DNA of 64,000 nucleotides from Mucilaginibacter sp. MD40 (lineage in GTDB: Bacteria; Bacteroidota; Bacteroidia; Sphingobacteriales; Sphingobacteriaceae): contig NZ_NRSW01000001.1 in the NCBI RefSeq assembly GCF_002288635.1, positions 243,086-307,085 on the forward strand, in the 5' to 3' direction. Below are positions 1 through 64,000 of the stretch, piece by piece (the first letter of the stretch is position 1; each line of letters opens with the position of its first letter). The translations under genes were made by a program, and so were the position numbers. Below the pieces are notes generated by a model, which was given only the letters and a program-made list of their open reading frames with translations, did no database searches and was not told where the DNA came from.

Positions 1-34
1 GTTAATTTAATTTTTATGAATAGGAGTGTCAAAT

Positions 35-3000
35 ATGAATAGACTACTATTACTCACTTTTTTACTTTTTAACGCGGCCATTGTTGCAGCACAAAACAGA
101 ACGGTTACCGGTACGGTAACTGCAGCTGCCGACAAAGGCATATTGCCCGGCGTAAGCGTACGCGTGAAAGAAGCGCAGGCGGGCACCGTTACCGATGCTA
201 ATGGTAAATACACCATTAGTGTGCCTGCAAATGGCGCCACACTGGTTTTCTCATTTGTTGGCTTTGCCTCACAGGAGGTACCTATTAACGGCCGCAGCAC
301 AATTAACGTAGCCCTTGGCGAAAGCAGCCAGCAACTGGGCGAAGTTATCGTAACGGCATTGGGTATTTCGCGCCAGGAGAAATCATTGGGTTATGCAGCC
401 CAGCAGATCAAAGGCGAAAACCTGACCATGACCCGCCAGCCCGATTTTAATACCGCTCTTGCCGGTAAAGTGGCCGGTGTGCAATTGTTGGGTGGTTCGG
501 GTGCTAAATTTGGTGCCTCAACCATACGTATCCGTGGTATTAACTCATTACAGGGTGGTAATCCTATCTACGTAGTTAACGGCGTTGTTACTGATCCTAA
601 CGCTATTAATAATGATGACGTGGAATCACTTACCGTGTTGAAGGGCCCTGCCGCGACTGCACTGTATGGCCAGCGCGCTTCTGAAGGCGCCGTGGTAATT
701 ACCCTTAAGAAAGGATCAAAAAAAGGCATTGGCGTTACCGTAAACCAAACCACCACGCTTGAGCGTGTTTACACCCTGCCTAAATACCAAAACGAATACG
801 GTGGCGGTACCAGCCAGGATTGGAATGTTTACAACTACCAGGCCGGCGACCCCGAATACCTGAAAGGTTTCAACGGCATTAAGTATTACGATTATTCTGT
901 TGATGAGAGCTGGGGCCCTAAAATGGATGGCACCCTGTATGCTCCGTGGTATTTCTGGGATCCGTCAAACCCGGGCTTTGGTAAACTAAAACCTTTTGTT
1001 GCGCAGCCTAACAACATCCGCGATTTTTACCAAACCGGTGTTACAACCAACAACAACGTATCTTTCTCAAAAGGGGGCGATGATTACAATACCCGTATCT
1101 CATACACCAACTTAAACCGTACCGGTGTAAGCCCTAACACCAAGCAAAGGCGTAACAACCTTAGCTTTAATGGCGATGTTAAACTAACCTCTAAATTAAC
1201 GGTTAGCGCCAACATCAACGTTTTCCAGGAAAATTTAAAGAATGTACCTGCAGAAGGCTACGGTACGCAAACATCAGGCTCATTTAACCAGTGGTTCCAC
1301 CGCGATATTGAGATGAACCAATTGAAAAACTATCGCAGGCCTGATGGTACTTATACTACCTGGAACATTACCGCCCCTACGGACCTTACCCCAAAATTCT
1401 GGGATAACCCGTATACCGAGGCTTACGTAAATACTGCTGAGGCCAACAACAACAGGCTTTACGGTAACGTAACCGCGTCATACAACATCCGTAAGGATCT
1501 TAAATTCTCGATCATCGCGCGTGGTGATTATTTAAACCGCGATGCCAACAGTCGTGTAGGTTCATACACCATTAACCCTGATGCCTACAATGAAGACAGC
1601 TACCAGTACAAAGAGTACAATTATGTGGCATCTTTAGAGTACGATCACATGTTTGGTAAAGACCTTTCTTTCCGTGCGGGCGCCTTTGCCGAATCAAGGG
1701 AAGACGTTACTAAATATCTATCATCAGGAACCAATGGTGGTTTATCAGTACCTGAGTTATATACCGTAGGAAACTCGTTAGACCGCCCAAGCACCACTTC
1801 TATCCACTCTACTAAAGTGGTGAACAGCGCTTACGGTTACACCTCATTTGGTTATAAACAGTTCCTGTACCTCGACCTGAACATCCGCAACGACGTATCT
1901 TCGGCCCTGCCAACTAACCATAATTCTTACTGGTATGGTGGCGCGTCTGGTTCATTCGTGTTTACAGAGTCTGGGCTTATCCCTAAAAACGATGTGCTTA
2001 CATTTGGTAAGTTAAGGGCTTCTGTAGCTAAAGTAGGTTCCGACCTTCCGCCTTATCAGATTTTTCAAACGTATACCTTAAGCACAACGCCTTACGGCAG
2101 CAGCCCGGTACAATTTGTACCTAACACTTTGCCTAACGCCAATCTTAAGCCAACTTTGTCAACGTCTTATGAGTTAGGTACCGAGTTGCACTTCCTGAAA
2201 GGCGACCGCATCCGTTTTGATTTTAACTATTACCACCGTAACACTAAAGACCAGATCCTTAACCTGCCGGTTAACGGTAATACCGGCTACAGTGCGGTTG
2301 CTATCAACGCGGGTTCAATTATCAACCGCGGTATAGAGATCTCATTAGGTGGCACACCAGTTAAAACCAGTGATATTACTTATGACCTTAACTTCAACAT
2401 AGCGTTTAACCGTAACAAGGTAGCAGCGCTGTATCCGGGCTTTAACACCTTGCGTACCTCTCCTGAAGGCGGTGGTGGTTCAACCATTTCCGGCTACCAG
2501 GCTGCAGGCTCAACAGGCTTTGGTTTCGTAGGTTCACCAAGCTTTTCTGTTAACAGCGTGGTAGGCCAGCCTTATGGCCAGCTTATCGGCTCAGGCTTTT
2601 TAAGAGATGCCTCAGGTAATGTTATTGTTGATGCAGACGGTTATCCTGAACGTAACGATAACGTAAACCTGGGTAACATCCTGCCTAAATTTACCGGTGG
2701 TTTCACCAATAACTTTAACTACAAAGGTATCAACTTCGGTTTCTCAATTGATTACCAGTATGGTGGTAAATTTGTATCGGTAACACAACAAAACCTTGCC
2801 GGTTCGGGTCTTGCCCTGTCAACTGTTGGTAACAACGAGAATGGTGTACCCCGCAGAAACGATCCATCGGTAGGTGGCGGTAGTCTGGTAAAAGGTGTAC
2901 ATGAAGATGGTACGCCAAATACCACTTACGTTGATACACGTACCTTAAATGAGCAATACTATAGCCAGATATGGGAACAGTATACTTATGATGCTACCTA

Positions 3001-3229
3001 TATTAAATTAAGGGAAGTAAGCATTGGCTACAATTTACCTAAGAGCTGGTTTGGCCGTATCCCGTTACAGTCGGCCCGTTTCTCTATCGTGGCGCAAAAC
3101 CCATGGTTAATTTACACCAAAGCAAGAGTTAAAGGTATTGACCCATCACAACTGCAAACCTCTTTCTATGAAGGCGGCCAGTTGCCTGCAACACGTACCA
3201 TTGGTTTCAACCTTAATTTGAACTTTTAA
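35..3229 (+). CDS. SusC/RagA-family TonB-dependent outer-membrane transporter
   Basis: This is an outer-membrane beta-barrel that imports an oligomeric nutrient together with a SusD lipoprotein, powered by TonB. The sequence shows a signal peptide (about residues 1-20, ending AAQ), a carboxypeptidase-regulatory-like domain (about 22-100, with GTVTDANGKYTISVP), a plug domain containing RIRGINSLQGGNPIYVVNG, and a long barrel ending in Phe, as is usual for the family. About 1064 residues is a typical SusC length. I chose the ATG at 35 because AGGAG at 22-26 lies 8 nt before it; a GTG at 26 in the same frame overlaps that AGGAG. The susD-like gene follows after 13 nt. The substrate cannot be read, since no glycanase or regulator of the locus is visible. 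Confidence 0.95.
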   Translation: MNRLLLLTFLLFNAAIVAAQNRTVTGTVTAAADKGILPGVSVRVKEAQAGTVTDANGKYTISVPANGATLVFSFVGFASQEVPINGRSTINVALGESSQQLGEVIVTALGISRQEKSLGYAAQQIKGENLTMTRQPDFNTALAGKVAGVQLLGGSGAKFGASTIRIRGINSLQGGNPIYVVNGVVTDPNAINNDDVESLTVLKGPAATALYGQRASEGAVVITLKKGSKKGIGVTVNQTTTLERVYTLPKYQNEYGGGTSQDWNVYNYQAGDPEYLKGFNGIKYYDYSVDESWGPKMDGTLYAPWYFWDPSNPGFGKLKPFVAQPNNIRDFYQTGVTTNNNVSFSKGGDDYNTRISYTNLNRTGVSPNTKQRRNNLSFNGDVKLTSKLTVSANINVFQENLKNVPAEGYGTQTSGSFNQWFHRDIEMNQLKNYRRPDGTYTTWNITAPTDLTPKFWDNPYTEAYVNTAEANNNRLYGNVTASYNIRKDLKFSIIARGDYLNRDANSRVGSYTINPDAYNEDSYQYKEYNYVASLEYDHMFGKDLSFRAGAFAESREDVTKYLSSGTNGGLSVPELYTVGNSLDRPSTTSIHSTKVVNSAYGYTSFGYKQFLYLDLNIRNDVSSALPTNHNSYWYGGASGSFVFTESGLIPKNDVLTFGKLRASVAKVGSDLPPYQIFQTYTLSTTPYGSSPVQFVPNTLPNANLKPTLSTSYELGTELHFLKGDRIRFDFNYYHRNTKDQILNLPVNGNTGYSAVAINAGSIINRGIEISLGGTPVKTSDITYDLNFNIAFNRNKVAALYPGFNTLRTSPEGGGGSTISGYQAAGSTGFGFVGSPSFSVNSVVGQPYGQLIGSGFLRDASGNVIVDADGYPERNDNVNLGNILPKFTGGFTNNFNYKGINFGFSIDYQYGGKFVSVTQQNLAGSGLALSTVGNNENGVPRRNDPSVGGGSLVKGVHEDGTPNTTYVDTRTLNEQYYSQIWEQYTYDATYIKLREVSIGYNLPKSWFGRIPLQSARFSIVAQNPWLIYTKARVKGIDPSQLQTSFYEGGQLPATRTIGFNLNLNF

Positions 3230-3242
3230 GAATTAGAGATTT

Positions 3243-4751
3243 ATGAAGAAGTTTTTAAATAAAGTTTTAGTTGTTTTTATTGCCGGTGTAGCGTTTACAT
3301 CGTGCAAAAAAATAACTGACGATATCAACATCAGCCCCAACCAGCCTGCCAACCTCTCTACCGGCTACGCGCTTACCAGCGCAATCCAGTACATAGGCGG
3401 TACAGGCGGCGGCGGTGCCACAACCAACATTAACAGTTATGCCGGAGAGCTGTATTCACAGTATCTGTCTGAAACGCTTTACACAAACGAATCGAGGTTT
3501 GTACTGGCACAGTATGATTACCAGGGATACTATACCGGCCCGCTTACCGACTTAAAACAGATCATTGATTTTAACACCAATGAAAAAACCAAAAGTTTGG
3601 GTACTACGCTTAAGTATGGTTCAAACGCAAACCAAATCGCTTCTGCACGTATCCTTAAGGCATTCATATTCCTGACCATGACGGATCGTTGGGGCGATAT
3701 ACCTTACTCGCAAGCCTTACAGGGAAGCGCTAACTTAACGCCCAAATTTGACGCGCAAAAAGATATCTACACGGATCTTTTTAAAGAACTGACCGAAGCA
3801 CAGGCGCAGTTTGATAATGGCGCGCCACTGGCAGGCGATATCCTTTTTGGCGGCGACAATATTAAATGGAAACACTGGGCAAACTCGTTACGCGCCGTTA
3901 TGGCCTTACGTTTAAGCAAGGTTGACCCTACGACAGGCGCCGCTGAGTTTAAAAAAGCGATTGCCGATGGCGTAATGACTTCTAATGACGATAACGCTAC
4001 GTACAATTACCTGGCAGAGCAAAATAACGAGAACCCTTATTTCGGTAACTATCGTAACCGTTATGACTACGCCGTTAGCGACCAGGTGGTAGACCGTTTA
4101 AAGGCCAACAATGACCCACGCCTGCCTGTTTACGCGCAGCCAACATCAACAGGCGGTTACGCGGGTTTACCTTATGGCACATTTGCCGACGCGTTAAAAG
4201 CTTACAGAATAGGTAACAGGAACGTATCTCAGGGCATTTTCAGACCGGGAAACATTTCACAAATTGGTATTGCTTACTCTAATCAGAGCAGTCCAACTAC
4301 CTGGACAAGCTATGCGCAAACCCTGTTTGTAGAAGCCGAAGCCGCGCACCTTGGCTGGATTCCCGGAGGCGATGGCGCCGCTGCTACCTATTATACACAA
4401 GGTATAACTGCGTCGTTAGAGCAAAACAATGTGGATGGTGGTTCCATTGCTGCTTATTTAACTCAGCCTGGTGTAGTGTTTAACGCGGCTAACGCTGTTG
4501 AACAGATCATTACACAAAAATGGATCGCCAATTACCTGGGTAACGGCTGGGAGTCATGGTCGGAATACCGCCGTACCGGCTTCCCAAGGCTGCTTGACCC
4601 TGTGCCAAGCGCAGCCAATGCCGATAAGCATATCCCACGCAGGCAGCAGTACCCGCAATCGGAAAACGACCTTAACAAGCAAAACTACAACGAAGTTATT
4701 GCAAGGCAAGGCCCGGATGCGTTATCAACCCATGTGTGGTGGGATAAATAA
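3243..4751 (+). CDS. SusD/RagB-like nutrient-binding lipoprotein
   Basis: This is the cell-surface lipoprotein partner of the preceding SusC protein and forms the lid that captures substrate over the barrel. The signal peptide ends in a lipobox (AFTSC, Cys at residue 21). The 502-residue length, the early ISPNQPANLSTGYALTSA segment and the C-terminal WESWSEYRRTGFPRL segment are typical of the SusD-like families found in amino-acid or peptide as well as glycan loci. Spacing and order with SusC indicate co-transcription, and a strong hairpin terminator follows at 4773-4807. Family is certain, substrate unknown. Confidence 0.93.
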   Translation: MKKFLNKVLVVFIAGVAFTSCKKITDDINISPNQPANLSTGYALTSAIQYIGGTGGGGATTNINSYAGELYSQYLSETLYTNESRFVLAQYDYQGYYTGPLTDLKQIIDFNTNEKTKSLGTTLKYGSNANQIASARILKAFIFLTMTDRWGDIPYSQALQGSANLTPKFDAQKDIYTDLFKELTEAQAQFDNGAPLAGDILFGGDNIKWKHWANSLRAVMALRLSKVDPTTGAAEFKKAIADGVMTSNDDNATYNYLAEQNNENPYFGNYRNRYDYAVSDQVVDRLKANNDPRLPVYAQPTSTGGYAGLPYGTFADALKAYRIGNRNVSQGIFRPGNISQIGIAYSNQSSPTTWTSYAQTLFVEAEAAHLGWIPGGDGAAATYYTQGITASLEQNNVDGGSIAAYLTQPGVVFNAANAVEQIITQKWIANYLGNGWESWSEYRRTGFPRLLDPVPSAANADKHIPRRQQYPQSENDLNKQNYNEVIARQGPDALSTHVWWDK

Positions 4752-4772
4752 TCCAATTATTAACCTGAATAT

Positions 4773-4807
4773 AAAGGGTGGCAAGCTTTCGCTTTGCCAC
4801 CCTTTTT
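4773..4807 (+). terminator. Terminator of the SusC/SusD operon
   Basis: The 12-bp arms AAAGGGTGGCAA and TTGCCACCCTTT are followed by further T residues, 21 nt after the susD-like stop codon. This is a classic intrinsic terminator. Confidence 0.85.
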
Positions 4808-4849
4808 GTTGTATAAAAGCGTGGTTCCGCACATCCTCGAATCCATGAA

Positions 4850-4878
4850 TTTGCACATCCTTAAAATCCGTATCTTTG
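4850..4878 (+). promoter_or_regulatory. Bacteroidota-type promoter of the radical SAM gene
   Basis: TTTG at 4850-4853, a 17-bp spacer and TATCTTTG at 4871-4878 match the TTTG / TAnnTTTG consensus of the Bacteroidota primary sigma factor. Only 7 nt separate the box from the ATG at 4886, so the mRNA leader would be absent or a few bases long. Confidence 0.7.
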
Positions 4879-4885
4879 CCCTATC

Positions 4886-5836
4886 ATGATGTTAACCAAC
4901 CAGGCAGGTGTAAAGTGGGAGAAGGGCTACAATAATTACGGCCCCTGGCTTCGCGAGAAGTATAAGGGCGCGCGTGTATTTAAGGTGATTGTAGATGGTG
5001 GTTTTACCTGCCCCAATCGTGATGGCAGCAAAGGTTATGGCGGTTGCACTTACTGCAACGTGGATTCGTTTACGCCCTCTGTAAGCCGTAACGCGCCAAC
5101 CGTTCGCGAGCAGGTAATGGAAGGCATGGAACGCGCCCGTAAAGGCAATAAGGCCGATAAATTTATTATCTATTTTCAGCCTAACACCAATACCTACGCC
5201 CCGGCGCATTACCTTAAAATGTTGTATGATGAGGCGCTGAGCTACGGCACCGAAGATATTGTGGGCCTAAGTGTGGGCACCAGGCCCGACTGTATCGACT
5301 TTGAAAAAGTAGCGTTACTGGAAAGCTACACCGACCGCTTTGATGTTGACCTGGAAATGGGTATGGAAAGCATCTACAACGATACCCTTGCCCAAATTAA
5401 CCGTGGCTGCAGTCATGATGAATTACTGAAAGCTCTTAAACTGGTAGAGAACAGCCCGCTGGATATTTGCGTGCATACCATTTTTGGCCTGCCCGGCGAA
5501 ACGCGCGATATGATGCTGGCTTATGCCGAAGAGATCAATCGCCACCAGCAGATCAAGTTTGTAAAATTCCATCACCTGCATATTGTTGAGGGCAGTGTAA
5601 TGGGGGTAAAATACAAGCGCGAACCATTTAAACTGTTCGGACTGGATGAGTACGCCGATTTCCTGTGCGATCTGCTGCCCCGTGTAAGGCCTGATATTGT
5701 GATACAGCGACTTTTTGGCCTAAGCGATCGCGAACTGCTCATAGCGCCCAACTGGGGGCTCAAAAAAAGTGAAATACAGTACCGCATAGATCAGCGCATA
5801 CTTGAACGTGGCGTGGTACAGGGGAGTGCTTTGTAA
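4886..5836 (+). CDS. TIGR01212-type radical SAM protein (YhcC-like)
   Basis: This is a 316-residue radical SAM protein of the YhcC/TIGR01212 type. Its cluster-binding cysteines are Cys42, Cys54 and Cys57 (C-X11-C-X2-C), the widened spacing typical of this family. Further motifs are GLSVGTRPDC, DLEMGMESIYND and CVHTIFGLPGET, which fit the Elp3-like core. The substrate is not established for the family as far as I know. An in-frame second ATG at 4889 is an equally possible start. The gene stands alone between the SusCD terminator and a 197-bp gap. Confidence 0.88.
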   Translation: MMLTNQAGVKWEKGYNNYGPWLREKYKGARVFKVIVDGGFTCPNRDGSKGYGGCTYCNVDSFTPSVSRNAPTVREQVMEGMERARKGNKADKFIIYFQPNTNTYAPAHYLKMLYDEALSYGTEDIVGLSVGTRPDCIDFEKVALLESYTDRFDVDLEMGMESIYNDTLAQINRGCSHDELLKALKLVENSPLDICVHTIFGLPGETRDMMLAYAEEINRHQQIKFVKFHHLHIVEGSVMGVKYKREPFKLFGLDEYADFLCDLLPRVRPDIVIQRLFGLSDRELLIAPNWGLKKSEIQYRIDQRILERGVVQGSAL

Positions 5837-6033
5837 ATATGCAGATGTACAAATTTCAATTGTGCAGATACTTTTGAAACTCGTATTCCCTATTTCTCTA
5901 AGCCTGCTTTAAACAATTAGCGCTCAAAATCCTTAATTCATCGGTTGACGTAAGTCTGAAAATTACGGTTGGTATTTGGTTTGTATAACTTATACGAACA
6001 TTTTACCGTAAAAATTAATTTCAAGATTCTGTT

Positions 6034-7275
6034 TTGGCGCAAAAACCTTTACAAAACTATATTCCGGCACTAACCGGGGTGCGCGCGCTGGCGGCATACC
6101 TCGTATTTATTTCGCATTTTGCCTGGGTTTTTGATGAAAAATTTCCCCGTGGTGTGCAACGTTTTCTTAACGAGTTTCACATCGGCGTTACTATTTTCTT
6201 TGTTCTTTCGGGTTTTTTGATCGCTTTCAGATATTTTGATAATTTTAAACTTACCGGCGACTGGTTTAAGCAATATTTAAAAAACAGGGTAGCGCGCATA
6301 TACCCTATGTATTTCCTGCTTACGGCAGGCGCGTTTATTTATTACTACTTCACCCGCGACCCTAAGATCATTAACGGCTTCGGCAGCCCGGTTGGCTTGT
6401 TCTTCATGAACATCACTTTTATACGCGGCTTTTTTGATCAGTTAAAGTTTACCGGTATAGCGCAGGGCTGGAGCCTTACCGTTGAAGAATGCTTTTATTT
6501 CTCGGCTCCATTTATCTTTTACTTCGCTAAAAAGTACCATAGATTTTGGCTGCAATGGGCGGTGGTTACACTGTTTGGCGTTGGGCTGGTTATGATATTC
6601 AGAAACGTTAACTGGTATGGGTTCTTTGGTAATTTTACCTTCATGTTCCTGTATACTTTCCTGGGGCGTTGCTTTGAATTTTTTGTAGGTATACAGCTGG
6701 CGCTGATCGTTAAACGGAAACAGGCACAAATAACCGGGCAGGCAAAAACCTGGTTCACTTACAGCGGCTTCGCGCTTATATTTGTTTTTGTAGGAGTAAT
6801 GTCGATATTGCCTATACCAAAGGGCGAGGTTGCCGGCCTGCACCACCCTATCGGCATCATCACCAATAACTATTTACTGTCTACCTCCATCGCTATCTTT
6901 TTTTACGGATTGCTCACCGAGAGTACCTTACTTAAGAAAATATTAAGCCTCAAATTTGTGGAGCTGCTGGGCAAAAGTTCGTATATCTTTTACCTCATAC
7001 ACCTGGGCTGGATGTATGACCTTTTACACCATTACCTCAATAAATGGAATGACGACATTTTTGAACTTTATGATAAATGGGGCAAGGATTGGATATCGCC
7101 TTTCCAATATGATAATTTAAACGTGCTTTACGCCTTTATTATACTCAACGGGGTAGCAATACTACTGTTCAGGCTGGTTGAAGAACCATTGAATCATTAT
7201 ATTCGGCAGTCGGATTTTTTGATCAAGAACAAGCCACGCAACCCTGATAATGATTCAGCAGCAATTAAAGCGTAA
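6034..7275 (+). CDS. Membrane acyltransferase, OafA/YrhL type (acyltransferase family 3)
   Basis: This is a multi-pass membrane protein that probably transfers an acyl (often acetyl) group to an extracytoplasmic glycan or lipid. The sequence begins with the family signature PALTGVRALAAYLVFISHF, including the membrane-embedded His, and has about ten hydrophobic segments, FFVLSGFLI, the R-(V/I)-YP motif (NRVARIYPMYF) and SLTVEECFYF. The start is TTG at 6034; an in-frame stop lies 18 nt upstream and no ATG or GTG lies between. It is first in a run of four genes spaced by 14, 8 and 5 nt, and the next gene encodes a putative acetyl esterase. The acceptor is unknown. Confidence 0.88.
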   Translation: MAQKPLQNYIPALTGVRALAAYLVFISHFAWVFDEKFPRGVQRFLNEFHIGVTIFFVLSGFLIAFRYFDNFKLTGDWFKQYLKNRVARIYPMYFLLTAGAFIYYYFTRDPKIINGFGSPVGLFFMNITFIRGFFDQLKFTGIAQGWSLTVEECFYFSAPFIFYFAKKYHRFWLQWAVVTLFGVGLVMIFRNVNWYGFFGNFTFMFLYTFLGRCFEFFVGIQLALIVKRKQAQITGQAKTWFTYSGFALIFVFVGVMSILPIPKGEVAGLHHPIGIITNNYLLSTSIAIFFYGLLTESTLLKKILSLKFVELLGKSSYIFYLIHLGWMYDLLHHYLNKWNDDIFELYDKWGKDWISPFQYDNLNVLYAFIILNGVAILLFRLVEEPLNHYIRQSDFLIKNKPRNPDNDSAAIKA

Positions 7276-7289
7276 GCCCTTACACAACT

Positions 7290-8591
7290 ATGGTGAACAG
7301 ATCAAACAAGATATTTTTTTTATCAATACTGCTGTTAAGCTTTACTAGTCTTGGCGCCCTTGCGCAGGATAATGACGAGCAGGGCATTTCAACCGTGCTA
7401 ACCGCCGGCAGCAAGAACGCTATTTTCGGCGACCATGCCAGCTATACCTTCGAGGTAAAAAACCCGACCAATACCCCTCAAACAGGTACGGTATCCTACC
7501 AGATCACGCAACACGGCAAGAGCATTAAAACAGCATCGCAAAAGGTAAACCTGGGTAAACAAAGTTCACAGAAATATAATTTTGACCTCCCCTCGCTCCC
7601 ATCGGGTTTTTACAAGGTAAACTTTATGGTGAACGTTACCGAGTATGATGATACCACCCGCAGGGTTTTTGGCATACGGCCCGATGAGATACGGTCTAAA
7701 TATTCCAAGCCTGCCGATTTTGATGCGTTCTGGAATAAAGCCAAGGCCGAACTGGCCGCCGTTAAACCTCAGTTTAAAATAACGCCCATGCCTAAAATGA
7801 ATACCGATAACCGTAAGGTATTCCTGATAGAGATGCGCTCGCTGGATAATTACCTCATTAAAGGGTGGATGACCGTGCCTATTAACCGCAGTGCCAACCA
7901 TAAGTTCTCGGTACTGCTGGGCTTACCCGGTTACCAGGTAAACCTGGCGCCCATTACCGGCCTTGATGAGGACCTGGCCATTATTACCCTTAACGTGCGC
8001 GGGCAGGGTAACAGCCGCGGGCCTATTGATACCCGCCGCGATGAATTTATTTTTTATCGTATCGAAGACCGTGATAAATATGTTATGCGCGGCGTTATTA
8101 TGGATTGTATACGCGCCATAGATTTTATTTACGCGCAGCCCAACCTCAAGCACGATAACATATTAGTATCGGGTGGTAGTATGGGTGGCTTCCTGGCTAT
8201 GGCCACAGCCGGGCTGGATAAACGGGTAAATTTATGTTCGGCGCAAAACCCCATTCTTTGTGATGTAAATAACCTCGATGGCGAAGTTACCTGGCCTATA
8301 AACGATATTAAGAAATACATACGCACACAGCCCGGCCTTACTTTTGAGAAAGTGCTGAGCAACCTTAATTATTACGACGCTAAAAACTTCGCGGAAACCA
8401 TTACCTGTCCCATGATCATGGGGATAGGCTTGCTTGACCCCTACGCGCCGCCCTACAACGAGTACGCCGCGTATAACGCCAAACCGGGAAATAAACGCAT
8501 AATGGTATTTAAGGACCTGGGGCACGAGATATCACAAGCATATAAAGACCTGGAAGGCCGCTGGATGCGCGATCACTTTGCCTTATTTTAA
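7290..8591 (+). CDS. Exported acetyl xylan esterase / cephalosporin C deacetylase-like hydrolase
   Basis: This is a 433-residue alpha/beta hydrolase with a signal peptide ending near ALAQ (residue 26). An immunoglobulin-like beta region (about 30-135, YTFEVKNPTNTPQTG) is followed by an AXE1-type catalytic domain. The nucleophile motif is VSGGSMGG (about residue 290), with acid GLLDPYAPP and base LGHEIS near the C terminus. DIIRxxDF-like features (MDCIRAIDFIYAQP) and the N-terminal RSKYSKPADFDAFW segment fit the acetyl-esterase family. Probably it removes O-acetyl groups from a polysaccharide in the periplasm or at the surface. It lies 14 nt after an acyltransferase gene, suggesting opposing modification activities. 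The actual substrate is unproven. Confidence 0.85.
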   Translation: MVNRSNKIFFLSILLLSFTSLGALAQDNDEQGISTVLTAGSKNAIFGDHASYTFEVKNPTNTPQTGTVSYQITQHGKSIKTASQKVNLGKQSSQKYNFDLPSLPSGFYKVNFMVNVTEYDDTTRRVFGIRPDEIRSKYSKPADFDAFWNKAKAELAAVKPQFKITPMPKMNTDNRKVFLIEMRSLDNYLIKGWMTVPINRSANHKFSVLLGLPGYQVNLAPITGLDEDLAIITLNVRGQGNSRGPIDTRRDEFIFYRIEDRDKYVMRGVIMDCIRAIDFIYAQPNLKHDNILVSGGSMGGFLAMATAGLDKRVNLCSAQNPILCDVNNLDGEVTWPINDIKKYIRTQPGLTFEKVLSNLNYYDAKNFAETITCPMIMGIGLLDPYAPPYNEYAAYNAKPGNKRIMVFKDLGHEISQAYKDLEGRWMRDHFALF

Positions 8592-8599
8592 TAAAGCCT

Positions 8600-9445
8600 A
8601 TGAACAAACTTAAAACTAACTATAAAATCTTTATCATCGCGGCTGGCTTTATAGCCCTGGCATATGGCAACGCGCGGGCTGGGGGCTTCCCGGTACGCCC
8701 TAAAAGGCTTATCCTCTCGCCATCGTTCAGTTACTTTTATGCGAACAGCGGCTGGGACTCGCTCCGCAGAAAAACCCCTTTCGCCAATGAAGGGCAATTT
8801 GAATCCTTAGGCTTTTCGCTGTATGCCGAGTATGGCTTAAGCAGGCGCTTTACCCTGGTGGGGCTGTTGCCATATGTGCATAACACGTATGAGGATACTA
8901 AAAGCAAAACTGTAAGTTCGGGCCTTACTGATCTGGAATTGGGCTTACGCTATTACCTGGCCAACATTAATTATATTTATTACTTCACCATACAGGGTAC
9001 CTACATCACCCCATTATACCAGGACCTTAGATTGGGCTACCGCGAGCAGGGCGCCGAAATAAAGCTGGCCTTTGCCGGCAGCGGCAAAGTGTTGGGTAAA
9101 AACTATTATTTTACGCTTGAAAATGGTGTCCGCCAATACTTTGGCCCCGACGGGCCAACGCAGGACCGTTACACCGGCACCTTTGGCCTCACGCTTGACA
9201 GGCGTTTCCATCACCAGGTATCGGTTTCGTTAGGCGGTTTTTACTCATCAAGTAGTTTTACCCGCTTTTCGCCTATACAGGCCATCAACAAAAATTTTGC
9301 TTTTAACCAGGCTTCGTTTACCTACGGCTACACTGCCAACAGGTATTTATCGGTTTTTTTAACCGGGGGCCATTTTATAAACGGGCGTAATACGGGCAAT
9401 GGTACCACCGCGTCGGTATCGGTATTGGTTAAGCCTTTTAGATAA
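8600..9445 (+). CDS. Predicted outer-membrane beta-barrel protein of unknown function
   Basis: A signal peptide (cleavage near ARAGG, about residue 28) is followed by roughly 250 residues of alternating amphipathic strands rich in Tyr, Phe and Gly (for example GLSRRFTLVGLLPYVHNTY and YGYTANRYLSVFLTGGHF), ending in a strand-like VSVLVKPFR. This resembles small transporter-like or MetA-pathway-like barrels annotated only as putative transporters. It sits 8 nt after the esterase gene and 5 nt before the TPR gene, so it is probably co-expressed and co-localised with them. No more specific function can be read. Confidence 0.7.
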   Translation: MNKLKTNYKIFIIAAGFIALAYGNARAGGFPVRPKRLILSPSFSYFYANSGWDSLRRKTPFANEGQFESLGFSLYAEYGLSRRFTLVGLLPYVHNTYEDTKSKTVSSGLTDLELGLRYYLANINYIYYFTIQGTYITPLYQDLRLGYREQGAEIKLAFAGSGKVLGKNYYFTLENGVRQYFGPDGPTQDRYTGTFGLTLDRRFHHQVSVSLGGFYSSSSFTRFSPIQAINKNFAFNQASFTYGYTANRYLSVFLTGGHFINGRNTGNGTTASVSVLVKPFR

Positions 9446-9450
9446 TATTT

Positions 9451-11475
9451 ATGATACTGAGATTTATTTTTGCCTTTATACTTTTACCCTTTTGCTGCCT
9501 TGCGCAAACGGCAGAAACCTATATCGGCGTAGGTAATACTGAAGCCAATATTAAAAACTACCGCCAGGCCATTACCGATTTCGGCAAGGCCATACAGCTG
9601 GAACCCAACAACGCAAAAGCATATTTTTACAGGGGAAACGCTTATAATAACCTTAAAGAGGCGGATAATGCTGTGGCCGATTATACCAAAGCCATACAAT
9701 ACGACCCCAACAATACCTTCGCTTATTTTTACCGTGCCAACATCAATAACGAGCGTGGCCGGTACGCCGAAGCCATAGCCGATTTTGATAAAGCTATTGC
9801 GCTTAACCCACGGGCGGATATGTACCACTACCGTGCTAACGCCAAAGCCAGCATGGGCAACCACCAGGGCGCGGTTGACGATTTTACCAAAGCCATAGCG
9901 CTTGACCCTAAAGACCCGTCGCTGTATGAATACCGCGGCGTGGCTAAGGCCAACTTAAAAGATAATGAAGGTGCCATTGCCGATTATGATAAGGCCGTTG
10001 CGCTCGACCCTAAGAACTCCGACCTGATCTATTACCGCGCCAACTCAAAAGGCAACATAGGTGATTACAAAGGTGCTATTGCCGACTACACCGCCGCCTT
10101 AGCGCTCAACCCTAAAAACGCCGAAGCTGTATTTTACAGAGGCAATGCCTACGGCAACCTTAAAAACTACAGCGCAGCCATAGCCGACTATAAAAAAGCC
10201 ATCAGCCTGAACCCGAAACTGCCCAATATTTATAAATACCTGGCCAACGCACTAAGTAATAACAACGATAAAAAAGGCGCTTTACAATATTTCGGCGAAG
10301 CTTTAAAAGCCGACCCAAACAACGCCGACCTGTATTTATATGATGGCTTGGTAAGATATAACCTGAACGACAACGAGGGCGCCCTGGCTGATTTTAACAG
10401 ATCCATAGAACTAAAACCAACATCAGAAGCTTACCAGAACCGCGCCGACCTTAAACTGGGTATGCGCAACTTCGGAGAAGCAAGGGATGATGCCGGCCAG
10501 GCTATTGAACTGGATGCCAAAAATAGTTATGCCTACATCAGCCGTGCCCGTGCCAGCCTGGAATTAAAAGATACTACAGCCGCTTTAACCGACCTGAGTC
10601 AGGGTATCAAAATAAATCCTTCTTATGATTATGCTTATGTAATGCTGGGCAACATTGCCGCGGGCAGGCATCATTACGACGAGGCCATTGGCTACTACAA
10701 CAAGGCCCTCAGCTTGAACGCAGCCGATCCTGAAACTTACCTGAAACGTGCCGAAGTGCGCAATAAAGTGAGTGACCGATTTGGCGCGCTGGCCGACTAT
10801 AAACGAATAGCCACGATTGATAAGGATGATGATAACCTGCGGTCGAGGTTTACCAGGTCAATGGTTAATGCACGGTTCTACAGCGAGAGCTTACCTGTAT
10901 TGAACACTTTGATCACCAAGAATGCTAAAAACGCCAATTTGTATGTGGAGCGGGGTATAGCCAAACAAAACACCGGCGATCTGCAGGGTGCGATAACAGA
11001 TTATAACTACGCGCTTAAGTTGGATACCGCTTCGGCAATGGCTTATGTTAACCGTGGGAATGCCAAATTTGAACTAAAGGACAATACGGGCGCCCTGGCA
11101 GATGTAGCTAAAGGCATTAAACTGAATGAAGGACTGGAAGACGCTTACTTTACACGCGGACAGATACGCCTGGCTACTAAAGATTACCAGGGCGCAATTG
11201 ATGATTTTAATAGCGTAATATTCATCAACATGGAAAACATTGACGCTTACGCGTGGCGCGGACTGGCACGCAGCCTGGCTGGTGATATGCAACGCAGCAA
11301 TCTCGATTTTAATTATGCCCTTAAGATAGAACCAAAAAACGCGACCGTATACTTACTACGCGGGCAGGCACGTGTGTACGCCAAAGATTTGGGCAATGCT
11401 TGTACCGATTTTAAACAGGCCATAAGCCTGGGCTCGAAAACCGCGGTTACAGAGGCAGCTAAATATTGTAAATAA
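9451..11475 (+). CDS. Periplasmic or surface tetratricopeptide repeat protein
   Basis: The 674 residues consist of a signal peptide (to about residue 19, CCLAQ) and about seventeen consecutive TPR units, many carrying AIADYDKAIALDP-type helices. No catalytic domain is present, so it should act as a scaffold. It is the last gene of the acyltransferase/esterase/barrel operon, 5 nt after the barrel gene. No clear terminator hairpin lies between it and the convergent gene that ends at 11489. Confidence 0.9.
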   Translation: MILRFIFAFILLPFCCLAQTAETYIGVGNTEANIKNYRQAITDFGKAIQLEPNNAKAYFYRGNAYNNLKEADNAVADYTKAIQYDPNNTFAYFYRANINNERGRYAEAIADFDKAIALNPRADMYHYRANAKASMGNHQGAVDDFTKAIALDPKDPSLYEYRGVAKANLKDNEGAIADYDKAVALDPKNSDLIYYRANSKGNIGDYKGAIADYTAALALNPKNAEAVFYRGNAYGNLKNYSAAIADYKKAISLNPKLPNIYKYLANALSNNNDKKGALQYFGEALKADPNNADLYLYDGLVRYNLNDNEGALADFNRSIELKPTSEAYQNRADLKLGMRNFGEARDDAGQAIELDAKNSYAYISRARASLELKDTTAALTDLSQGIKINPSYDYAYVMLGNIAAGRHHYDEAIGYYNKALSLNAADPETYLKRAEVRNKVSDRFGALADYKRIATIDKDDDNLRSRFTRSMVNARFYSESLPVLNTLITKNAKNANLYVERGIAKQNTGDLQGAITDYNYALKLDTASAMAYVNRGNAKFELKDNTGALADVAKGIKLNEGLEDAYFTRGQIRLATKDYQGAIDDFNSVIFINMENIDAYAWRGLARSLAGDMQRSNLDFNYALKIEPKNATVYLLRGQARVYAKDLGNACTDFKQAISLGSKTAVTEAAKYCK

Positions 11476-11488
11476 AGGCAACAGCAGG

Positions 11489-11956
11489 CTACATTTTGCC
11501 GAATAACTGTTCTACAGCCTTAACGCGGTAATTGAAAATATCCTTTACCTTTTTGCCCACAAATGCCTTGTTGGCTATGGTGCCGAATATGCTGTAAGGG
11601 ATAGCGTAATTTAAAATGTCTGTCATTTCTATACCGCCGGGTATTTCCTTAAAATGATGCTGATGGTGCCATAGGGCATAAGGGCCAAAACGCTGCTCAT
11701 CCACAAAATACTGCCTATCTGCAACGTGGGTAATTTCTGTCATCCAGTTCATCTTGATTCCCAGTAAAGGCGATATTTTGTACGTAATGATCATACCTGC
11801 ATACATCTTCGTGTCCTGAGTGTAATCAGACGTTACTACAAACCGCATATCAGGCGGTGTTATCTTCTGCAGGTTTAACGGCGATGAGAAAAAGTCCCAG
11901 GCCTCATCCATGCTGATGGGTATCTGCTGTGTAAATTTAAGTGCGTATGTTTTCAC
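11489..11956 (-). CDS. SRPBCC (START-like) family protein
   Basis: This 155-residue protein has the helix-grip fold pattern of the SRPBCC superfamily: an initial strand YALKFTQQIPI, then MDEAWDFFSSPLNLQKITPPDM and later GGIEMTDILNYAIPYSIFG. Proteins of this type in other bacteria are labelled cell-division-inhibitor-like or polyketide-cyclase-like, without a proven ligand. It is convergent with the TPR gene and stands 154 bp from the next minus-strand gene. Confidence 0.8.
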   Translation of the reverse strand: MKTYALKFTQQIPISMDEAWDFFSSPLNLQKITPPDMRFVVTSDYTQDTKMYAGMIITYKISPLLGIKMNWMTEITHVADRQYFVDEQRFGPYALWHHQHHFKEIPGGIEMTDILNYAIPYSIFGTIANKAFVGKKVKDIFNYRVKAVEQLFGKM

Positions 11957-12110
11957 GTTTGCATTAACAGGTTATCTGAAGAATTGTTGTATTGCTTAAT
12001 TGTTTGGCTTTCAATATTATTGATTTATTATTCAAGGAACAACAATATAACCATCTAACCATTAATCAATCAAACATTAACAATAAAGCGATAGAACAAT
12101 CAACCTGAAA

Positions 12111-12956
12111 TTACAATCCGTTCGCTTCGGTAGCAACAGGCAGGTCGCGGCGGCTCCACTCGCTCCATGATCCTACATATAGTTTTGGGCCATGTATGCC
12201 CGCGTACTCCATACCCAGCAAAGTATGCGTAGCCGTAACGCCCGAGCCGCAGTGCACAATTACATTTTCGGGTTCTACTCCTTTAAAAGCGCCTTCATAT
12301 AAAGTTTTAAGTGCCTGGGCTGTTAAATATTTCCCTTCCGGCGAAAGGCTGTTACTGTAAAACAGGTTTACCGCACCGGGTATGTGCCCTGCCACCAGGT
12401 CTAAAGGTTCAGTATGGCCTAAGTAACGTGCCCCTTCCCGCACATCAATTACCACGTGGTTATCCGCGCGGGCAGCCTGTTTAACTTCGTCAATGTCCAC
12501 AGTGTTTTTATATTCATCAGCCACCGGGTAAGGTGCAGCCGCGGGGGTTGGCTTGTAGGCTTCGGTATTGAGTTCCACTCCCTTGTCAGTAGCCGCTTTG
12601 AGTCCGCCGTTAAGCACTTGTACGTTATCATGTCCTATCGAACGTAACATCCACCACAGCCTCGCTCCGCCCATGGCGGCGTTCTTATCGTCATACACAA
12701 TCACATGGCTTTCGGGAGTAATTCCCCAGCGTTGCAGGGTTGCGGCAAAATCAGTAAGGGCCGGTAAAGGGTGACGACCGCCAAATGCCGGTTCTTCAGG
12801 ATGCGCGGCCAGGTCATCATCCAGCGAAGCAAAAATAGCCTTTGGTAAATGGCCCTGTAAATAGCGCTCATGGGCGTTTGCCCCTGCACGTACGTCGATC
12901 AGTACAACTGCGGGATCAAATATTTTAGGGTCGGTTATTTCTATTAAAGGGGACAT
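12111..12956 (-). CDS. Thiosulfate/3-mercaptopyruvate sulfurtransferase (tandem rhodanese)
   Basis: This 281-residue protein has two rhodanese domains. The N-terminal one (about 5-130) is inactive, with VIVYDDKNAAMGGARLWWML. The C-terminal one (about 150-275) carries the active-site loop VHCGSGVTA with catalytic Cys236. That CGSGVTA loop is the one seen in SseA-type 3-mercaptopyruvate sulfurtransferases, whereas thiosulfate-specific enzymes usually have CRxG/K(T/S). It moves sulfane sulfur to thiol or cyanide acceptors. There is no predicted signal peptide, so it is cytoplasmic, and it is apparently monocistronic. Confidence 0.92.
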   Translation of the reverse strand: MSPLIEITDPKIFDPAVVLIDVRAGANAHERYLQGHLPKAIFASLDDDLAAHPEEPAFGGRHPLPALTDFAATLQRWGITPESHVIVYDDKNAAMGGARLWWMLRSIGHDNVQVLNGGLKAATDKGVELNTEAYKPTPAAAPYPVADEYKNTVDIDEVKQAARADNHVVIDVREGARYLGHTEPLDLVAGHIPGAVNLFYSNSLSPEGKYLTAQALKTLYEGAFKGVEPENVIVHCGSGVTATHTLLGMEYAGIHGPKLYVGSWSEWSRRDLPVATEANGL

Positions 12957-13125
12957 GGTGGGTAGAGATAAATGGTTAGAGATTAGTCATTGGAGATCAG
13001 AGATCAGGTTTCAGTAATAGCAACCAAGCCTCTGCCTGCCTAATTAACGGCAAGTTAGAAAAAGCAAGGCAAATTTAAAACGATGCTAACTAATCCGTAA
13101 TTAACAAATCTTTAATCTCTACCCA

Positions 13126-13599
13126 CTACTGCACTATCTTGTTAGCGCAGCACGAACTGGCAAAAGCTTCGGGCTTGGCTTTAAACACAAAGCCCATGCT
13201 CAGGATGTAACCCATAGCCTCGTGCAGGGCCTGGTTACTTTTAAACATAGGGTTGGTATTAATGTCAGCATGTACTTCCAGATCAACATCGTACAGGTCA
13301 AGCAGGTCGCAAAGTTTGTATGCAATGTCAATAGATTTTTGTACCTCGTGCAGCATGCGCTCTTTGATGCTCATTTTTTGCGATGTACGCTCCTGGTGGA
13401 TAAACATGAAAGCGCCCCGCTGCTCACGGATGAATACGATGACGGTAGCAAAATCCGTAACCGTGCCTTTTACCTGCGAATCGGTACCAATGCATACTTT
13501 AAGCTTGTTGCCCAGGTTGATTTCCCGTTCAATAGCTGCCTCTACCTCTTCCAGAATGGGTGTCTGGATCACCTCGCCGCTAAATTTTCTCCAGGTCAT
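13126..13599 (-). CDS. YkuK-like ribonuclease H-fold protein (DUF458)
   Basis: This 157-residue protein matches the YkuK/DUF458 family: VCIGTDSQVKG at about 36-46 (the RNase H-like first Asp), FATVIVFIREQRGAFMF, VDLEVHADINTNPMFKSN (second acidic site) and a C-terminal segment with AFASSCCANKIV. The biochemical activity of the family is not established to my knowledge. The RNase H fold predicts binding to nucleic acid. It is a single gene with 169 bp of AT-rich sequence separating it from the sulfurtransferase. Confidence 0.88.
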   Translation of the reverse strand: MTWRKFSGEVIQTPILEEVEAAIEREINLGNKLKVCIGTDSQVKGTVTDFATVIVFIREQRGAFMFIHQERTSQKMSIKERMLHEVQKSIDIAYKLCDLLDLYDVDLEVHADINTNPMFKSNQALHEAMGYILSMGFVFKAKPEAFASSCCANKIVQ

Positions 13600-13894
13600 A
13601 AAAATTGGGTTTAGTTAATTTTTAATATTGACCCGTTACAGGTCTATAAAAATAAGCGATAAACTATTTTATAAACGTTATCTCCGGGTGATTTATTTGT
13701 TAACATTGATTTGATTATTAACATGTTATAGGCAAGCATTAAACTATGGCAACACCCGGAAAGCGAATGGCGGTTCAATTAAGTGATAGTAATTAAGGCG
13801 AAGGGCAAGTACACATATCCAGGCCAAATTTAAATAGGCAAAAATGGCGTTGCCCAACGCTCATAACTTGCTAAAAAACAAACCCAAACTTTAA
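13600..13894. other. Divergent intergenic region without a gene
   Basis: This is the larger part of the 348-bp gap between the YkuK-like gene (minus) and the TPR gene (plus). It is AT-rich and holds no open frame of interest. A promoter for the plus-strand gene begins at 13895; otherwise I see no motif I can name. Confidence 0.6.
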
Positions 13895-13925
13895 TTTGGT
13901 AAAAGCATTGAAAACCGTATTTTTG
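13895..13925 (+). promoter_or_regulatory. Bacteroidota-type promoter of the TPR membrane protein gene
   Basis: TTTG at 13895-13898, a 19-bp spacer and TATTTTTG at 13918-13925 fit the TTTG / TAnnTTTG consensus. The start codon is 22 nt beyond the box, leaving a short leader. Confidence 0.75.
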
Positions 13926-13947
13926 CAGACTTAATTTTAAAATACAG

Positions 13948-14625
13948 ATGTCAGCAACCGAGGTGAAAACAAAAACTGAAGCACAGAAAAGCAGTGTTGT
14001 AAAAAGCGGCAGTTTTGTTCAGGAAAACCAAAAAAGCTTGTTATTTATTGCAGCAGCCATTGTTGTAATGATTGTTATTTATATAGCCTACCTTAAATTA
14101 TACCTCGGCCCAAGAGAGAGTACCGCTGCTAACCAAATGCACGTAGCGCAGGATTTTTGGGCAAACAAAGAGTGGGACAAAGCCATTAACGGCGATGCCG
14201 GCTACCCTGGCTTTAAAAAGATCATCAGCGAATACAGCAACACTAAAACCGCTAACCTCGCTTATTTTTACCTGGGTACCGCTTATTTAAACAAAGGCGA
14301 ATACCGCCAGGCTATTGAAAACCTTACCAATTTCCGCAGCGACGATAACATGGTGGCCGCTGAAGCACTTGGCGCTACAGGTGATGCTTATGTTGAGCTT
14401 AAGGATTACGACAAAGCCGAAACTTACTTTAAGAAAGCTGCCGATAAAGCTTCAAATAAATTCCTTACTCCTTTTTATCTGAAAAAACTGGGTTTGGTTT
14501 ATGAGGCTAAAAAGGACAATAAAACCGCGGCAGAAACCTACAAAAAAATTAAAACAGACTACCCGGAAAGCCCTGAGGCGCAAAGCATTGATGCTTACAT
14601 AGCACGTGCCGAAGCCCGTTCATAA
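13948..14625 (+). CDS. Membrane-anchored TPR protein (YfgM-like architecture)
   Basis: The 225 residues comprise a cytoplasmic N terminus (about 1-27), a single membrane helix (about 28-50, SLLFIAAAIVVMIVIYIAY) and a periplasmic part with four to five TPR helical pairs, including NLAYFYLGTAYLNKGEYRQAIENL. The layout resembles YfgM or CcmG-type TPR anchors that assist envelope protein assembly, but this is only structural similarity. Its own promoter and a terminator flank it. Confidence 0.85.
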   Translation: MSATEVKTKTEAQKSSVVKSGSFVQENQKSLLFIAAAIVVMIVIYIAYLKLYLGPRESTAANQMHVAQDFWANKEWDKAINGDAGYPGFKKIISEYSNTKTANLAYFYLGTAYLNKGEYRQAIENLTNFRSDDNMVAAEALGATGDAYVELKDYDKAETYFKKAADKASNKFLTPFYLKKLGLVYEAKKDNKTAAETYKKIKTDYPESPEAQSIDAYIARAEARS

Positions 14626-14651
14626 TTACGGTTTCCTGTAAATGATAACAT

Positions 14652-14680
14652 AATGCCTGCCCAAAGCAGGCATTATTTGT
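14652..14680 (+). terminator. Terminator after the TPR membrane protein gene
   Basis: The perfect 9-bp arms AATGCCTGC and GCAGGCATT, with loop CCAAA, are followed by a T-rich run (ATTTGTTT). Confidence 0.8.
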
Positions 14681-14745
14681 TTAAAACTTATATTTACCAC
14701 GTAAAACATCACGGGCAACCATGCCTGCTTATTATTTAAGATCAA

Positions 14746-15246
14746 ATGGCCACACAGTTAAAAAACCTTTCAGATTTTTCAAGCGGCGGCGAAATACCAT
14801 CAGCCGAAAACTTTAGCTTTGGCATTGTGGTAGCCGAATGGAACGCCGAAATTACCAACGCGCTGTACGAGGGCGCTTACAACAGCCTGATCAAGTATGG
14901 CGCCAAGCCCGATAACATCCATTCTTACCCAGTACCCGGCAGCTTTGAGCTTACCACCGGCGCAGAGCTACTGTTAAAAAATAAAAAACTGGATGCCGTT
15001 ATTACCCTTGGTTGCGTTATACAGGGCGAAACCCGCCATTTCGATTTCATTTGCGATGCTGTAGCCAACGGCGTAACCAATGTTGCCATAAAATATTCAA
15101 AACCTGTTATCTTTGGAGTATTAACTACCGATAACCAACAACAGGCAATTGACCGTAGCGGTGGCAAACATGGTAATAAAGGCGACGAGGCTGCGGTAAC
15201 GGCTATTAAAATGGCTAAACTAAACGAAACCTTACAAGCCCGATAA
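14746..15246 (+). CDS. ribH: 6,7-dimethyl-8-ribityllumazine synthase
   Basis: This is the penultimate enzyme of riboflavin synthesis; it condenses the pyrimidine 5-amino-6-ribitylamino-uracil with dihydroxybutanone phosphate. In 166 residues it shows the substrate loop AEWNAEIT, VPGSFELTTGAELL, the signature GCVIQGETRHFDFI with the catalytic His, and FGVLTTDNQQQAIDRSGG. No other rib genes are in the window and no FMN riboswitch is visible upstream. A 35-residue lipoprotein gene follows 27 nt downstream and may share its transcript. Confidence 0.97.
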   Translation: MATQLKNLSDFSSGGEIPSAENFSFGIVVAEWNAEITNALYEGAYNSLIKYGAKPDNIHSYPVPGSFELTTGAELLLKNKKLDAVITLGCVIQGETRHFDFICDAVANGVTNVAIKYSKPVIFGVLTTDNQQQAIDRSGGKHGNKGDEAAVTAIKMAKLNETLQAR

Positions 15247-15273
15247 CGTACAAATACTAAGTTATAAGCATAC

Positions 15274-15381
15274 ATGAAAAAGATCTTTTACATCGCTATT
15301 GTAGCACTTGCCCTGGGCAGCGTGGCATCATGTTCAAACAAACTTTGCCCGGCTTACGGTTCATACCCTAATCACCGTTAA
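15274..15381 (+). CDS. Small lipoprotein, 35 residues
   Basis: This short frame encodes a complete lipoprotein signal: a KK-containing N terminus, hydrophobic FYIAIVALALGSVA and the lipobox SVASC with Cys20. A 15-residue mature tail follows (SNKLCPAYGSYPNHR). Its reading frame is intact, it starts with ATG and it lies 27 nt after ribH. Tiny lipoproteins with a second Cys and a CPxYG-like tail are common and poorly described in Bacteroidota. Function is unknown; it is supported by the lipobox and position only. Confidence 0.7.
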   Translation: MKKIFYIAIVALALGSVASCSNKLCPAYGSYPNHR

Positions 15382-15446
15382 TCGGTTTTTCTGCAAAAAC
15401 CAAAGTAGTTTTACACTGTTTTTACTTATAAGAAACTTTATAAGCT

Positions 15447-15454
15447 TATTTTTG
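15447..15454 (+). promoter_or_regulatory. Promoter -7 box of ytxJ
   Basis: TATTTTTG matches TAnnTTTG and ends only 4 nt before the ATG at 15459. No good TTTG lies at the usual distance upstream. Transcription would begin at or near the start codon. Confidence 0.55.
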
Positions 15455-15458
15455 CAGC

Positions 15459-15788
15459 ATGGAATGGACAAAGTTGGAAACCGCTGATCAGCTGGAGAAT
15501 ATCAAGAACAAAAAAGGTTACAGCCTTATTTTTAAACACAGCACCCGCTGCTCTATCAGCATGATGGCCAAGCGGCGTTTTGAGATGGATTGGGATAGCT
15601 TGCCGGCTGATATGCCTCTTTATTTCCTCGATCTCATCAAACACCGTGATATTTCCAACCAGATAGCACAGGATTTTTCTGTTTACCACGAGTCGCCGCA
15701 GATGTTATTGATCAAGGATGGCGAGTGTGTATTGGACCAATCACATAGTTCCATATCTGTAAATGAGGCCGTAAGTGTGATGGCTTAA
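15459..15788 (+). CDS. ytxJ: Bacillithiol-system redox protein YtxJ
   Basis: This is a 109-residue monothiol thioredoxin-fold protein of the YtxJ (DUF2847) family, thought to act in bacillithiol-dependent de-bacillithiolation. The signature HSTRCSIS holds the single active-site Cys31, and the conserved cis-Pro region appears as VYHESPQMLLIKDGE. This suggests the organism makes bacillithiol, as many Bacteroidota do, although no bsh genes are in this window. A terminator follows at 15832-15866. Confidence 0.9.
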   Translation: MEWTKLETADQLENIKNKKGYSLIFKHSTRCSISMMAKRRFEMDWDSLPADMPLYFLDLIKHRDISNQIAQDFSVYHESPQMLLIKDGECVLDQSHSSISVNEAVSVMA

Positions 15789-15831
15789 TGAAAGAGAATC
15801 AAGACTATTAGATTCAGGAACCAAGATATTG

Positions 15832-15866
15832 AAAACTCCGCAGGCTACACCTGCGGAGTTTTTTAG
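15832..15866 (+). terminator. Terminator after ytxJ
   Basis: The perfect 13-bp arms AAAACTCCGCAGG and CCTGCGGAGTTTT, with loop CTACA, are followed by more T residues. Confidence 0.85.
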
Positions 15867-15923
15867 TAAGAGCCATTCCGTTTATCATGAAGCATCTACC
15901 CTACACCTTGCATCGCATAAATT

Positions 15924-16034
15924 AGATTCTTCGCTAACGCTCAGAATGACAAAACTAAATAACTTGTCATGCTGAGGAACGAAGCATCTGATCTATCGCA
16001 TATATTAGATTCTTCGCTACCGCTCAGAATGACA
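15924..16034. repeat. Dispersed inverted repeat, AGATTCTTCG / TCAGAATGACA family
   Basis: Two direct copies of a 28-nt unit (15924-15951 and 16007-16034, identical except for one base) carry AGATTCTTCGCT and GCTCAGAATGACA. Between them an inverted partial copy starts TGTCATGCTGAG (15965) and ends GAAGCATCT (15989), so the third unit can fold onto either neighbour. The same family recurs at 48869-48936. It occupies most of the 325-bp gap between ytxJ and lipA and encodes nothing. Confidence 0.85.
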
Positions 16035-16101
16035 GAAACTCACATTATCGTTTCTGCGTAATATTCATTTACAGCCGGGGTGCATCTACCTTGTTTTTAA
16101 C

Positions 16102-16109
16102 TATTTTTG
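16102..16109 (+). promoter_or_regulatory. Promoter -7 box of lipA
   Basis: TATTTTTG ends 4 nt before the ATG at 16114, again predicting a leaderless or near-leaderless mRNA. A -33 element is not convincing. Confidence 0.5.
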
Positions 16110-16113
16110 TAAC

Positions 16114-16992
16114 ATGATTGATTTGCCAGTAGTACCAGCAAACCCGCCAAAACGTAAACCTGATTGGTTAAGGGTGAAGCTGCCTGTAGGGAAAGAGTAC
16201 GCGCATGTGCGCGGCTTGGTAGATACGCATAAACTGCATACCATTTGCGAAAGCGGCAATTGCCCCAATATGGGCGAGTGCTGGGGCGCCGGTACCGCAA
16301 CATTTATGATACTGGGCAACATTTGTACACGCTCCTGCTCATTTTGCGCGGTGGCTACCGGCAGGCCTTTGGCTGTAGATATGGACGAGCCTAACCGCGT
16401 GGCCAATTCGGTAAAATTAATGCAGGTAAAACACTGCGTAATTACCTCGGTTGACCGCGACGACCTAAAGGATGGCGGTTCTATCATTTGGGCCGAAACC
16501 ATTAACGCTATACGCCGCGAAAGCCCGCAAACCACACTGGAAACACTCCTGCCCGACTTTAGGGGCATATGGGATAACCTGGACCGTGTAATTGCCGTAC
16601 GCCCTGAGGTAGTATCGCACAACCTGGAAACCGTACGCCGCCTTACCCGCGAGGTACGTATACAGGCAAAATACGATCGCAGCCTGGAAGCCCTTAGCCG
16701 GATATCAGCGGCCGGCCTGCGCACCAAATCGGGCATTATGCTGGGATTGGGCGAGAAGGAAGAAGACGTACTGGAAGCAATGGACGATCTGTTAGCTGCC
16801 GGTGTACACATTTTAACTTTGGGGCAGTACCTGCAACCTACCCGTAACCACCACCCAGTAGTTGACTGGATACACCCCGACCAGTTTGCCGCATACAAGG
16901 AATGGGGCTTAAAAAAAGGATTTAAGTATGTAGAAAGCGGGCCGCTTGTGCGCTCCTCTTACCACGCGGAAAAACATTTGTTTGATATGTGA
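16114..16992 (+). CDS. lipA: Lipoyl synthase
   Basis: This radical SAM enzyme inserts two sulfurs into octanoyl groups on lipoyl-carrier domains. The 292 residues show both iron-sulfur sites: the auxiliary cluster Cys45, Cys50, Cys56 ([12 protein letters not shown]) and the radical SAM cluster Cys71, Cys75, Cys78 (CTRSCSFC). The conserved C-terminal RSSYHA supplies the Ser ligand of the auxiliary cluster. It is full length. The sigma factor gene begins about 26 nt after its stop codon. Confidence 0.98.
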
Positions 16993-17017
16993 TGTTTCCT
17001 TGCTATCTTTCAATACT

Positions 17018-17572
17018 TTGAGTCCGAAAAGAAAAATATCACTACCAGAAGAGGAGCTTATACAGGCCATGCAGCGCCGCGAGAAGATCGCCGCTGAAGC
17101 TTTGTATGATATGTATTCCGCGTCATTATATGGTGTTATCGTCCGTATTGTTATTCATGAGGAACTGGCCGAGGATGTTTTACAGGAAACATTTATAAAA
17201 ATCTGGAATTCTTTTAATTCTTACAGTGCCGAAAAAGGGCGTTTATTTACCTGGATGGTCAATATCGCCCGGAATTTATCTATTGATAAGGTACGGTCCA
17301 AGGATTTTAGGAATCAGGGAAAAAACCAGGAACTCGAAAATAACGTAACTTTCATAGACGAACAAAGGAATACCGTTTACAACCCGGAATTGTTGGGTAT
17401 CAGGGATATGGTTGCAAACCTTAAGCCTGAACAAAAATCCATTCTCGACCTGGTATATTTTAAAGGTTACACACACGTTGAAGCTGCCGAAGAGCTGGGT
17501 ATACCGCTTGGCACCATCAAAACGAGGTTAAGAATGGCTATTCAGCAACTCAGAAAATATTTTAATGAATAG
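17018..17572 (+). CDS. ECF-type RNA polymerase sigma factor
   Basis: This is a 184-residue alternative sigma factor. Region 2 (about 25-95) includes DMYSASLYGVIVRIV, the core-binding LAEDVLQETFIKIWNSF and FTWMVNIARNLSIDKVR. Region 4 (about 130-183) has EQKSILDLVYFKGYTHVEAAEELGIP in a helix-turn-helix followed by LGTIKTRLRMAIQQLR. The open frame extends upstream to an ATG at 16946 inside lipA. I prefer the TTG at 17018, which removes the overlap and starts LSPKRKISLPEEEL as a plausible N terminus; this start is uncertain. Its stop overlaps the anti-sigma start by one base (TAGTG). Confidence 0.88.
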   Translation: MSPKRKISLPEEELIQAMQRREKIAAEALYDMYSASLYGVIVRIVIHEELAEDVLQETFIKIWNSFNSYSAEKGRLFTWMVNIARNLSIDKVRSKDFRNQGKNQELENNVTFIDEQRNTVYNPELLGIRDMVANLKPEQKSILDLVYFKGYTHVEAAEELGIPLGTIKTRLRMAIQQLRKYFNE

Positions 17573-18411
17573 TGGAAGACGTTAAGGCATATATTGAATC
17601 GGGCATACTGGAGCTTTATGTTTTGGGCGATATCAGCCCGGAAGATAAGCTGCAGGTGGAGCAAATGGCCGCTCAATATCCTGATATAAAAGCCGAACTT
17701 GATGACATAGCGCAATTAATGGAACGCTATGCCGGTGAACATGCCATTGAGCCTGCTGAGCAACTGCGCCAGAAAATAATGAACAGCCTGCTGGTTAACC
17801 TCGGCGACGATAGAAATTTCATTAAACAGCGCAAGCATACAGATGAGGAAGAGTTTGAGGACGATAAGATCATAACCCTACCGCAGCGCAACCAGTTTTA
17901 TAAGTATGCTTTTGCCGCCTGTTTAACCTTACTCCTCATCAGTATATACGGGTTGGTTAACCTTTATAGTAAGCTACAGGACTCAAACACTCAGATAGCA
18001 GCCCTTCAGGCTGATAAAACCCGCTTTGCCAACCAGGTTAACCTGATGGACAGCCAACTGGATATGTATCGCGACACCAGCTTTAAGGTTCTAAAACTAA
18101 AAGGTATGCCAAAGTCACCCGGTGCGGCTATGGTACTGGCCTGGAGCCCCGTTAACAAAAAGGTAATGGTAGATGTACAAAGCATCAAACTGCCGCAGCA
18201 TGACAAGCAGCACCAATATCAACTATGGGCATTGGTAAAAGGCAAACCAATGGATATGGGGGTTTTTGATAACCCGACTGGTACAGACACCGCCGGTGTA
18301 AAGGAAATGAAAAATGTTGCCCTGGCCGATGGCTTTGCCGTAACGCTTGAACCAACAGGTGGTAGTATTAATCCATCGCTTGATCATATGGTAGTAATAG
18401 GGCAGTTCTGA
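17572..18411 (+). CDS. Anti-sigma factor, RskA-like membrane protein
   Basis: This 279-residue partner of the preceding sigma factor starts at GTG 17572, sharing one base with its stop codon, so translation is probably coupled. The cytoplasmic N-terminal zinc-less anti-sigma helices (about 1-80, ESGILELYVLGDISPEDKLQVEQMA) are followed by one membrane helix (about 107-127, YAFAACLTLLLISIYGLV), a short coiled coil and an RskA-type outer domain (about 180-279, LAWSPVNKKVMVDVQ and YQLWALVKGKPMDMGVF). By family knowledge it holds the sigma factor inactive until regulated proteolysis. The inducing signal is unknown. Confidence 0.9.
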   Translation: MEDVKAYIESGILELYVLGDISPEDKLQVEQMAAQYPDIKAELDDIAQLMERYAGEHAIEPAEQLRQKIMNSLLVNLGDDRNFIKQRKHTDEEEFEDDKIITLPQRNQFYKYAFAACLTLLLISIYGLVNLYSKLQDSNTQIAALQADKTRFANQVNLMDSQLDMYRDTSFKVLKLKGMPKSPGAAMVLAWSPVNKKVMVDVQSIKLPQHDKQHQYQLWALVKGKPMDMGVFDNPTGTDTAGVKEMKNVALADGFAVTLEPTGGSINPSLDHMVVIGQF

Positions 18412-18625
18412 TGTGGTGATATAAGCTCGCGTAGTCTATTATATGTTACCCTGCGACCATCCCACTATGACATATAAATGTTAAAATCTGTTAAACAAGG
18501 CTGATATTATACAAACAAACCAATATTTCACGTTGTTATTGTAACGTATGACTTAAAAAAACGTCATATAGTTACTTAATTAGAAGTATTTAGTTCTTTA
18601 TAAGATCAGTTAATAGTTTAAAAAG

Positions 18626-18657
18626 GCGAATGTTGATACTTGCATTCGCTTTTTTTA
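18626..18657. terminator. Terminator between anti-sigma gene and nnrD
   Basis: The arms GCGAATG (18626-18632) and CATTCGC (18643-18649), with a run of seven or more T residues, suit the plus-strand sigma/anti-sigma operon. The run overlaps the stop codon of the convergent nnrD gene. Confidence 0.75.
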
Positions 18658-20160
18658 TGCCGTTAACTTTGCCATGGTTGCCGGCAATTGTTGTATTACG
18701 TACTGCGGCAATACCACATGCATACGGTTTGGCAAAGCCAGCTCATCTCCCGCCCTGCCGTGCAGGTATACACCCAGCAAGCAGGCATCTTCCGGTGTAT
18801 ATTTTTGAGCCAGCAAGCCGGTAATTACACCGGTTAACACATCGCCCATCCCCCCGGTAGCCATAGCAGGGTTTCCTGTAGCATTAAAATATAATCTCCC
18901 TTCTGGGGTGGCGGTTATGGTATAATCGTTTTTAAGAATAATATTTAATCCCATTTCCTGAGCTTTCTTCTTGGCTGTCTGGATACGCTGCCACCAGTTA
19001 TGGTGCAGGCCAAACAAACGGTCAAACTCTTTCATGTGAGGGGTTAATATACTTCCGGCAGGTATCTTGTTTAACAATTCCTGATGCTTGCTCAATACAT
19101 TTAACGCATCGGCATCTATCACTACAGGTTTTGTGTAATTTTCGAATACGGCTTTTAATAATTGAAGCGTACCATCTTCGGTACCTAAACCCGGGCCAAC
19201 GGCTATTACGCTGTATTTATCCCATTCTATATCGGGCAGTTCACCTTGTTTACGTAGCAAAGCCATTACCTCAGGCATAGCAGAGTTAAGAGCTACCAAA
19301 CCACTCTGCGGAACACAAGCAGTGGTAAGGCCTGCTCCCACATGCGCACAGGCCGATGAAGCCAACAATACCGCGCCCATGGTTTCGTCCTTACCGGCTA
19401 TTACCAGCGCATGGCCATAAGTGCCTTTGTTACTAAAATGCTTACGGGGTTTGGCTATAGCCCGTATATCGCGCTCCTGTACATAATAATAGGGTGTATT
19501 TACCTCGTTAATAAATTCCTGGCTCAGTCCTATATCCACCACTTCAAAGCAGTTAATATGCGGACCCGACTCAGGCAACAGGAAATTTATTTTAGGCTGC
19601 TGAAAGGTGATCACCAGATCGACGCGGAGCACTAATGCACCCGTTGCAATTTCGCCATCCGTATAAAAACCTGTAGGTACATCAACAGCAACCGTGGTTT
19701 TGTTAAGGCAGTTGAGGCATTTAACAAGTGTTTGATAATGGCCGGTTAGTGGTTTATTAAGCCCGCTGCCCAGCATAGCATCAATAATGAGCGAAGCCGA
19801 TTCCGAATAATCATCTGCCACATGGGTGAGTTCTGTTACCGGTATGTTGGTTGCCTTAATAAGATTGAGATTAGTATTAAAATCGCTGCTGGCCTTATCT
19901 GAAAACCGGGTGATGATCACTGAAAGCTGAGTATAACCATGGTCGACAAGCAAACGGGCAATAGCCAGTCCGTCGCCTCCATTATTACCTGTACCGCAGT
20001 ACACCGCTATACTTTGCTGCTTATCCTGAAAATGATTGATGAACCAGCCTACAAAAGCTTTTGAGGCGCGCTCCATCAGGTCGATAGAAGTTACCGGCTC
20101 GTGGGCAATGGTATAAGCATCCGCCTCGCGGATCTGATTTGAAGTAAGTAAAGGCAGCAT
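18655..20160 (-). CDS. nnrD: Bifunctional NAD(P)HX epimerase / ADP-dependent dehydratase
   Basis: This metabolite-repair enzyme re-forms NAD(P)H from its hydrated R and S forms. The 501 residues combine an N-terminal YjeF epimerase domain (about 1-210, with VYCGTGNNGGDGLAIARLL) and a C-terminal ribokinase-like dehydratase domain (about 225-495, with YGHALVIAGKDETMGAVLLAS, SVIAVGPGLGT, ILTPHMKEFDRL and NPAMATGGMGDVLTGVI). The fused order is the usual one in bacteria. It ends in convergence with the anti-sigma gene. A near-consensus box (TATCTTTA on the minus strand, 20168-20175) lies 7 nt before its ATG. Confidence 0.95.
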   Translation of the reverse strand: MLPLLTSNQIREADAYTIAHEPVTSIDLMERASKAFVGWFINHFQDKQQSIAVYCGTGNNGGDGLAIARLLVDHGYTQLSVIITRFSDKASSDFNTNLNLIKATNIPVTELTHVADDYSESASLIIDAMLGSGLNKPLTGHYQTLVKCLNCLNKTTVAVDVPTGFYTDGEIATGALVLRVDLVITFQQPKINFLLPESGPHINCFEVVDIGLSQEFINEVNTPYYYVQERDIRAIAKPRKHFSNKGTYGHALVIAGKDETMGAVLLASSACAHVGAGLTTACVPQSGLVALNSAMPEVMALLRKQGELPDIEWDKYSVIAVGPGLGTEDGTLQLLKAVFENYTKPVVIDADALNVLSKHQELLNKIPAGSILTPHMKEFDRLFGLHHNWWQRIQTAKKKAQEMGLNIILKNDYTITATPEGRLYFNATGNPAMATGGMGDVLTGVITGLLAQKYTPEDACLLGVYLHGRAGDELALPNRMHVVLPQYVIQQLPATMAKLTA

Positions 20161-20212
20161 ATTAACCTAAAGATAGGATTAATCGCTTTTGTTTTAAAGA
20201 TAAACTACAGGG

Positions 20213-21064
20213 TTAAACCTCCTGCCTGAAACGCTCCAACAGGTTGCGTACATCCAGTTTGGCATCGAGGTCCTCGGCGTCGGTATGATCGTCGTCTTCT
20301 GTTTCCTGCTTAAAATCGTCGGGGTTATATTTAAATATCTTCCAGTCGTTGTTGTGATATTCCAGCGCGGTAAGGCTTTCCACCCAATCGCCACTGTTAA
20401 GGTAAGTAACAGAACCTGTTTTTTCGGTAGACTGTATCTCCCGGATCTCGGCATGGTGTATATGTCCGCAGATCACGTAGCTGTATTGCTTTTCAACCGC
20501 GAGGTCGGCAGCGGTTTGCTCAAACTGGTTAATAAACTTTACCGCATCCTTAAATTTCGCCTTAACCTTTTGCGAGAAACTCATTTTAGGTTTGCCCATC
20601 ACGGTAAGCAGCCAGTTGGTAAAGCTGTTAATAAGGATAAGCGTATCATAACCAACCGCGCCAAGTTTGGCCAACCATTTGGAGTGCTGCATGGTAACGT
20701 CAAACACATCGCCGTGGAATATCCAGGCTTTACGGCCATCAATATTTAACACTATTTTATCCAGCAGTTGAAAAGTACCCAGGTTAAAATCAGTGAACTT
20801 ACGCAGCATTTCATCATGGTTACCGGTAAGATAGTAAACCGGCACACCATCGGTAACAAATTTAAGTATGCGGCGTACCACCTTCATATGCGCCTCGGGC
20901 CAGTATGATTTGCTGAACTGCCAAATGTCAATAATATCCCCATTGAGGATAAGCATTTTGGGCTTTATACTTTTAAGATACTTGAGGAGTTCTTTTGCGT
21001 GGCAGCCGTAGGTGCCCAGGTGTATATCAGATATAATTACAATATCAACTTCGCGCTTTGCCAT
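20213..21064 (-). CDS. UDP-2,3-diacylglucosamine diphosphatase (LpxH-type metallophosphoesterase)
   Basis: This 283-residue calcineurin-like phosphoesterase, predicted to cleave UDP-2,3-diacylglucosamine to lipid X in lipid A synthesis, has the full metal-binding set: SDIHLG, GDIIDIW, GNHDE, HGDVFD and CGHIHHAE. The GDIIDIWQ and NSGDWVES segments are those of the LpxH branch more than of general phosphatases. A Glu/Asp-rich tail (about 250-268) is added before the C terminus. The LpxH function is inferred; a broader phosphoesterase role is the alternative. Confidence 0.85.
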   Translation of the reverse strand: MAKREVDIVIISDIHLGTYGCHAKELLKYLKSIKPKMLILNGDIIDIWQFSKSYWPEAHMKVVRRILKFVTDGVPVYYLTGNHDEMLRKFTDFNLGTFQLLDKIVLNIDGRKAWIFHGDVFDVTMQHSKWLAKLGAVGYDTLILINSFTNWLLTVMGKPKMSFSQKVKAKFKDAVKFINQFEQTAADLAVEKQYSYVICGHIHHAEIREIQSTEKTGSVTYLNSGDWVESLTALEYHNNDWKIFKYNPDDFKQETEDDDHTDAEDLDAKLDVRNLLERFRQEV

Positions 21065-21134
21065 TCAAAAACAGGCGGACCGGCATGGCCCCGTCAAATC
21101 GTTTTTTAAAATACCGGCTGGCGGTGCTAACGGC

Positions 21135-21254
21135 TCAGAAAGATTTCTCTTCCTCGTCGTCTTCGTTCACCTTTAGTTCGTAAGGGCTTAGATAGAATGC
21201 ACCGAGCAATACCAGTAATCCTATTACAAACAAGTAAGTAAATTCAAGATTCAT
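21135..21254 (-). CDS. Small membrane protein with acidic tail, 39 residues
   Basis: A short complete frame in the 357-bp gap between the LpxH-type gene and the DinB gene encodes MNLEFTY, a single hydrophobic helix (about 8-23, LFVIGLLVLLGAFYL), SPYELKV and a very acidic tail (NEDDEEEKSF). A purine-rich AAGGAAAG stands directly before the ATG on the minus strand. The hydropathy and composition look coding rather than random, but no homolog can be recalled. Confidence 0.65.
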   Translation of the reverse strand: MNLEFTYLFVIGLLVLLGAFYLSPYELKVNEDDEEEKSF

Positions 21255-21421
21255 CTTTCCTTATTTTTACAAATGTCGGGCAATCAAATTATTACAACGT
21301 TAAGACTGCGTTAAATGTAAAAGGTTACATCCCAGCGAATAAATAATTTTGCAAGCGGTTAAACAGTCCTAACAGCGGTTAAAAATAGCCACTGCAGATG
21401 AAAAGCGCATGAAAGGGAATG
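21255..21421. other. Intergenic remainder before the DinB gene
   Basis: These 167 bp between the small membrane-protein gene and the DinB-family stop codon hold no gene. The sequence upstream of the small gene presumably contains its promoter, though no clear TAnnTTTG box was identified. Confidence 0.5.
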
Positions 21422-21946
21422 TTAATTTCTGTTAAAGCTTTCGCGTATACGCTCCAGTTGCTTTAAATGGTGTTGCAGGTGTATACGGATAAATTTGAGC
21501 CATTGCCCCGCGTTTAACATACCCATACGGGGATGCTTGTAACGCCATTGCGGTTTAGCATTTTTAATGGTGCCAACAATGCCATCTATCCGCTTACGCA
21601 CTTTCACAATCAGGTTTTTGGCTTCTTCTTTATCAATGCGTTTTACATCGGCCTCCATCTCGGGCGATGCCTTTACTTTAAACGGCGGGAAACTGCCTGT
21701 GAGTAATATATAATATCCTGCGAGTGTGGGGCCGTCTTTGGTTGGTGGGCAAACATTATTTGTACAACGTTCCAACGCTATGCTGGCTTTTAAAGTAGCC
21801 TTGAGGACATGATCATACACTTCGGCATAGCTCCAGCCACCGTTTAATGGTGTTTGAATAAAACGCTCATCGCTGATATCATCTATAAGGCGGCGGTAAC
21901 GATTAAGGGCTTCGTCAATAGCGCGGCGCTCGCTGGCAATATTCAT
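21422..21946 (-). CDS. DinB-like four-helix protein
   Basis: This is a 174-residue member of the DinB/YfiT superfamily, with N-terminal helices (DEALNRYRRLIDDISDERF), WSYAEVYDHVLKAT carrying the first metal-type His, and the final HLQHHLKQLERIRE segment with the His pair typical of the fold. Many relatives are metal-dependent thiol transferases or stress proteins with unknown substrates. Its start overlaps the stop of the HAD gene by 4 nt, so the two are translationally coupled. Confidence 0.82.
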   Translation of the reverse strand: MNIASERRAIDEALNRYRRLIDDISDERFIQTPLNGGWSYAEVYDHVLKATLKASIALERCTNNVCPPTKDGPTLAGYYILLTGSFPPFKVKASPEMEADVKRIDKEEAKNLIVKVRKRIDGIVGTIKNAKPQWRYKHPRMGMLNAGQWLKFIRIHLQHHLKQLERIRESFNRN

Positions 21947-22638
21947 AATATTAAAGTTAACTCTTTTAAATGATGAATTTGTACAGGCACATCCGCCGGT
22001 TTTTCTGAGCGCATTGGGTTAAAGTAAATGGCATCCATACCCACGCCGATGGCGCCGCGTATATCAGCCTCTATGCTATCGCCAATCATTACACTTTCTT
22101 GTATTATAGCGCCTGCCAACGCCATAGCATGATGAAATATGCCGGGGTCGGGCTTGTTAACGCCTACATCTTCGGAAATGATGATGTGCTGAAAATACCG
22201 TTCCAGGCCGCAGCCGTTTATTTTTAACCGCGACGCGTCCTTAAACCCGTTTGATATCAAGTGCAGGGTATACTTATCCTGCAAGTAGGCCAGGGTTTCA
22301 TGCGCGTGCGGGAACAGGTTAGTTTTGGTGGGGCAAAGCTTTACATAAGCATCCTCAAAATCGGCAGGGATGCTATCTGGCGATAAGCCCAATTCGGTAA
22401 AAGTACTTTTAAAGCGGGCCTCACGCAGCTCATCTTTGGTGATCTCCCCCAAATGGTATTGCGCCCACAAACGATGGTTATGGCGGGTATACGTTTCAAT
22501 TAAAGCCACCGGCGACTGCACCCCTATTTCTTTTAAATTGTAGCTACCGTACAGCTCATGCAGCGTTTCCTCCGCGTTTTTATCAAAATCCCAAATGGTA
22601 TGGTCAAGGTCGAAGAAAATATGGCGGTATGGTTTCAT
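21943..22638 (-). CDS. HAD-family nucleotidase (YjjG-like)
   Basis: This 231-residue HAD phosphatase resembles YjjG, the non-canonical pyrimidine nucleotidase. Motif I is FFDLDHTIWDFDKN (nucleophile Asp and acid/base Asp). The cap follows, then motif II HLISNGFKD, and motifs III/IV VNKPDPGIFHHAM and MIGDSIEADIRGA. It lies between the XRE regulator gene (8 nt upstream) and the DinB gene (overlap), in one likely transcript. Confidence 0.88.
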   Translation of the reverse strand: MKPYRHIFFDLDHTIWDFDKNAEETLHELYGSYNLKEIGVQSPVALIETYTRHNHRLWAQYHLGEITKDELREARFKSTFTELGLSPDSIPADFEDAYVKLCPTKTNLFPHAHETLAYLQDKYTLHLISNGFKDASRLKINGCGLERYFQHIIISEDVGVNKPDPGIFHHAMALAGAIIQESVMIGDSIEADIRGAIGVGMDAIYFNPMRSEKPADVPVQIHHLKELTLIL

Positions 22639-22646
22639 GGTAGTTA

Positions 22647-22850
22647 TTAGTCAATAAATTCAAGGATATCTCCCGGCTGGCAGTTAAGCGTGCGGCAAAT
22701 AGCTTCTAAAGTTTCAAAACGTACGGCTTTGGCCTTACCTGTTTTAAGGATTGATAAGTTAGCCATGGTAATGCCTACTTTCTCGCTCAATTCGGTAAGC
22801 GATATTTTTCGCCTGGCCATCATCACATCAAGATTTACTAATATGGGCAT
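22647..22850 (-). CDS. Small XRE-family (YozG-like) transcription regulator
   Basis: This 67-residue protein consists of one Cro/C1-type helix-turn-helix: LDVMMARRKISLTELSEKVG, ITMANLSILKTGKAKAVRFE and TLEAICRTLNCQPGDILE. It lacks any sensor domain. It follows the DUF2975 membrane protein gene by 2 nt. This pairing of DUF2975 with a YozG-type regulator is recurrent in Bacillota and Bacteroidota, suggesting that the membrane protein modulates the regulator. Confidence 0.92.
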   Translation of the reverse strand: MPILVNLDVMMARRKISLTELSEKVGITMANLSILKTGKAKAVRFETLEAICRTLNCQPGDILEFID

Positions 22851-22852
22851 TA

Positions 22853-23821
22853 CTATACAGTTAAATCGTTTTCCAGCTTTAATGTTTGGCCTTGTTTAAA
22901 AGCTTTAAACAACAGCAAAAATACGGTTCCGGCAATTAATAACGGCCATAAACCCGACCATATAGAAGGGTTCAACATGAGATCGTCAGTGAAATAATTA
23001 CTAAAAATTAACCGGCTTAAACCTACAAGCAGTAGCGTAATTAGCGGATAACTCAATAAGCTAAAAGCTATTAGCTTTAACCTGTTCACATTTTGCGTGG
23101 TGAAAGTGAGCCCCTTTGATACATCTATAATAAATTTTAAGAATGCCCCGACCAGGTAAAATATACATACTATAAGCGAAACCCCTATTACCATCAGGAT
23201 GATATTGCATATATTTTTAGCAGCAGAGCTAACCGGTATCATGACGCAATTTTCCTTCGTGTTATATCTAAACTTTACAGGCTCATCAACCTGCCGGATG
23301 GTAAAGTGCTGCCCGTAACTTTTTTGGATAACTTTATCATTTATCCATTTACGCACATATGCCTGCCCTCCCTCCATGTGAAACTTACTTTCAGTTAACC
23401 CTGTATGGTGATAAGGCTGCGGATTAAGCTGCCAGGCGGGTAGCTTGATATAATATTGGGAGGCGGATCTTATCCTACCTGCATTATTCGTGATAGTGCA
23501 GGTATCGCAAAACTGTCCCTCAGCAGTAGCCATTATCCAACCTGACTTCGCCCCACTACCCGCTAACCACTCGCCGTTCTTGAGATCGCGTTTCATTTGA
23601 ATTAGTTGCCGTGCAACCTGATATTGATCATACGGCAAATTGGCGGGGGGTTCTGGGTCTGTAGGTGGCAGTACGTTTTCTGCCGTAAAAGTTTGTTCAA
23701 CTCTCTTTTGCCCTATAAACCTACCATTCGTGAACAAATAGTAAGCTTCGGCCGCTAAAAATGCGAATACAACAACAAGGGTAAGATTTACCAGGCGGTT
23801 AGTAGTAAGGTTACGTTTCAT
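22853..23821 (-). CDS. DUF2975 membrane protein paired with XRE regulator
   Basis: About 322 residues: an N-terminal membrane helix (LVNLTLVVVFAFLAAEAYYLF), an extracytoplasmic region of about 160 residues with CDTCTITNNAGRIRSASQYY, and three C-terminal helices of the DUF2975 fold (ICNIILMVIGVSLIVCIFYLVGAF onward). I chose the ATG at 23821. The in-frame GTG at 23842 lies inside a consensus TACATTTG box (minus strand, 23842-23849). The long extra domain before the DUF2975 helices is unusual, since most members are about 160-200 residues. Function is unknown. Confidence 0.8.
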   Translation of the reverse strand: MKRNLTTNRLVNLTLVVVFAFLAAEAYYLFTNGRFIGQKRVEQTFTAENVLPPTDPEPPANLPYDQYQVARQLIQMKRDLKNGEWLAGSGAKSGWIMATAEGQFCDTCTITNNAGRIRSASQYYIKLPAWQLNPQPYHHTGLTESKFHMEGGQAYVRKWINDKVIQKSYGQHFTIRQVDEPVKFRYNTKENCVMIPVSSAAKNICNIILMVIGVSLIVCIFYLVGAFLKFIIDVSKGLTFTTQNVNRLKLIAFSLLSYPLITLLLVGLSRLIFSNYFTDDLMLNPSIWSGLWPLLIAGTVFLLLFKAFKQGQTLKLENDLTV

Positions 23822-23841
23822 GATTTGTGATGGTTGTATCA

Positions 23842-23849
23842 CAAATGTA
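23842..23849 (-). promoter_or_regulatory. Promoter -7 box of the DUF2975/XRE operon
   Basis: The minus strand reads TACATTTG, an exact TAnnTTTG, 20 nt before the ATG at 23821. It overlaps an in-frame GTG and so helps decide the start. Confidence 0.6.
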
Positions 23850-23928
23850 TAGTAATATTATTTATATACAATATATTTTTATCGAAAAACAATAAATTAG
23901 TTATTAGATTATACTTTATTCAATAACA

Positions 23929-24357
23929 TCAAAATGCATATAGATCAACATCAAATTCGATTTTTAATTCCCGGGCTATTTTGTTATATCTATTATATAA
24001 ATGTACCCAAGGAGTGCTTTCGCCATTGCCTTTATAAACTTTGATGGCGCAAGCAAATTCGCTATAGTACTTAGAACATAAATTCTCAAATGCGGCCCTG
24101 TTATCTTCGATAATATTGAGTAGGGTACTCATCTGATCTTCAAAAGAAGCATGCATGCTTAAACCACTATCTATAGACCAAAGGTTATTGGGCCAAACTG
24201 GCGAGTCAGGACGTTTTAGATTTCTCGGCTGCCCCTTTACTCTAATATAAGTGGGTACCTGGCCTGTCATTTCGCTGATCTCATCATGGTTTATATCATC
24301 AAAGTCAACGATAAGTAGCCGCAGGTCTACGACATTTGATTTAATCTTTGCTTTCAT
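23929..24357 (-). CDS. DUF4279-like protein
   Basis: This 142-residue protein begins MKAKIKSNVVDLRLLIVDFD, followed by DINHDEISEMTGQVPTYIRVKG and NNLWSIDSGL, a pattern resembling DUF4279 proteins (a strand, an EI-T-L-G helix, an Rx.G element and a W-x-hydrophobic strand). I chose the ATG at 24357 because the longer frame would overlap upp. DUF4279 proteins are often found as possible immunity proteins near toxins, but no toxin is seen here. It lies 10 nt downstream of upp. Confidence 0.6.
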   Translation of the reverse strand: MKAKIKSNVVDLRLLIVDFDDINHDEISEMTGQVPTYIRVKGQPRNLKRPDSPVWPNNLWSIDSGLSMHASFEDQMSTLLNIIEDNRAAFENLCSKYYSEFACAIKVYKGNGESTPWVHLYNRYNKIARELKIEFDVDLYAF

Positions 24358-24367
24358 TCTAACGCCT

Positions 24368-25024
24368 TTACGCCTTCTCCCCGAAAGCCAGATCCCCGGC
24401 ATCGCCTAAACCCGGTACAATATAGGCCTTGCTGGTCATTTCGTCATCAACGGCGCAGGTCCAGATACGGGCTTTAGGCAGGTTGGCCCTTACATGCTCA
24501 ATTCCTACGGTACTGGAGATAACAGCCGCAATGTGGACGGTTTTAATATCATACAAAGCCATCAGCTCTTTACATACCAATATCAGGCTTTGGCCGGTAG
24601 CCAGCATGGTATCACAAATGATCAGTACGCGACCGCTAAGGTCGGGGCTGGAGATATGGTTGAGTTGAATGGTAAAATCGCCGTTTTTCTTTACTTTCCT
24701 GAAAGCGGTGACAAATGCAGAAGGTGCTCGGTCGAAAAAATTGATAAACCCCTGGTGAAAAGGAAGCCCAGCACGCATAATGGTAGCAATAACCGGCTCA
24801 TTGGCAGGCATATTTACGGTGGCTATACCCAGGGGCGTTTGCACTTCTGTTTCGGTATAGGCCAATGTTTTACTGATCTCGTAAGCCAGTATACCACCCA
24901 GACGTTCCTGGTTTTGCCGGAAACGGAACTTATCCTGCTGTATACTTTCATCACGCAGTTCGGCTAAGAACTGGTTGGCTATACTATTGGTTTTGTTGAG
25001 GATAAAAGGCTGTGTTGCTGGCAT
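24368..25024 (-). CDS. upp: Uracil phosphoribosyltransferase
   Basis: This salvage enzyme makes UMP from uracil and PRPP. Its 218 residues include ATIMRAGLPFHQGF, the PRPP loop LIICDTMLATGQSLI and the uracil-binding YIVPGLGDAGDLAFG. The slightly divergent N terminus is usual for Bacteroidota Upp. A near-consensus box (TATCTTTA on the minus strand, 25028-25035) ends 3 nt before its ATG. Confidence 0.95.
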   Translation of the reverse strand: MPATQPFILNKTNSIANQFLAELRDESIQQDKFRFRQNQERLGGILAYEISKTLAYTETEVQTPLGIATVNMPANEPVIATIMRAGLPFHQGFINFFDRAPSAFVTAFRKVKKNGDFTIQLNHISSPDLSGRVLIICDTMLATGQSLILVCKELMALYDIKTVHIAAVISSTVGIEHVRANLPKARIWTCAVDDEMTSKAYIVPGLGDAGDLAFGEKA

Positions 25025-25081
25025 GGTTAAAGATACATAAGCCTTGTTAAATCTTCCCGAGGAAATACTTTATTTTTAAGT

Positions 25082-25274
25082 TGACTCACCCCTGCCCCTC
25101 TCTGCTTCGCAAAGAGGGGTATTTTTATCCTCTTTCGCACAGCGAATAGAGCGTCGGCCAGCGTAACACAGCCGGAATGAGTAAAAATCTTTCCTGAGGA
25201 ATGACAAGAAATTCTTCACCCTCTTTTGCGAAGCAGAGAGGGTGGGCCAGCGTAGCGCAGTCGGGGTGAGTAAA
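25082..25274. repeat. Dispersed inverted repeat, CTCTCTGCTTCGCAAAGAG / GGCCAGCGTA family
   Basis: The left arm (25082-25120: GACTCACCCC, then CCCTCTCTGCTTCGCAAAGAG) and the right arm (about 25218-25274: CTCTTTTGCGAAGCAGAGAG, then GGGTGAGTAA) are nearly perfect reverse complements across the 384-bp gap between upp and uvrB. In the middle and right, GGCCAGCGTA plus CAGCCGG/CAGTCGG plus ATGAGTAAAAA or GTGAGTAAAAA occurs twice as a direct repeat. A related piece lies at about 35492-35530. Open frames here are by-products of the repeat, so no gene is called. Confidence 0.85.
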
Positions 25275-25392
25275 AAATGTCGGATACAGATATCCCTGCT
25301 GACATACACTTGTCACTAAGTGTTACGAACATTGCATCGTCAAAATCGTTATCACTAACCGGTTAACGGTTAATTTACTTAACGTTTATCTG

Positions 25393-25400
25393 TATTTTTG
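25393..25400 (+). promoter_or_regulatory. Promoter -7 box of uvrB
   Basis: TATTTTTG ends 8 nt before the uvrB ATG at 25409. Confidence 0.5.
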
Positions 25401-25408
25401 TTAAACGC

Positions 25409-27436
25409 ATGGATTTTAAAATAACTTCTCAATACGTACCAACCGGCGACCAGCCCAATGCCATAAAACAACTGGTAGAGGGCGTAAACAGCGGCGAACC
25501 CTTCCAAACGCTCCTCGGAGTAACCGGCTCGGGTAAAACGTTCACTATTGCCAATGTTATTGAGCAAACGCAGAAGCCTACGCTCATACTCAGCCATAAT
25601 AAAACCCTCGCCGCGCAGCTGTATGGCGAGTTCAAACAGTTCTTCCCTGATAACGCGGTTAATTACTTCGTGTCCTATTACGATTATTACCAGCCGGAAG
25701 CGTTTATACCTTCATCCAATACTTACATTGAAAAAGACCTGCAAATAAACGAGGAAATTGAGAAACTACGCCTGCGCACCACCTCGGCGCTTATGAGCGG
25801 CCGGCGCGATGTGATTGTGGTTTCATCCATATCATGTATATATGGTATGGGTAACCCGGAAGACTTTGCGGCTTCAGTATTTAAATTCGCGGTAGGCACA
25901 CGCATTAGTCGCAACGCCTTTCTGCACCGCTTGGTGGAGATACTTTATGCCCGTACTACCGCCGATTTTAAACGGGGCACCTTCCGCGTAAAGGGCGATA
26001 CGGTAGATATATTTCCGCCTTATCTGGACTACGCTTACCGCATATCTTTCTTTGGCGACGATATTGAGGAACTCAGTTCATTTGACATTTCTACCGGCAA
26101 AACGATTGAAAAAACCACGCACATGGTGGTATACCCTGCCAACCTGTACGTGGCGCCGAGAGAACGTTTCCAGCAATCTATTTGGGCTATACAGGAAGAA
26201 CTGGAAGCACGTAAAAAGCAGTTTATTGACGATCAGCGCTTCCTGGAAGCTAAACGTTTGGAAGAAAGGGTAAACTACGACCTGGAAATGATACGTGAGC
26301 TGGGGTATTGCAGTGGTATTGAGAACTATTCGCGCTTTTTTGATGGTCGCCAGCCCGGTATGCGCCCCTTCTGCTTACTGGATTATTTCCCTGATGATTA
26401 CCTGATGGTGATTGACGAGAGCCATGTTACCGTACCCCAAATACGTGCCATGTATGGCGGCGACAGATCAAGGAAAATATCGCTGGTAGATTATGGCTTC
26501 CGTTTGCCGGCGGCAATGGATAACCGCCCGCTTAACTTCCAGGAGTTTGAGCGCCTGGCGCCACAAACTATTTATGTAAGCGCCACACCTGCCGATTTCG
26601 AGCTGGAAAAATCGGGAGGTGTGGTAGTAGAGCAGGTGATACGCCCTACCGGTTTGCTTGACCCGCTGATTGACGTGCGCCCGGTTATTAATCAGGTTGA
26701 TGACCTGCTGGACGAGGTAGATAAAACCATTAAAGCGGGTGACCGCGTACTGGTAACTACCCTCACCAAACGCATGGCCGAAGAACTGGCCAAGTATATG
26801 GACAGGCTGGGCATTAAATGCCGATACATACACTCAGAAGTTAAAACCCTGCAAAGGGTGGAAATACTCCGTGGCCTGCGCCTGGGAGAGTTTGACGTAC
26901 TGATAGGTATTAACTTGCTGCGCGAGGGATTAGACCTGCCCGAAGTATCATTGGTAGCTATATTGGATGCCGACAAAGAAGGTTTCCTGCGTTCTGAACG
27001 CTCGCTGATACAAACTATAGGCCGTGCCGCCCGTAATGACCGCGGCCGGGTGATCATGTACGCGGACACGATCACTGAATCTATGCAGATAACCATGGAG
27101 GAAACGGCACGCCGACGCGAAAAACAGATCAAGTACAACGAGGAACATGGTATTGTGCCAAAAACCGTTGGTAAAACCAAATCTGAAATTATGGAGCAAA
27201 CCTCTGTGGTCGACTTTAAGGGCGGCGTACAGCAGGCTTATGTAGAAACTGAAGTAGCTACGCTTGCTGCCGACCCTATTGTACAGTACATGACCAAGGC
27301 TGATCTTAAAAAATCTATCGAAAATACCCGCAAGGATATGGTGGCTGCCGCCAAGAATATGGACTTTCTGTTGGCGGCCAAGCTGCGCGATGAGATGTTC
27401 GCCCTTGAAAAGATGATGGAAGAAAAATTTAGCTAA
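25409..27436 (+). CDS. uvrB: Excinuclease ABC subunit B
   Basis: This is the damage-verifying helicase of nucleotide excision repair. The 675 residues have Walker A GVTGSGKTFTIANV (about 38-51), the beta-hairpin YYDYYQPEAFIP that inserts at lesions, the DESH box, the helicase segments VSATPADFE and GINLLREGLDLPEVSLVAILDADKEGFLRS, the QTIGRAARN motif, and a C-terminal UVR domain (about 635-670) that contacts UvrC. It is full length and stands as a single gene with a strong bidirectional terminator after it. Confidence 0.99.
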   Translation: MDFKITSQYVPTGDQPNAIKQLVEGVNSGEPFQTLLGVTGSGKTFTIANVIEQTQKPTLILSHNKTLAAQLYGEFKQFFPDNAVNYFVSYYDYYQPEAFIPSSNTYIEKDLQINEEIEKLRLRTTSALMSGRRDVIVVSSISCIYGMGNPEDFAASVFKFAVGTRISRNAFLHRLVEILYARTTADFKRGTFRVKGDTVDIFPPYLDYAYRISFFGDDIEELSSFDISTGKTIEKTTHMVVYPANLYVAPRERFQQSIWAIQEELEARKKQFIDDQRFLEAKRLEERVNYDLEMIRELGYCSGIENYSRFFDGRQPGMRPFCLLDYFPDDYLMVIDESHVTVPQIRAMYGGDRSRKISLVDYGFRLPAAMDNRPLNFQEFERLAPQTIYVSATPADFELEKSGGVVVEQVIRPTGLLDPLIDVRPVINQVDDLLDEVDKTIKAGDRVLVTTLTKRMAEELAKYMDRLGIKCRYIHSEVKTLQRVEILRGLRLGEFDVLIGINLLREGLDLPEVSLVAILDADKEGFLRSERSLIQTIGRAARNDRGRVIMYADTITESMQITMEETARRREKQIKYNEEHGIVPKTVGKTKSEIMEQTSVVDFKGGVQQAYVETEVATLAADPIVQYMTKADLKKSIENTRKDMVAAAKNMDFLLAAKLRDEMFALEKMMEEKFS

Positions 27437-27453
27437 CAGGCTGACATTATATT

Positions 27454-27490
27454 AAAACGGCCCCACATAAAATATGCGGGGCCGTTTTAC
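27454..27490. terminator. Bidirectional terminator between uvrB and ilvE
   Basis: The 11-bp arms AAAACGGCCCC (27454-27464) and GGGGCCGTTTT (27478-27488) lie between two convergent genes, with A/T runs on both sides. Confidence 0.85.
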
Positions 27491-27513
27491 ATTTTTCCAT
27501 TTAAGAAGGTTAA

Positions 27514-28578
27514 TTAAACCATGTAATTCCAGCCATGAGTATCTTCGGCGCGGCCATATTTAATGGCATCAAGCGTAGTAAATACTTTATTAGAGAATTC
27601 GCGTGTGGCAGGATCGCTCAGGAAAAATTCTTCGCCATCCACCACAAATGAGGCTACCGGAGCTATAGTTGCGGCTGTGCCAGCGCCAAAAGCATCGGTT
27701 AGTTTACCGTTACGTGCGCCTTCGGCCAGTTCTGCAACAGATACCTTGCGTTCCTCTACGGTTATTCCCCAGTCTTTCGCCAGCGTAATAACGGTATCGC
27801 GAGTAACGCCATCTAATATAGTATCTTTCGCTTCGGCGGTAATAAGTTTACCATCAAGCAGAAACATAGCGTTGGCTGCGCCCATTTCCTCTACATATTT
27901 ATGTTCTTTAGCATCGGTCCATATCAATTGGTCAAAACCTTCCTGCGCGGCTTTGCGGCCCGGCAGCATAGATGCGCCATAGTTACCCGCAGCTTTCGCG
28001 TAACCCATACCACCTTCGGCAGCGCGGGTATAATAAGTTTCAATTTTAACACGCAGCGGTTTTGAAAAATATGGACCAACAGGGCCAATCAAAACAATGA
28101 ATTTATACGTAGCCGAAGGGGTAACACCCAGATAAGGGTCAGCCGCAAACATGAACGGACGTATATACATCGCATGGTTCTCTTTAGCAGGGATCCAATC
28201 TCGGTCAAGGTCAACCATTGCAGCAATACTTTGTACAAACACATCTTCGGGCAAAGTAGGCATGCACAGACGCTCGGCAGATTTGTTAAAGCGGGCGGCG
28301 TTTTTCTCAGGGCGGAAGATGGAAACCTTGCCGTCATCATGCTTATAGGCTTTAATCCCTTCAAAAAATGCCTGCCCATAGTGCAGCGCCGAAATTGCAG
28401 GGCTAAGAGAGATAGGGCCATAAGGCAAAATCTCAAAATTCTTCCACTCTCCATCAGCATAGTCGGCCACCAGCATGTGGTCAGAAAACACTTTACCAAA
28501 TGGCAGGTTATTAAAATCTGTTTCTGCCAGGCGCGAATGCGCGGTCTTTGTTATTTTGATATCCAATGTATCAGTCAT
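27514..28578 (-). CDS. ilvE: Branched-chain amino acid aminotransferase
   Basis: This class IV PLP enzyme interconverts Val, Leu and Ile with their 2-oxo acids. In 354 residues it shows SPAISALHYGQAFFEGIKAY, FRPEKNAARFNKSAERLCMP and GYAKAAGNYGAS holding the PLP Lys195, followed by YVEEMGAANAMFLL and GAGTAATIAPV. The length and motifs are those of the long, eukaryote-like BCAT group. It is single and convergent with uvrB. Confidence 0.96.
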   Translation of the reverse strand: MTDTLDIKITKTAHSRLAETDFNNLPFGKVFSDHMLVADYADGEWKNFEILPYGPISLSPAISALHYGQAFFEGIKAYKHDDGKVSIFRPEKNAARFNKSAERLCMPTLPEDVFVQSIAAMVDLDRDWIPAKENHAMYIRPFMFAADPYLGVTPSATYKFIVLIGPVGPYFSKPLRVKIETYYTRAAEGGMGYAKAAGNYGASMLPGRKAAQEGFDQLIWTDAKEHKYVEEMGAANAMFLLDGKLITAEAKDTILDGVTRDTVITLAKDWGITVEERKVSVAELAEGARNGKLTDAFGAGTAATIAPVASFVVDGEEFFLSDPATREFSNKVFTTLDAIKYGRAEDTHGWNYMV

Positions 28579-28706
28579 GGCTGTAAGTATTGATCAGAAA
28601 GTGCCAAGATAGGGAATTTTAAATAAATGTTGCGGAAACAGCAGCCAAAGGCGCATTAAGCTTACGTCTAACATCTACGCAAAGCTCGGTTTCCCGTTAA
28701 AATATT

Positions 28707-28714
28707 TATCTTTG
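28707..28714 (+). promoter_or_regulatory. Promoter -7 box of yicC
   Basis: TATCTTTG ends 3 nt before the ATG at 28718. Its last three bases form the in-frame TTG at 28712 that would otherwise look like a start codon. Confidence 0.55.
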
Positions 28715-28717
28715 CAT

Positions 28718-29593
28718 ATGATAAAGTCCATGACAGGGTATGGCATTGCCACTTTTGATGCCGGCAATGTAAAATATACCGTCGAGCTTAAATCTCTCAA
28801 CAGCAAATTTCTCGAACTATCACTGCGCCTGCCCAAAATGTTTTCCGAAAAGGAGTTCCAGTTGCGCAACGAATGCAGCAAGCAGATTGAACGCGGAAAA
28901 GTTAACCTCAGCATTACTGCAGAGCAAACCGGAGCCAACGTTAAAGCTGCCGGGATTGACCGAGACCTGCTTATGCACTATTATAATCAGCTAAAAAGCG
29001 TAAGCGAGGATGTTGGAGAACAATCAGCCAATTTATTCCAATTGGCGCTGGGTTTGCCCGAGGTGGTGAAATACGACGAGGAAACCGTTAACGAGGATGA
29101 GTGGAAACAGGTGGAGAAGACCTTTCAGCAAGCTTTGGCCGCCTTTCAGAAATTCAGAAGCGACGAGGGTAACGTGCTGGAAAACGATATTAAACAACGT
29201 ATCGCGATCATCCTGAATAACCTTGCCGCTGTTGAACTGGCCGAGCCTAAACGCGTACCGGTTATCCGCGAGCGCCTGAACCAGTTTTTGAGTGAAGCCG
29301 TTGGCGTTGATAATGTAGATAAGAACCGCTTTGAGCAGGAGTTGATCTACTACATAGATAAGCTGGATATCACCGAAGAAAAGATAAGGCTGAAAAGCCA
29401 TTGCGAATATTTCCTGGAAACCCTTAAAGCCGCCGATGCCAATGGTAAAAAACTGGGCTTTATTTCGCAGGAAATAGGCCGCGAGATCAATACCCTTGGC
29501 TCAAAAGCAAACGATGCCGATATCCAGAAACTGGTGGTAGGCATGAAAGAAGAGCTGGAAAAGATTAAAGAACAATTATTGAATGTTTTATAA
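28718..29593 (+). CDS. yicC: YicC-like RNA endoribonuclease family protein
   Basis: The 291 residues begin with IKSMTGYGIATFD, the hallmark of the YicC family, and end with GREINTLGSKANDADIQKLVVGMKEELEKIKEQLLNV, the conserved DUF1732 tail. YicC proteins form hexamers, and E. coli YicC is reported to cleave or help degrade small RNA. I chose the ATG at 28718; the in-frame TTG two codons earlier lies within the promoter box. The guanylate kinase gene follows after a 93-bp gap, the common YicC-Gmk order. Confidence 0.93.
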   Translation: MIKSMTGYGIATFDAGNVKYTVELKSLNSKFLELSLRLPKMFSEKEFQLRNECSKQIERGKVNLSITAEQTGANVKAAGIDRDLLMHYYNQLKSVSEDVGEQSANLFQLALGLPEVVKYDEETVNEDEWKQVEKTFQQALAAFQKFRSDEGNVLENDIKQRIAIILNNLAAVELAEPKRVPVIRERLNQFLSEAVGVDNVDKNRFEQELIYYIDKLDITEEKIRLKSHCEYFLETLKAADANGKKLGFISQEIGREINTLGSKANDADIQKLVVGMKEELEKIKEQLLNVL

Positions 29594-29599
29594 GCAGTT

Positions 29600-29680
29600 T
29601 TAAGGTTAAATGTTGTAAGGTTGAAATGTTAAACTTAGTAAGCTTGCAACATTTCAACATTGTAACCTTTCAACTTTCCA
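29600..29680. repeat. AT-rich inverted repeat between yicC and gmk
   Basis: GTTGTAAGGTTGAAATGTT (left) faces AACATTTCAACATTGTAAC (right) as an imperfect inverted repeat, and CTTTCAAC/TTTCCAAC variants continue to the gmk start. It could fold in the yicC-gmk transcript and may be a dispersed lineage repeat. Confidence 0.7.
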
Positions 29681-29686
29681 ACAATA

Positions 29687-30265
29687 ATGAAAGAAGGAAA
29701 ACTCGTTATATTTTCGGCCCCTTCGGGCGCAGGTAAAACAACCATTGTGCACCGCCTGCTGCGCAAAATGCCCGAACTGGAGTTTTCTATTTCGGCTACA
29801 ACCCGCCAACCGCGCGGAGATGAGCAGCACGGAAAAGACTACTATTTTATTAGCAAAGAGGAGTTTTTACACCGTATTGCCAAAAAACAATTTGTTGAGT
29901 TTGAAGAGGTTTATACCGGTACCTTTTACGGCACGCTTCGTACCGAAATAGAGCGTATATGGCAAACCGGCAAAACCGTAATATTTGATATTGATGTAGA
30001 AGGTGGCATGCACCTGAAACGTAAATACCAGCATCAGGCCCTGGCTATATTTGTGCAGCCGCCATCATTAGAGGTGTTGATTGAACGCCTTACCGGTCGT
30101 GGTACTGATAGTACCGAAAAACTGCAGGAGCGCTTTGCCAAAGCCGAAAAGGAGCTGAATTACGCACCTCAGTTTGATATTATCCTTAAAAATTACGATC
30201 TTGAAACTGCTTGTAAAGAAGCGGAAGATCTGGTAAAAAATTTTATTAGCCTCCCGGCCCCCTAA
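29687..30265 (+). CDS. gmk: Guanylate kinase
   Basis: This 192-residue nucleoside monophosphate kinase makes GDP from GMP. The P-loop is SAPSGAGKTTIV (residues 9-20). GMP-binding elements are ISATTRQPRGDEQHGKDYYF and FVEFEEVYTGTFYGTL, and the switch region contains DIDVEGGMHLKRKY and RLTGRGTDS. It is complete, downstream of yicC, and nadD follows after an 82-bp gap. Confidence 0.98.
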   Translation: MKEGKLVIFSAPSGAGKTTIVHRLLRKMPELEFSISATTRQPRGDEQHGKDYYFISKEEFLHRIAKKQFVEFEEVYTGTFYGTLRTEIERIWQTGKTVIFDIDVEGGMHLKRKYQHQALAIFVQPPSLEVLIERLTGRGTDSTEKLQERFAKAEKELNYAPQFDIILKNYDLETACKEAEDLVKNFISLPAP

Positions 30266-30344
30266 AGGGGGAGTGTTTTCAATTCTCATTGAATTACCGG
30301 GGTAACATTTACATTTTATTCCCCCTTTATGGGGGTTAGGGGGC
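30256..30344. repeat. GGGGGC/CCCCCT inverted repeat between gmk and nadD
   Basis: Left unit GGCCCCCTAAAGGGGGAGT (30256-30274) and right unit TTCCCCCTTTATGGGGG followed by TTAGGGGGC (30319-30344) are inverted copies, each also self-complementary at its core. The left unit overlaps the 3' end of gmk and the right one ends 3 nt before the nadD ATG at 30348, so it can affect nadD translation initiation. Confidence 0.75.
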
Positions 30345-30347
30345 ACT

Positions 30348-30920
30348 ATGAAGATCGGTTTACTATTCGGTTCATTTAATCCTATCCACATCGGGCATTT
30401 AATTATAGCTAACTACATGGCCAACCATACCGCTTTGGATAAGGTTTGGCTGGTGGTATCGCCGCAAAACCCGTTAAAAAAATATGGCGACCTTATTAAC
30501 ACTTATGACCGACTGGAAATGGCCAAACTGGCCACCGAAAATGCCACCAACATCTCCGTTAGCGATGTGGAACTAAAGCTGCCTCAACCCTCTTATACCA
30601 TTGATACCCTCACGCATTTAAGAGAAAAATACCCCGAGCACGAATTTGCCCTTATTATGGGTTCTGATAATTTGGTGACCCTGCACAAGTGGAAAAACTA
30701 CAAACTGATCCTCAGAGATTATGAAATATTTGTTTATCCACGCCCTGGTTATGAAAATGCCGAATTTGCTTCGCACCCATCCGTAACCATCACCATGACA
30801 CCGCTCATGGAACTTTCGGCCACGTTTATACGCCAATCCATCAAAGAGAAAAAAAACGTGCAATATTTCGTGCCTGACCCTGTACTTAAATTTATTGACA
30901 GCAAAAGCCTTTACAGGTAA
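30348..30920 (+). CDS. nadD: Nicotinate-nucleotide adenylyltransferase
   Basis: This NAD-synthesis enzyme joins nicotinate mononucleotide to AMP. The 190 residues start with the nucleotidyl-transferase motif GSFNPIHIGHLIIANYM. VSPQNPLKKYGDLI, FALIMGSDNLVTLHKWKNY and the C-terminal (L)SATFIRQSI motif all match NadD. It is probably co-transcribed with gmk across the repeat. The start is unusual in having almost no free leader outside the repeat. Confidence 0.96.
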   Translation: MKIGLLFGSFNPIHIGHLIIANYMANHTALDKVWLVVSPQNPLKKYGDLINTYDRLEMAKLATENATNISVSDVELKLPQPSYTIDTLTHLREKYPEHEFALIMGSDNLVTLHKWKNYKLILRDYEIFVYPRPGYENAEFASHPSVTITMTPLMELSATFIRQSIKEKKNVQYFVPDPVLKFIDSKSLYR

Positions 30921-30970
30921 CTACCTATTTGCAGTGAGTACTGAATACGATAATGACTAAATATGTTTAT

Positions 30971-31015
30971 CAATGAAAAAAGCGCCTTATATTATATAAG
31001 GCGCTTTTTTCATTG
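30971..31015. terminator. Bidirectional terminator between nadD and lspA
   Basis: Perfect 21-bp arms around a 3-nt loop (TTA) have the core AGCGCCTTATA / TATAAGGCGCT and A/T runs on both sides, so the hairpin ends both convergent transcripts. Confidence 0.9.
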
Positions 31016-31029
31016 AATGTTATTGAAAG

Positions 31030-31641
31030 CTATTCTTCAACCATCTCGCTATTCGGATAGCTGGCTTCCGGAGTTTCGTGTTTAAAATACCGTTTCTGGT
31101 TGATCAGGATCATGATCACGCCGATAGAGATAGCGGCATCGGCCAGGTTAAATACCGGGCGGAAAAAGATAAACTCCTCACCCTTCCAAATAGGGAACCA
31201 GTTAGGAAAATGCCCGGTAATCAGCGGGAAATAGAACATATCTACCACACGGCCGTGAAACCAGCCCGCATAATGATAAATTACACCGTAAAAGGTAGAA
31301 TCAATGATGTTACCTACCGCACCAGCCAGTATAAGCGCTACCATCATAATTAAGCCCCTATGATATTTATGCTTAATAAGATGTACCAACGCGAAACCAA
31401 TACCTATTACCGCTACAATACGGAAAATAGTAAGGGCCAGTTTGCCAAAATCGCCACCCAGTTCCATACCAAAGGCCATCCCGTTATTTTCAATATAGTG
31501 GAGCATGCCCCGGTTGCCCAGCAGGTGTATCTCACCCGGCTCACCCGGTATCATATGGGTTTTTACCCATATCTTAATGATCTGGTCTAAGAGGATAATA
31601 AATGCAGCGGTTAGAAAAGGTTTTGTATAAGCAGCCTTCAT
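31030..31641 (-). CDS. lspA: Signal peptidase II (lipoprotein signal peptidase)
   Basis: This four-helix inner-membrane aspartyl protease cleaves lipoprotein signal peptides after lipid attachment. The catalytic segments are ILAGAVGNIIDS and FNLADAAISIGV, with the conserved N of FNLAD; the first helix starts with ILLDQIIKIWVK. The 203 residues exceed the roughly 160 usual in Proteobacteria, mainly by loop and tail (HETPEASYPNSEMVEE), as is usual in Bacteroidota. It is the last gene of the ileS operon, its start following the preceding stop with no gap. Confidence 0.95.
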   Translation of the reverse strand: MKAAYTKPFLTAAFIILLDQIIKIWVKTHMIPGEPGEIHLLGNRGMLHYIENNGMAFGMELGGDFGKLALTIFRIVAVIGIGFALVHLIKHKYHRGLIMMVALILAGAVGNIIDSTFYGVIYHYAGWFHGRVVDMFYFPLITGHFPNWFPIWKGEEFIFFRPVFNLADAAISIGVIMILINQKRYFKHETPEASYPNSEMVEE

Positions 31642-32019
31642 CTATTGCTTTAATTTAGCTTCCATGGTTAGGGTAGTGTGCGGCACGGCACGCAGGCGTT
31701 CCTTAGGTATCAGTTTACCGGTTTCGCGGCAAATACCGTACGTTTTGTTCTCTATACGCACCAGGGCAGCTTCTAATTGCTCAATAAACTTCTTTTGGCG
31801 GGCAGCCAGCTGGTTGATCTGCTCCTTCTCAAGGGTAGCCGAACCATCCTCGAGCGTTTTGTAAGTACCGGCGGTATCATCAGTACCATTGGCATTAGGC
31901 GAGCTTAATGATGAGGCCAATGCAGCCAGCTCTTCTTTTGAACTGCGCAATTTTTCCTGAATCAATTCTTTGAATTCTTTCAGCTCGGCATCAGAATACC
32001 TTGTTTTTTCGTTTTCCAT
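31642..32019 (-). CDS. TraR/DksA-family protein lacking the zinc-finger cysteines
   Basis: This 125-residue protein has a long N-terminal coiled coil and the DksA-like C-terminal segment AALVRIENKTYGICRETGKLIPKERLRAVPHTT. Of the four zinc ligands in classical DksA (C-X2-C and C-X2-C), only the first Cys remains. Family members act on RNA polymerase, so this is probably a transcription regulator. Its stop codon abuts lspA and its ATG abuts the ileS stop, with no intergenic bases. Confidence 0.85.
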   Translation of the reverse strand: MENEKTRYSDAELKEFKELIQEKLRSSKEELAALASSLSSPNANGTDDTAGTYKTLEDGSATLEKEQINQLAARQKKFIEQLEAALVRIENKTYGICRETGKLIPKERLRAVPHTTLTMEAKLKQ

Positions 32020-35000
32020 TTAATTCTTTGTTATAGCAATCAATATCTCAAATTCATCAATAACCGCTTTATCAGCATCAGCCAGCGCATCAGCAGGTGT
32101 TATGCTATCTGCCAGTACTTCCGCGCTAATGTAAGCGTTGTTATTTTCTATAGCTTTCCATATTTCGGCATTGGCATTAACCTGTACCGCTATACGGTCG
32201 GTTACCTCAAAACCTTTGCTTTTACGCAGGTTTTGTACACGATTTACAAACTCACGGGCGTAACCTTCTTCTTTCAGTTCTTCGGTAATGGTAACATCCA
32301 GCGCTACGGTAAGCTTACCCAAGTTGGCTACCTGCCATCCCGGAACGTCCTCGGCGATAATTTCTACGTCAGATGGTAGTATAGCGTATTTATTATCAAG
32401 TACCGAAATACTACCGTTTGTTTCCAACTCGGTGATCTGGTCTTGTGTAAAGGCAGTTATAACAGCCGCCACATCCTTCATATCCTTGCCCACTTTAGCG
32501 CCAAGAGCTTTAAAGTTTGGCTTTATCTTTTTCTTGATGAAACCTGCAGTATCGGTGATGTACTCAATATCCTTGATATTGGTTTCAGACAGGATAAGCT
32601 CTTTAACCTTTTCAACCTGTAATTTAAAGTTTTTATCAAGAATAGGCAACAATATCTTGCTTAAAGGACGGCGAACCGGCACCTCTATTTTCTTACGCAG
32701 CGATAATACCAGTGATGAAATATCCTGCGCCAGTTGCATACGCTCTTCCAGGGCTTTATCAACCAGGTCAGCGTGATACTCCGGGAAGTAAGCCAGGTGT
32801 ACCGATTCAAATTCCTCTTTACCGGTTACGCTGTTCAGGTCGGTGTATAAACGCTCAGCAAAGAACGGCGCAATAGGCGACATTAACTTACTGATGGTAA
32901 TTAAGCAGGTATAAAGCGTTTGGTAGGCAGATAGTTTATCATCAGAGTTATCTGATTTCCAGAAACGGCGACGACCTAAACGTACGTACCAGTTACTCAG
33001 GTGCGCGTCAACAAACTCTTGTATAGCGCGGGCGGCCTTGGTAGGCTCAAAGTCGGCATAGTAGCCATCAACCTCCGCGCTCAAAGTATTTAATAACGAT
33101 AATATCCAACGGTCAAGCTCGGGACGGCTTTCTATCGCTATCTCTGCTTCCTCATACTTAAATTTATCGATGTTTGCGTAAAGCGTAAAGAACGAGTAGG
33201 TATTGTACAACGTACCAAAGAACTTACGACGCACCTCGTCCAAACCTTCGGTATTAAACTTCAGGTTATCCCATGGCGATGCATTGCTGATCATGTACCA
33301 ACGCGCGGCATCGGCACCAACCTGTTCAATGGTCGCGAACGGATCAACACCATTGCCTAAACGTTTAGACATTTTGTTACCGTTTTTATCCAACACCAAA
33401 CCGTTCGAGATAACGTTCTTGAACGCGATACCACGGTTGCCAACCTTCTCATTAACGGCTTTTACTTCATCACTTGCTTCGCTTAGCATTACGGCTATGG
33501 CGTGCAGGGTAAAGAACCATCCGCGGGTTTGGTCAACGCCTTCCGCAATGAAATCAGCCGGGTAGGCTGCTTCAAATTCTTCTTTATTCTCGAAAGGGAA
33601 ATGCCATTGCGCATATGGCATGGCACCGCTATCAAACCAAACGTCAATAAGGTCTGTCTCGCGGATCATTTTGTTGCCGGTTGATGATACCAGTATAACA
33701 TCATCAACATAAGGGCGGTGCATATCTTCCAGCTTAAAACCAGCCGGCATAAAGCCTGCTGCAATAGCTTTCTCTATCTCGGCATTCAGCTCGGCTATAG
33801 AACCGATACATTTCTCTTCGCTGCCGTTTTCCTCGCGCCAGATAGGCAGCGGGGTACCCCAGTAGCGTGAGCGCGAAAGGTTCCAGTCGACCAGGTTTTC
33901 CAGCCAGTTGCCAAAACGGCCGGTACCGGTGCTTTCAGGTTTCCAGTTGATGGTTTTGTTCAGCTCCACCATCTTATCCTTAACGGCAGTGGTACGGATG
34001 AACCAGCTATCCAGCGGATAGTAAAGTATAGGCTCATCAGAACGCCAGGAGTGCGGGTAGCTGTGTTCGTATTTTTGTACGTTAAATGCCTTGTTCTCTT
34101 CTTTCAATTTGATAGAGATCAGCACGTCGGTCGGTTTAAAATCCGCCTCGGCGCGCTCGGCATCCGTATAGTACTCTTCTTTTACGTAACGGCCTGCAAA
34201 GTCAGACACTTCGGCAACAAAGCGGCCTTGTTTATCAACAAGCGGCACATCCTTACCGTTCTCGTCCTTCACCATTACCGATGGTACGTTGTTCTCTTTA
34301 CATGCCCTAAAGTCATCCGCACCAAAAACAGACGCGGTATGTACGATACCGGTACCATCGCCGGTGGTAACAAAGTCAGCAGGGATAACGCGGAAAGCGT
34401 TTTTCTCCAGGTCTTCATTAGTTACATAAGGCATTAATTGATAGTAATGAAGACCTACGAGGTCGCTGCCTTTACATTCGCCGGCTACCTGCCACGGGAT
34501 AATTTTGTCGCCGCCTTTGTAATCATCAAAAGAAGCGTTTTCGCCATCGGCTTTAAAGTATTTGCCAACCAGCTCTTTAGCCAATACCACACAAACTGGT
34601 TTGTAAGTGTATGGGTTAAAGGTGTTGATCTTTACGTAAGTGATATCCTCACCAACAGCCAGAGCACAGTTTGATGGCAATGTCCATGGAGTGGTCGTCC
34701 AGGCCAGGATAAACACATCAGTATTTACACCATCGAACAGGAACTCCGAGTCGCTATCGCGCTTTACTTTAAACTGCGCAGTGATAGTGGTATCCTTCAC
34801 CATTTTGTAGGTGCCCGGTTGGTTCAGCTCGTGTGAGCTTAAGCCCGTGCCCGATTTTGGCGAGTACGGCTGTACCGTATAGCCTTTGTACAAAAGGTCT
34901 TTTTTGTAAAGCTCCTTCAGTATCCACCAAAGGGTTTCAATGTACTCATTCTCGTAGGTAACGTACGGGTTCTCCAAATCAACCCAGTAGCCCATCTTCT

Positions 35001-35403
35001 CGGTAAGGTCGTTCCACACGTCAGTGTAACGCATTACCTCTTTACGGCAGGCGTCGTTATATTCCTTAACGGTGATCTTCTTGCCGATATCGTCTTTAGT
35101 GATGCCTAAGGCTTTTTCAACCGCCAGTTCAATAGGCAAGCCATGGGTATCCCACCCACCTTTACGTTTAACCTGGTAGCCCTTAAGCGTTTTGTAACGG
35201 CAAAAAATATCCTTAATAGAGCGGGCCATTACGTGGTGAATGCCCGGCATACCATTCGCACTCGGCGGGCCCTCATAAAAGGTATAAGGGTTGCTTGCAG
35301 GGCGACTGCTGATACTTTTTGAAAAGATGTTGTTCTGTTTCCAGAATTCGAGAACTTCTTTACCCGTTTTCGATAGATCTAATTGCTTATATTCCTTGTA
35401 CAT
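32020..35403 (-). CDS. ileS: Isoleucyl-tRNA synthetase
   Basis: This class I synthetase charges tRNA-Ile and edits Val-tRNA. It shows the HIGH-type signature PPSANGMPGIHHVMARSIKD, the editing domain with TTTPWTLPSNCAL and the KMSKS loop NGNKMSKRLGNGV. About 1127 residues is the eukaryote-like long IleS form found in many Bacteroidota. I chose the ATG at 35403: the frame's upstream start at 35436 lies inside a TATTTTTG box (minus strand, 35434-35441). First gene of an operon with the DksA-like gene and lspA. Confidence 0.97.
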   Translation of the reverse strand: MYKEYKQLDLSKTGKEVLEFWKQNNIFSKSISSRPASNPYTFYEGPPSANGMPGIHHVMARSIKDIFCRYKTLKGYQVKRKGGWDTHGLPIELAVEKALGITKDDIGKKITVKEYNDACRKEVMRYTDVWNDLTEKMGYWVDLENPYVTYENEYIETLWWILKELYKKDLLYKGYTVQPYSPKSGTGLSSHELNQPGTYKMVKDTTITAQFKVKRDSDSEFLFDGVNTDVFILAWTTTPWTLPSNCALAVGEDITYVKINTFNPYTYKPVCVVLAKELVGKYFKADGENASFDDYKGGDKIIPWQVAGECKGSDLVGLHYYQLMPYVTNEDLEKNAFRVIPADFVTTGDGTGIVHTASVFGADDFRACKENNVPSVMVKDENGKDVPLVDKQGRFVAEVSDFAGRYVKEEYYTDAERAEADFKPTDVLISIKLKEENKAFNVQKYEHSYPHSWRSDEPILYYPLDSWFIRTTAVKDKMVELNKTINWKPESTGTGRFGNWLENLVDWNLSRSRYWGTPLPIWREENGSEEKCIGSIAELNAEIEKAIAAGFMPAGFKLEDMHRPYVDDVILVSSTGNKMIRETDLIDVWFDSGAMPYAQWHFPFENKEEFEAAYPADFIAEGVDQTRGWFFTLHAIAVMLSEASDEVKAVNEKVGNRGIAFKNVISNGLVLDKNGNKMSKRLGNGVDPFATIEQVGADAARWYMISNASPWDNLKFNTEGLDEVRRKFFGTLYNTYSFFTLYANIDKFKYEEAEIAIESRPELDRWILSLLNTLSAEVDGYYADFEPTKAARAIQEFVDAHLSNWYVRLGRRRFWKSDNSDDKLSAYQTLYTCLITISKLMSPIAPFFAERLYTDLNSVTGKEEFESVHLAYFPEYHADLVDKALEERMQLAQDISSLVLSLRKKIEVPVRRPLSKILLPILDKNFKLQVEKVKELILSETNIKDIEYITDTAGFIKKKIKPNFKALGAKVGKDMKDVAAVITAFTQDQITELETNGSISVLDNKYAILPSDVEIIAEDVPGWQVANLGKLTVALDVTITEELKEEGYAREFVNRVQNLRKSKGFEVTDRIAVQVNANAEIWKAIENNNAYISAEVLADSITPADALADADKAVIDEFEILIAITKN

Positions 35404-35433
35404 CAATATGTTCGACTCGAATTTTAAAGGTTG

Positions 35434-35441
35434 CAAAAATA
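35434..35441 (-). promoter_or_regulatory. Promoter -7 box of the ileS operon
   Basis: The minus strand reads TATTTTTG, 30 nt before the ATG at 35403. It rules against the longer ileS frame. Confidence 0.6.
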
Positions 35442-35491
35442 GTCAATTTAATTGTGAATAGCGGTAAATGAGGTATAAGTTTTATATGCTG

Positions 35492-35712
35492 ACTCACCTC
35501 CTCCCAGCGAAGCGAAGTCGGGATGAGTAAATGGGCGTTGCCTCCGGCCGCGCTATCCGCTCATACGCGCACAGGCGTTAGCCGCATGGCCGGTAACCGC
35601 TGCTATCGCTAACGCAAACCTATCATCGTGTCATTGCGAGGATCGAAGCAATCTCACGGGATAAGCACGCCGGTTTTGCTTCTGAGATTGCCGCGCTATC
35701 GCTCACAATGAC
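35492..35712. repeat. Dispersed repeat block upstream of the M28 peptidase gene
   Basis: Two elements share the 363-bp gap. One (about 35492-35530: GACTCACC, then AGCGAAGCGAAGTCGGGATGAG) is related to the repeat before uvrB. The other (35629-35712) is an inverted repeat with ends TGTCATTGCGAG and CTCACAATGACA and inner arms AAGCAATCTCA and TGAGATTGC. A GC-rich middle part (about 35535-35610) has CGGCCGCGCTATCCGCT and related short motifs. No gene is present. Confidence 0.85.
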
Positions 35713-35742
35713 ATGATTAGAAGCCGGGGTGAGTAAAATTCC

Positions 35743-35750
35743 TATATTTG
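35743..35750 (+). promoter_or_regulatory. Promoter -7 box of the M28 peptidase gene
   Basis: TATATTTG, an exact TAnnTTTG, lies 16 nt before the ATG at 35767. Confidence 0.55.
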
Positions 35751-35766
35751 AATAAAACCCTTACAT

Positions 35767-37413
35767 ATGAAAATAAACTCTATAACTACCATTGCCGCTG
35801 CCGCCCTTTTTGCAGGATGCGCCGGCAATACGGATAAAAGCCAAAATACCACTGCCGATACCGGCCTCGCGGCTGATATTAAACAACACATAGCTGTGCT
35901 GGCTAACGACTCGCTCCTGGGCCGTAAACCTTTTACTAAAGGCGAAGAAAAGACCATCAATTACATTGCCTCCGAATACAAAAAACTGGGGCTTGCGCCG
36001 GGAAACAATGGCAGCTATTTCCAGGAGGTGCCTATGGTAGAGATTACCTCAAGCGCTAACGATATGGCCATTAGCGGCAAAACCAGCATGGACCTGAAAC
36101 CGGGTGTGGATTTTGTGGCCTCGACCCGTCGCGAGCAGGATACCCTAAGCTTAAAAAATTCGCCGCTGGTATTTGCAGGTTTCGGCGTGGTGGCGCCAGA
36201 ATTTAAATGGGACGATTATAAAGGCCTTGATGTTAAAGGCAAAACGGTAATCGTGCTGGTGAACGACCCCGGCTTTAAAGCGCCTGAAAAATTATTCAAA
36301 GGCGATACCATGAGCTACTACGGCCGTTGGACCTATAAATACGAGGAGGCTGCCCGCCAGGGCGCAGCAGGTGTAATCATTGTTCACCAAACCGAACCGG
36401 CAAGCTATGGCTGGCAGGTGATACAAAACAGCTTTGCAGGTGCAAAACTTTACCTGCAGCAGGCCGATAAACACATGAACCGCTGTAAGGTTGAGGGTTG
36501 GATAAGTGAAGAAGCGGCAACCAAATTATTAGCTAGCGCAGGCATAACCGGTAATATCCGCGACTATGCGCGCCGTAAAGATTTTAAAGCGGTTGACTTA
36601 GGCAGCAGCGTTTCGCTGTCGCTGAAGAATAAATTAAAGTACTCTAAATCCAATAACGTAGTTGGTATAATAAAAGGTAGCGAACACCCTGATGAAACCA
36701 TCCTGTATACCGCTCACTGGGATCACTTTGGCGTGGGTAAGCCTGATTCTAAGGGTGACAGCATTTACAACGGCGCAGTTGACAATGCCAGCGGTGTAGC
36801 CGCTATTTTGGCCGTGGCTAAAAAGTTCGCGGCGCAAAAAGAGAAGCCGAAACGCTCTATTGTTTTCCTGGCGGTTACAGCAGAAGAACAAGGCCTGCTG
36901 GGTTCAGAATATTATGCTACGCATCCTATTTACCCGCTTAATAAAACCGTGGCTGATCTGAACATTGACGCTTTATCAGACTTTGGTGAAACCAGCAATT
37001 TTTCCATCACCGGCAAAGGGCAGAATGACCTGGATGATTATATCATAAAACTAACTAAAGCTAAAGGCTGGGATGTTGTGGGCGATGAAAACCCCGGCTC
37101 GGGCAGTTACTACCGGTCTGACCATTTTAACTTTGCCAAGGTAGGCGTGCCGGCTTTAGATCTGCACAATGGTGCAAAAAGCATTAAGCGGGGCGAAGAA
37201 TTTGGTAAAGAAAAACTGAAAGAGTATAACGATAAGCGCTACCACCAGCCGTCAGACGAGTACAGTGAGGCTATGGATACTAAAGGCATGGCACAAACAA
37301 CCGAACTGATGTACCAACTCGGCGTACAATTGAGCAATGAAACTACCTTCCCGGGCTGGAAAAAAGGTTCGGAATTTAAGGCCGTGCGTGACCGTGCAAT
37401 GGGCGGCAAGTAG
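35767..37413 (+). CDS. M28-family zinc peptidase lipoprotein with PA domain
   Basis: This 548-residue exported lipoprotein (signal with ALFAGC, Cys19) has the two-zinc aminopeptidase fold of family M28. A PA (protease-associated) insert lies about 125-270 (GAAGVIIVHQTEPASYGW). Zinc ligands appear as TAHWDHFG (His), DNASGVAA (bridging Asp), TAEEQGLLGSEYYA (catalytic Glu and ligand Glu), LNIDALSDF (Asp) and YYRSDHFNFA (His). It probably trims peptides in the periplasm or at the surface. It is convergent with a HAD gene and ends at a terminator. Confidence 0.93.
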   Translation: MKINSITTIAAAALFAGCAGNTDKSQNTTADTGLAADIKQHIAVLANDSLLGRKPFTKGEEKTINYIASEYKKLGLAPGNNGSYFQEVPMVEITSSANDMAISGKTSMDLKPGVDFVASTRREQDTLSLKNSPLVFAGFGVVAPEFKWDDYKGLDVKGKTVIVLVNDPGFKAPEKLFKGDTMSYYGRWTYKYEEAARQGAAGVIIVHQTEPASYGWQVIQNSFAGAKLYLQQADKHMNRCKVEGWISEEAATKLLASAGITGNIRDYARRKDFKAVDLGSSVSLSLKNKLKYSKSNNVVGIIKGSEHPDETILYTAHWDHFGVGKPDSKGDSIYNGAVDNASGVAAILAVAKKFAAQKEKPKRSIVFLAVTAEEQGLLGSEYYATHPIYPLNKTVADLNIDALSDFGETSNFSITGKGQNDLDDYIIKLTKAKGWDVVGDENPGSGSYYRSDHFNFAKVGVPALDLHNGAKSIKRGEEFGKEKLKEYNDKRYHQPSDEYSEAMDTKGMAQTTELMYQLGVQLSNETTFPGWKKGSEFKAVRDRAMGGK

Positions 37414-37432
37414 TTTTTTAGAGTGAAGAACA

Positions 37433-37475
37433 AAAAAAGGATCGCCATGCATGTCTTCATGGCGATCCCTTTTTG
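37433..37475. terminator. Bidirectional terminator between the M28 peptidase and HAD genes
   Basis: The 11-bp arms GGATCGCCATG (37439-37449) and CATGGCGATCC (37458-37468) are flanked by A7 on the left and CTTTTTG on the right. Confidence 0.85.
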
Positions 37476-37477
37476 TA

Positions 37478-38092
37478 TTATAATTTATCGATCCTAACCC
37501 ATTGCATACCCGCTGCGATAGCAGCCTGCACACCCGGCTCGCCATCTTCAAATACAAGACATTGTTCGGGCGGTACACCCAGCTGCGCGGCGGCGGCCAA
37601 AAAAGGGTCGGCATAAGGTTTCCCGTTCGGGGTATCACCGGCGCATACCAATACCTCAACCAAATGGCGAATACCTAACACCGTAAGCGTTTTTTCCACC
37701 GAATTACGGCTACCACCTGATACTACACCTATACGTATTTTACCGGCATGGTTCTTTAAATGGTTTACAACATAGTCAATAGGTTGGGTTTGCTCTATAA
37801 ATTCGTTAAAGAAAAGGGCATGCTTACGCGCGGTAAACTCAGCCGGATCGAAATTGGTTTTATAGCGCTTGTTTATCTCATCAATAACCTTAATAATAGG
37901 CAGGCCCGCAAACTCATCAATAATATCGCCCTCAATTACTACTCCTTCATCTGCCGCTACGCGTATATAGCTTTGCTTATGGGCTCCCATATTGTCGGCC
38001 AGCGTTCCATCGCAGTCATATAAAAAAGCCTTGAAATCGCCCGATGATAGCTTAGTAAGGGCCTTATATTTTTGAAGAGACATCTTTTCCAT
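37478..38092 (-). CDS. HAD phosphatase, beta-phosphoglucomutase-like
   Basis: About 204 residues: motif I FLYDCDGTLADNMG (nucleophile DCDGT), a helical cap, motif II IGVVSGGSRNSVEKT, then VCAGDTPNGKPYADPF and FEDGEPGVQAAIAAGM. The subfamily of beta-phosphoglucomutases and sugar-phosphate phosphatases fits best, but substrate cannot be assigned. I chose the ATG at 38092 (MEKMSLQKYK); a second ATG at 38083 is possible, and the longer frame to 38146 has a non-conserved N terminus. Confidence 0.82.
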   Translation of the reverse strand: MEKMSLQKYKALTKLSSGDFKAFLYDCDGTLADNMGAHKQSYIRVAADEGVVIEGDIIDEFAGLPIIKVIDEINKRYKTNFDPAEFTARKHALFFNEFIEQTQPIDYVVNHLKNHAGKIRIGVVSGGSRNSVEKTLTVLGIRHLVEVLVCAGDTPNGKPYADPFLAAAAQLGVPPEQCLVFEDGEPGVQAAIAAGMQWVRIDKL

Positions 38093-38414
38093 TTCTGCTG
38101 CAATTATAATAAATCTCTCAGCACAGCAATGTAAAAATACTACCACAACTATAGGCTATTAGTTTAGTATGAAATATACAATAGCACAAAAAACGCCCCC
38201 CAAATAGTCAGAAAAGCTATTTAGGGTAATAAATTCCACCCTGCATGTAGTCATATGTCTACATCCCAATAATTGCTGAGCATAATAATTAGTTAATTGA
38301 CGTGTTACTAATTATAGATTAAAGTATAGCGCACACAAGGAAACAACTTTAAGTTGTATGTAAGTTTTTAAGGCACGGCTATTGCCTTAGTTATATCAAC
38401 CAAGTAATAAAAAC
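38093..38414. other. Divergent intergenic region upstream of a small membrane protein gene
   Basis: 322 bp without a gene. It is AT-rich, with no clear TAnnTTTG box that I could place with confidence, and presumably carries both divergent promoters. Confidence 0.5.
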
Positions 38415-38684
38415 ATGGAGCATCTATTTTCAACTTTACTACATTTATTTGTTGTAGTTATGATGGTGGGGTTTGTAGTAGGCGGAATTTTGGCCCTTAC
38501 CGGAAGTTTTGACCACTGGACAGAACGTTATCGATTAAAACAACGTCGTCGTAAATTAATTCGCGAGAATGAAATAAAAAAAGCACGCGTTGCCAACATG
38601 CCTAAAAGAAACGGACAGCAAGTTGCTGATATACGAAACCCTAAAACAAATAATATTTATCGTATGCAACGTTATGTTGCTTAA
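38415..38684 (+). CDS. Small single-pass membrane protein of unknown function
   Basis: This 89-residue protein has a hydrophobic N-terminal part (about 5-31, LLHLFVVVMMVGFVVGGILALTG) and a basic C-terminal region (YRLKQRRRKLIRENEIKKARV). No known domain is recognised. It has its own terminator, and the well-separated frame makes it likely to be real. The basic tail would lie in the cytoplasm. Confidence 0.65.
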   Translation: MEHLFSTLLHLFVVVMMVGFVVGGILALTGSFDHWTERYRLKQRRRKLIRENEIKKARVANMPKRNGQQVADIRNPKTNNIYRMQRYVA

Positions 38685-38695
38685 TTAATTCTTAC

Positions 38696-38722
38696 AAGCC
38701 CGGCTGTTAGCCGGGCTTTTTA
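38696..38722 (+). terminator. Terminator after the small membrane protein gene
   Basis: AAGCCCGGC and GCCGGGCTT arms with loop TGTTA are followed by TTTTATT. Confidence 0.8.
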
Positions 38723-38766
38723 TTTGCACCTATAAAAAAGATTTTAAATCCTTGAACAACCGTAAC

Positions 38767-38801
38767 AAAAAAGGGTGGAGCAATATGCTCCACCCTTTTT
38801 T
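38767..38801. terminator. Terminator after pyk
   Basis: Perfect 15-bp arms (core GGGTGGAGC / GCTCCACCC) around loop AATAT, with A6 on one side and T6 on the other, 23 nt after the pyk stop codon. It can act on both strands. Confidence 0.85.
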
Positions 38802-38824
38802 GTTGTATTCAGGCTGACGCCTTA

Positions 38825-40261
38825 TTAGTCAATAATGCTTACTTTAAGCATATTGGTTTTTCCTTGTTTTACAATTGGCACTGCAGCGGTATTAATTACC
38901 ACATCGCCGGTTTTAAGCATTTGCTCCGTTTTAAGTATAGCGTTTACATCGGCTATGGTTTGGTCGGTACTTTCCAGCTTGTCATAGTAAAACGCGCGTA
39001 CACCCCATACCAGGCTCAGCGCGTTAAGCAACTGCCTGTTTGATGTAAAGATATAAGTACCTGCTTTAGGGCGATAGCTGGATATTTCAAAAGCTGTATA
39101 GCCAGAGGTGGTCATAGATACTATACCTGTAGCATTAGTATGCTCGGCCAGGTAAACGGCAGAGCCACAAAGCGCGTCGCTTAAGTAGTTTGGAGAAGCC
39201 GGATCGGTATTTTCAGCTTTTTCCGCGTTAAACGGATAGCCCAAATCTTCAACGTTACGCACTATTTTTGCCATGGTTTCAATGACAATTACCGGGAACT
39301 CACCAACAGATGTTTCACCGCTAAGCATTACCGCGTCTGCACCGTCCAATACAGAGTTGGCCACGTCATTTACCTCGGCACGGGTTGGGCGCGGGGTAGT
39401 GATCATTGACTCCAGCATCTGCGTAGCAACAATAACCGGTTTTGAAGCATCGCGGCATTTTTTGGCGATCATTTTTTGCAGCAGTGGTACTTCCTCAAGC
39501 GGGCACTCCACACCCAGGTCGCCACGGGCTATCATTACACCATCGGTAGCGGCGATAATATCATCTATATTATCAATAGCCTCAGGCTTTTCAACCTTAG
39601 CTATTACACGGGCACCTTTGCCGCTTTCGCGGATAATACGTTTCAGATCAATAATATCGGCACCGGTACGCACAAACGAAAGACCTATCCAATCTACATC
39701 CTGCTCCAGGGCAAAATGCAGGTTCTCAAGGTCTTCGGGTGTTAAGCTGGGGATAGACACTTTAGTATTGGGCAGGTTAACACCTTTACGTGATGTTAAT
39801 ATGCCGCCATGTACCACTTCGCACACCACGGTATCTTTACGGTTGGTGTCAATAACACGCAATTGCAGTTTACCATCATCTAAAAGGATGATCTCGTTTG
39901 GCTGCACATCCTGCGGGAAACTTGGGTAAGTAATATATATCTGGTTATCATCACCAATACATTCATGCGTGGTCATGTTAATGCGGCTGCCGTTAACCAG
40001 GTGTATACCACCATCCTTTACCAGGCCAATACGAATTTTGGGGCCCTGGAGATCGGCAAGAATACCCACGTTGGTTTTATACTCAGCGTTTATCTCGCGA
40101 ATAATGTCAATTACTTTTTTGTGGTCTTCGGGCTTACCGTGCGAAAAATTGAGGCGGCAAACATTTAACCCGGCCCTTATCATTGCCAGCAGGGTATCTT
40201 TTTTGGCCGAAGCAGGCCCCATTGTAGCAACGATTTTGGTACGATTATAATAAAAATTCAT
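38825..40261 (-). CDS. pyk: Pyruvate kinase
   Basis: This enzyme makes ATP and pyruvate from phosphoenolpyruvate. In 478 residues it shows the N-terminal RTKIVATMGPAS, GLNVCRLNFSHG, the active-site segment IIAKVEKPEAIDN, VMIARGDLGVECP and VIVATQMLESMITTPRPTRAEVNDVANSVLDGADAVMLSGETS. The C-terminal effector domain (from about 370) is complete. The next minus-strand gene upstream, an IPExxxVDY-type gene, is 66 bp away. Confidence 0.98.
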   Translation of the reverse strand: MNFYYNRTKIVATMGPASAKKDTLLAMIRAGLNVCRLNFSHGKPEDHKKVIDIIREINAEYKTNVGILADLQGPKIRIGLVKDGGIHLVNGSRINMTTHECIGDDNQIYITYPSFPQDVQPNEIILLDDGKLQLRVIDTNRKDTVVCEVVHGGILTSRKGVNLPNTKVSIPSLTPEDLENLHFALEQDVDWIGLSFVRTGADIIDLKRIIRESGKGARVIAKVEKPEAIDNIDDIIAATDGVMIARGDLGVECPLEEVPLLQKMIAKKCRDASKPVIVATQMLESMITTPRPTRAEVNDVANSVLDGADAVMLSGETSVGEFPVIVIETMAKIVRNVEDLGYPFNAEKAENTDPASPNYLSDALCGSAVYLAEHTNATGIVSMTTSGYTAFEISSYRPKAGTYIFTSNRQLLNALSLVWGVRAFYYDKLESTDQTIADVNAILKTEQMLKTGDVVINTAAVPIVKQGKTNMLKVSIID

Positions 40262-40327
40262 ATTCTCAGATTATATTCAGGCTATCAGAATCAATGTGTA
40301 ATATCTACACATCCTTAAAAATTTTGG

Positions 40328-40747
40328 CTAAAATAACAGATTTTCCCGTGATTTTATTTTTTTTGGGTCAATCTTTACGGCGGCAACAATTTCGGGCATA
40401 CGGTTCAACGCCGAAATGATGTTTTCCAGGTCTTCATCATCTATATAATTTTTGATCATTATAAAATAATCGGCCTCGCGCATTTCGGGTACAAGATAGC
40501 CTTCGGTGCCTTTATTTCCAATAAAATAGAAATCGGTTTCGGTACTTTCCCAACTGTAATGAAACAACGAGAAAAGTAATTCGCTGCCATTTAGGCTGTT
40601 ATCAAGCACAAGATCAGCAGAGCGGGTAAAATTAAAATTCAAACATTTGTTTATATAATAACAAATACGATAATCCTTTAATGATGTAGTGATAGCGATC
40701 AATACAAAATCAAGGTCTATCTCAAACTTTAATACTTTTCTGTTCAA
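40328..40747 (-). CDS. IPExxxVDY-type small protein
   Basis: This 139-residue protein starts at TTG 40747; a stop 9 nt upstream leaves no other start. The order beside pyk, acpP, fabF and rnc matches the Bacteroidota family called IPExxxVDY. The motif is degenerate here: RMPEIVAAVKIDPKK near residue 117. Function is unknown. A TATTTTTG box at 40771-40778 (minus strand) stands 23 nt upstream of the start. Confidence 0.72.
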   Translation of the reverse strand: MNRKVLKFEIDLDFVLIAITTSLKDYRICYYINKCLNFNFTRSADLVLDNSLNGSELLFSLFHYSWESTETDFYFIGNKGTEGYLVPEMREADYFIMIKNYIDDEDLENIISALNRMPEIVAAVKIDPKKIKSRENLLF

Positions 40748-41071
40748 ACGCCTTTAATTAAATGGATGGTCAAAAATACGAACACTTGCGTTAAGCATAA
40801 AGTTTTAATTAACCGCAGCCGCAAAAACTTACATTAACGTATTAAAGCCATATAATAAGGCCTATTTATAGTTTCAATTACGGCAAGGGACAAAGATAAC
40901 AGATGGATACGAAACTTATGTTATTTATAACCAGTTAATTACAACACTTTAAAACAGATATAAAATAATTTATTACTCACCACAAAATCATTACTTTTGG
41001 GCGGTTAGGTATTCGACGCAAACCTTTTATAATAAACAGGTGTTCTGTATTTATTGTCTAAGTTTTTGCAA
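40748..41071. other. Divergent intergenic region between the IPExxxVDY gene and acpP
   Basis: This 389-bp gap (to 41136) is AT-rich. On the minus side it has the TATTTTTG box at 40771-40778; on the plus side the acpP promoter begins at about 41072. No open frame looks real. Confidence 0.6.
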
Positions 41072-41102
41072 TTTGATATTTAACATAATTTATTTTTCTT
41101 TG
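41072..41102 (+). promoter_or_regulatory. Promoter of the acpP-fabF-rnc operon
   Basis: TTTG at 41072-41075, a 19-bp spacer and TTTCTTTG at 41095-41102 (one mismatch to TAnnTTTG) lie 34 nt before the acpP ATG at 41137. Confidence 0.6.
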
Positions 41103-41136
41103 CACTGAATTTATTAATCATTAAACTATTAAGACT

Positions 41137-41376
41137 ATGTCTGATATCGCTTCAAGAGTAAAAGCTATTATCGTGGAAAAACTGGGTGTTGACGAAAGTG
41201 AAGTTACACCAGAAGCAAGCTTCACCAACGATCTTGGTGCCGACTCTTTAGACACCGTGGAATTAATCATGGAGTTTGAAAAAGAATTTAACGTGGCAAT
41301 TCCTGATGATCAGGCTGAAACTATCGGTACTGTAGGCCAGGCTATTGCTTACTTAGAAAAAAACGTTAAAGCTTAA
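41137..41376 (+). CDS. acpP: Acyl carrier protein
   Basis: This 79-residue carrier holds growing acyl chains on a phosphopantetheine attached to the Ser of the DSL motif ([19 protein letters not shown]). It is acidic and full length. fabF starts 24 nt downstream and rnc follows, so the three are one operon in the usual Bacteroidota order. Confidence 0.98.
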
Positions 41377-41400
41377 TTTAAGGCTCCTTAAAGTTAATAA

Positions 41401-42654
41401 ATGGAGTTCAAAAGAGTTGTTGTAACCGGGCTTGGAGCGCTTACTCCTATTGGTAACACTGTTGCAGATTACTGGAATAGTCTTATTAACGGAGTAAGCG
41501 GCGCTGCCTTTATTAAGAGTTTTGACGTTACCAATTTCAAAACTAAATTTGCCTGTGAGGTAAAGAACTTTGATGCAGATGGTTTCCTGGGCCGCAAAGA
41601 TGCCCGCAAATTGGACCCGTTTGTGCAATACGCCTTATTCTCAACAGAGGAAGCAGTTAAAGACGCCGGTTTAGATTTCGAGAAACTTGATACCAGCCGT
41701 ATAGGTGTTATATGGGGATCAGGCATTGGTGGTTTAAAGACCTTTTTAGATGAGGTGACCAATTTCGCCAAAGGCGACGGTACACCTAAATTTAATCCGT
41801 TCTTTATCCCTAAAATGATCGCCGATATTGCACCGGGCCATATCTCTATCAAATATGGTTTGCGCGGGCCAAACTTTACTACGGTATCTGCCTGTGCTTC
41901 ATCAAACAATTCGCTTATTGATGCTTTTAATTACCTTCGCCTTGGGAAAGCAAACATGTTTATTACCGGCGGGTCTGAAGCTATCATAAACGAAGCTGGT
42001 ATTGGTGGTTTTAACGCCATGCACGCGCTGAGTACCCGTAATGACGACCCTGCGACCGCATCGCGCCCGTTTGACCTTGACCGCGACGGATTTGTTGCAG
42101 GTGAAGGAGCCGGTACCATCATACTAGAAGAACTGGAGCATGCAAAAGCCCGTGGTGCTAAAATTTACGCGGAAATGGTTGGCGGTGGCATGAGTGCCGA
42201 TGCTTACCACATGACCGCCCCTCACCCGGAAGGCCTTGGCGCTTCGCTGGTAATGAAGGCAGCCCTTGAGGACGCAGGTTTAACGCCTAACGATGTGGAT
42301 TATGTGAACGTACACGGAACATCAACTCCAATTGGCGACCCGCAAGAAGTTAAAGCCATCACCGATGCTTTTGGCGACCGTATCTACGATATCAATATCA
42401 GCTCTACCAAATCAATGACAGGGCACCTTTTAGGCGCTGCCGGTGCTGTTGAAGCTATTGCTGCTATATTGGCTATCCAAAACGATATAGTACCGCCCAC
42501 TATTAACCACTTTACAGACGACCCTGCCTTTGACCCTAAAATTAATTTTACTTTTAATAAGGCGCAAAAGCGTGTGGTTAATGTTGCGCAAAGTAACGGG
42601 TTTGGTTTTGGCGGCCACAACGCGTCAGTTATATTTAAAAAATACCAGGACTAA
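41401..42654 (+). CDS. fabF: 3-oxoacyl-ACP synthase II
   Basis: This 417-residue condensing enzyme elongates fatty acids. The nucleophile is the Cys in TVSACASSNNS; the two catalytic His lie in VHGTSTPIGD and KSMTGHLLGAAGA, and the C terminus has NGFGFGGHNAS. It is immediately downstream of acpP. Confidence 0.98.
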   Translation: MEFKRVVVTGLGALTPIGNTVADYWNSLINGVSGAAFIKSFDVTNFKTKFACEVKNFDADGFLGRKDARKLDPFVQYALFSTEEAVKDAGLDFEKLDTSRIGVIWGSGIGGLKTFLDEVTNFAKGDGTPKFNPFFIPKMIADIAPGHISIKYGLRGPNFTTVSACASSNNSLIDAFNYLRLGKANMFITGGSEAIINEAGIGGFNAMHALSTRNDDPATASRPFDLDRDGFVAGEGAGTIILEELEHAKARGAKIYAEMVGGGMSADAYHMTAPHPEGLGASLVMKAALEDAGLTPNDVDYVNVHGTSTPIGDPQEVKAITDAFGDRIYDINISSTKSMTGHLLGAAGAVEAIAAILAIQNDIVPPTINHFTDDPAFDPKINFTFNKAQKRVVNVAQSNGFGFGGHNASVIFKKYQD

Positions 42655-42663
42655 TTTTATTGG

Positions 42664-43395
42664 ATGCCAATTAGCCGATTTTACAAGCTATATCTTTCTC
42701 CCAATAGAAAATACGTTAAGGTCTTAAAGAATTTGCTCGGCTTTGTGCCGGGCAATTTGTCGTTATACCGGTTGGCTTTTCGCCATAAGTCGGTTGCCCA
42801 AAACATTAAAAAGGGCGTAAAGAACAGTAACGAACGGCTTGAATTTCTGGGTGATGCAGTGCTGGGCAGTGTAGTAGCCGAGGTATTGTTTAAATTATAC
42901 CCTTATGAGGACGAAGGCTTCCTTACTGAACTACGCTCTAAAATAGTAAGCCGAAACAACCTCAACCAACTGGCGCGCAAACTTGGCTTTGATAAACTGG
43001 TTGAATTTGACCCGAAGATCTTATCTAACGGACGCCAAGGCTCAGGCTCACTGCTTGGCGATGCCTTTGAAGCGCTTGTAGGCGCCGTTTACCTGGATAA
43101 AGGATACGATTTTACCCGCCATTTCCTGGTAAACCATATTATTAAAGCCCATATTGATATCCATACCCTGGAGCAAACCGAAACCAACTTTAAAAGTAAG
43201 CTCATAGAGTGGTGCCAGCGCCATGGCAAGGATATTACCTTCGAACTAACTACCAACATGGAGGGCGAAAGCGCCAAGTTATTTACCATACAGGTAAATA
43301 TTGATGGCGATATATTAGGCTCCGGCAAAGAGTTTAGTAAAAAAAATGCCGAAAAACTTGCTGCGGAGAAAGCTTGTGCAGCGTTAGGGATTTGA
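42664..43395 (+). CDS. rnc: Ribonuclease III
   Basis: This 243-residue double-stranded RNA nuclease matures rRNA and mRNA. The signature NERLEFLGDAVLGSVVAEV carries the metal-binding acids. A second acidic motif (LLGDAFEALVGAVYLD) follows. The dsRNA-binding domain (about 170-240) ends with KEFSKKNAEKLAAEKACAAL. It follows fabF by 9 nt. A short half-copy of the TCGCAATGACG repeat lies just after the stop. Confidence 0.97.
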   Translation: MPISRFYKLYLSPNRKYVKVLKNLLGFVPGNLSLYRLAFRHKSVAQNIKKGVKNSNERLEFLGDAVLGSVVAEVLFKLYPYEDEGFLTELRSKIVSRNNLNQLARKLGFDKLVEFDPKILSNGRQGSGSLLGDAFEALVGAVYLDKGYDFTRHFLVNHIIKAHIDIHTLEQTETNFKSKLIEWCQRHGKDITFELTTNMEGESAKLFTIQVNIDGDILGSGKEFSKKNAEKLAAEKACAALGI

Positions 43396-43449
43396 GTTAG
43401 AGAATATTCTTCCTCGCAATGACGCATTTTTATTATGTATTTCCCCTCT

Positions 43450-44178
43450 TTAATACAATTTCTGCAACCGGTCTTCACCGCCGTTCTTTTTAAAATATTC
43501 CCACTGCTCTTTGGTGTGTTTAATGAGATCGTACTCACCCCATTGTTTTAGGTCTTCAAATGAGGGCCGGTAAAAATGCATAAACTGCTGTACTTTGGCG
43601 GAGTCAGTTTCGCCTGTTACCCGTATAACGAAAGGTTTATTATAGCGCTTATCTACCTCTGTGGCTTCCAGTTCCTGCTTTTGATAACGGGCAAATCGCC
43701 TCAAATTTTTGGCTTCTTTACCAAACAATTCATACAGACCAGTAAGTGGAGAGCCTCCTATGGGCAGAAATGTGGTAACCGGCGGTTTACCATCAAAATA
43801 TAAACCTTTACTGCGATAGGTTTTCATGATGTCGGCCATTTCCTGCTTTTTGCTTTGCCCAACAATCCTTACCTCGCCCAGCTGCATCTCGGGCTGCATA
43901 TACACCACCATGCCATAAGCCGAAGCTGTTTGCTTTTGCGGCGTAAAACCACTCTTGGTAAACAGCAGGGTATCGCCGGGCGCCGCGGTAATAGCAAAGC
44001 CACCCTGGGTATCACACAGTACAAAAACGTTGGTTTTTACATTGGTTACCGCAACACCGCTCAGCCTTTCTGATGAAATACGTTTATATATAGCGCCCTT
44101 GATGGTGGTTTGCTGCGCATGAGCAGCCATTACCCAACCCGACAAAGCGAAAAAAAGCAGAAGTAATTTAAAGCGCAT
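43450..44178 (-). CDS. Exported protein with carboxypeptidase-like regulatory domain
   Basis: This 242-residue protein has a signal peptide (to about residue 21, AAHAQ). A carboxypeptidase-regulatory-like beta domain (about 25-105) includes ISSERLSGVAVTNVKT and FAITAAPGDTLLFTKSGF. A C-terminal alpha-helical part (about 110-242) has KQEMADIMKTYRSKG and KEQWEYFKKNG. The beta domain is the same type as the SusC N-terminal extension, but no barrel is present. It is periplasmic with unknown partner. No homolog is recalled. Confidence 0.75.
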   Translation of the reverse strand: MRFKLLLLFFALSGWVMAAHAQQTTIKGAIYKRISSERLSGVAVTNVKTNVFVLCDTQGGFAITAAPGDTLLFTKSGFTPQKQTASAYGMVVYMQPEMQLGEVRIVGQSKKQEMADIMKTYRSKGLYFDGKPPVTTFLPIGGSPLTGLYELFGKEAKNLRRFARYQKQELEATEVDKRYNKPFVIRVTGETDSAKVQQFMHFYRPSFEDLKQWGEYDLIKHTKEQWEYFKKNGGEDRLQKLY

Positions 44179-44271
44179 AAATATCTAACGTAGTAAAACT
44201 ACAAAATGTGCGCATGCCCAAATGTGAAAAAATGTTAAGTTTTAAAATCCCTCTTTATAAAAGCGCTTTGA

Positions 44272-45234
44272 TCATTTATCAGCCTTTACATTATCGCAAT
44301 GCCCATCATATCCACTTTGCTCTAACACCTCTTTGTACTTAGCCCTGTCAAGCAGCGTTTTAATTGCCTGCTGCTTATCCGCTTGCCGGTTGTAGTAAGC
44401 TTCACAAATGCGCATACCTATAAAATAGCCAAGATCGGCAGGTTTGTTCTTTATGGTACCAGTGTTATAGAACCATTGAGATACATCCTCGCTATTAATG
44501 CCTGACTTAAATTTATTCCAAAGCTCACATTCGTTCTCCAAACCATATTGATCTAAACCCGGTAAATGGCCATCATTTAAAATATAGGTTGATAAAAAGT
44601 TGGCACAACCCTCTCTCATAGCAATAGCCAGCAAATTATCGTCCTTTTTGTGGAACTGTTGGCCATGAACACTTTCGTGCATCACCAATTCTTTAAGGTT
44701 AATACCTTTTAACAGGGCCGTACGCAGGTTTCCTTTTAATTCCGAAAAATCCATATCAGAGGTTGCCAATGCTATTTCTGTCCCCATCAAAATCAGGTTA
44801 CCCTCGCTGGTGCCCCCACCTCTGAAACAACCTATAGCAAAGCACACACGTGGTACCTTATAGTCCGGAATAGCCGCTTTCATTTTTGCAAAACCGCTAT
44901 CCAGCATGGCTGTGTATGCTGAAATATTTTCGGTCTTTAAACGAACCTGTTTCAGATATTTAGGGTAGCGGCGTATGGTATTCACCAATTCAGGAGCGGT
45001 ATACCCGCGTATACTGATGAACATCTTTCCCTCAGTGCTCATCCTGTCCAGGTAATACTTTTGAATAATGGCAATACTATCCTCCCTGGTTTGGGCATCC
45101 TTTAAACTATCCACAGCTTCCCAAAAATGGCCGAGGTCGCTGATTACATAGTTTTCTTTAATTGTGAAAGAGGTAACGGCAAAACAGATGATACCGCAGG
45201 TAATGATGGTGAAAAAATAGCTAACAGGTTTCAT
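44272..45234 (-). CDS. Exported putative zinc metallopeptidase (DUF2268-like)
   Basis: This 320-residue protein has a signal anchor (about 5-27, YFFTIITCGIICFAVTSF). A helical domain is followed by NLKELVMHESVHGQQFH with the HExxH metal site (HESVH), then IAMREGCANFLSTYIL carrying a possible third ligand Glu 25 residues later, and a C-terminal domain with GYFIGMRICEAYYNR. This order (HExxH, EGxANF, GYxIG) resembles DUF2268-type predicted proteases. It may be active in the periplasm; substrate unknown. Confidence 0.7.
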   Translation of the reverse strand: MKPVSYFFTIITCGIICFAVTSFTIKENYVISDLGHFWEAVDSLKDAQTREDSIAIIQKYYLDRMSTEGKMFISIRGYTAPELVNTIRRYPKYLKQVRLKTENISAYTAMLDSGFAKMKAAIPDYKVPRVCFAIGCFRGGGTSEGNLILMGTEIALATSDMDFSELKGNLRTALLKGINLKELVMHESVHGQQFHKKDDNLLAIAMREGCANFLSTYILNDGHLPGLDQYGLENECELWNKFKSGINSEDVSQWFYNTGTIKNKPADLGYFIGMRICEAYYNRQADKQQAIKTLLDRAKYKEVLEQSGYDGHCDNVKADK

Positions 45235-45300
45235 GGCACTGCAATTTAGCTAAATCAAAACTATATTGAGGCCAATACAAACTTAAAATTGCTAACTGGA

Positions 45301-46254
45301 CTACAGCTCGCTCACCACCTTTTCTACCCAACCTTTACCCCATTCGTTAACCTCTTGTTCGCTCCACAAAGAAGGGTAAAATATACGCTTCTGGAAACGG
45401 GGTGGCAGGTATTTTTGCCAGTTGGTACCACCGGTAGCCTTAATTTCCTCTGGCTCGCGGTGCAGGTAACGCACGGCAGATTTATAGTGACTCAACGGCC
45501 AGTTTACATTTACGTTAATATCTAACTGGCGCAATTGTTCTTCAAGGGCCCTGGTGTTTTCGCCCTTCAGCTGCATTTGGTGTAGCAAAGTGTTAAAATT
45601 GGTACGATGTACCGATTTGCCTAACTCGATAAATGTTTTGGCGTATTTTTTCTCGAACTGATTTAGCGTAAGCGTTTTTTTACCGGTTGATAACTCGGTA
45701 GCGCCATATTTCCAGTAGATCTGGTCAAATTGCTGCTCAACAGATGCGTCGCGTAGCTTGTCCCGATATGCGGGAGCAACCAGGTTAATAAAGTCTGTAG
45801 CGTGGATCTCTATCATGCGGTATTGCCCGCTCTGGAAACCGCTGGCCGGTAGCAGCGACATCCTGAACTGCAGGAATTGCTCTTTCTCCATACCATCCAC
45901 CATGATCTCGAATGAGTTGGTTAATGCCTCAAAATACCGGTTAATCCTTTTTACACGTGCGGTAAAAAAATCTACGGTAAGGCTTTCCTTTTCCGCAATT
46001 TGCTTGCACTCGTGTAACGAAAGCTTAAAATACAGCTCTGTTATCTGGTGGTACATTATAAATATCTCCTCATCCGGGAACTGCGTCTTGGGGCTTTGCA
46101 GGCTCAGCAGCGTATCCAGATGAATGTAATCCCAATAGGTCAAAAAGTCGGCATGCAGCAAGCCATCCAGGTAGGAGGTCATGTCCTGCCCCATCGCATC
46201 ATATTTTTCCTGCAGCAGGTTTAATCTTTTTTCAATTTCGGGCGAGATGCTCAT
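45301..46254 (-). CDS. Tryptophan 2,3-dioxygenase family protein
   Basis: This 317-residue haem enzyme is predicted to open the indole ring of tryptophan to N-formylkynurenine. It has the family segment LDGLLHADFLTYWDYIHLDTLLSLQ, EEIFIMYHQITELYFKLSLHE with a haem-pocket His, and GFQSGQYRMIEIH. I chose the ATG at 46254: the longer frame would overlap the next gene (46274-46768), and a TATATTTG box (minus strand, 46260-46267) lies 5 nt upstream. No kynureninase or formamidase gene is in the window. Confidence 0.87.
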   Translation of the reverse strand: MSISPEIEKRLNLLQEKYDAMGQDMTSYLDGLLHADFLTYWDYIHLDTLLSLQSPKTQFPDEEIFIMYHQITELYFKLSLHECKQIAEKESLTVDFFTARVKRINRYFEALTNSFEIMVDGMEKEQFLQFRMSLLPASGFQSGQYRMIEIHATDFINLVAPAYRDKLRDASVEQQFDQIYWKYGATELSTGKKTLTLNQFEKKYAKTFIELGKSVHRTNFNTLLHQMQLKGENTRALEEQLRQLDINVNVNWPLSHYKSAVRYLHREPEEIKATGGTNWQKYLPPRFQKRIFYPSLWSEQEVNEWGKGWVEKVVSEL

Positions 46255-46259
46255 AAGAG

Positions 46260-46267
46260 CAAATATA
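46260..46267 (-). promoter_or_regulatory. Promoter -7 box of the tryptophan dioxygenase gene
   Basis: The minus strand reads TATATTTG, an exact TAnnTTTG, ending 5 nt before the ATG at 46254. It lies close to the 3' end of the adjacent minus-strand gene, so transcription may also come from upstream. Confidence 0.55.
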
Positions 46268-46273
46268 GGAAAG

Positions 46274-46768
46274 TTAATTTTTTGATTGCGATGCTTCAAT
46301 TTTCTCAATACACCGCATTCGGTCTTTTACAATATCCGCCATACCTTTAAAATACCACGGCTCGGAGCTTCTATCAAAGCTGAATTTAAAATCTATCCAT
46401 AAAAATTTGAAGCCTATTATATAGCCGCCGCCATCGGTACAGTCGGGGCAACCAAAGGTTCTTGTTAAGTTGGATAGCAGCAGCAAAGGGGCATTAAATT
46501 TAAGGTCGCTGAAGTCACCCTTGATTATCTGTATAGCCTCTACGCTTTTTTTTGAAGGCTTTTGAAGAATGAGTTGGTCGTCGGTAATCGCGTATTCCAG
46601 ATTGCACATATCACATTCGCCTGCAAAATAACCTACGTACTCCGTTCCAAAACTAAGCCTAATGATCGACATGGCAAATAAGGCAGTAATGATCAAAGCC
46701 GCTTTTGTACGCTTAGAAAGCTCTGTCCAACTGATACTAATATTTACCGATTCTTCTTTAATACCCAT
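46274..46768 (-). CDS. Small membrane protein of unknown function
   Basis: This 164-residue protein has one membrane helix (about 17-38, AALIITALFAMSIIRLSFG) and an extracytoplasmic domain with two CxxC-like pairs (CDMC near residue 53 and CPDC near 111). Cys pairs may form disulfides or bind metal. It lies 19 nt upstream of the dioxygenase start. No family recognised. Confidence 0.65.
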   Translation of the reverse strand: MGIKEESVNISISWTELSKRTKAALIITALFAMSIIRLSFGTEYVGYFAGECDMCNLEYAITDDQLILQKPSKKSVEAIQIIKGDFSDLKFNAPLLLLSNLTRTFGCPDCTDGGGYIIGFKFLWIDFKFSFDRSSEPWYFKGMADIVKDRMRCIEKIEASQSKN

Positions 46769-46832
46769 ATCATTAATAACCCTTAGATGATAAGGTAACC
46801 CGATTTCATAGAGAAGTAGTTGAAAATGTTTC

Positions 46833-46862
46833 TTGATTTTTAATTTTGATTTTTTAATTTTG
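46833..46862 (+). promoter_or_regulatory. Predicted promoter for the fluoride riboswitch transcript
   Basis: TTG at 46833-46835, a 19-bp spacer and TAATTTTG at 46855-46862 fit the Bacteroidota consensus, and a second TAATTTTG lies at 46841-46848. The box ends 14 nt before the riboswitch, correctly placed to transcribe it. Confidence 0.55.
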
Positions 46863-46874
46863 ACTTATTCACAA

Positions 46875-46930
46875 AAGGCAATGGTGTTCTGCCTATTTGA
46901 ACCGCTGCAAAGCTGATGACGCCTACTCAA
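46875..46930 (+). ncRNA. Fluoride riboswitch (crcB motif)
   Basis: The sequence from 46877 follows the conserved core of the fluoride-sensing RNA: GGC-AATGGTG (46877-46886), TGCC (46890-46893), AACCGC (46900-46905), AGCTGATGACGCCTAC (46911-46926). Stem GGC/GCC (46877-46879 with 46891-46893) and stem GCT/AGC (46904-46906 with 46911-46913, loop GCAA) are present. The pseudoknot pairs GGTGT (46883-46887) with ACGCC (46919-46923). The downstream gene encodes a CLC protein with the features of fluoride exporters, as expected. Confidence 0.88.
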
Positions 46931-46960
46931 ATGGATTTTTTATTTATTTGCTTGTAGGCT

Positions 46961-48277
46961 ATGTTCAAAAATATCATCTCAAAACAGTTAAATCTTTTTA
47001 GTTATCTATTGCGGTGGACGCTTATTAGTATACCTGTAGCTATTGCCATTGGTAGCGTAGTCGCTTTTTTTCTGTGGCTGCTTAGCTGGGCCACCCATTT
47101 CAGGTTTGGGCATACCTGGTTACTTTATCTTTTGCCCCTGGCTGGTATTGCCATCCATTTACTTTATAAATGGTACGGGCAAAGCGCCGAACGCGGTAAT
47201 AACCTCATCATCGATGAGATACACCAGCCGGGTGCAGGTGTACCTAAGCGTATGGCCCCGCTTATTCTGCTGACAACCGTTATCACCCATTTATTTGGTG
47301 GCTCGGCCGGGCGCGAGGGAACAGCGGTGCAAATTGGAGGGAGCCTCGCTAATTTATTTGGCTCCTGGTTTAAACTGAATGAGGCGGATAAAAAGCTGAT
47401 ACTTACCGCCGGCGTTGCAGCCGGATTCGGGGCTGTTTTTGGTACGCCGCTAACGGGTACCATCTTCGCGCTTGAGGTTATTGCTATAGGGCGCATACAG
47501 TATAATGCTTTGCTGCCTTGTTTAATTGCCGCTCTTATTGGAGATGTTACCGTATCAGCATGGGGTGTACATCATACCCAGTATCATATTGATGTGATAA
47601 ACGCGGGCGGAGATTTTTACGGCAAGCATTTACCGCTAAGCTTTTTGTTACTGGGTAAAATAATACTATCATCTGCTTTATTTGGCCTGGCGTCAATGGC
47701 ATTTGCCCGGGCGGTACACCTGGTTAAGAATACCGCTCTAAGGTTAATAAAGATAAGCTGGCTCATCCCGGCAATAGGCGGTATAATTATCATCGTTTTA
47801 ACGTTTGCGTTAGGTAAACCCGACTATCTTGGACTGGGGGTGGATGCGGAATATCCTGGTGCGGTAACCATAGTATCCGCCTTTAAACATGGCGGTGCCG
47901 ATGCTTTTAGCTGGTTATGGAAATTGATCTATACCTCCGTAACGCTTGGAACGGGTTTTAAAGGCGGTGAGGTTACACCCCTATTTTATATTGGGTCCAC
48001 ATTGGGTAATAGCCTTGCGGATATACTAAACGCGCCGGTTAGTCTTTTTGCCGCGCTTGGCTTTATCGCTGTATTTGCCGGTGCTACCAACACGCCGCTG
48101 GCATGTACGCTGATGGGTATTGAACTCTTCGGCGGAGAGTATGCCATGTTCTTTGCAGTGGCCTGTTTTACGGCTTACTTTTTTAGCGGCGAACAGGGTA
48201 TTTACTCCGCGCAGCGAACAGACACTGCCAAGTTGGGTGGTTACCGAAACAGGCTATTTTCGAAATACAAACTTTAG
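46961..48277 (+). CDS. CLC-family fluoride/proton antiporter (CLC-F type)
   Basis: This 438-residue CLC transporter is predicted to expel fluoride in exchange for protons. Four features place it in the fluoride group: GNNLIIDE at residues 79-86 where chloride-type CLCs carry GSGIP, GREGT at 117-121, GAVFGTPLTG at 158-167, and GTGFKGGEVTPLF at about 318-330. It has about ten or more hydrophobic helices and no CBS domains, which many CLC-F members also lack. A fluoride riboswitch precedes it, supporting the assignment. UspA follows 67 bp later. Confidence 0.85.
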   Translation: MFKNIISKQLNLFSYLLRWTLISIPVAIAIGSVVAFFLWLLSWATHFRFGHTWLLYLLPLAGIAIHLLYKWYGQSAERGNNLIIDEIHQPGAGVPKRMAPLILLTTVITHLFGGSAGREGTAVQIGGSLANLFGSWFKLNEADKKLILTAGVAAGFGAVFGTPLTGTIFALEVIAIGRIQYNALLPCLIAALIGDVTVSAWGVHHTQYHIDVINAGGDFYGKHLPLSFLLLGKIILSSALFGLASMAFARAVHLVKNTALRLIKISWLIPAIGGIIIIVLTFALGKPDYLGLGVDAEYPGAVTIVSAFKHGGADAFSWLWKLIYTSVTLGTGFKGGEVTPLFYIGSTLGNSLADILNAPVSLFAALGFIAVFAGATNTPLACTLMGIELFGGEYAMFFAVACFTAYFFSGEQGIYSAQRTDTAKLGGYRNRLFSKYKL

Positions 48278-48344
48278 CAACGAAGCCCTCAAAACATATT
48301 CGCGGCTGATTGTTTATAGCTTAAATCCTTAATCCTCATAAAAC

Positions 48345-48824
48345 ATGAAGATCAGCCGCATTTTGATCGGTATAGATGACAGCAAATATGCTGAGTACGC
48401 TACCAGCTATGGCTTTGATTTAGCTAAAACCTTTAACGCCCATGTAGCACTGGTACACATTGTTGAACCTGCCGTTACGCCTGATACCGGCAGCGGTGCC
48501 GATAACCTGATGGGTATGCCATTGCCTACGGCAGATTATAACGACGTTACCGTGATGGATATACAGCGCGAACATGCCGATAACATCATTCACCAGGTAA
48601 TTGAAAAGTACGGTAAAGGTTTAGAGATCACCCATTTTAATGAATTTGGTTCAACTGCCGATGGCATACTTAACTGCAGCGAAGAGTTCAAAGCCGATCT
48701 GATCGTTATCGGTACGCATAGCCGTACGGGTATCGACAGGTTGCTGATGGGAAGTGTAGCCGAAAAAGTGATACGCAATGCGAAGGTACCGGTAATGGTA
48801 GTACCGCTTGGGGAAAAGGATTAA
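48345..48824 (+). CDS. Universal stress protein (UspA family)
   Basis: This 159-residue protein has the UspA fold: start KISRILIGIDDSKYAEYATSY, middle helices and the C-terminal ATP-type motif GTHSRTGIDRLLMGSVAEKVIRNAKVPVMVV (G-2X-G-9X-G-S). It is probably an ATP-binding member. It follows the fluoride transporter by 67 bp on the same strand and may share its transcript, but no direct link to fluoride is known. Confidence 0.9.
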   Translation: MKISRILIGIDDSKYAEYATSYGFDLAKTFNAHVALVHIVEPAVTPDTGSGADNLMGMPLPTADYNDVTVMDIQREHADNIIHQVIEKYGKGLEITHFNEFGSTADGILNCSEEFKADLIVIGTHSRTGIDRLLMGSVAEKVIRNAKVPVMVVPLGEKD

Positions 48825-48868
48825 GCTTTAATCACTTTAGTCACGGCAAAGAGCTGAAAAAAATATCT

Positions 48869-48936
48869 TGTCATTCTGAGCAACAGCGAAGAATCTACTA
48901 TCTCGCAGGTAGATGCTTCGTTCCTCAGAATAACAA
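48869..48936. repeat. Inverted repeat of the TTGTCATTCTGAG family
   Basis: A hairpin-capable unit between two convergent genes: left end TTGTCATTCTGAG, inner arms GAAGAATCTAC and GTAGATGCTTC, right end CTCAGAATAACAA. It matches the repeat at 15924-16034. A half-copy of the related TCGCAATGACA type follows at about 48970-48982. It may also serve as a terminator region. Confidence 0.85.
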
Positions 48937-48994
48937 CTTTATAAATACACCTATGAGGTTGCCCCGCTACGCTCGCAATGACACCTTCAATAAG

Positions 48995-50308
48995 TTAATA
49001 CAGCAGCCTAAACTTAATGGTGTGTTCAATAGCCTTTAACTCGTTAAGCACCTGGGTATCGTAACCGGCGTCCACATCGGTAATTACGTAACCAATTTGC
49101 GGGTTGGTTACCAGGAACTCGCCTACAATGTTAATGTTGTGGTTGGCGAATACCTCATTTATTTGCGCCAGTATGCCGGGTACGTTCTTGTGAATGTGTA
49201 TCAGGCGGTGAGCATTGTTAACACGTGGTGGCTGCAGATCAGGGAAGTTGCAGCTCATATGGGTTTTACCCTCATTCATAAAGGCGATAACACGCTTGGG
49301 GATAAAATCTGAGTGACGAGGGTTTTGCTTCGGATCATCAAAAATGATGATGCCTTTTTCCCCGGCAGCTTCAGAGAGTTTTTTGCTGGCCACCTTTCCA
49401 AAGCAACCTATCACTTTCAATCGGCCCGCATTTTCTAATTGCTCAATGGTTGGTTGATGGTGTTCGTCGCAAAATAAAACGCCGGCCTCTTGCAAGTACT
49501 TATCCTCAATTGTGGATTGGTGGCGGATGTTATAGCCCTCGCGTTTCATCTGGCTTAGCGCTTCCTCGTCAATATCGCCCACTACCAAACATTTAATGCG
49601 GTTTTTAGGATATGATATAGCACGCGGTAGTTTATTGATGTACAGGAACTCATCAAAACTTGGTGTAATATGGTCAGCTTTTTCAGCTACCGATTTACGT
49701 TCGATATTCTCGGTAAAGGCAAAGAACTTTTTGATCATGCCCGACTCTTTCAACTGAAAATCAGAGTAGCCATCGCCTATGCCGTAAATATCGCCCTGCA
49801 GGTTAAGCTCTTTCAGCAATTTTACTTTTCCACCCTCTTGCGATAGCGGGTTTTCTTTATCGTAGCCGATGATATTTCCCTCGTCGTCAAACACAAAAGT
49901 ATTGGCGTAGATATTCTCTTTCTTGATATGGTATTCCGTTACTACCGGCGTAATGAACTCCTTAAAGCCACCGGAAACGATCAACACCTCATCCTGGTGC
50001 TTTTTAAAGAATACCGTGTTGCGGGAGAACGACGTAGAAACCTTCTTTTTTAAATGACTTATCAGCATTTTAAGGTGCTCGCGGTTGGCGCAAAGCAACT
50101 TAACCCGCTGCTGCAAACTTTCGGTGAACGACAGGCGCCCTTCCATTGATGCATTGGTAAGGTCTTCAATCTGTTTATAGATATCCTCGCGCTGCGGATG
50201 GTTTTTAAGCGAAATGCGGGCCAACTCATCCAGTGCCTCTACCTGTGTAAAGGTGCTGTCGAAATCTATAATAAAGTATTGCTCAATTTTTTCGGGCTGC
50301 GACGTCAT
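48995..50308 (-). CDS. SerB-like HAD phosphatase fused to a SerA fragment with ACT domain
   Basis: A 437-residue hybrid. Residues about 10-225 form a SerB-like HAD domain: nucleophile motif IIDFDST (Asp15, Asp17), LIVSGGFKEFI and GIGDGYSDFQL. Residues about 240-325 match the first part of 3-phosphoglycerate dehydrogenase (IKCLVVGDIDEEAL, KVIGCFGKVASKKL). The NAD-binding core is missing; the sequence goes on to CNFPDLQPP and an ACT domain (about 365-437) with RLIHIHKNVPGILAQINEVF and the SerA-like end RLLY. It is likely a serine-biosynthesis phosphatase with serine-sensing ACT domain. I chose the ATG at 50308 over a GTG at 50314. Confidence 0.82.
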   Translation of the reverse strand: MTSQPEKIEQYFIIDFDSTFTQVEALDELARISLKNHPQREDIYKQIEDLTNASMEGRLSFTESLQQRVKLLCANREHLKMLISHLKKKVSTSFSRNTVFFKKHQDEVLIVSGGFKEFITPVVTEYHIKKENIYANTFVFDDEGNIIGYDKENPLSQEGGKVKLLKELNLQGDIYGIGDGYSDFQLKESGMIKKFFAFTENIERKSVAEKADHITPSFDEFLYINKLPRAISYPKNRIKCLVVGDIDEEALSQMKREGYNIRHQSTIEDKYLQEAGVLFCDEHHQPTIEQLENAGRLKVIGCFGKVASKKLSEAAGEKGIIIFDDPKQNPRHSDFIPKRVIAFMNEGKTHMSCNFPDLQPPRVNNAHRLIHIHKNVPGILAQINEVFANHNINIVGEFLVTNPQIGYVITDVDAGYDTQVLNELKAIEHTIKFRLLY

Positions 50309-50382
50309 AATCACAAATGTGCAAAATTTTTGTGACGCAGGCTAAGTAAAGTGTAATTACCACACCACCCCTATAGATAAAG

Positions 50383-50414
50383 TTGCGGGGCGTTAATTGC
50401 TTACGCCCCTGCAA
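50383..50414 (-). terminator. Hairpin after the SDR/epimerase gene
   Basis: TTGCGGGGCGT (50383-50393) pairs with ACGCCCCTGCAA (50403-50414) with one bulged base, just beyond the stop codon of the minus-strand epimerase gene. The T run is weak, so termination is moderate. Confidence 0.55.
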
Positions 50415-50416
50415 TT

Positions 50417-51313
50417 TTACTTAAAATATATACCCGACTCGAGGTCATCCATTAGTGTTGGGCTTGTAGGTTCCCACCCGAGGGTTTCGCTGGTTATAGT
50501 ATGCGATGTTGGGTTATCGAGCATTACAAAATGCTGGATCCATCCAAAGTGTTCCGTAGCCTCATCGCCGGTTTTTGAAACAACTGACAGGTTAAGGTTG
50601 CGGCCAATTACTTCCGCAATGTCTTTTAACGGCACCCCTTCTTCTGATGATGCGTGATAATTGGCATAGTCAGCCGCTTTCTCCAAAGCCAGTACGTAAA
50701 GTTTAGCGGCATCAAGGCGGTGTACGCCCGTCCACCGGTTGGTGCCGCCATCAACATAGGCAGATACCCCCTTTTCTTTGGCCAGCCTTACCAGTATGGG
50801 CACAAAGCCATGATGGTCGCCCTCGCCATGTACTGATGGAGATAAACGCACTATAGACACTTTTACACCTTTTTCGGCGGCAGCGCGTGCAGCCTCTTCT
50901 GTTGCTACACGCGGGAACTGTTCTGATGTAAAAGAAGGCTGCTTATCTTCAGTTGCTAAACCATTACCCGATAATAACGCTGTGCCCGATGTAATCACAA
51001 ATGGGCGCGATGAACCCTCCAAAACAGAGGCTATGGCTTCGATCACTTTACGGTCTAACTCACAGCTGGCTTTAAAATTTGAAAAATCGTGGATAAAGCC
51101 GCAGTGGATTACGGCATCGGCAGCAGCAGCTCCGGCTTTTACGCTCTCTATATCTTCCAGCGAACCGCGATGCACATCGGCACCGGCATTGGCAACTGCC
51201 TGTGCCGCTTCGTCTGAACGGACAAGCCCCAATACCTGGTGCCCTGCTTTTATTAACTCCCGGATGACGGCCGAGCCCACAAAGCCCGAAGCGCCGGTTA
51301 CAAATACTTTCAT
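50417..51313 (-). CDS. NAD(P)-dependent epimerase/oxidoreductase (extended SDR)
   Basis: This 298-residue Rossmann-fold protein has the nucleotide motif VTGASGFVGSAVIREL (about 4-19) and DADVHRGSLEDIESV. Instead of the classical YxxxK, the position after the Ser-containing strand is changed (SGTALLSGNG, then ATEEAARAAAEKG), as in some atypical SDRs related to NmrA or 3-beta-HSD-like proteins. Substrate is unknown. A Crp-family regulator gene ends 86 bp upstream on the same strand. Confidence 0.85.
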   Translation of the reverse strand: MKVFVTGASGFVGSAVIRELIKAGHQVLGLVRSDEAAQAVANAGADVHRGSLEDIESVKAGAAAADAVIHCGFIHDFSNFKASCELDRKVIEAIASVLEGSSRPFVITSGTALLSGNGLATEDKQPSFTSEQFPRVATEEAARAAAEKGVKVSIVRLSPSVHGEGDHHGFVPILVRLAKEKGVSAYVDGGTNRWTGVHRLDAAKLYVLALEKAADYANYHASSEEGVPLKDIAEVIGRNLNLSVVSKTGDEATEHFGWIQHFVMLDNPTSHTITSETLGWEPTSPTLMDDLESGIYFK

Positions 51314-51399
51314 GTTAATGTGTTATTTATAAGTAAATCAATAACACAAATGTCTGCCGGCCCAGCGCCTAAAAAGAGGACATTTGTCCTTATTTTATT

Positions 51400-51978
51400 T
51401 TACCGCTTTACCTGCGCATGCCTTACGCGGGTTAGCGTTTTAAGCGATACACCAAGATACGAAGCCACCATGTGCAGCGGTATCCGGTTAAAAATATCCG
51501 GGTAGCTGCGTACAAAATCTTCGTAGCGTTCCTCTACGGTGGCACTCATAGTATTAAATACGCGTTCGCGTGTCATGGCCAAATTGCGGGCAATAATGTT
51601 TTCGCTGTATATTTTCAGTTTTGGGATAGCAACAGACAACGATACGAAGTCGCGTTTGGCCCATAGCAGCATATGTGTGTCTTCCAGGGCCTCAATATCA
51701 TAAAGCGTAGGCGTGCCATTGCCAAGGCTTTCGGGCTCGGTCATCCAATGGTGTTCGGGCGCAAAATACATATTGTGCTCGCTGCCGTCCTCGCGGGTAC
51801 GAAAAAGCCTGAGCATGCCACCGAGTATAAATATCTTATGGCGGCATATCTCACCAGCCTGCAACAACATATCCTTACGGCGCACCTTTTTTTCAGTAGC
51901 TACAGATAACATCAAGCTTATCTCTTCATCATTAAGGTGGATATATTCCTTTGCGTAGTTACTGAAGTTATTCATCAT
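51400..51978 (-). CDS. Crp/Fnr-family transcription regulator
   Basis: This 192-residue protein has a cyclic-nucleotide-binding-like domain (about 15-125, with LLQAGEICRHKIFILGGMLRLFRT) and a C-terminal winged helix (about 150-190, PLHMVASYLGVSLKTLTRVRHA). It lacks the Fnr cysteines and resembles the many Bacteroidota Crp-like regulators of unknown signal. The epimerase gene lies 86 bp downstream and could be a target. Confidence 0.87.
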   Translation of the reverse strand: MMNNFSNYAKEYIHLNDEEISLMLSVATEKKVRRKDMLLQAGEICRHKIFILGGMLRLFRTREDGSEHNMYFAPEHHWMTEPESLGNGTPTLYDIEALEDTHMLLWAKRDFVSLSVAIPKLKIYSENIIARNLAMTRERVFNTMSATVEERYEDFVRSYPDIFNRIPLHMVASYLGVSLKTLTRVRHAQVKR

Positions 51979-52079
51979 TTCAAAAATAACGAAAATGGCG
52001 GCTTGTTAGATATGCGACTCATGCGTTAAAACTCTTTAGCATAGCATTGGTTATGTTAATTCACATCAACAGTAACGCT

Positions 52080-52850
52080 ATGAGATCGATATGGAAAGGT
52101 TCATTAGGCTTTGGGCTGGTTAGCATACCGGTTAAGCTTTATTCGGCAGTGCAAACTACATCGCTTGACTTTGATATGCTGGACAACCGCGACCATGAAC
52201 GTATACGTTACCAGCGCGTTAATGAGAAAACTCACAAAGAAGTACCGTATGATAAGATTGTAAAGGGCTACAAGCTTAACGACGATTATGTGATAATGGA
52301 TGATGCCGACTTTGAGGCCGCGGCCCCCGAGAAAAGCAAGGTAATAGAAATTGAAAGCTTTGTTGATATTGATGAAGTGAACCCGATGTTTTATGAAACA
52401 TCCTATTACACCGAGCCCGACACCAAAAACAACAAAGCTTATGCACTATTGATACAGGCCTTAAAGCAATCGGGCAAGGCAGGCCTGGCACGTTTTGTTC
52501 TGCGCAGCACCGAAAGCCTTTGTATTGTGCACCCGGTAGAAAATGTGCTGGTAGTAACGCGCATACGGTTTGGCCAGCAAATACGCGGCACTGAAGAATT
52601 AAATGTTGCCGATGATGTGAAAGTAAGTAAGAAAGAACTGGATGTGGGCCTGGCCCTGATAAAGCAATACGCCGAAAAGTTTGATGTATCTAAATTCAAG
52701 GACGAGTATACCAATGAATTACTTAACATCATCAAGCAAAAATCTAAAGGTAAGCGGGCAACCATAAAAAAACTTAAACCGCATAAAACAAAAAGTAATG
52801 ATCTGTACGATCAGTTAATGCAAAGCTTGCAGACCAAGAAAGGAGCTTAA
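52080..52850 (+). CDS. ku: Ku protein for non-homologous end joining
   Basis: This 256-residue bacterial Ku forms a ring on DNA ends. It starts MRSIWKGSLGFGLVSIPVKL, the family signature, followed by YQRVNEKTHKEVPYDKIVKGY, ETSYYTEPDTKNNKAYALLIQAL and a basic C terminus (KSKGKRATIKKLKPHKTKSN). I chose the ATG at 52080; the frame extends to 52047 without conserved sequence. No ligD lies in the window. It is followed by two stress-type four-helix genes. Confidence 0.95.
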   Translation: MRSIWKGSLGFGLVSIPVKLYSAVQTTSLDFDMLDNRDHERIRYQRVNEKTHKEVPYDKIVKGYKLNDDYVIMDDADFEAAAPEKSKVIEIESFVDIDEVNPMFYETSYYTEPDTKNNKAYALLIQALKQSGKAGLARFVLRSTESLCIVHPVENVLVVTRIRFGQQIRGTEELNVADDVKVSKKELDVGLALIKQYAEKFDVSKFKDEYTNELLNIIKQKSKGKRATIKKLKPHKTKSNDLYDQLMQSLQTKKGA

Positions 52851-52926
52851 ATTAAATAATTATCCTAATAAGAAAACATATAGCGGTAGGTTGTGTTCTA
52901 TAAAAGAACATTAACATCTATATGCT

Positions 52927-53472
52927 ATGGCAACTAAAACAAAAAAATCACCCGAAACCACGGAAATAGCCGAAGAGTCGGCTTTGAACGAATTATTTAT
53001 TGATGAGTTAAAAGACATTTATTGGGCAGAGAAACACCTGACCAAAGCGCTGGACAAACTGGCTAAAAAAGCCACCACAGAAGAATTGCGCAATGCTATA
53101 TTAACACACAGAGACCAAACCGAAAACCAGATTACCCGCCTTGAGTCTGTTTTTGAATCTATCGATGAGAAAGCCGTGGCCAAGAAATGCGAAGCAATGG
53201 ACGGCTTGATCAAAGAAGCGGACGAGATTGTAAAAAGTACCGAAGATGGCAGCATTACACGTGATGCGGGCATTATTTCGGCCTGCCAGAAGGTAGAGCA
53301 TTATGAGATCGCGTCATACGGTACGCTTAAATCATTAGCCGGTGTCTTAGGTTATACCGAAGCGGTTGAACTACTGGACGCTACGCTGCAGGAAGAGAAG
53401 CAAACCGATGAATTGCTTACGCAATGTGCCGAATCGTCTATCAACCAACCGGCAAAAAGAGAAAAAGCATAA
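52927..53472 (+). CDS. Ferritin-like DUF892 (YciE/YciF-type) protein
   Basis: This 181-residue protein has a Lys-rich N terminus, then the DUF892 four-helix bundle (about 20-175): ELFIDELKDIYWAEKHLTKALDKLAKKATTEE, THRDQTENQITRLESVFESID and KVEHYEIASYGTLKSLAG, with E and H residues at ferritin-like diiron positions. YciF-type proteins are induced by stress and may bind metal. It lies 76 nt after ku. Confidence 0.9.
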   Translation: MATKTKKSPETTEIAEESALNELFIDELKDIYWAEKHLTKALDKLAKKATTEELRNAILTHRDQTENQITRLESVFESIDEKAVAKKCEAMDGLIKEADEIVKSTEDGSITRDAGIISACQKVEHYEIASYGTLKSLAGVLGYTEAVELLDATLQEEKQTDELLTQCAESSINQPAKREKA

Positions 53473-53493
53473 TTAAAATCTGAACAGAATTGT

Positions 53494-53524
53494 AAAGCCG
53501 CAATCAGGCAATTGCGGCTTTCTG
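53494..53524 (+). terminator. Terminator after the DUF892 gene
   Basis: Perfect 11-bp arms AAAGCCGCAAT and ATTGCGGCTTT around loop CAGGCA, followed by CTGTTT. Confidence 0.8.
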
Positions 53525-53646
53525 TTTATGTACCGGTCTTATAATTGTTTACCAACATTTGTTATTTCAATTTGAAAAATAATTAATTTCAAATTAAAGT
53601 ATGGCATGGTGGTTGCAATAAATTTATTAAATTAAAAACTACCATT

Positions 53647-54108
53647 ATGGAAACTACCACAGAAAAAGCAGTTGAAGTATTAAACGACTTAATAGAAATC
53701 AATAACGACCGCATTGATGGATTCACCCGTGCATCAAAAGACCTGGGCGAAGGTGATTTAGACCTTAAAGCAGTATTTGACAAATTTGCCAGCGACAGCC
53801 GCAAAAATGTACAGGAATTAAGTGCAGCCGTAGGTCAATTAGGTGGCGAGCTGGAAACAGGCAACTCTGTAAGCGGTACTTTACACCGCGCATGGATCGA
53901 TGTAAAAGCTACCTTTAGCGGCCACGACCGTAAAGCCATATTAGATGAGTGCGAACGTGGTGAGGATGCCATTAAAAAAGCATACCAGGACGCGTTAACC
54001 GAAGATAATGGCCTGGCACCACAACACATTGAAATGTTATCGCGCCAGCAGGATGCCGTTAACGAAGGCCATGATAGCATTAAAGCACTGCGTGACCTGC
54101 ATGCATAA
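53647..54108 (+). CDS. PA2169-like four-helix protein (DUF2383)
   Basis: This 153-residue protein fits the DUF2383 / PA2169 family: EVLNDLIEINNDRIDGFTRASKDL, then FDKFASDSRKNVQELSAAV with acidic and Gln residues, GTLHRAWIDVKATFSGHDRKAIL and ECERGEDAIKKAYQDAL. The fold is ferritin-like. It follows the DUF892 gene and ends at a terminator, so it is its own transcript. Function is unknown; stress response is likely from relatives. Confidence 0.9.
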   Translation: METTTEKAVEVLNDLIEINNDRIDGFTRASKDLGEGDLDLKAVFDKFASDSRKNVQELSAAVGQLGGELETGNSVSGTLHRAWIDVKATFSGHDRKAILDECERGEDAIKKAYQDALTEDNGLAPQHIEMLSRQQDAVNEGHDSIKALRDLHA

Positions 54109-54127
54109 TACATTTGATTAATTTAAA

Positions 54128-54168
54128 GAGAGCCACTTGCTAAAACAAGTGGCTCTTTTGTTTTTTTG
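54128..54168 (+). terminator. Terminator after the DUF2383 gene
   Basis: Arms AGAGCCACTTG and CAAGTGGCTCT around loop CTAAAA, followed by T-rich sequence (TTTTGTTTTTTTG). Confidence 0.85.
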
Positions 54169-54198
54169 TTAGGATGAACAGTTTAGGGCATTTAACCG

Positions 54199-54206
54199 TA
54201 TCTTTG
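54199..54206 (+). promoter_or_regulatory. Promoter -7 box of the desaturase gene
   Basis: TATCTTTG lies 32 nt before the GTG at 54239, giving a short leader. Confidence 0.5.
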
Positions 54207-54238
54207 TATCCTTTTATAAATACTGCAAATTTACAAGT

Positions 54239-54973
54239 GTGATTATTTTAATATTTTTTCTTGCGCATTGGTTTCTGTCGCTATTCTTTCAAACGTTTTT
54301 CCTGCACCGTTACGCGTCTCATAAAATGTTTACCACCAATAAGTTTTTTGAGCGTACATTTTATGTTATGACCTATATTTTCCAGGGGTCGTCATATTTA
54401 AACCCGCGTGCTTATGCTATTATGCACCGCGAGCACCATGCCTACAGTGATACGGAGAAAGATCCGCATTCGCCCCACTTTTTTAAGGACGTTTTCCAGA
54501 TGATGTGGTACACCGCTCAAACGTATAAAATGCACGAACGACGTTTAAAAGAACCGGAAGAACGTTTTAGGGGCAACTACCCTGAGTGGAAGTTCCTTGA
54601 CGTAATTGCTTCATCAATGGTATCACGTATCGTATTCGGTTTGCTATATGTAGCTTTTTACATTCAGTTTGCTACCGCCTGGTGGATGTTCCTGCTGCTA
54701 CCCATACATTTTCTGATGGGCCCGCTGCATGGAGCCATTGTAAACTGGTGTGGCCACAAATACGGTTACGCTAACTTTGATAACAACGATAAATCAAAAA
54801 ACACTACCCCTTTTGATTTCCTGATGCTTGGCGAATTATTCCAGAACAACCACCATAAACGCCCAAACAGCGCAAACTTCGGCGCTAAATGGTTCGAGAT
54901 AGACCCTGTTTACCCGGTAATGAAACTGATGCACTGGGCAAAGATCATCAAGCTGAGAAAAGCGTACGCCTGA
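54239..54973 (+). CDS. Membrane fatty-acid (acyl-CoA) desaturase
   Basis: This 244-residue di-iron membrane desaturase introduces a double bond into acyl chains, presumably to keep membranes fluid. The three histidine boxes are HRYASH (His23-His28), HREHHAYSD and NNHHKRPN. It starts at GTG 54239; no in-frame ATG is near. A terminator follows at about 54998-55030. Confidence 0.92.
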   Translation: MIILIFFLAHWFLSLFFQTFFLHRYASHKMFTTNKFFERTFYVMTYIFQGSSYLNPRAYAIMHREHHAYSDTEKDPHSPHFFKDVFQMMWYTAQTYKMHERRLKEPEERFRGNYPEWKFLDVIASSMVSRIVFGLLYVAFYIQFATAWWMFLLLPIHFLMGPLHGAIVNWCGHKYGYANFDNNDKSKNTTPFDFLMLGELFQNNHHKRPNSANFGAKWFEIDPVYPVMKLMHWAKIIKLRKAYA

Positions 54974-54997
54974 TAGCGTTGAAAGTATAATATATAG

Positions 54998-55030
54998 AGG
55001 CGAAAGGTGATGAACTTTTCGCCTTTTTTT
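54998..55030 (+). terminator. Terminator after the desaturase gene
   Basis: The arms AGGCGAAA (54998-55005) and TTTCGCCT (55017-55024) are followed by T6. Confidence 0.75.
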
Positions 55031-55225
55031 ATTATTACCGAATACGTAAGCAATAAGCCTCACCTAAATCCTCTCCAAAGTACGGGACTTAAAAAGGATT
55101 GTGTTTTAGAACCCTCTCCTCTGTATAAGATAGATTAAGGCTAACGATTGCTTCTCTCCTTGTAATAGCGGGATTTATCCGGCGTTACTTCAGAGCAGGC
55201 CGGGTTAGGCTTCATCTCTTTTTCT

Positions 55226-55233
55226 TATCTTTG
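55226..55233 (+). promoter_or_regulatory. Promoter -7 box of the aminotransferase gene
   Basis: TATCTTTG lies 19 nt before the ATG at 55253. Confidence 0.55.
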
Positions 55234-55252
55234 GCACTCAATATATCCTATA

Positions 55253-56509
55253 ATGAAAATATCGGTATTAGCACAAAATCTTCATGGCTCTGAGATCATC
55301 AAAATAGCCGGCGAGATAAACGAATTGAAAAAACAGGGCCAGAATATTGCCAACCTCACCATTGGCGATTTCGACGCTGATATTTACCCTATCCCGGCCG
55401 AACTGCGCGATGGCATCATCGACGCTTACAATCATAACCAAACCAACTACCCACCGGCTGATGGTATGCTTAGCCTGCGCGAGAGCGTTTCTGCATTCCT
55501 TAACCGTACTTTGGGGTTGGATTATGCTGCTAACCAGATACTGATATCAGGCGGATCGCGCCCTTTAATATATTCTACTTACCTGGCCTTAGTTGACCCG
55601 GGCGATAAAGTGGTTTTCCCTACACCATCATGGAACAATAACCACTACTGCGACCTTACCGGTGCCGAAGCCGTATTGGTAGAAACCCGCCCCGAAAATA
55701 ACTTTATGCCTACGGCAGATGAGATACGCCCGCACCTGAAAGGCGCTACCTTGCTGGCACTGTGTTCGCCGCTTAACCCCACCGGTACCATGTTTGGTAA
55801 AAAGGACCTGGAAGAAATATGCGACCTGGTGATTGCCGAAAACAAAAGCCGTAGCGCGGATGAAAAACCGCTGTACCTTTTGTATGATCAGATCTATTCT
55901 CAGCTAACCTTCGGCGAGTACAAACATTATGATCCGGTGACCCTTCGCCCGGAGTTGAAAGATTACACCGTGTTTATTGACGGCGGCTCAAAATGTTTTG
56001 CCGCTACCGGTGTTCGTGTAGGCTGGGGTTTCGGCCCGGCGTTTATCATCAATAACATGAAGGCTATTGTTGGCCACATGGGTGCCTGGTCGCCAAAGGC
56101 CGAGCAGGTTGCTATGGCCGAATACCTGAAAAATGAAGGTTTCGTGAACAGCTACCTGGATACCCTGAAAGACAGGATACAGGCAAGCCTGAATACCCTG
56201 CATGAAGGTTTCCAGCAATTAAAAGCGGAAGGCTTCGCGGTTGATTCGATAGAGCCGATGGGCGCTATTTATCTGACCATTAAGTTAGACTATACCGGCA
56301 AAACAACCCCGGATGGCAAAGTACTGGAGAACAGCGCCGACGTAAACTTCTACCTGATAAAAGAAGCAGGTGTAGCCTTTGTACCATTCTCAGCTTTCGG
56401 CACAGGCGAAGAAGTGACCTGGTTCAGGGCATCAGTAGGCGCCACTGCATTGGAAGATATCGAGCAGATGACACCACGCATCAGAACAGCTTTAGCTAAA
56501 CTGAAATAA
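55253..56509 (+). CDS. Class I/II PLP-dependent aminotransferase
   Basis: This 418-residue aminotransferase of the aspartate aminotransferase fold shows NLTIGDFD, NYPPADGMLSLRESV, ISGGSRPLIYSTYLALVDPGDKVVFPTPSWNN, CSPLNPTGTMF, LYDQIYSQLTF and the PLP-Lys segment FIDGGSKCFAATGVRVGW. Substrate is not clear; aspartate-, aromatic- or kynurenine-type are all possible. No partner gene helps. Confidence 0.9.
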   Translation: MKISVLAQNLHGSEIIKIAGEINELKKQGQNIANLTIGDFDADIYPIPAELRDGIIDAYNHNQTNYPPADGMLSLRESVSAFLNRTLGLDYAANQILISGGSRPLIYSTYLALVDPGDKVVFPTPSWNNNHYCDLTGAEAVLVETRPENNFMPTADEIRPHLKGATLLALCSPLNPTGTMFGKKDLEEICDLVIAENKSRSADEKPLYLLYDQIYSQLTFGEYKHYDPVTLRPELKDYTVFIDGGSKCFAATGVRVGWGFGPAFIINNMKAIVGHMGAWSPKAEQVAMAEYLKNEGFVNSYLDTLKDRIQASLNTLHEGFQQLKAEGFAVDSIEPMGAIYLTIKLDYTGKTTPDGKVLENSADVNFYLIKEAGVAFVPFSAFGTGEEVTWFRASVGATALEDIEQMTPRIRTALAKLK

Positions 56510-56524
56510 AGAAACAATCTCATC

Positions 56525-56553
56525 TTAAACCCTCCCTTTTAGGGAGGGTTTAA
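56525..56553. repeat. CCCTCCC/GGGAGGG hairpin between aminotransferase and methyltransferase genes
   Basis: The perfect 12-bp arms TTAAACCCTCCC and GGGAGGGTTTAA around loop TTTTA lack a T run, so a dispersed repeat is as likely as a terminator. It lies 22 nt before the methyltransferase start. Confidence 0.65.
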
Positions 56554-56574
56554 GTGGGACCATAAACCTTTACC

Positions 56575-57285
56575 ATGCCAAACGGAACACTCTATCTCAT
56601 ACCTGTCCCCCTTGCTGATGATGCCGCGGCTAAATCATTTACGCCGTACCTTACCGATACCATTAACAGCATTAAGGAATACATTGTAGAGAATGAGAAA
56701 ACCGCCCGCAAGTTCCTGAAACAAGCCGGACTAAAAACGCCGCAAAGCGAACTGCTGATACATGATTACGGCAAGCATAATCGCGACAGCGGACTGAAGG
56801 ATTTTTTTAAGGGATTATTGGCCGGTAACGATGTTGGCCTCATGAGCGAGGCTGGTTGCCCCGGCATAGCCGACCCCGGCGCTGATATTGTTGCCGAAGC
56901 GCATCGCAAAGGGATAACGGTAGTGCCATTGGTGGGGCCAAGCTCTATCTTGCTGGCGCTTATGGCATCCGGATTTAACGGACAAAGTTTTACCTTTCAC
57001 GGCTATTTGCCGATAGACAAAGCTGACCGCACACGCCGCATTAAGGAGCTGGAGAATGCTGCCGAGCGCCATAAACAAACGCAATTGTTTATTGAAACTC
57101 CGTTCCGCAATGATAGCATGCTGCAGGAAGTTTTAAAAACCTGCAAACCCAATACGCGCCTTTGCATTGCCTGCGATATTACGGCACCTACAGAATTTAT
57201 AAAAACCCAAACCATAGCAGCCTGGCAAAAACAGGTGCCCGATCTGCGGAAACGACCGGCTATATTCCTGCTATTCCACGCCTGA
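56575..57285 (+). CDS. SAM-dependent tetrapyrrole-methylase-fold methyltransferase (RsmI-like)
   Basis: This 236-residue protein of the tetrapyrrole methylase fold resembles RsmI, the 16S rRNA 2'-O-methyltransferase, in its central and C-terminal parts: DVGLMSEAGCPGIADPGADIVAEAHRKG, VVPLVGPSSILLALMASGF, FTFHGYLP, FIETPFRND and CIACDITAPTEFIKTQ. The N-terminal GTLYLIPVPL is close to the RsmI start. It is shorter than classical RsmI (about 285), so it may be a paralog with another target. Its stop overlaps the next ATG (TGATG). Confidence 0.85.
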   Translation: MPNGTLYLIPVPLADDAAAKSFTPYLTDTINSIKEYIVENEKTARKFLKQAGLKTPQSELLIHDYGKHNRDSGLKDFFKGLLAGNDVGLMSEAGCPGIADPGADIVAEAHRKGITVVPLVGPSSILLALMASGFNGQSFTFHGYLPIDKADRTRRIKELENAAERHKQTQLFIETPFRNDSMLQEVLKTCKPNTRLCIACDITAPTEFIKTQTIAAWQKQVPDLRKRPAIFLLFHA

Positions 57286-58886
57286 TGCTGAGGCCGCCGC
57301 AACATACCAGCGTGCTCATTGTAGGAGCAGGTCCATCAGGATTGATGATGGCCGCGCAATTGCTGCGCTACGGTATACAACCGGTTATTATTGATAGTAA
57401 GCCCGGCCCTACAGACCAATCAAAAGCTTTGGCTGTGCAGGCGCGTTCGCTGGAGATCTATCGGCAAATGGGGGTGGTTGACAAAATATTACAGGAGGGC
57501 AAGAAAGCCAAAGGTTTAGCCTATTTTAAGGATGGAGATTACCTTGCAGAACTCAACCTTAATCAAATTGGTAGCCAGCAAACGCTGTTTCCATACATCC
57601 TGCTCTATCCACAAAGTAAAAACGAACGTGTACTGCTCGATTATTTAACACAAGCTACCTGCCCTGTTTACTGGCAAACCTCGCTTGTACAATTACGCCA
57701 GTTAGGCACTAAAAGCGAAGCGACCTTGCAGGCGGGCGAGCATACTTACCGAATCACCTGCGATTATGTAATAGGCGCTGATGGCGCGCATAGTACTGTG
57801 CGCAAGCAAATGGGCATGCATTTTAGCGGTGATACCTACAAGCATAAGTTTTTCCTGGCAGATGTTAAGCTAAGATCGGTTATGGATGATCAGCTCATCA
57901 CTTTGTACATGGATAAACAGGGCTTCGCCGGTTTTTTCCCGCTGCCGGAAGCCGATAGTTTCAGGATAGTAGCCAGTTTGCCCGACGAGTTAGAGGATGA
58001 AGAAAACCCAACGCTTGAGGCGGTTCTGCCTGCTTTAAACAGGATCACCAAAAGAGAGATTCATGTAGAAAAGATCAATTGGTTCACCACATATAAACTG
58101 CATCATCGTATGGCTACGCAGTTTAATGAGGGTAACTGTTTCCTGGTGGGAGATGCCGCTCACATCCACTCGCCGGTTGGCGGCCAGGGCATGAACACCG
58201 GCCTGCAGGATGCTTATAACCTTGCCTGGAAACTGGCCGCGGTGATCAACGGACAAATAGCACCTCACATCATTAACAGCTACGGAGAGGAAAGAATGCC
58301 GGTAGCCAAAGAATTGCTAAATACTACCGATAGGATCTTCAACGTGGTTACTTCACGCACCTGGTTTGGCAATTTGTTAAAGCGCTATGTGGTACCACGC
58401 GTGCTCAAGTTTGGTTGGGAGAAAGAAAGTGCCCGCAATTTCTTTTTTAAACGAGCATCACAGATCGGCATCAGTTATCGCGATAGCAAACTGAGCTTAT
58501 CATTAGGCAGGCCGACCGAGATAAAAGCCGGCGACAGGCTACCCTACTTGGAAATTTTCGACGAAAAGAAAAAAGCTAACACTGATTTGCATAGCTGGTG
58601 CGCTAAATCCGGTTTCACGCTCCTTACCTTTGGCCAAGTGCAAGAAAGCTTTTTATTCACCATAGCCAAGTGGCTTACGCAGGATTACAACGGCGCTATC
58701 AATTTCTTTCATTTGCCATACTCATCATCAAACCAGCAAGTGTTTGATAGCTTGCAAATAGCAGAGGGCACACGCAAAGCCATCATCGTAAGGCCGGATA
58801 TGCATATCGGTTACCTCAATGACCTGATAGATATCAGCATGATGAATAATTACCTGCGAAATATTGTTGGTTTTAAAACCCGCTAA
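57285..58886 (+). CDS. FAD-dependent aromatic-ring monooxygenase
   Basis: This 533-residue class A flavoprotein hydroxylase has the FAD motif VLIVGAGPSGLMMAAQLLRYG (about 10-30), GADGAHSTVRKQMG and the second FAD motif CFLVGDAAHIHSPVGGQGMNTGLQDAYNLAWKL. A C-terminal thioredoxin-like part (about 400-533) is typical of phenol-hydroxylase-like members. The ATG at 57285 overlaps the methyltransferase stop by one base, coupling translation. The frame extending to 57162 is only overlap. Substrate unknown. Confidence 0.9.
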   Translation: MLRPPQHTSVLIVGAGPSGLMMAAQLLRYGIQPVIIDSKPGPTDQSKALAVQARSLEIYRQMGVVDKILQEGKKAKGLAYFKDGDYLAELNLNQIGSQQTLFPYILLYPQSKNERVLLDYLTQATCPVYWQTSLVQLRQLGTKSEATLQAGEHTYRITCDYVIGADGAHSTVRKQMGMHFSGDTYKHKFFLADVKLRSVMDDQLITLYMDKQGFAGFFPLPEADSFRIVASLPDELEDEENPTLEAVLPALNRITKREIHVEKINWFTTYKLHHRMATQFNEGNCFLVGDAAHIHSPVGGQGMNTGLQDAYNLAWKLAAVINGQIAPHIINSYGEERMPVAKELLNTTDRIFNVVTSRTWFGNLLKRYVVPRVLKFGWEKESARNFFFKRASQIGISYRDSKLSLSLGRPTEIKAGDRLPYLEIFDEKKKANTDLHSWCAKSGFTLLTFGQVQESFLFTIAKWLTQDYNGAINFFHLPYSSSNQQVFDSLQIAEGTRKAIIVRPDMHIGYLNDLIDISMMNNYLRNIVGFKTR

Positions 58887-58962
58887 AAAGCTATGCCCCC
58901 GCATTGCTGCAGAGGCATAAACACTAAACCAAACACTATTATGAAAAAAATCAGGCGTTCTG

Positions 58963-59487
58963 TTATGCGGCTAATACATTCTGTTTATTTGAGGTAGCAA
59001 TGCCAACAGGCTGGTAGCTGCTTATGGCTAAATGATCCTGCATTTTTACGGTGAATGTAGTTTCGCCGCTATTGGCAGATAGTACCAGGTATTCGCCTAT
59101 GGTATTTAAAAGCAGTAATTCACTGGTTATGTAATTAATGGCAACTTTGTGTGCGCTGACGTCGGTGATGTCAGATTCTATTAATTCCATTTGGGGTACC
59201 TCAAAATTGATGCTGTTCCCAAGTGTATCAGTAAGTACCGGTATCTTATTCTTAAGCGTCTCAATAAAGTACCCTATTACAAAACTTAGCTTGTAATGTA
59301 ACGAGTTGGCCCTGCCATCGTTATTCTTCATCTCGCTAAATGTCCTTAATACGTTGCCGGGATTATAGGCCTGTGACTTTAACAGAAACTCCCGGTAAGA
59401 TGCCGAGAGGATACTGCGCTCAAAATCTGTTTTGGCCGATGAATCGATAACCTGTTTATAAGTAAGTTTAATGATAGCTTTAGACAT
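58963..59487 (-). CDS. Hypothetical protein, 174 residues
   Basis: It starts at the ATG at 59487 (MSKAIIKLTYKQVIDSS); the longer frame to 59571 would overlap the dioxygenase gene. No known domain is recognised; a helical N-terminal half (FERSILSASYREFLLKSQAY) is followed by a strand-rich C-terminal half with the VALFTVKMQDHLAISSY-like segment. It is 37 nt downstream of the exported dioxygenase gene, so it may be co-transcribed with it. Confidence 0.65.
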   Translation of the reverse strand: MSKAIIKLTYKQVIDSSAKTDFERSILSASYREFLLKSQAYNPGNVLRTFSEMKNNDGRANSLHYKLSFVIGYFIETLKNKIPVLTDTLGNSINFEVPQMELIESDITDVSAHKVAINYITSELLLLNTIGEYLVLSANSGETTFTVKMQDHLAISSYQPVGIATSNKQNVLAA

Positions 59488-59524
59488 AACGGTAGTTTTT
59501 GTGATTGATATTGTCCCGGTGATC

Positions 59525-60253
59525 TTATAATGCAATGCCGAATGTATATGTGCCCGTGTAGCCAGCTGCAATGCTGCCTGTTAAAGATGGCGTTTCGTTA
59601 GCCAGGTCGGTAGCCGAGTTTCCCAGAATGCCGTCATTAGCGTTACGGGTGGTGTTTACCCCTACGCCGTAATGCGTATGCACCGCATCAGAGATATTTT
59701 CAGGAAAGGCAAACTGGGCTGTCTTTTTTAATACATTGTTCACAAATATCTCGAAGTGGATATGTGTTGCCCTGCCCTGGTACCAGCCCGGATAAACTGT
59801 GGTAAAGGTTACAGCACCCTTAGCATCTGTGGTTTGGTAACCGCGTAAGAAAGTTTCGCCTACAAAGCTTTTACCGTTTTGGTTTCCATAGCCCGAGTAG
59901 TAGCCATCTTTACTGCAATGCCATATATCAACTCGTGCATTCTGCACTACATTACAATTATCGTTGGTATTTACTACCAGTAAGTTAAGCACTAACGGCA
60001 CGCCTGTTTGTCCGCCGGTAATGTCTGACCGGTCAAGCGGGTTCTTTAACTCACCGCCGGGATAAGGATAAGGGCCTTCTACCTCAGTAGGAGTTACACG
60101 GCAGGCGCTGCTGCCTGCATTAGTATCAGCCGATGTTGTAGAACCGGTGCTGTCAATCGCCGCATCTGCCGAATCCTTTTTACAGGCGTCCAACAGCATG
60201 GGCGTTGCCGCGGCGGCGATGGCGAATGATCTTAAAAAATGTTTACGTTCCAT
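59525..60253 (-). CDS. Exported intradiol ring-cleavage dioxygenase
   Basis: This 242-residue protein resembles catechol 1,2- / protocatechuate 3,4-dioxygenases, which open a catechol ring using non-haem Fe(III). The family segments are TPTEVEGPYPYPGGEL, RVDIWHCSKDGYYSGYGNQ (first Fe-ligand Tyr) and TVYPGWYQGRATHIHFEIFVN (second Tyr and two His). The N terminus has a hydrophobic region ending MLLDACKK, a likely lipoprotein lipobox (LLDAC), so the enzyme is probably membrane-anchored outside the cytoplasm. This is unusual, since most are cytosolic. Confidence 0.86.
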   Translation of the reverse strand: MERKHFLRSFAIAAAATPMLLDACKKDSADAAIDSTGSTTSADTNAGSSACRVTPTEVEGPYPYPGGELKNPLDRSDITGGQTGVPLVLNLLVVNTNDNCNVVQNARVDIWHCSKDGYYSGYGNQNGKSFVGETFLRGYQTTDAKGAVTFTTVYPGWYQGRATHIHFEIFVNNVLKKTAQFAFPENISDAVHTHYGVGVNTTRNANDGILGNSATDLANETPSLTGSIAAGYTGTYTFGIAL

Positions 60254-60363
60254 ATTTACAGAATTAGCAGGGGTGTGCGTTTATTTATTTCTGTAAAAGT
60301 AGATAGCTGGTAGAAAGTATTGAAAAGGGTATCGGTAAACGCCTGTTTTGTATCGATTACGCT

Positions 60364-61059
60364 TTACTTCATCCAGTTACGGACGAAATCAGCATAGCTA
60401 TCGCTCACCGGCAATTCAATAGCAGGTAGTTTAACCTTACGGTTTTGTATGGAGATGATCTTGTTTACAGGCACAATATAACTACGGTGTATACGCTGAA
60501 ACCTACCCTCGGGAAGTTTCTCTAAAACCCGTTTAAGGGGCATAAGTGTAAGGATGGTTTTGTCAAACTGGAGATGTATCTTGATATAGTCTTCCATACT
60601 TTCTATGTATTCAATATCCTTGTGGTTTATCTTCACCATTTTGTACTCCGAATAAACATACAGGCTTTCACCCTCGCCATCACCGTTGGTAGCATTTTTG
60701 TAACGATGATAGTCGGCCGCTTTTTCAATAGCCTTACCAAAACGTGCAACGTCAATAGGCTTAAGCAGGTAATCTATGGCCTCCAATTCAAAACCCTCAA
60801 AAGCAAAGTTTTTATACGCGGTGGTAAATATCACCATTGGCTTTTTATCCAGCGCACGCACCAGGTCAATGCCGGTAATATCGGGCATGTTAATGTCTAT
60901 GAATAGCAGATCAATGACGTTGTTCCGCAGGTATTCAGCGCCGGCAATGGCATCCTCAAAAGTTTGCATCAGGTTAAGCGACGGGAACTTGGAGATGTAG
61001 TTTTTCATCAGTTCCAATGCCAGCGGCTCATCATCTATGGCAACACATTTCAATTGCAT
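60364..61059 (-). CDS. LytTR-family response regulator
   Basis: This 231-residue protein has a receiver domain (about 1-118) with phosphoacceptor Asp in LLFIDINMPDITGI, T of FTTAYKNFA and K of LKPIDVARFG, followed by a LytTR DNA-binding domain (about 135-231) with VKINHKDIEYIESMEDY and RIHRSYIVPVNKI. It lies 5 nt downstream of the sensor kinase gene and acts as its partner. Confidence 0.96.
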   Translation of the reverse strand: MQLKCVAIDDEPLALELMKNYISKFPSLNLMQTFEDAIAGAEYLRNNVIDLLFIDINMPDITGIDLVRALDKKPMVIFTTAYKNFAFEGFELEAIDYLLKPIDVARFGKAIEKAADYHRYKNATNGDGEGESLYVYSEYKMVKINHKDIEYIESMEDYIKIHLQFDKTILTLMPLKRVLEKLPEGRFQRIHRSYIVPVNKIISIQNRKVKLPAIELPVSDSYADFVRNWMK

Positions 61060-61064
61060 ATTTA

Positions 61065-62282
61065 TCAGCTATATAAAGTAAGTATCACGGTAAATTGGTT
61101 ATTTTCCTCGTTGATGTTGAGGATGTGTTTGCCGGGGTAAAGATATTTCAAACGCTCACGCGTATTAGTAATACCAATACCGGTACGCTCCAGGTTTTGG
61201 TTACGCTCAAATATGGGGTTTACGCAAAAGAACACAATAGCATCGGGCTTTACCAGCAGGTTAATGTCGATATTGCTTTGGTGCTGTTTACTTATACCGT
61301 ATTTAAACACATTCTCCACGAAGGTCATCAATAGTATAGGCGCTATCTTTCTATTCGTCAGATCGCCTTGCACGGTAAAGCTAACCACGTTTTTGGCACC
61401 TAAGCGTAAGCGCTGAAGATCAATATAGTTGGCAATGCAGCTCACCTCATTCTGGAGGTCAACAAAATCTTCTTTCACCTCATCGGTAACGTAGCGCATA
61501 ATGTTGGATAGCTTCATGATACTATCCGCCGTGTACTCATTGTTGGTGATAGCAAGCGTGTAGATATTATTAAGTGTGTTGAATAGGAAATGCGGATTGA
61601 TCTGGGCTTTTAGAAATGATAATTCCGCGCTCGCTTTTTCAGCTTCGGCGCTAATGGCCCGCTGCTCGGTAGTTTGCCATTGTACAACAGTTTTAATAGC
61701 GGTACTCAAGGCCATGATCATCAGGAACAGGAACAAGCTCGACGAATCAAAATGCCTCCTTCTGCCATTGCGCCATCGCTCCCTGAACTGGGGAGGTGGC
61801 ATTCCGCCGGGAGATATTCGGGCTCTTTGATTACTGTCAGGCTGTTGCATGTTTTGTGGCGGCGGTGGCTGTTGTCCATTGCTATCGGGCTTAAAATTGA
61901 GAGAAGCGCCCGCCGGAAAACCCATCGGTGGCGGGCCAAATTGCGATGCGGCCATTTGCGCAAAGGCCTTTTTATTTATGCTATGTAATAACTTATCGTA
62001 AGGTTTAAGTACATATACAGCACTAAGCAGGCAAAAGCAGATAATAGCATAATCAATATATTTTTTCCTGAGAAAGAACCTCGGAAAAAGGAAGTTAGTG
62101 TTGAGATAAAAGAGGGAAATATAAGTAGCACAAAATAGCCAGTAATAAGGAGACGCAATGATAGTGCCCATGGAAACGTTGCCATCGGGGCCGTTCAGGA
62201 ACAACAGCGGGAAAGCCATAAATAACAGCCAGCAGGCTATATGTATAAGTACCGAAAAGGTTTTTAAGCGTAGCATCCCCAA
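61065..62282 (-). CDS. LytS-type sensor histidine kinase
   Basis: This 405-residue kinase has four N-terminal membrane helices (about 8-28, 38-63, 75-90 and 170-190), an unusual Pro/Gln-rich loop of about 60 residues before the fourth helix, the His_kinase segment LKAQINPHFLFNTLNNIYTLA with phospho-His, and a C-terminal ATPase part with PILLMTFVENVFKYGIS and GIGITNTRERLKYLYPG. Directly upstream of the LytTR regulator gene, it forms a two-component system. Confidence 0.94.
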   Translation of the reverse strand: MGMLRLKTFSVLIHIACWLLFMAFPLLFLNGPDGNVSMGTIIASPYYWLFCATYISLFYLNTNFLFPRFFLRKKYIDYAIICFCLLSAVYVLKPYDKLLHSINKKAFAQMAASQFGPPPMGFPAGASLNFKPDSNGQQPPPPQNMQQPDSNQRARISPGGMPPPQFRERWRNGRRRHFDSSSLFLFLMIMALSTAIKTVVQWQTTEQRAISAEAEKASAELSFLKAQINPHFLFNTLNNIYTLAITNNEYTADSIMKLSNIMRYVTDEVKEDFVDLQNEVSCIANYIDLQRLRLGAKNVVSFTVQGDLTNRKIAPILLMTFVENVFKYGISKQHQSNIDINLLVKPDAIVFFCVNPIFERNQNLERTGIGITNTRERLKYLYPGKHILNINEENNQFTVILTLYS

Positions 62283-62346
62283 AAGAATGGTTAATCAGCT
62301 TAAAAATAAGTAAAGTATCGGTAAGCAGGCAGTATGTGTAGACGAA

Positions 62347-62946
62347 TTACCCGTGTATGGTTTCGGCTTTGCCGTAGTTTTGTATCACCTGCGCTTCGTA
62401 AGCCAAAAACTCCGTCCAGCGTTTGTCAACATCTACCTCAACAGCGTATTTTTTTGCCAGCCGGATAAACATGGCATAATGTGTAGCCTCGCTTACCATC
62501 AGTTCGTAGTAAAAGTCTGCTAATTCCTTATCATTAATATTGTCAGACAGCACCTTGAAGCGTTCGCAGCTGCGCGCCTCTATCATGGCTGAAAATAAAA
62601 GCCGGTCTATCAACTGTGCTTCACGCCCGCCTCCTATAATGATAAACTTGCGCAGCTCGTTCACGTAATTGTCTTTACGTTCTCGGCCCAAAGTGTAACC
62701 GCGTTGAATTATGAGCTGGTGAACGCGTTTAAAATGTTCCATTTCTTCCTGCACCAGGTCGCTCATTTCCTGCACCAGGTCGCTTAGGTTGGGGTTTTGT
62801 ACAATTAACGTAATGGCGTTGCTGGCCGCTTTTTGTTCGCAAAAGGCATGGTCGGTAAGCAACTCTTCAATGTTACTTTCCACAACGTTCTTTACCCACA
62901 AAGGGTCGGTAGGTAATTGCAGCTTTAAAATGGTTTTCTCGTTCAC
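62347..62946 (-). CDS. miaE: tRNA 2-methylthio-N6-isopentenyladenosine hydroxylase family protein
   Basis: This 199-residue ferritin-like di-iron protein matches MiaE: FCEQKAASNAITLI, EEMEHFKRVHQLI, MIEARSCERFKVLSD and SEATHYAMFIRLAKKY supply the E, ExxH, E, ExxH ligands. It is predicted to hydroxylate the isopentenyl group of tRNA position 37. It starts at GTG 62946. A TATCTTTG box (minus strand, 62952-62959) ends 5 nt before the start. Confidence 0.92.
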   Translation of the reverse strand: MNEKTILKLQLPTDPLWVKNVVESNIEELLTDHAFCEQKAASNAITLIVQNPNLSDLVQEMSDLVQEEMEHFKRVHQLIIQRGYTLGRERKDNYVNELRKFIIIGGGREAQLIDRLLFSAMIEARSCERFKVLSDNINDKELADFYYELMVSEATHYAMFIRLAKKYAVEVDVDKRWTEFLAYEAQVIQNYGKAETIHG

Positions 62947-62951
62947 AACTA

Positions 62952-62959
62952 CAAAGATA
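62952..62959 (-). promoter_or_regulatory. Promoter -7 box of miaE
   Basis: The minus strand reads TATCTTTG, exact TAnnTTTG, 5 nt before the GTG start at 62946, so the transcript should be leaderless or nearly so. Confidence 0.55.
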
Positions 62960-63019
62960 GGGGTTAAAAGCAGAAAGGTGAAAGACTAAAGGCAAAAGCA
63001 AAACATCGCTGTAAAACAA

Positions 63020-63052
63020 AAAAGCCGCATCTTAAATAAGAAGCGGCTTTAG
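63020..63052 (-). terminator. Terminator after gldJ
   Basis: Arms AAAGCCGC (63021-63028) and GCGGCTTT (63043-63050), with A-rich sequence that gives a T run on the minus strand, 20 nt beyond the gldJ stop codon. Confidence 0.8.
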
Positions 63053-63071
63053 ATATTCTGTATTACTAATT

Positions 63072-64000
63072 TTAGCGTGCCTTAAAGTTTTTTGCCTTTT
63101 TAACCGGCAGGTGAGGTTTTCCCTGTGGGTGTATCTCCGGCGCGCCCACCATAGTCATGGCGCAACGGAAACCTACTTCGGCGCTTGATTCATCCTGGTC
63201 CATAAAACGGCGTGCGGCAGGGTTTAACCAGTAAGCCATATCATTCCATGAACCGCCTTTGTACACCTTAGAGTGGTTATTCACCAAAGTAGTGGTGCCA
63301 TAAAGCGCGGTATTAACAGTATCATTAAATCCTCGAAAATCGGCTGTATATGCTTTACCGGCTAAAGGATCTTTGGTTTGCGGCGTAGATGCACCAGCCT
63401 GCCCATTATTGCCGTTGGCGCCCTGTTGTTGGTTAGCCGCTTGCCCGCCCTGTTGCATGGCAAGCATTTCGCTGTATTTAAGTTTTTTATTTGAACGTGC
63501 CGGGTCTTTTATAGGACGGCCGTATTTATCTTTTGCGTAAAGGCCTTTTGAGGGATCAGACAGGCGTTTGTTGGAAAACTCGTTACCACGGAAAGGATTA
63601 AAATCATCCACTTCTTCAAACGATGTTTGGCGGTAGGTATCTGCCACCCATTCGTTTACATTTCCGGCCATGTTGTACAAACCGAAATCATTAGGTTCGT
63701 ATGAACGTACCGGCGCAGTAATGTCGGCCTTATCATTCAAACCACCGCCAACACCGGCGTTATCGCCGCTGCCACGTTTAAAGTTAGCCAATATTAAACC
63801 CCTGGTCTTGCTTTTTGGCGAGCGTACGCCAAGGCCGTTCCATGGGTATATTTTACCATCGTTAATGTTTTCAAACTGAGTATTACCGGCCAGGGCAAGA
63901 GCAGCGTATTCCCACTCCGCTTCAGAAGGCAGGCGGTAACCTTGTTTCAGTACACCATCCTCCATACGTACCGGGCGCACGGCGCGGCCATTTTTACCGG
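63072..64000 (-). CDS. gldJ: Gliding-motility lipoprotein GldJ, C-terminal part (runs off the window)
   Basis: The frame is open to the right edge, so the N terminus (with the lipoprotein signal) is outside. The visible 309 residues form the formylglycine-generating-enzyme-like (SUMF1) fold: YRLPSEAEWEYAALA, NDFGLYNMAGNVNEWVADTY and KGGSWNDMAYWLNPAARRFMD ... GFRCAM. Lack of catalytic cysteine and the arrangement match GldJ, needed for gliding and for stability of the type IX secretion machinery. A Gln/Gly/Asn-rich insert lies before TPQTKDPLAG. Confidence 0.9.
   Translation of the reverse strand, partial: GKNGRAVRPVRMEDGVLKQGYRLPSEAEWEYAALALAGNTQFENINDGKIYPWNGLGVRSPKSKTRGLILANFKRGSGDNAGVGGGLNDKADITAPVRSYEPNDFGLYNMAGNVNEWVADTYRQTSFEEVDDFNPFRGNEFSNKRLSDPSKGLYAKDKYGRPIKDPARSNKKLKYSEMLAMQQGGQAANQQQGANGNNGQAGASTPQTKDPLAGKAYTADFRGFNDTVNTALYGTTTLVNNHSKVYKGGSWNDMAYWLNPAARRFMDQDESSAEVGFRCAMTMVGAPEIHPQGKPHLPVKKAKNFKAR

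Follow-up and report, generated by a model that had tools for sequence, protein, structure and literature searches.

Riboswitch control of CLC-F antiporters is established (Stockbridge et al. 2012, as cited in PMC11139923), and about 30% of CLC-F proteins are controlled in this way (PMC11139923). For the full-length fluoride riboswitch, covariation including the hairpins has been published in a study whose main text does not mention Bacteroidota (PMC13273304). A limited literature search yielded no paper on a fluoride riboswitch in Mucilaginibacter, or on start-codon control by such a riboswitch in Bacteroidota, an absence that carries little weight. In this phylum, translation is initiated largely without Shine-Dalgarno pairing, and textbook translational riboswitches are therefore not simply transferable to it.

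Here, we analysed a 64,000-nucleotide stretch of Mucilaginibacter sp. MD40 (the window), in which a fluoride riboswitch precedes a gene of the CLC-F type (clcF). Judged from sequence comparison, the two very probably form a fluoride-sensing and export module, with the leader riboswitch controlling translation of the antiporter that follows. The original prediction had already paired them as such a module in a Bacteroidota genome, and both the covariance-model match and the CLC-F tree described below argue for this pairing.

Aptamer, promoter and alternative stem

The features of the locus, all on the forward strand, are the following:

46855-46862 (+): Bacteroidota-type -7 box TAATTTTG (TAnnTTTG), a consensus match only
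46868-46932 (+): fluoride riboswitch aptamer (RF01734, crcB motif), 58.0 bits, E 1.7e-13
46883-46887 (+): pseudoknot 5' strand GGUGU, partner of ACGCC at 46919-46923
46919-46923 (+): pseudoknot 3' strand ACGCC, whose GCC is also used by the alternative stem
46921-46926 (+): 5' strand GCCUAC of the predicted anti-aptamer (OFF) stem, from folding and covariation over 64 leaders
46954-46959 (+): 3' strand GUAGGC of the predicted OFF stem, at positions -7 to -2 relative to the AUG
46961-48277 (+): putative CLC-F type F-/H+ antiporter, 438 aa, ATG start, Pfam PF00654 (Voltage_CLC) E 3.2e-70
47195-47206 (+): CLC-F signature GNNL, residues 79-82, with I as the next residue
47309-47323 (+): CLC-F signature GREGT, residues 117-121
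47954-47980 (+): CLC-F signature GFKGGEVTP, residues 332-340
48345-48824 (+): universal stress protein (Usp), PF00582 E 1.6e-30, 67 bases 3' of clcF

In the cmscan search, the RF01734 model was matched over its full length (positions 1-64), with a score well above the gathering score of 34 bits. The original prediction of an RNA core at 46877-46926, with every conserved block, two short stems and a pseudoknot, is borne out by the sequence and by the RF01734 alignment, which place the stems at 46877-46880/46890-46893 and 46904-46906/46911-46913. The aptamer is predicted to bind Mg2+-fluoride. It is the only RF01734 match above the cut-off in the whole genome; a second candidate of 24.2 bits lies below the cut-off and antisense within a 205-codon coding ORF, and was judged to be a chance match.

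TAnnTTTG is the -7 promoter box of Bacteroidota. Of 125 related loci, 68 have it closely 5' of the aptamer, compared with 3.3% of equal-length stretches of the window, while the -33 box is degenerate. The position of the -7 box would put the transcription start at about the first aptamer base. No sigma-70-type promoter was found at the locus, where the Bacteroidota box fits instead. At the other end of clcF, the Usp gene is possibly the second gene of the same transcript. Among 80 CLC-F loci, a Usp homologue follows clcF in four other Mucilaginibacter loci and lies further away in one Pontibacter locus. On the opposite strand 5' of the riboswitch, the protein of 45301-46254 (-) matched tryptophan 2,3-dioxygenase only in part, scoring 92.6 bits where the cut-off is 390.7 bits, which makes it a distant relative and not an established family member.

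Folding of 46915-46965 gave a hairpin of -15.5 kcal/mol (z -4.8), and none of 200 shuffled sequences was as stable. Its outer part is the GCCUAC/GUAGGC stem, which ends one base 5' of the AUG (46961), and its inner part pairs 46928-46936 with 46942-46950. Because GCC belongs both to the pseudoknot 3' strand and to the 5' strand of the OFF stem, the two structures are mutually exclusive. The predicted pairing around the clcF AUG ranks 9th among the 52 ORF starts in the window, which is high, not extreme, and was not used as support.

Covariation among related leaders

Comparison with related loci, read in register from the conserved UGAUG, likewise indicated an alternative stem that covers the start region and uses some of the same bases as the ligand-bound fold. 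Three classes, with CCUAC, CCUGC or CCUGAUU, were distinguished among leaders of the ACG/GCG type, and the 3' strands change with the class to GUAGG, GCAGG and AAUCAGG, respectively (UAC/GUA, UGC/GCA, UGAUU/AAUCA). Since classes defined by the first 8 bases were too coarse for a swap test, as classes differing only in the first base share a stem, a pair-by-pair count was used in its place. This count covered 64 distinct two-strand constructs with the strands joined by a fixed spacer, including the hand-set rows L104 and L113 and excluding the hand-set row L037, which was out of register.

Cells changed on both sides numbered 72, compared with 30.5 in shuffled data, and the covariation score was 0.371 compared with 0.189; neither value was reached in any of 500 shuffles, although the leaders are related and the counts are not independent events. 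When the partner strand was slid by 1-3 columns, the covariation score was only 0.02-0.10. The main exchanges were A-U/G-C (32:27), C-G/A-U (49:12) and C-G/U-A (58:4). The proportion of pair cells that pair (85.4%, compared with 73.5% in shuffled data, 0/500 as high) is biased upward by the placement of the 3' strand through complementarity to the conserved CC. The weight of the covariation argument lies with the two-sided changes and the slide control. Two of the five measures, namely pairs with change on both sides and further pair types, were not above the shuffles, probably because the columns contain few letter types.

Six loci have CGUC in place of CGCC, and in all six the pseudoknot partner is jointly changed from GGUG to GAUG. 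At least three of these loci (L042, L098 and L102) also carry A for G in the alternative stem. A single C to U change is thus matched in the pseudoknot and in the alternative stem, suggesting one base with two alternative partners.

Of 83 leaders, 69 have the 3' end of the stem at -4 to +15 nt from a start codon (median 2), compared with 24.8 (sd 3.8) expected from random placement. The stem end encloses a GUG start in 13 leaders, and almost all relatives with short leaders have the stem abutting the start codon. A minority of the relatives have another layout or a long leader, and no alternative stem was found in leaders L096, L099 and L106. Long clcF leaders occur in L084, L086, L092 and L094, where a GUG presented by the stem begins a frame of 57-77 codons with little conservation. 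This frame stops close to the clcF AUG and may encode a leader peptide or serve translational coupling.

Control of clcF and the nature of its product

Taken together, the platform is most likely a translational ON switch, in which fluoride would lock the pseudoknot and free the start site. Without fluoride, GCCUAC at the 3' end of the aptamer would pair with GUAGGC just 5' of the AUG, thereby breaking the pseudoknot and hiding the start region from the ribosome. With Mg2+-fluoride bound, the GGUGU/ACGCC pseudoknot would be held and the OFF stem opened, leaving the AUG region single-stranded so that the exporter could be made. The ON direction is the one that the physiology of an exporter requires, and control would act at translation rather than at transcription. 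In Flavobacterium johnsoniae, local structure at the start codon and adenines 5' of it tune initiation (PMC6847099), and Bacteroidia ribosomes are reported to sequester the anti-Shine-Dalgarno tail (PMC9976891). With these two properties, a stem at -7 to -2 is plausible as a direct block to initiation.

An alternative is control of transcription, with fluoride preventing the hairpin from acting as an intrinsic terminator or as a pause or Rho-dependent site. Intrinsic termination is the mode of action of well-characterised members of the class, that of Bacillus cereus among them, the covariation of a full aptamer plus terminator has been published (PMC13273304), and a U run is indeed present here at about 46936-46941. 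However, this run lies in the loop of the stem, which is itself followed by UAUG instead of a U tract, and no intrinsic terminator-like site was found at 46760-47010. Together with the abutment of stem and start codon in the short-leader relatives, this makes transcriptional control improbable, although a Rho-dependent site could escape such sequence-based checks.

Still less probable is a classical translational switch whose hidden strand is a Shine-Dalgarno sequence. The Sphingomonas clcF leaders do carry GGAGG in the same strand, and the AGG of GUAGGC resembles part of such a sequence. However, this AGG lies at -5 to -3, only 2 nt from the AUG and hence too close, and its presence follows from pairing to the conserved CCU; no Shine-Dalgarno core was found in the leader, where GUAGGC is the strand that would be hidden. 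The sequestered tail and the tuning of F. johnsoniae initiation by local structure and upstream adenines, cited above, also speak against this explanation. The preferred reading is thus direct occlusion of the start region.

The published CLC-F signatures are GNNLI/GMGLI, GREGT/V and GEVTP (PMC11139923). All three were found in the 46961-48277 protein, so that the hallmarks named in the original prediction (GNNL, GREGT and GFKGGEVTP) are each located. The best solved relatives are three CLC-F entries, with 6D0J of Enterococcus casseliflavus at E 3.4e-65, while the next other CLC has an E of 5e-7; the closest named protein, from M. achroorhodeus, is 91% identical. Over 392 residues the identity to 6D0J is 38.5%, and both proteins share the gating Glu in GREG and the GGEVTP motif. 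They differ in GNNL and GREGT here versus GMNL and GREGV in 6D0J; the published list of CLC-F variants includes both GREGT and GREGV. In contrast, the E. coli ClcA sequence reads GREGP, and nothing in it aligns with GNNL.

A maximum-likelihood tree of 32 rows placed the protein with 6D0J and the riboswitch-linked relatives, apart from E. coli ClcA and ClcB and from the two other CLC proteins of the genome, with 100/100 support, in agreement with the placement that had been predicted. All 200 bootstrap trees contain the split as a single branch, and only this split between CLC-F and chloride-type proteins was used, given the long branches to the chloride-type rows. That the protein is an ordinary chloride transporter that merely chances to follow a riboswitch is extremely improbable: it is recognised by general models (Pfam Voltage_CLC, NCBIfam ClcB-like), but its scores with the ClcA and ClcB models (91.9 of 482 and 52.1 of 350 bits) are far under the cut-offs, the CLC-F signatures are complete, the tree groups it with CLC-F, and in 94 related loci the riboswitch is followed by a member of the same family, always with GREGT and GFKGGEVTP. 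Fluoride export is the predicted function. The genome holds three CLC genes, the other two being chloride-type-like, and no CrcB/Fluc gene was found in it. The presence of CLC-F without CrcB agrees with the published observation that CLC-F and Fluc are nearly exclusive of each other (PMC11139923).

Distribution and comparison with known systems

The riboswitch is carried by 182 of 301 Sphingobacteriaceae genomes and by 54 of 396 genomes in a sample of the phylum, and the same start-codon layout was seen in Siphonobacter, Chitinophaga, Taibaiella, Filimonas and Ferruginibacter. In another genus of the same family (14 distinct leaders, L003-L040 loci), the aptamer keeps ACUCC and its AACAGGC is complementary to GCCUGUU, which runs from the G of the AUG through codons 2-3; this pairing (about -11.6 kcal/mol) is invariant and hence without covariation support. 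The conserved Met-Pro-Val start of that protein (AUG CCU GUU) may be fixed by the RNA. We consider it likely that Bacteroidia have a distinct fluoride-riboswitch platform, in which the 3' strand of the aptamer pairs onto the start codon region and the ligand gates ribosome access without a Shine-Dalgarno sequence, the pairing of AACAGGC with codons 2-3 and the G before them being a second solution.

The same riboswitch class was also met in other settings. In other Mucilaginibacter genomes (L078-L083), a second fluoride riboswitch lies 5' of the gene of enolase, which is an enzyme sensitive to fluoride. The stem is the same and ends in GUAGGUG, and about 130 nt with a short open frame separate it from the enolase AUG. 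In L112, L117 and L135, the ORFs behind fluoride riboswitches with the same stem resemble other membrane proteins, and their GUG start codons lie within the stem. Vibrionaceae clcF genes (L188, L191, L192 and L207) also lie behind fluoride riboswitches, and the two of these four placed in the tree, Photobacterium L188 and Aliivibrio L207, branch with a mostly Bacteroidota clcF set, which suggests transfer between phyla.

The module itself is expected biology, and the useful part is the mechanism. A small covarying platform at the start codon, with a cheap and non-metabolised ligand, would offer a clean natural system for asking how much local RNA structure by itself governs initiation in the phylum, and is a candidate inducible switch for Bacteroidota.

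As a riboswitch/CLC-F pair, the locus is of a known kind, with Mucilaginibacter as a new organism for it. The clcF genes of Sphingomonas, Aliivibrio, Photobacterium and Chitinophaga show the same RNA class before the same protein family. Compared with the RF01734 class as represented by Bacillus cereus and Pseudomonas syringae, the conserved blocks, both stems and the pseudoknot are all alike, and the RNA likewise lies 5' of a fluoride exporter gene, while the pseudoknot is GGUGU/ACGCC here and GGAGU/ACUCC in the consensus. The platforms are less alike. Sphingomonas leaders carry their GGAGG in the strand corresponding to GUAGGC, and in a Verrucomicrobiales leader a U run comes after a long hairpin, both unlike the Bacteroidota start-codon stem. 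In contrast to the riboswitches of B. cereus and P. syringae, the platform here is a stem ending beside the AUG, without terminator or Shine-Dalgarno sequence, and this start-codon-covering form is a variant absent from the literature covered by our limited search and worth testing.
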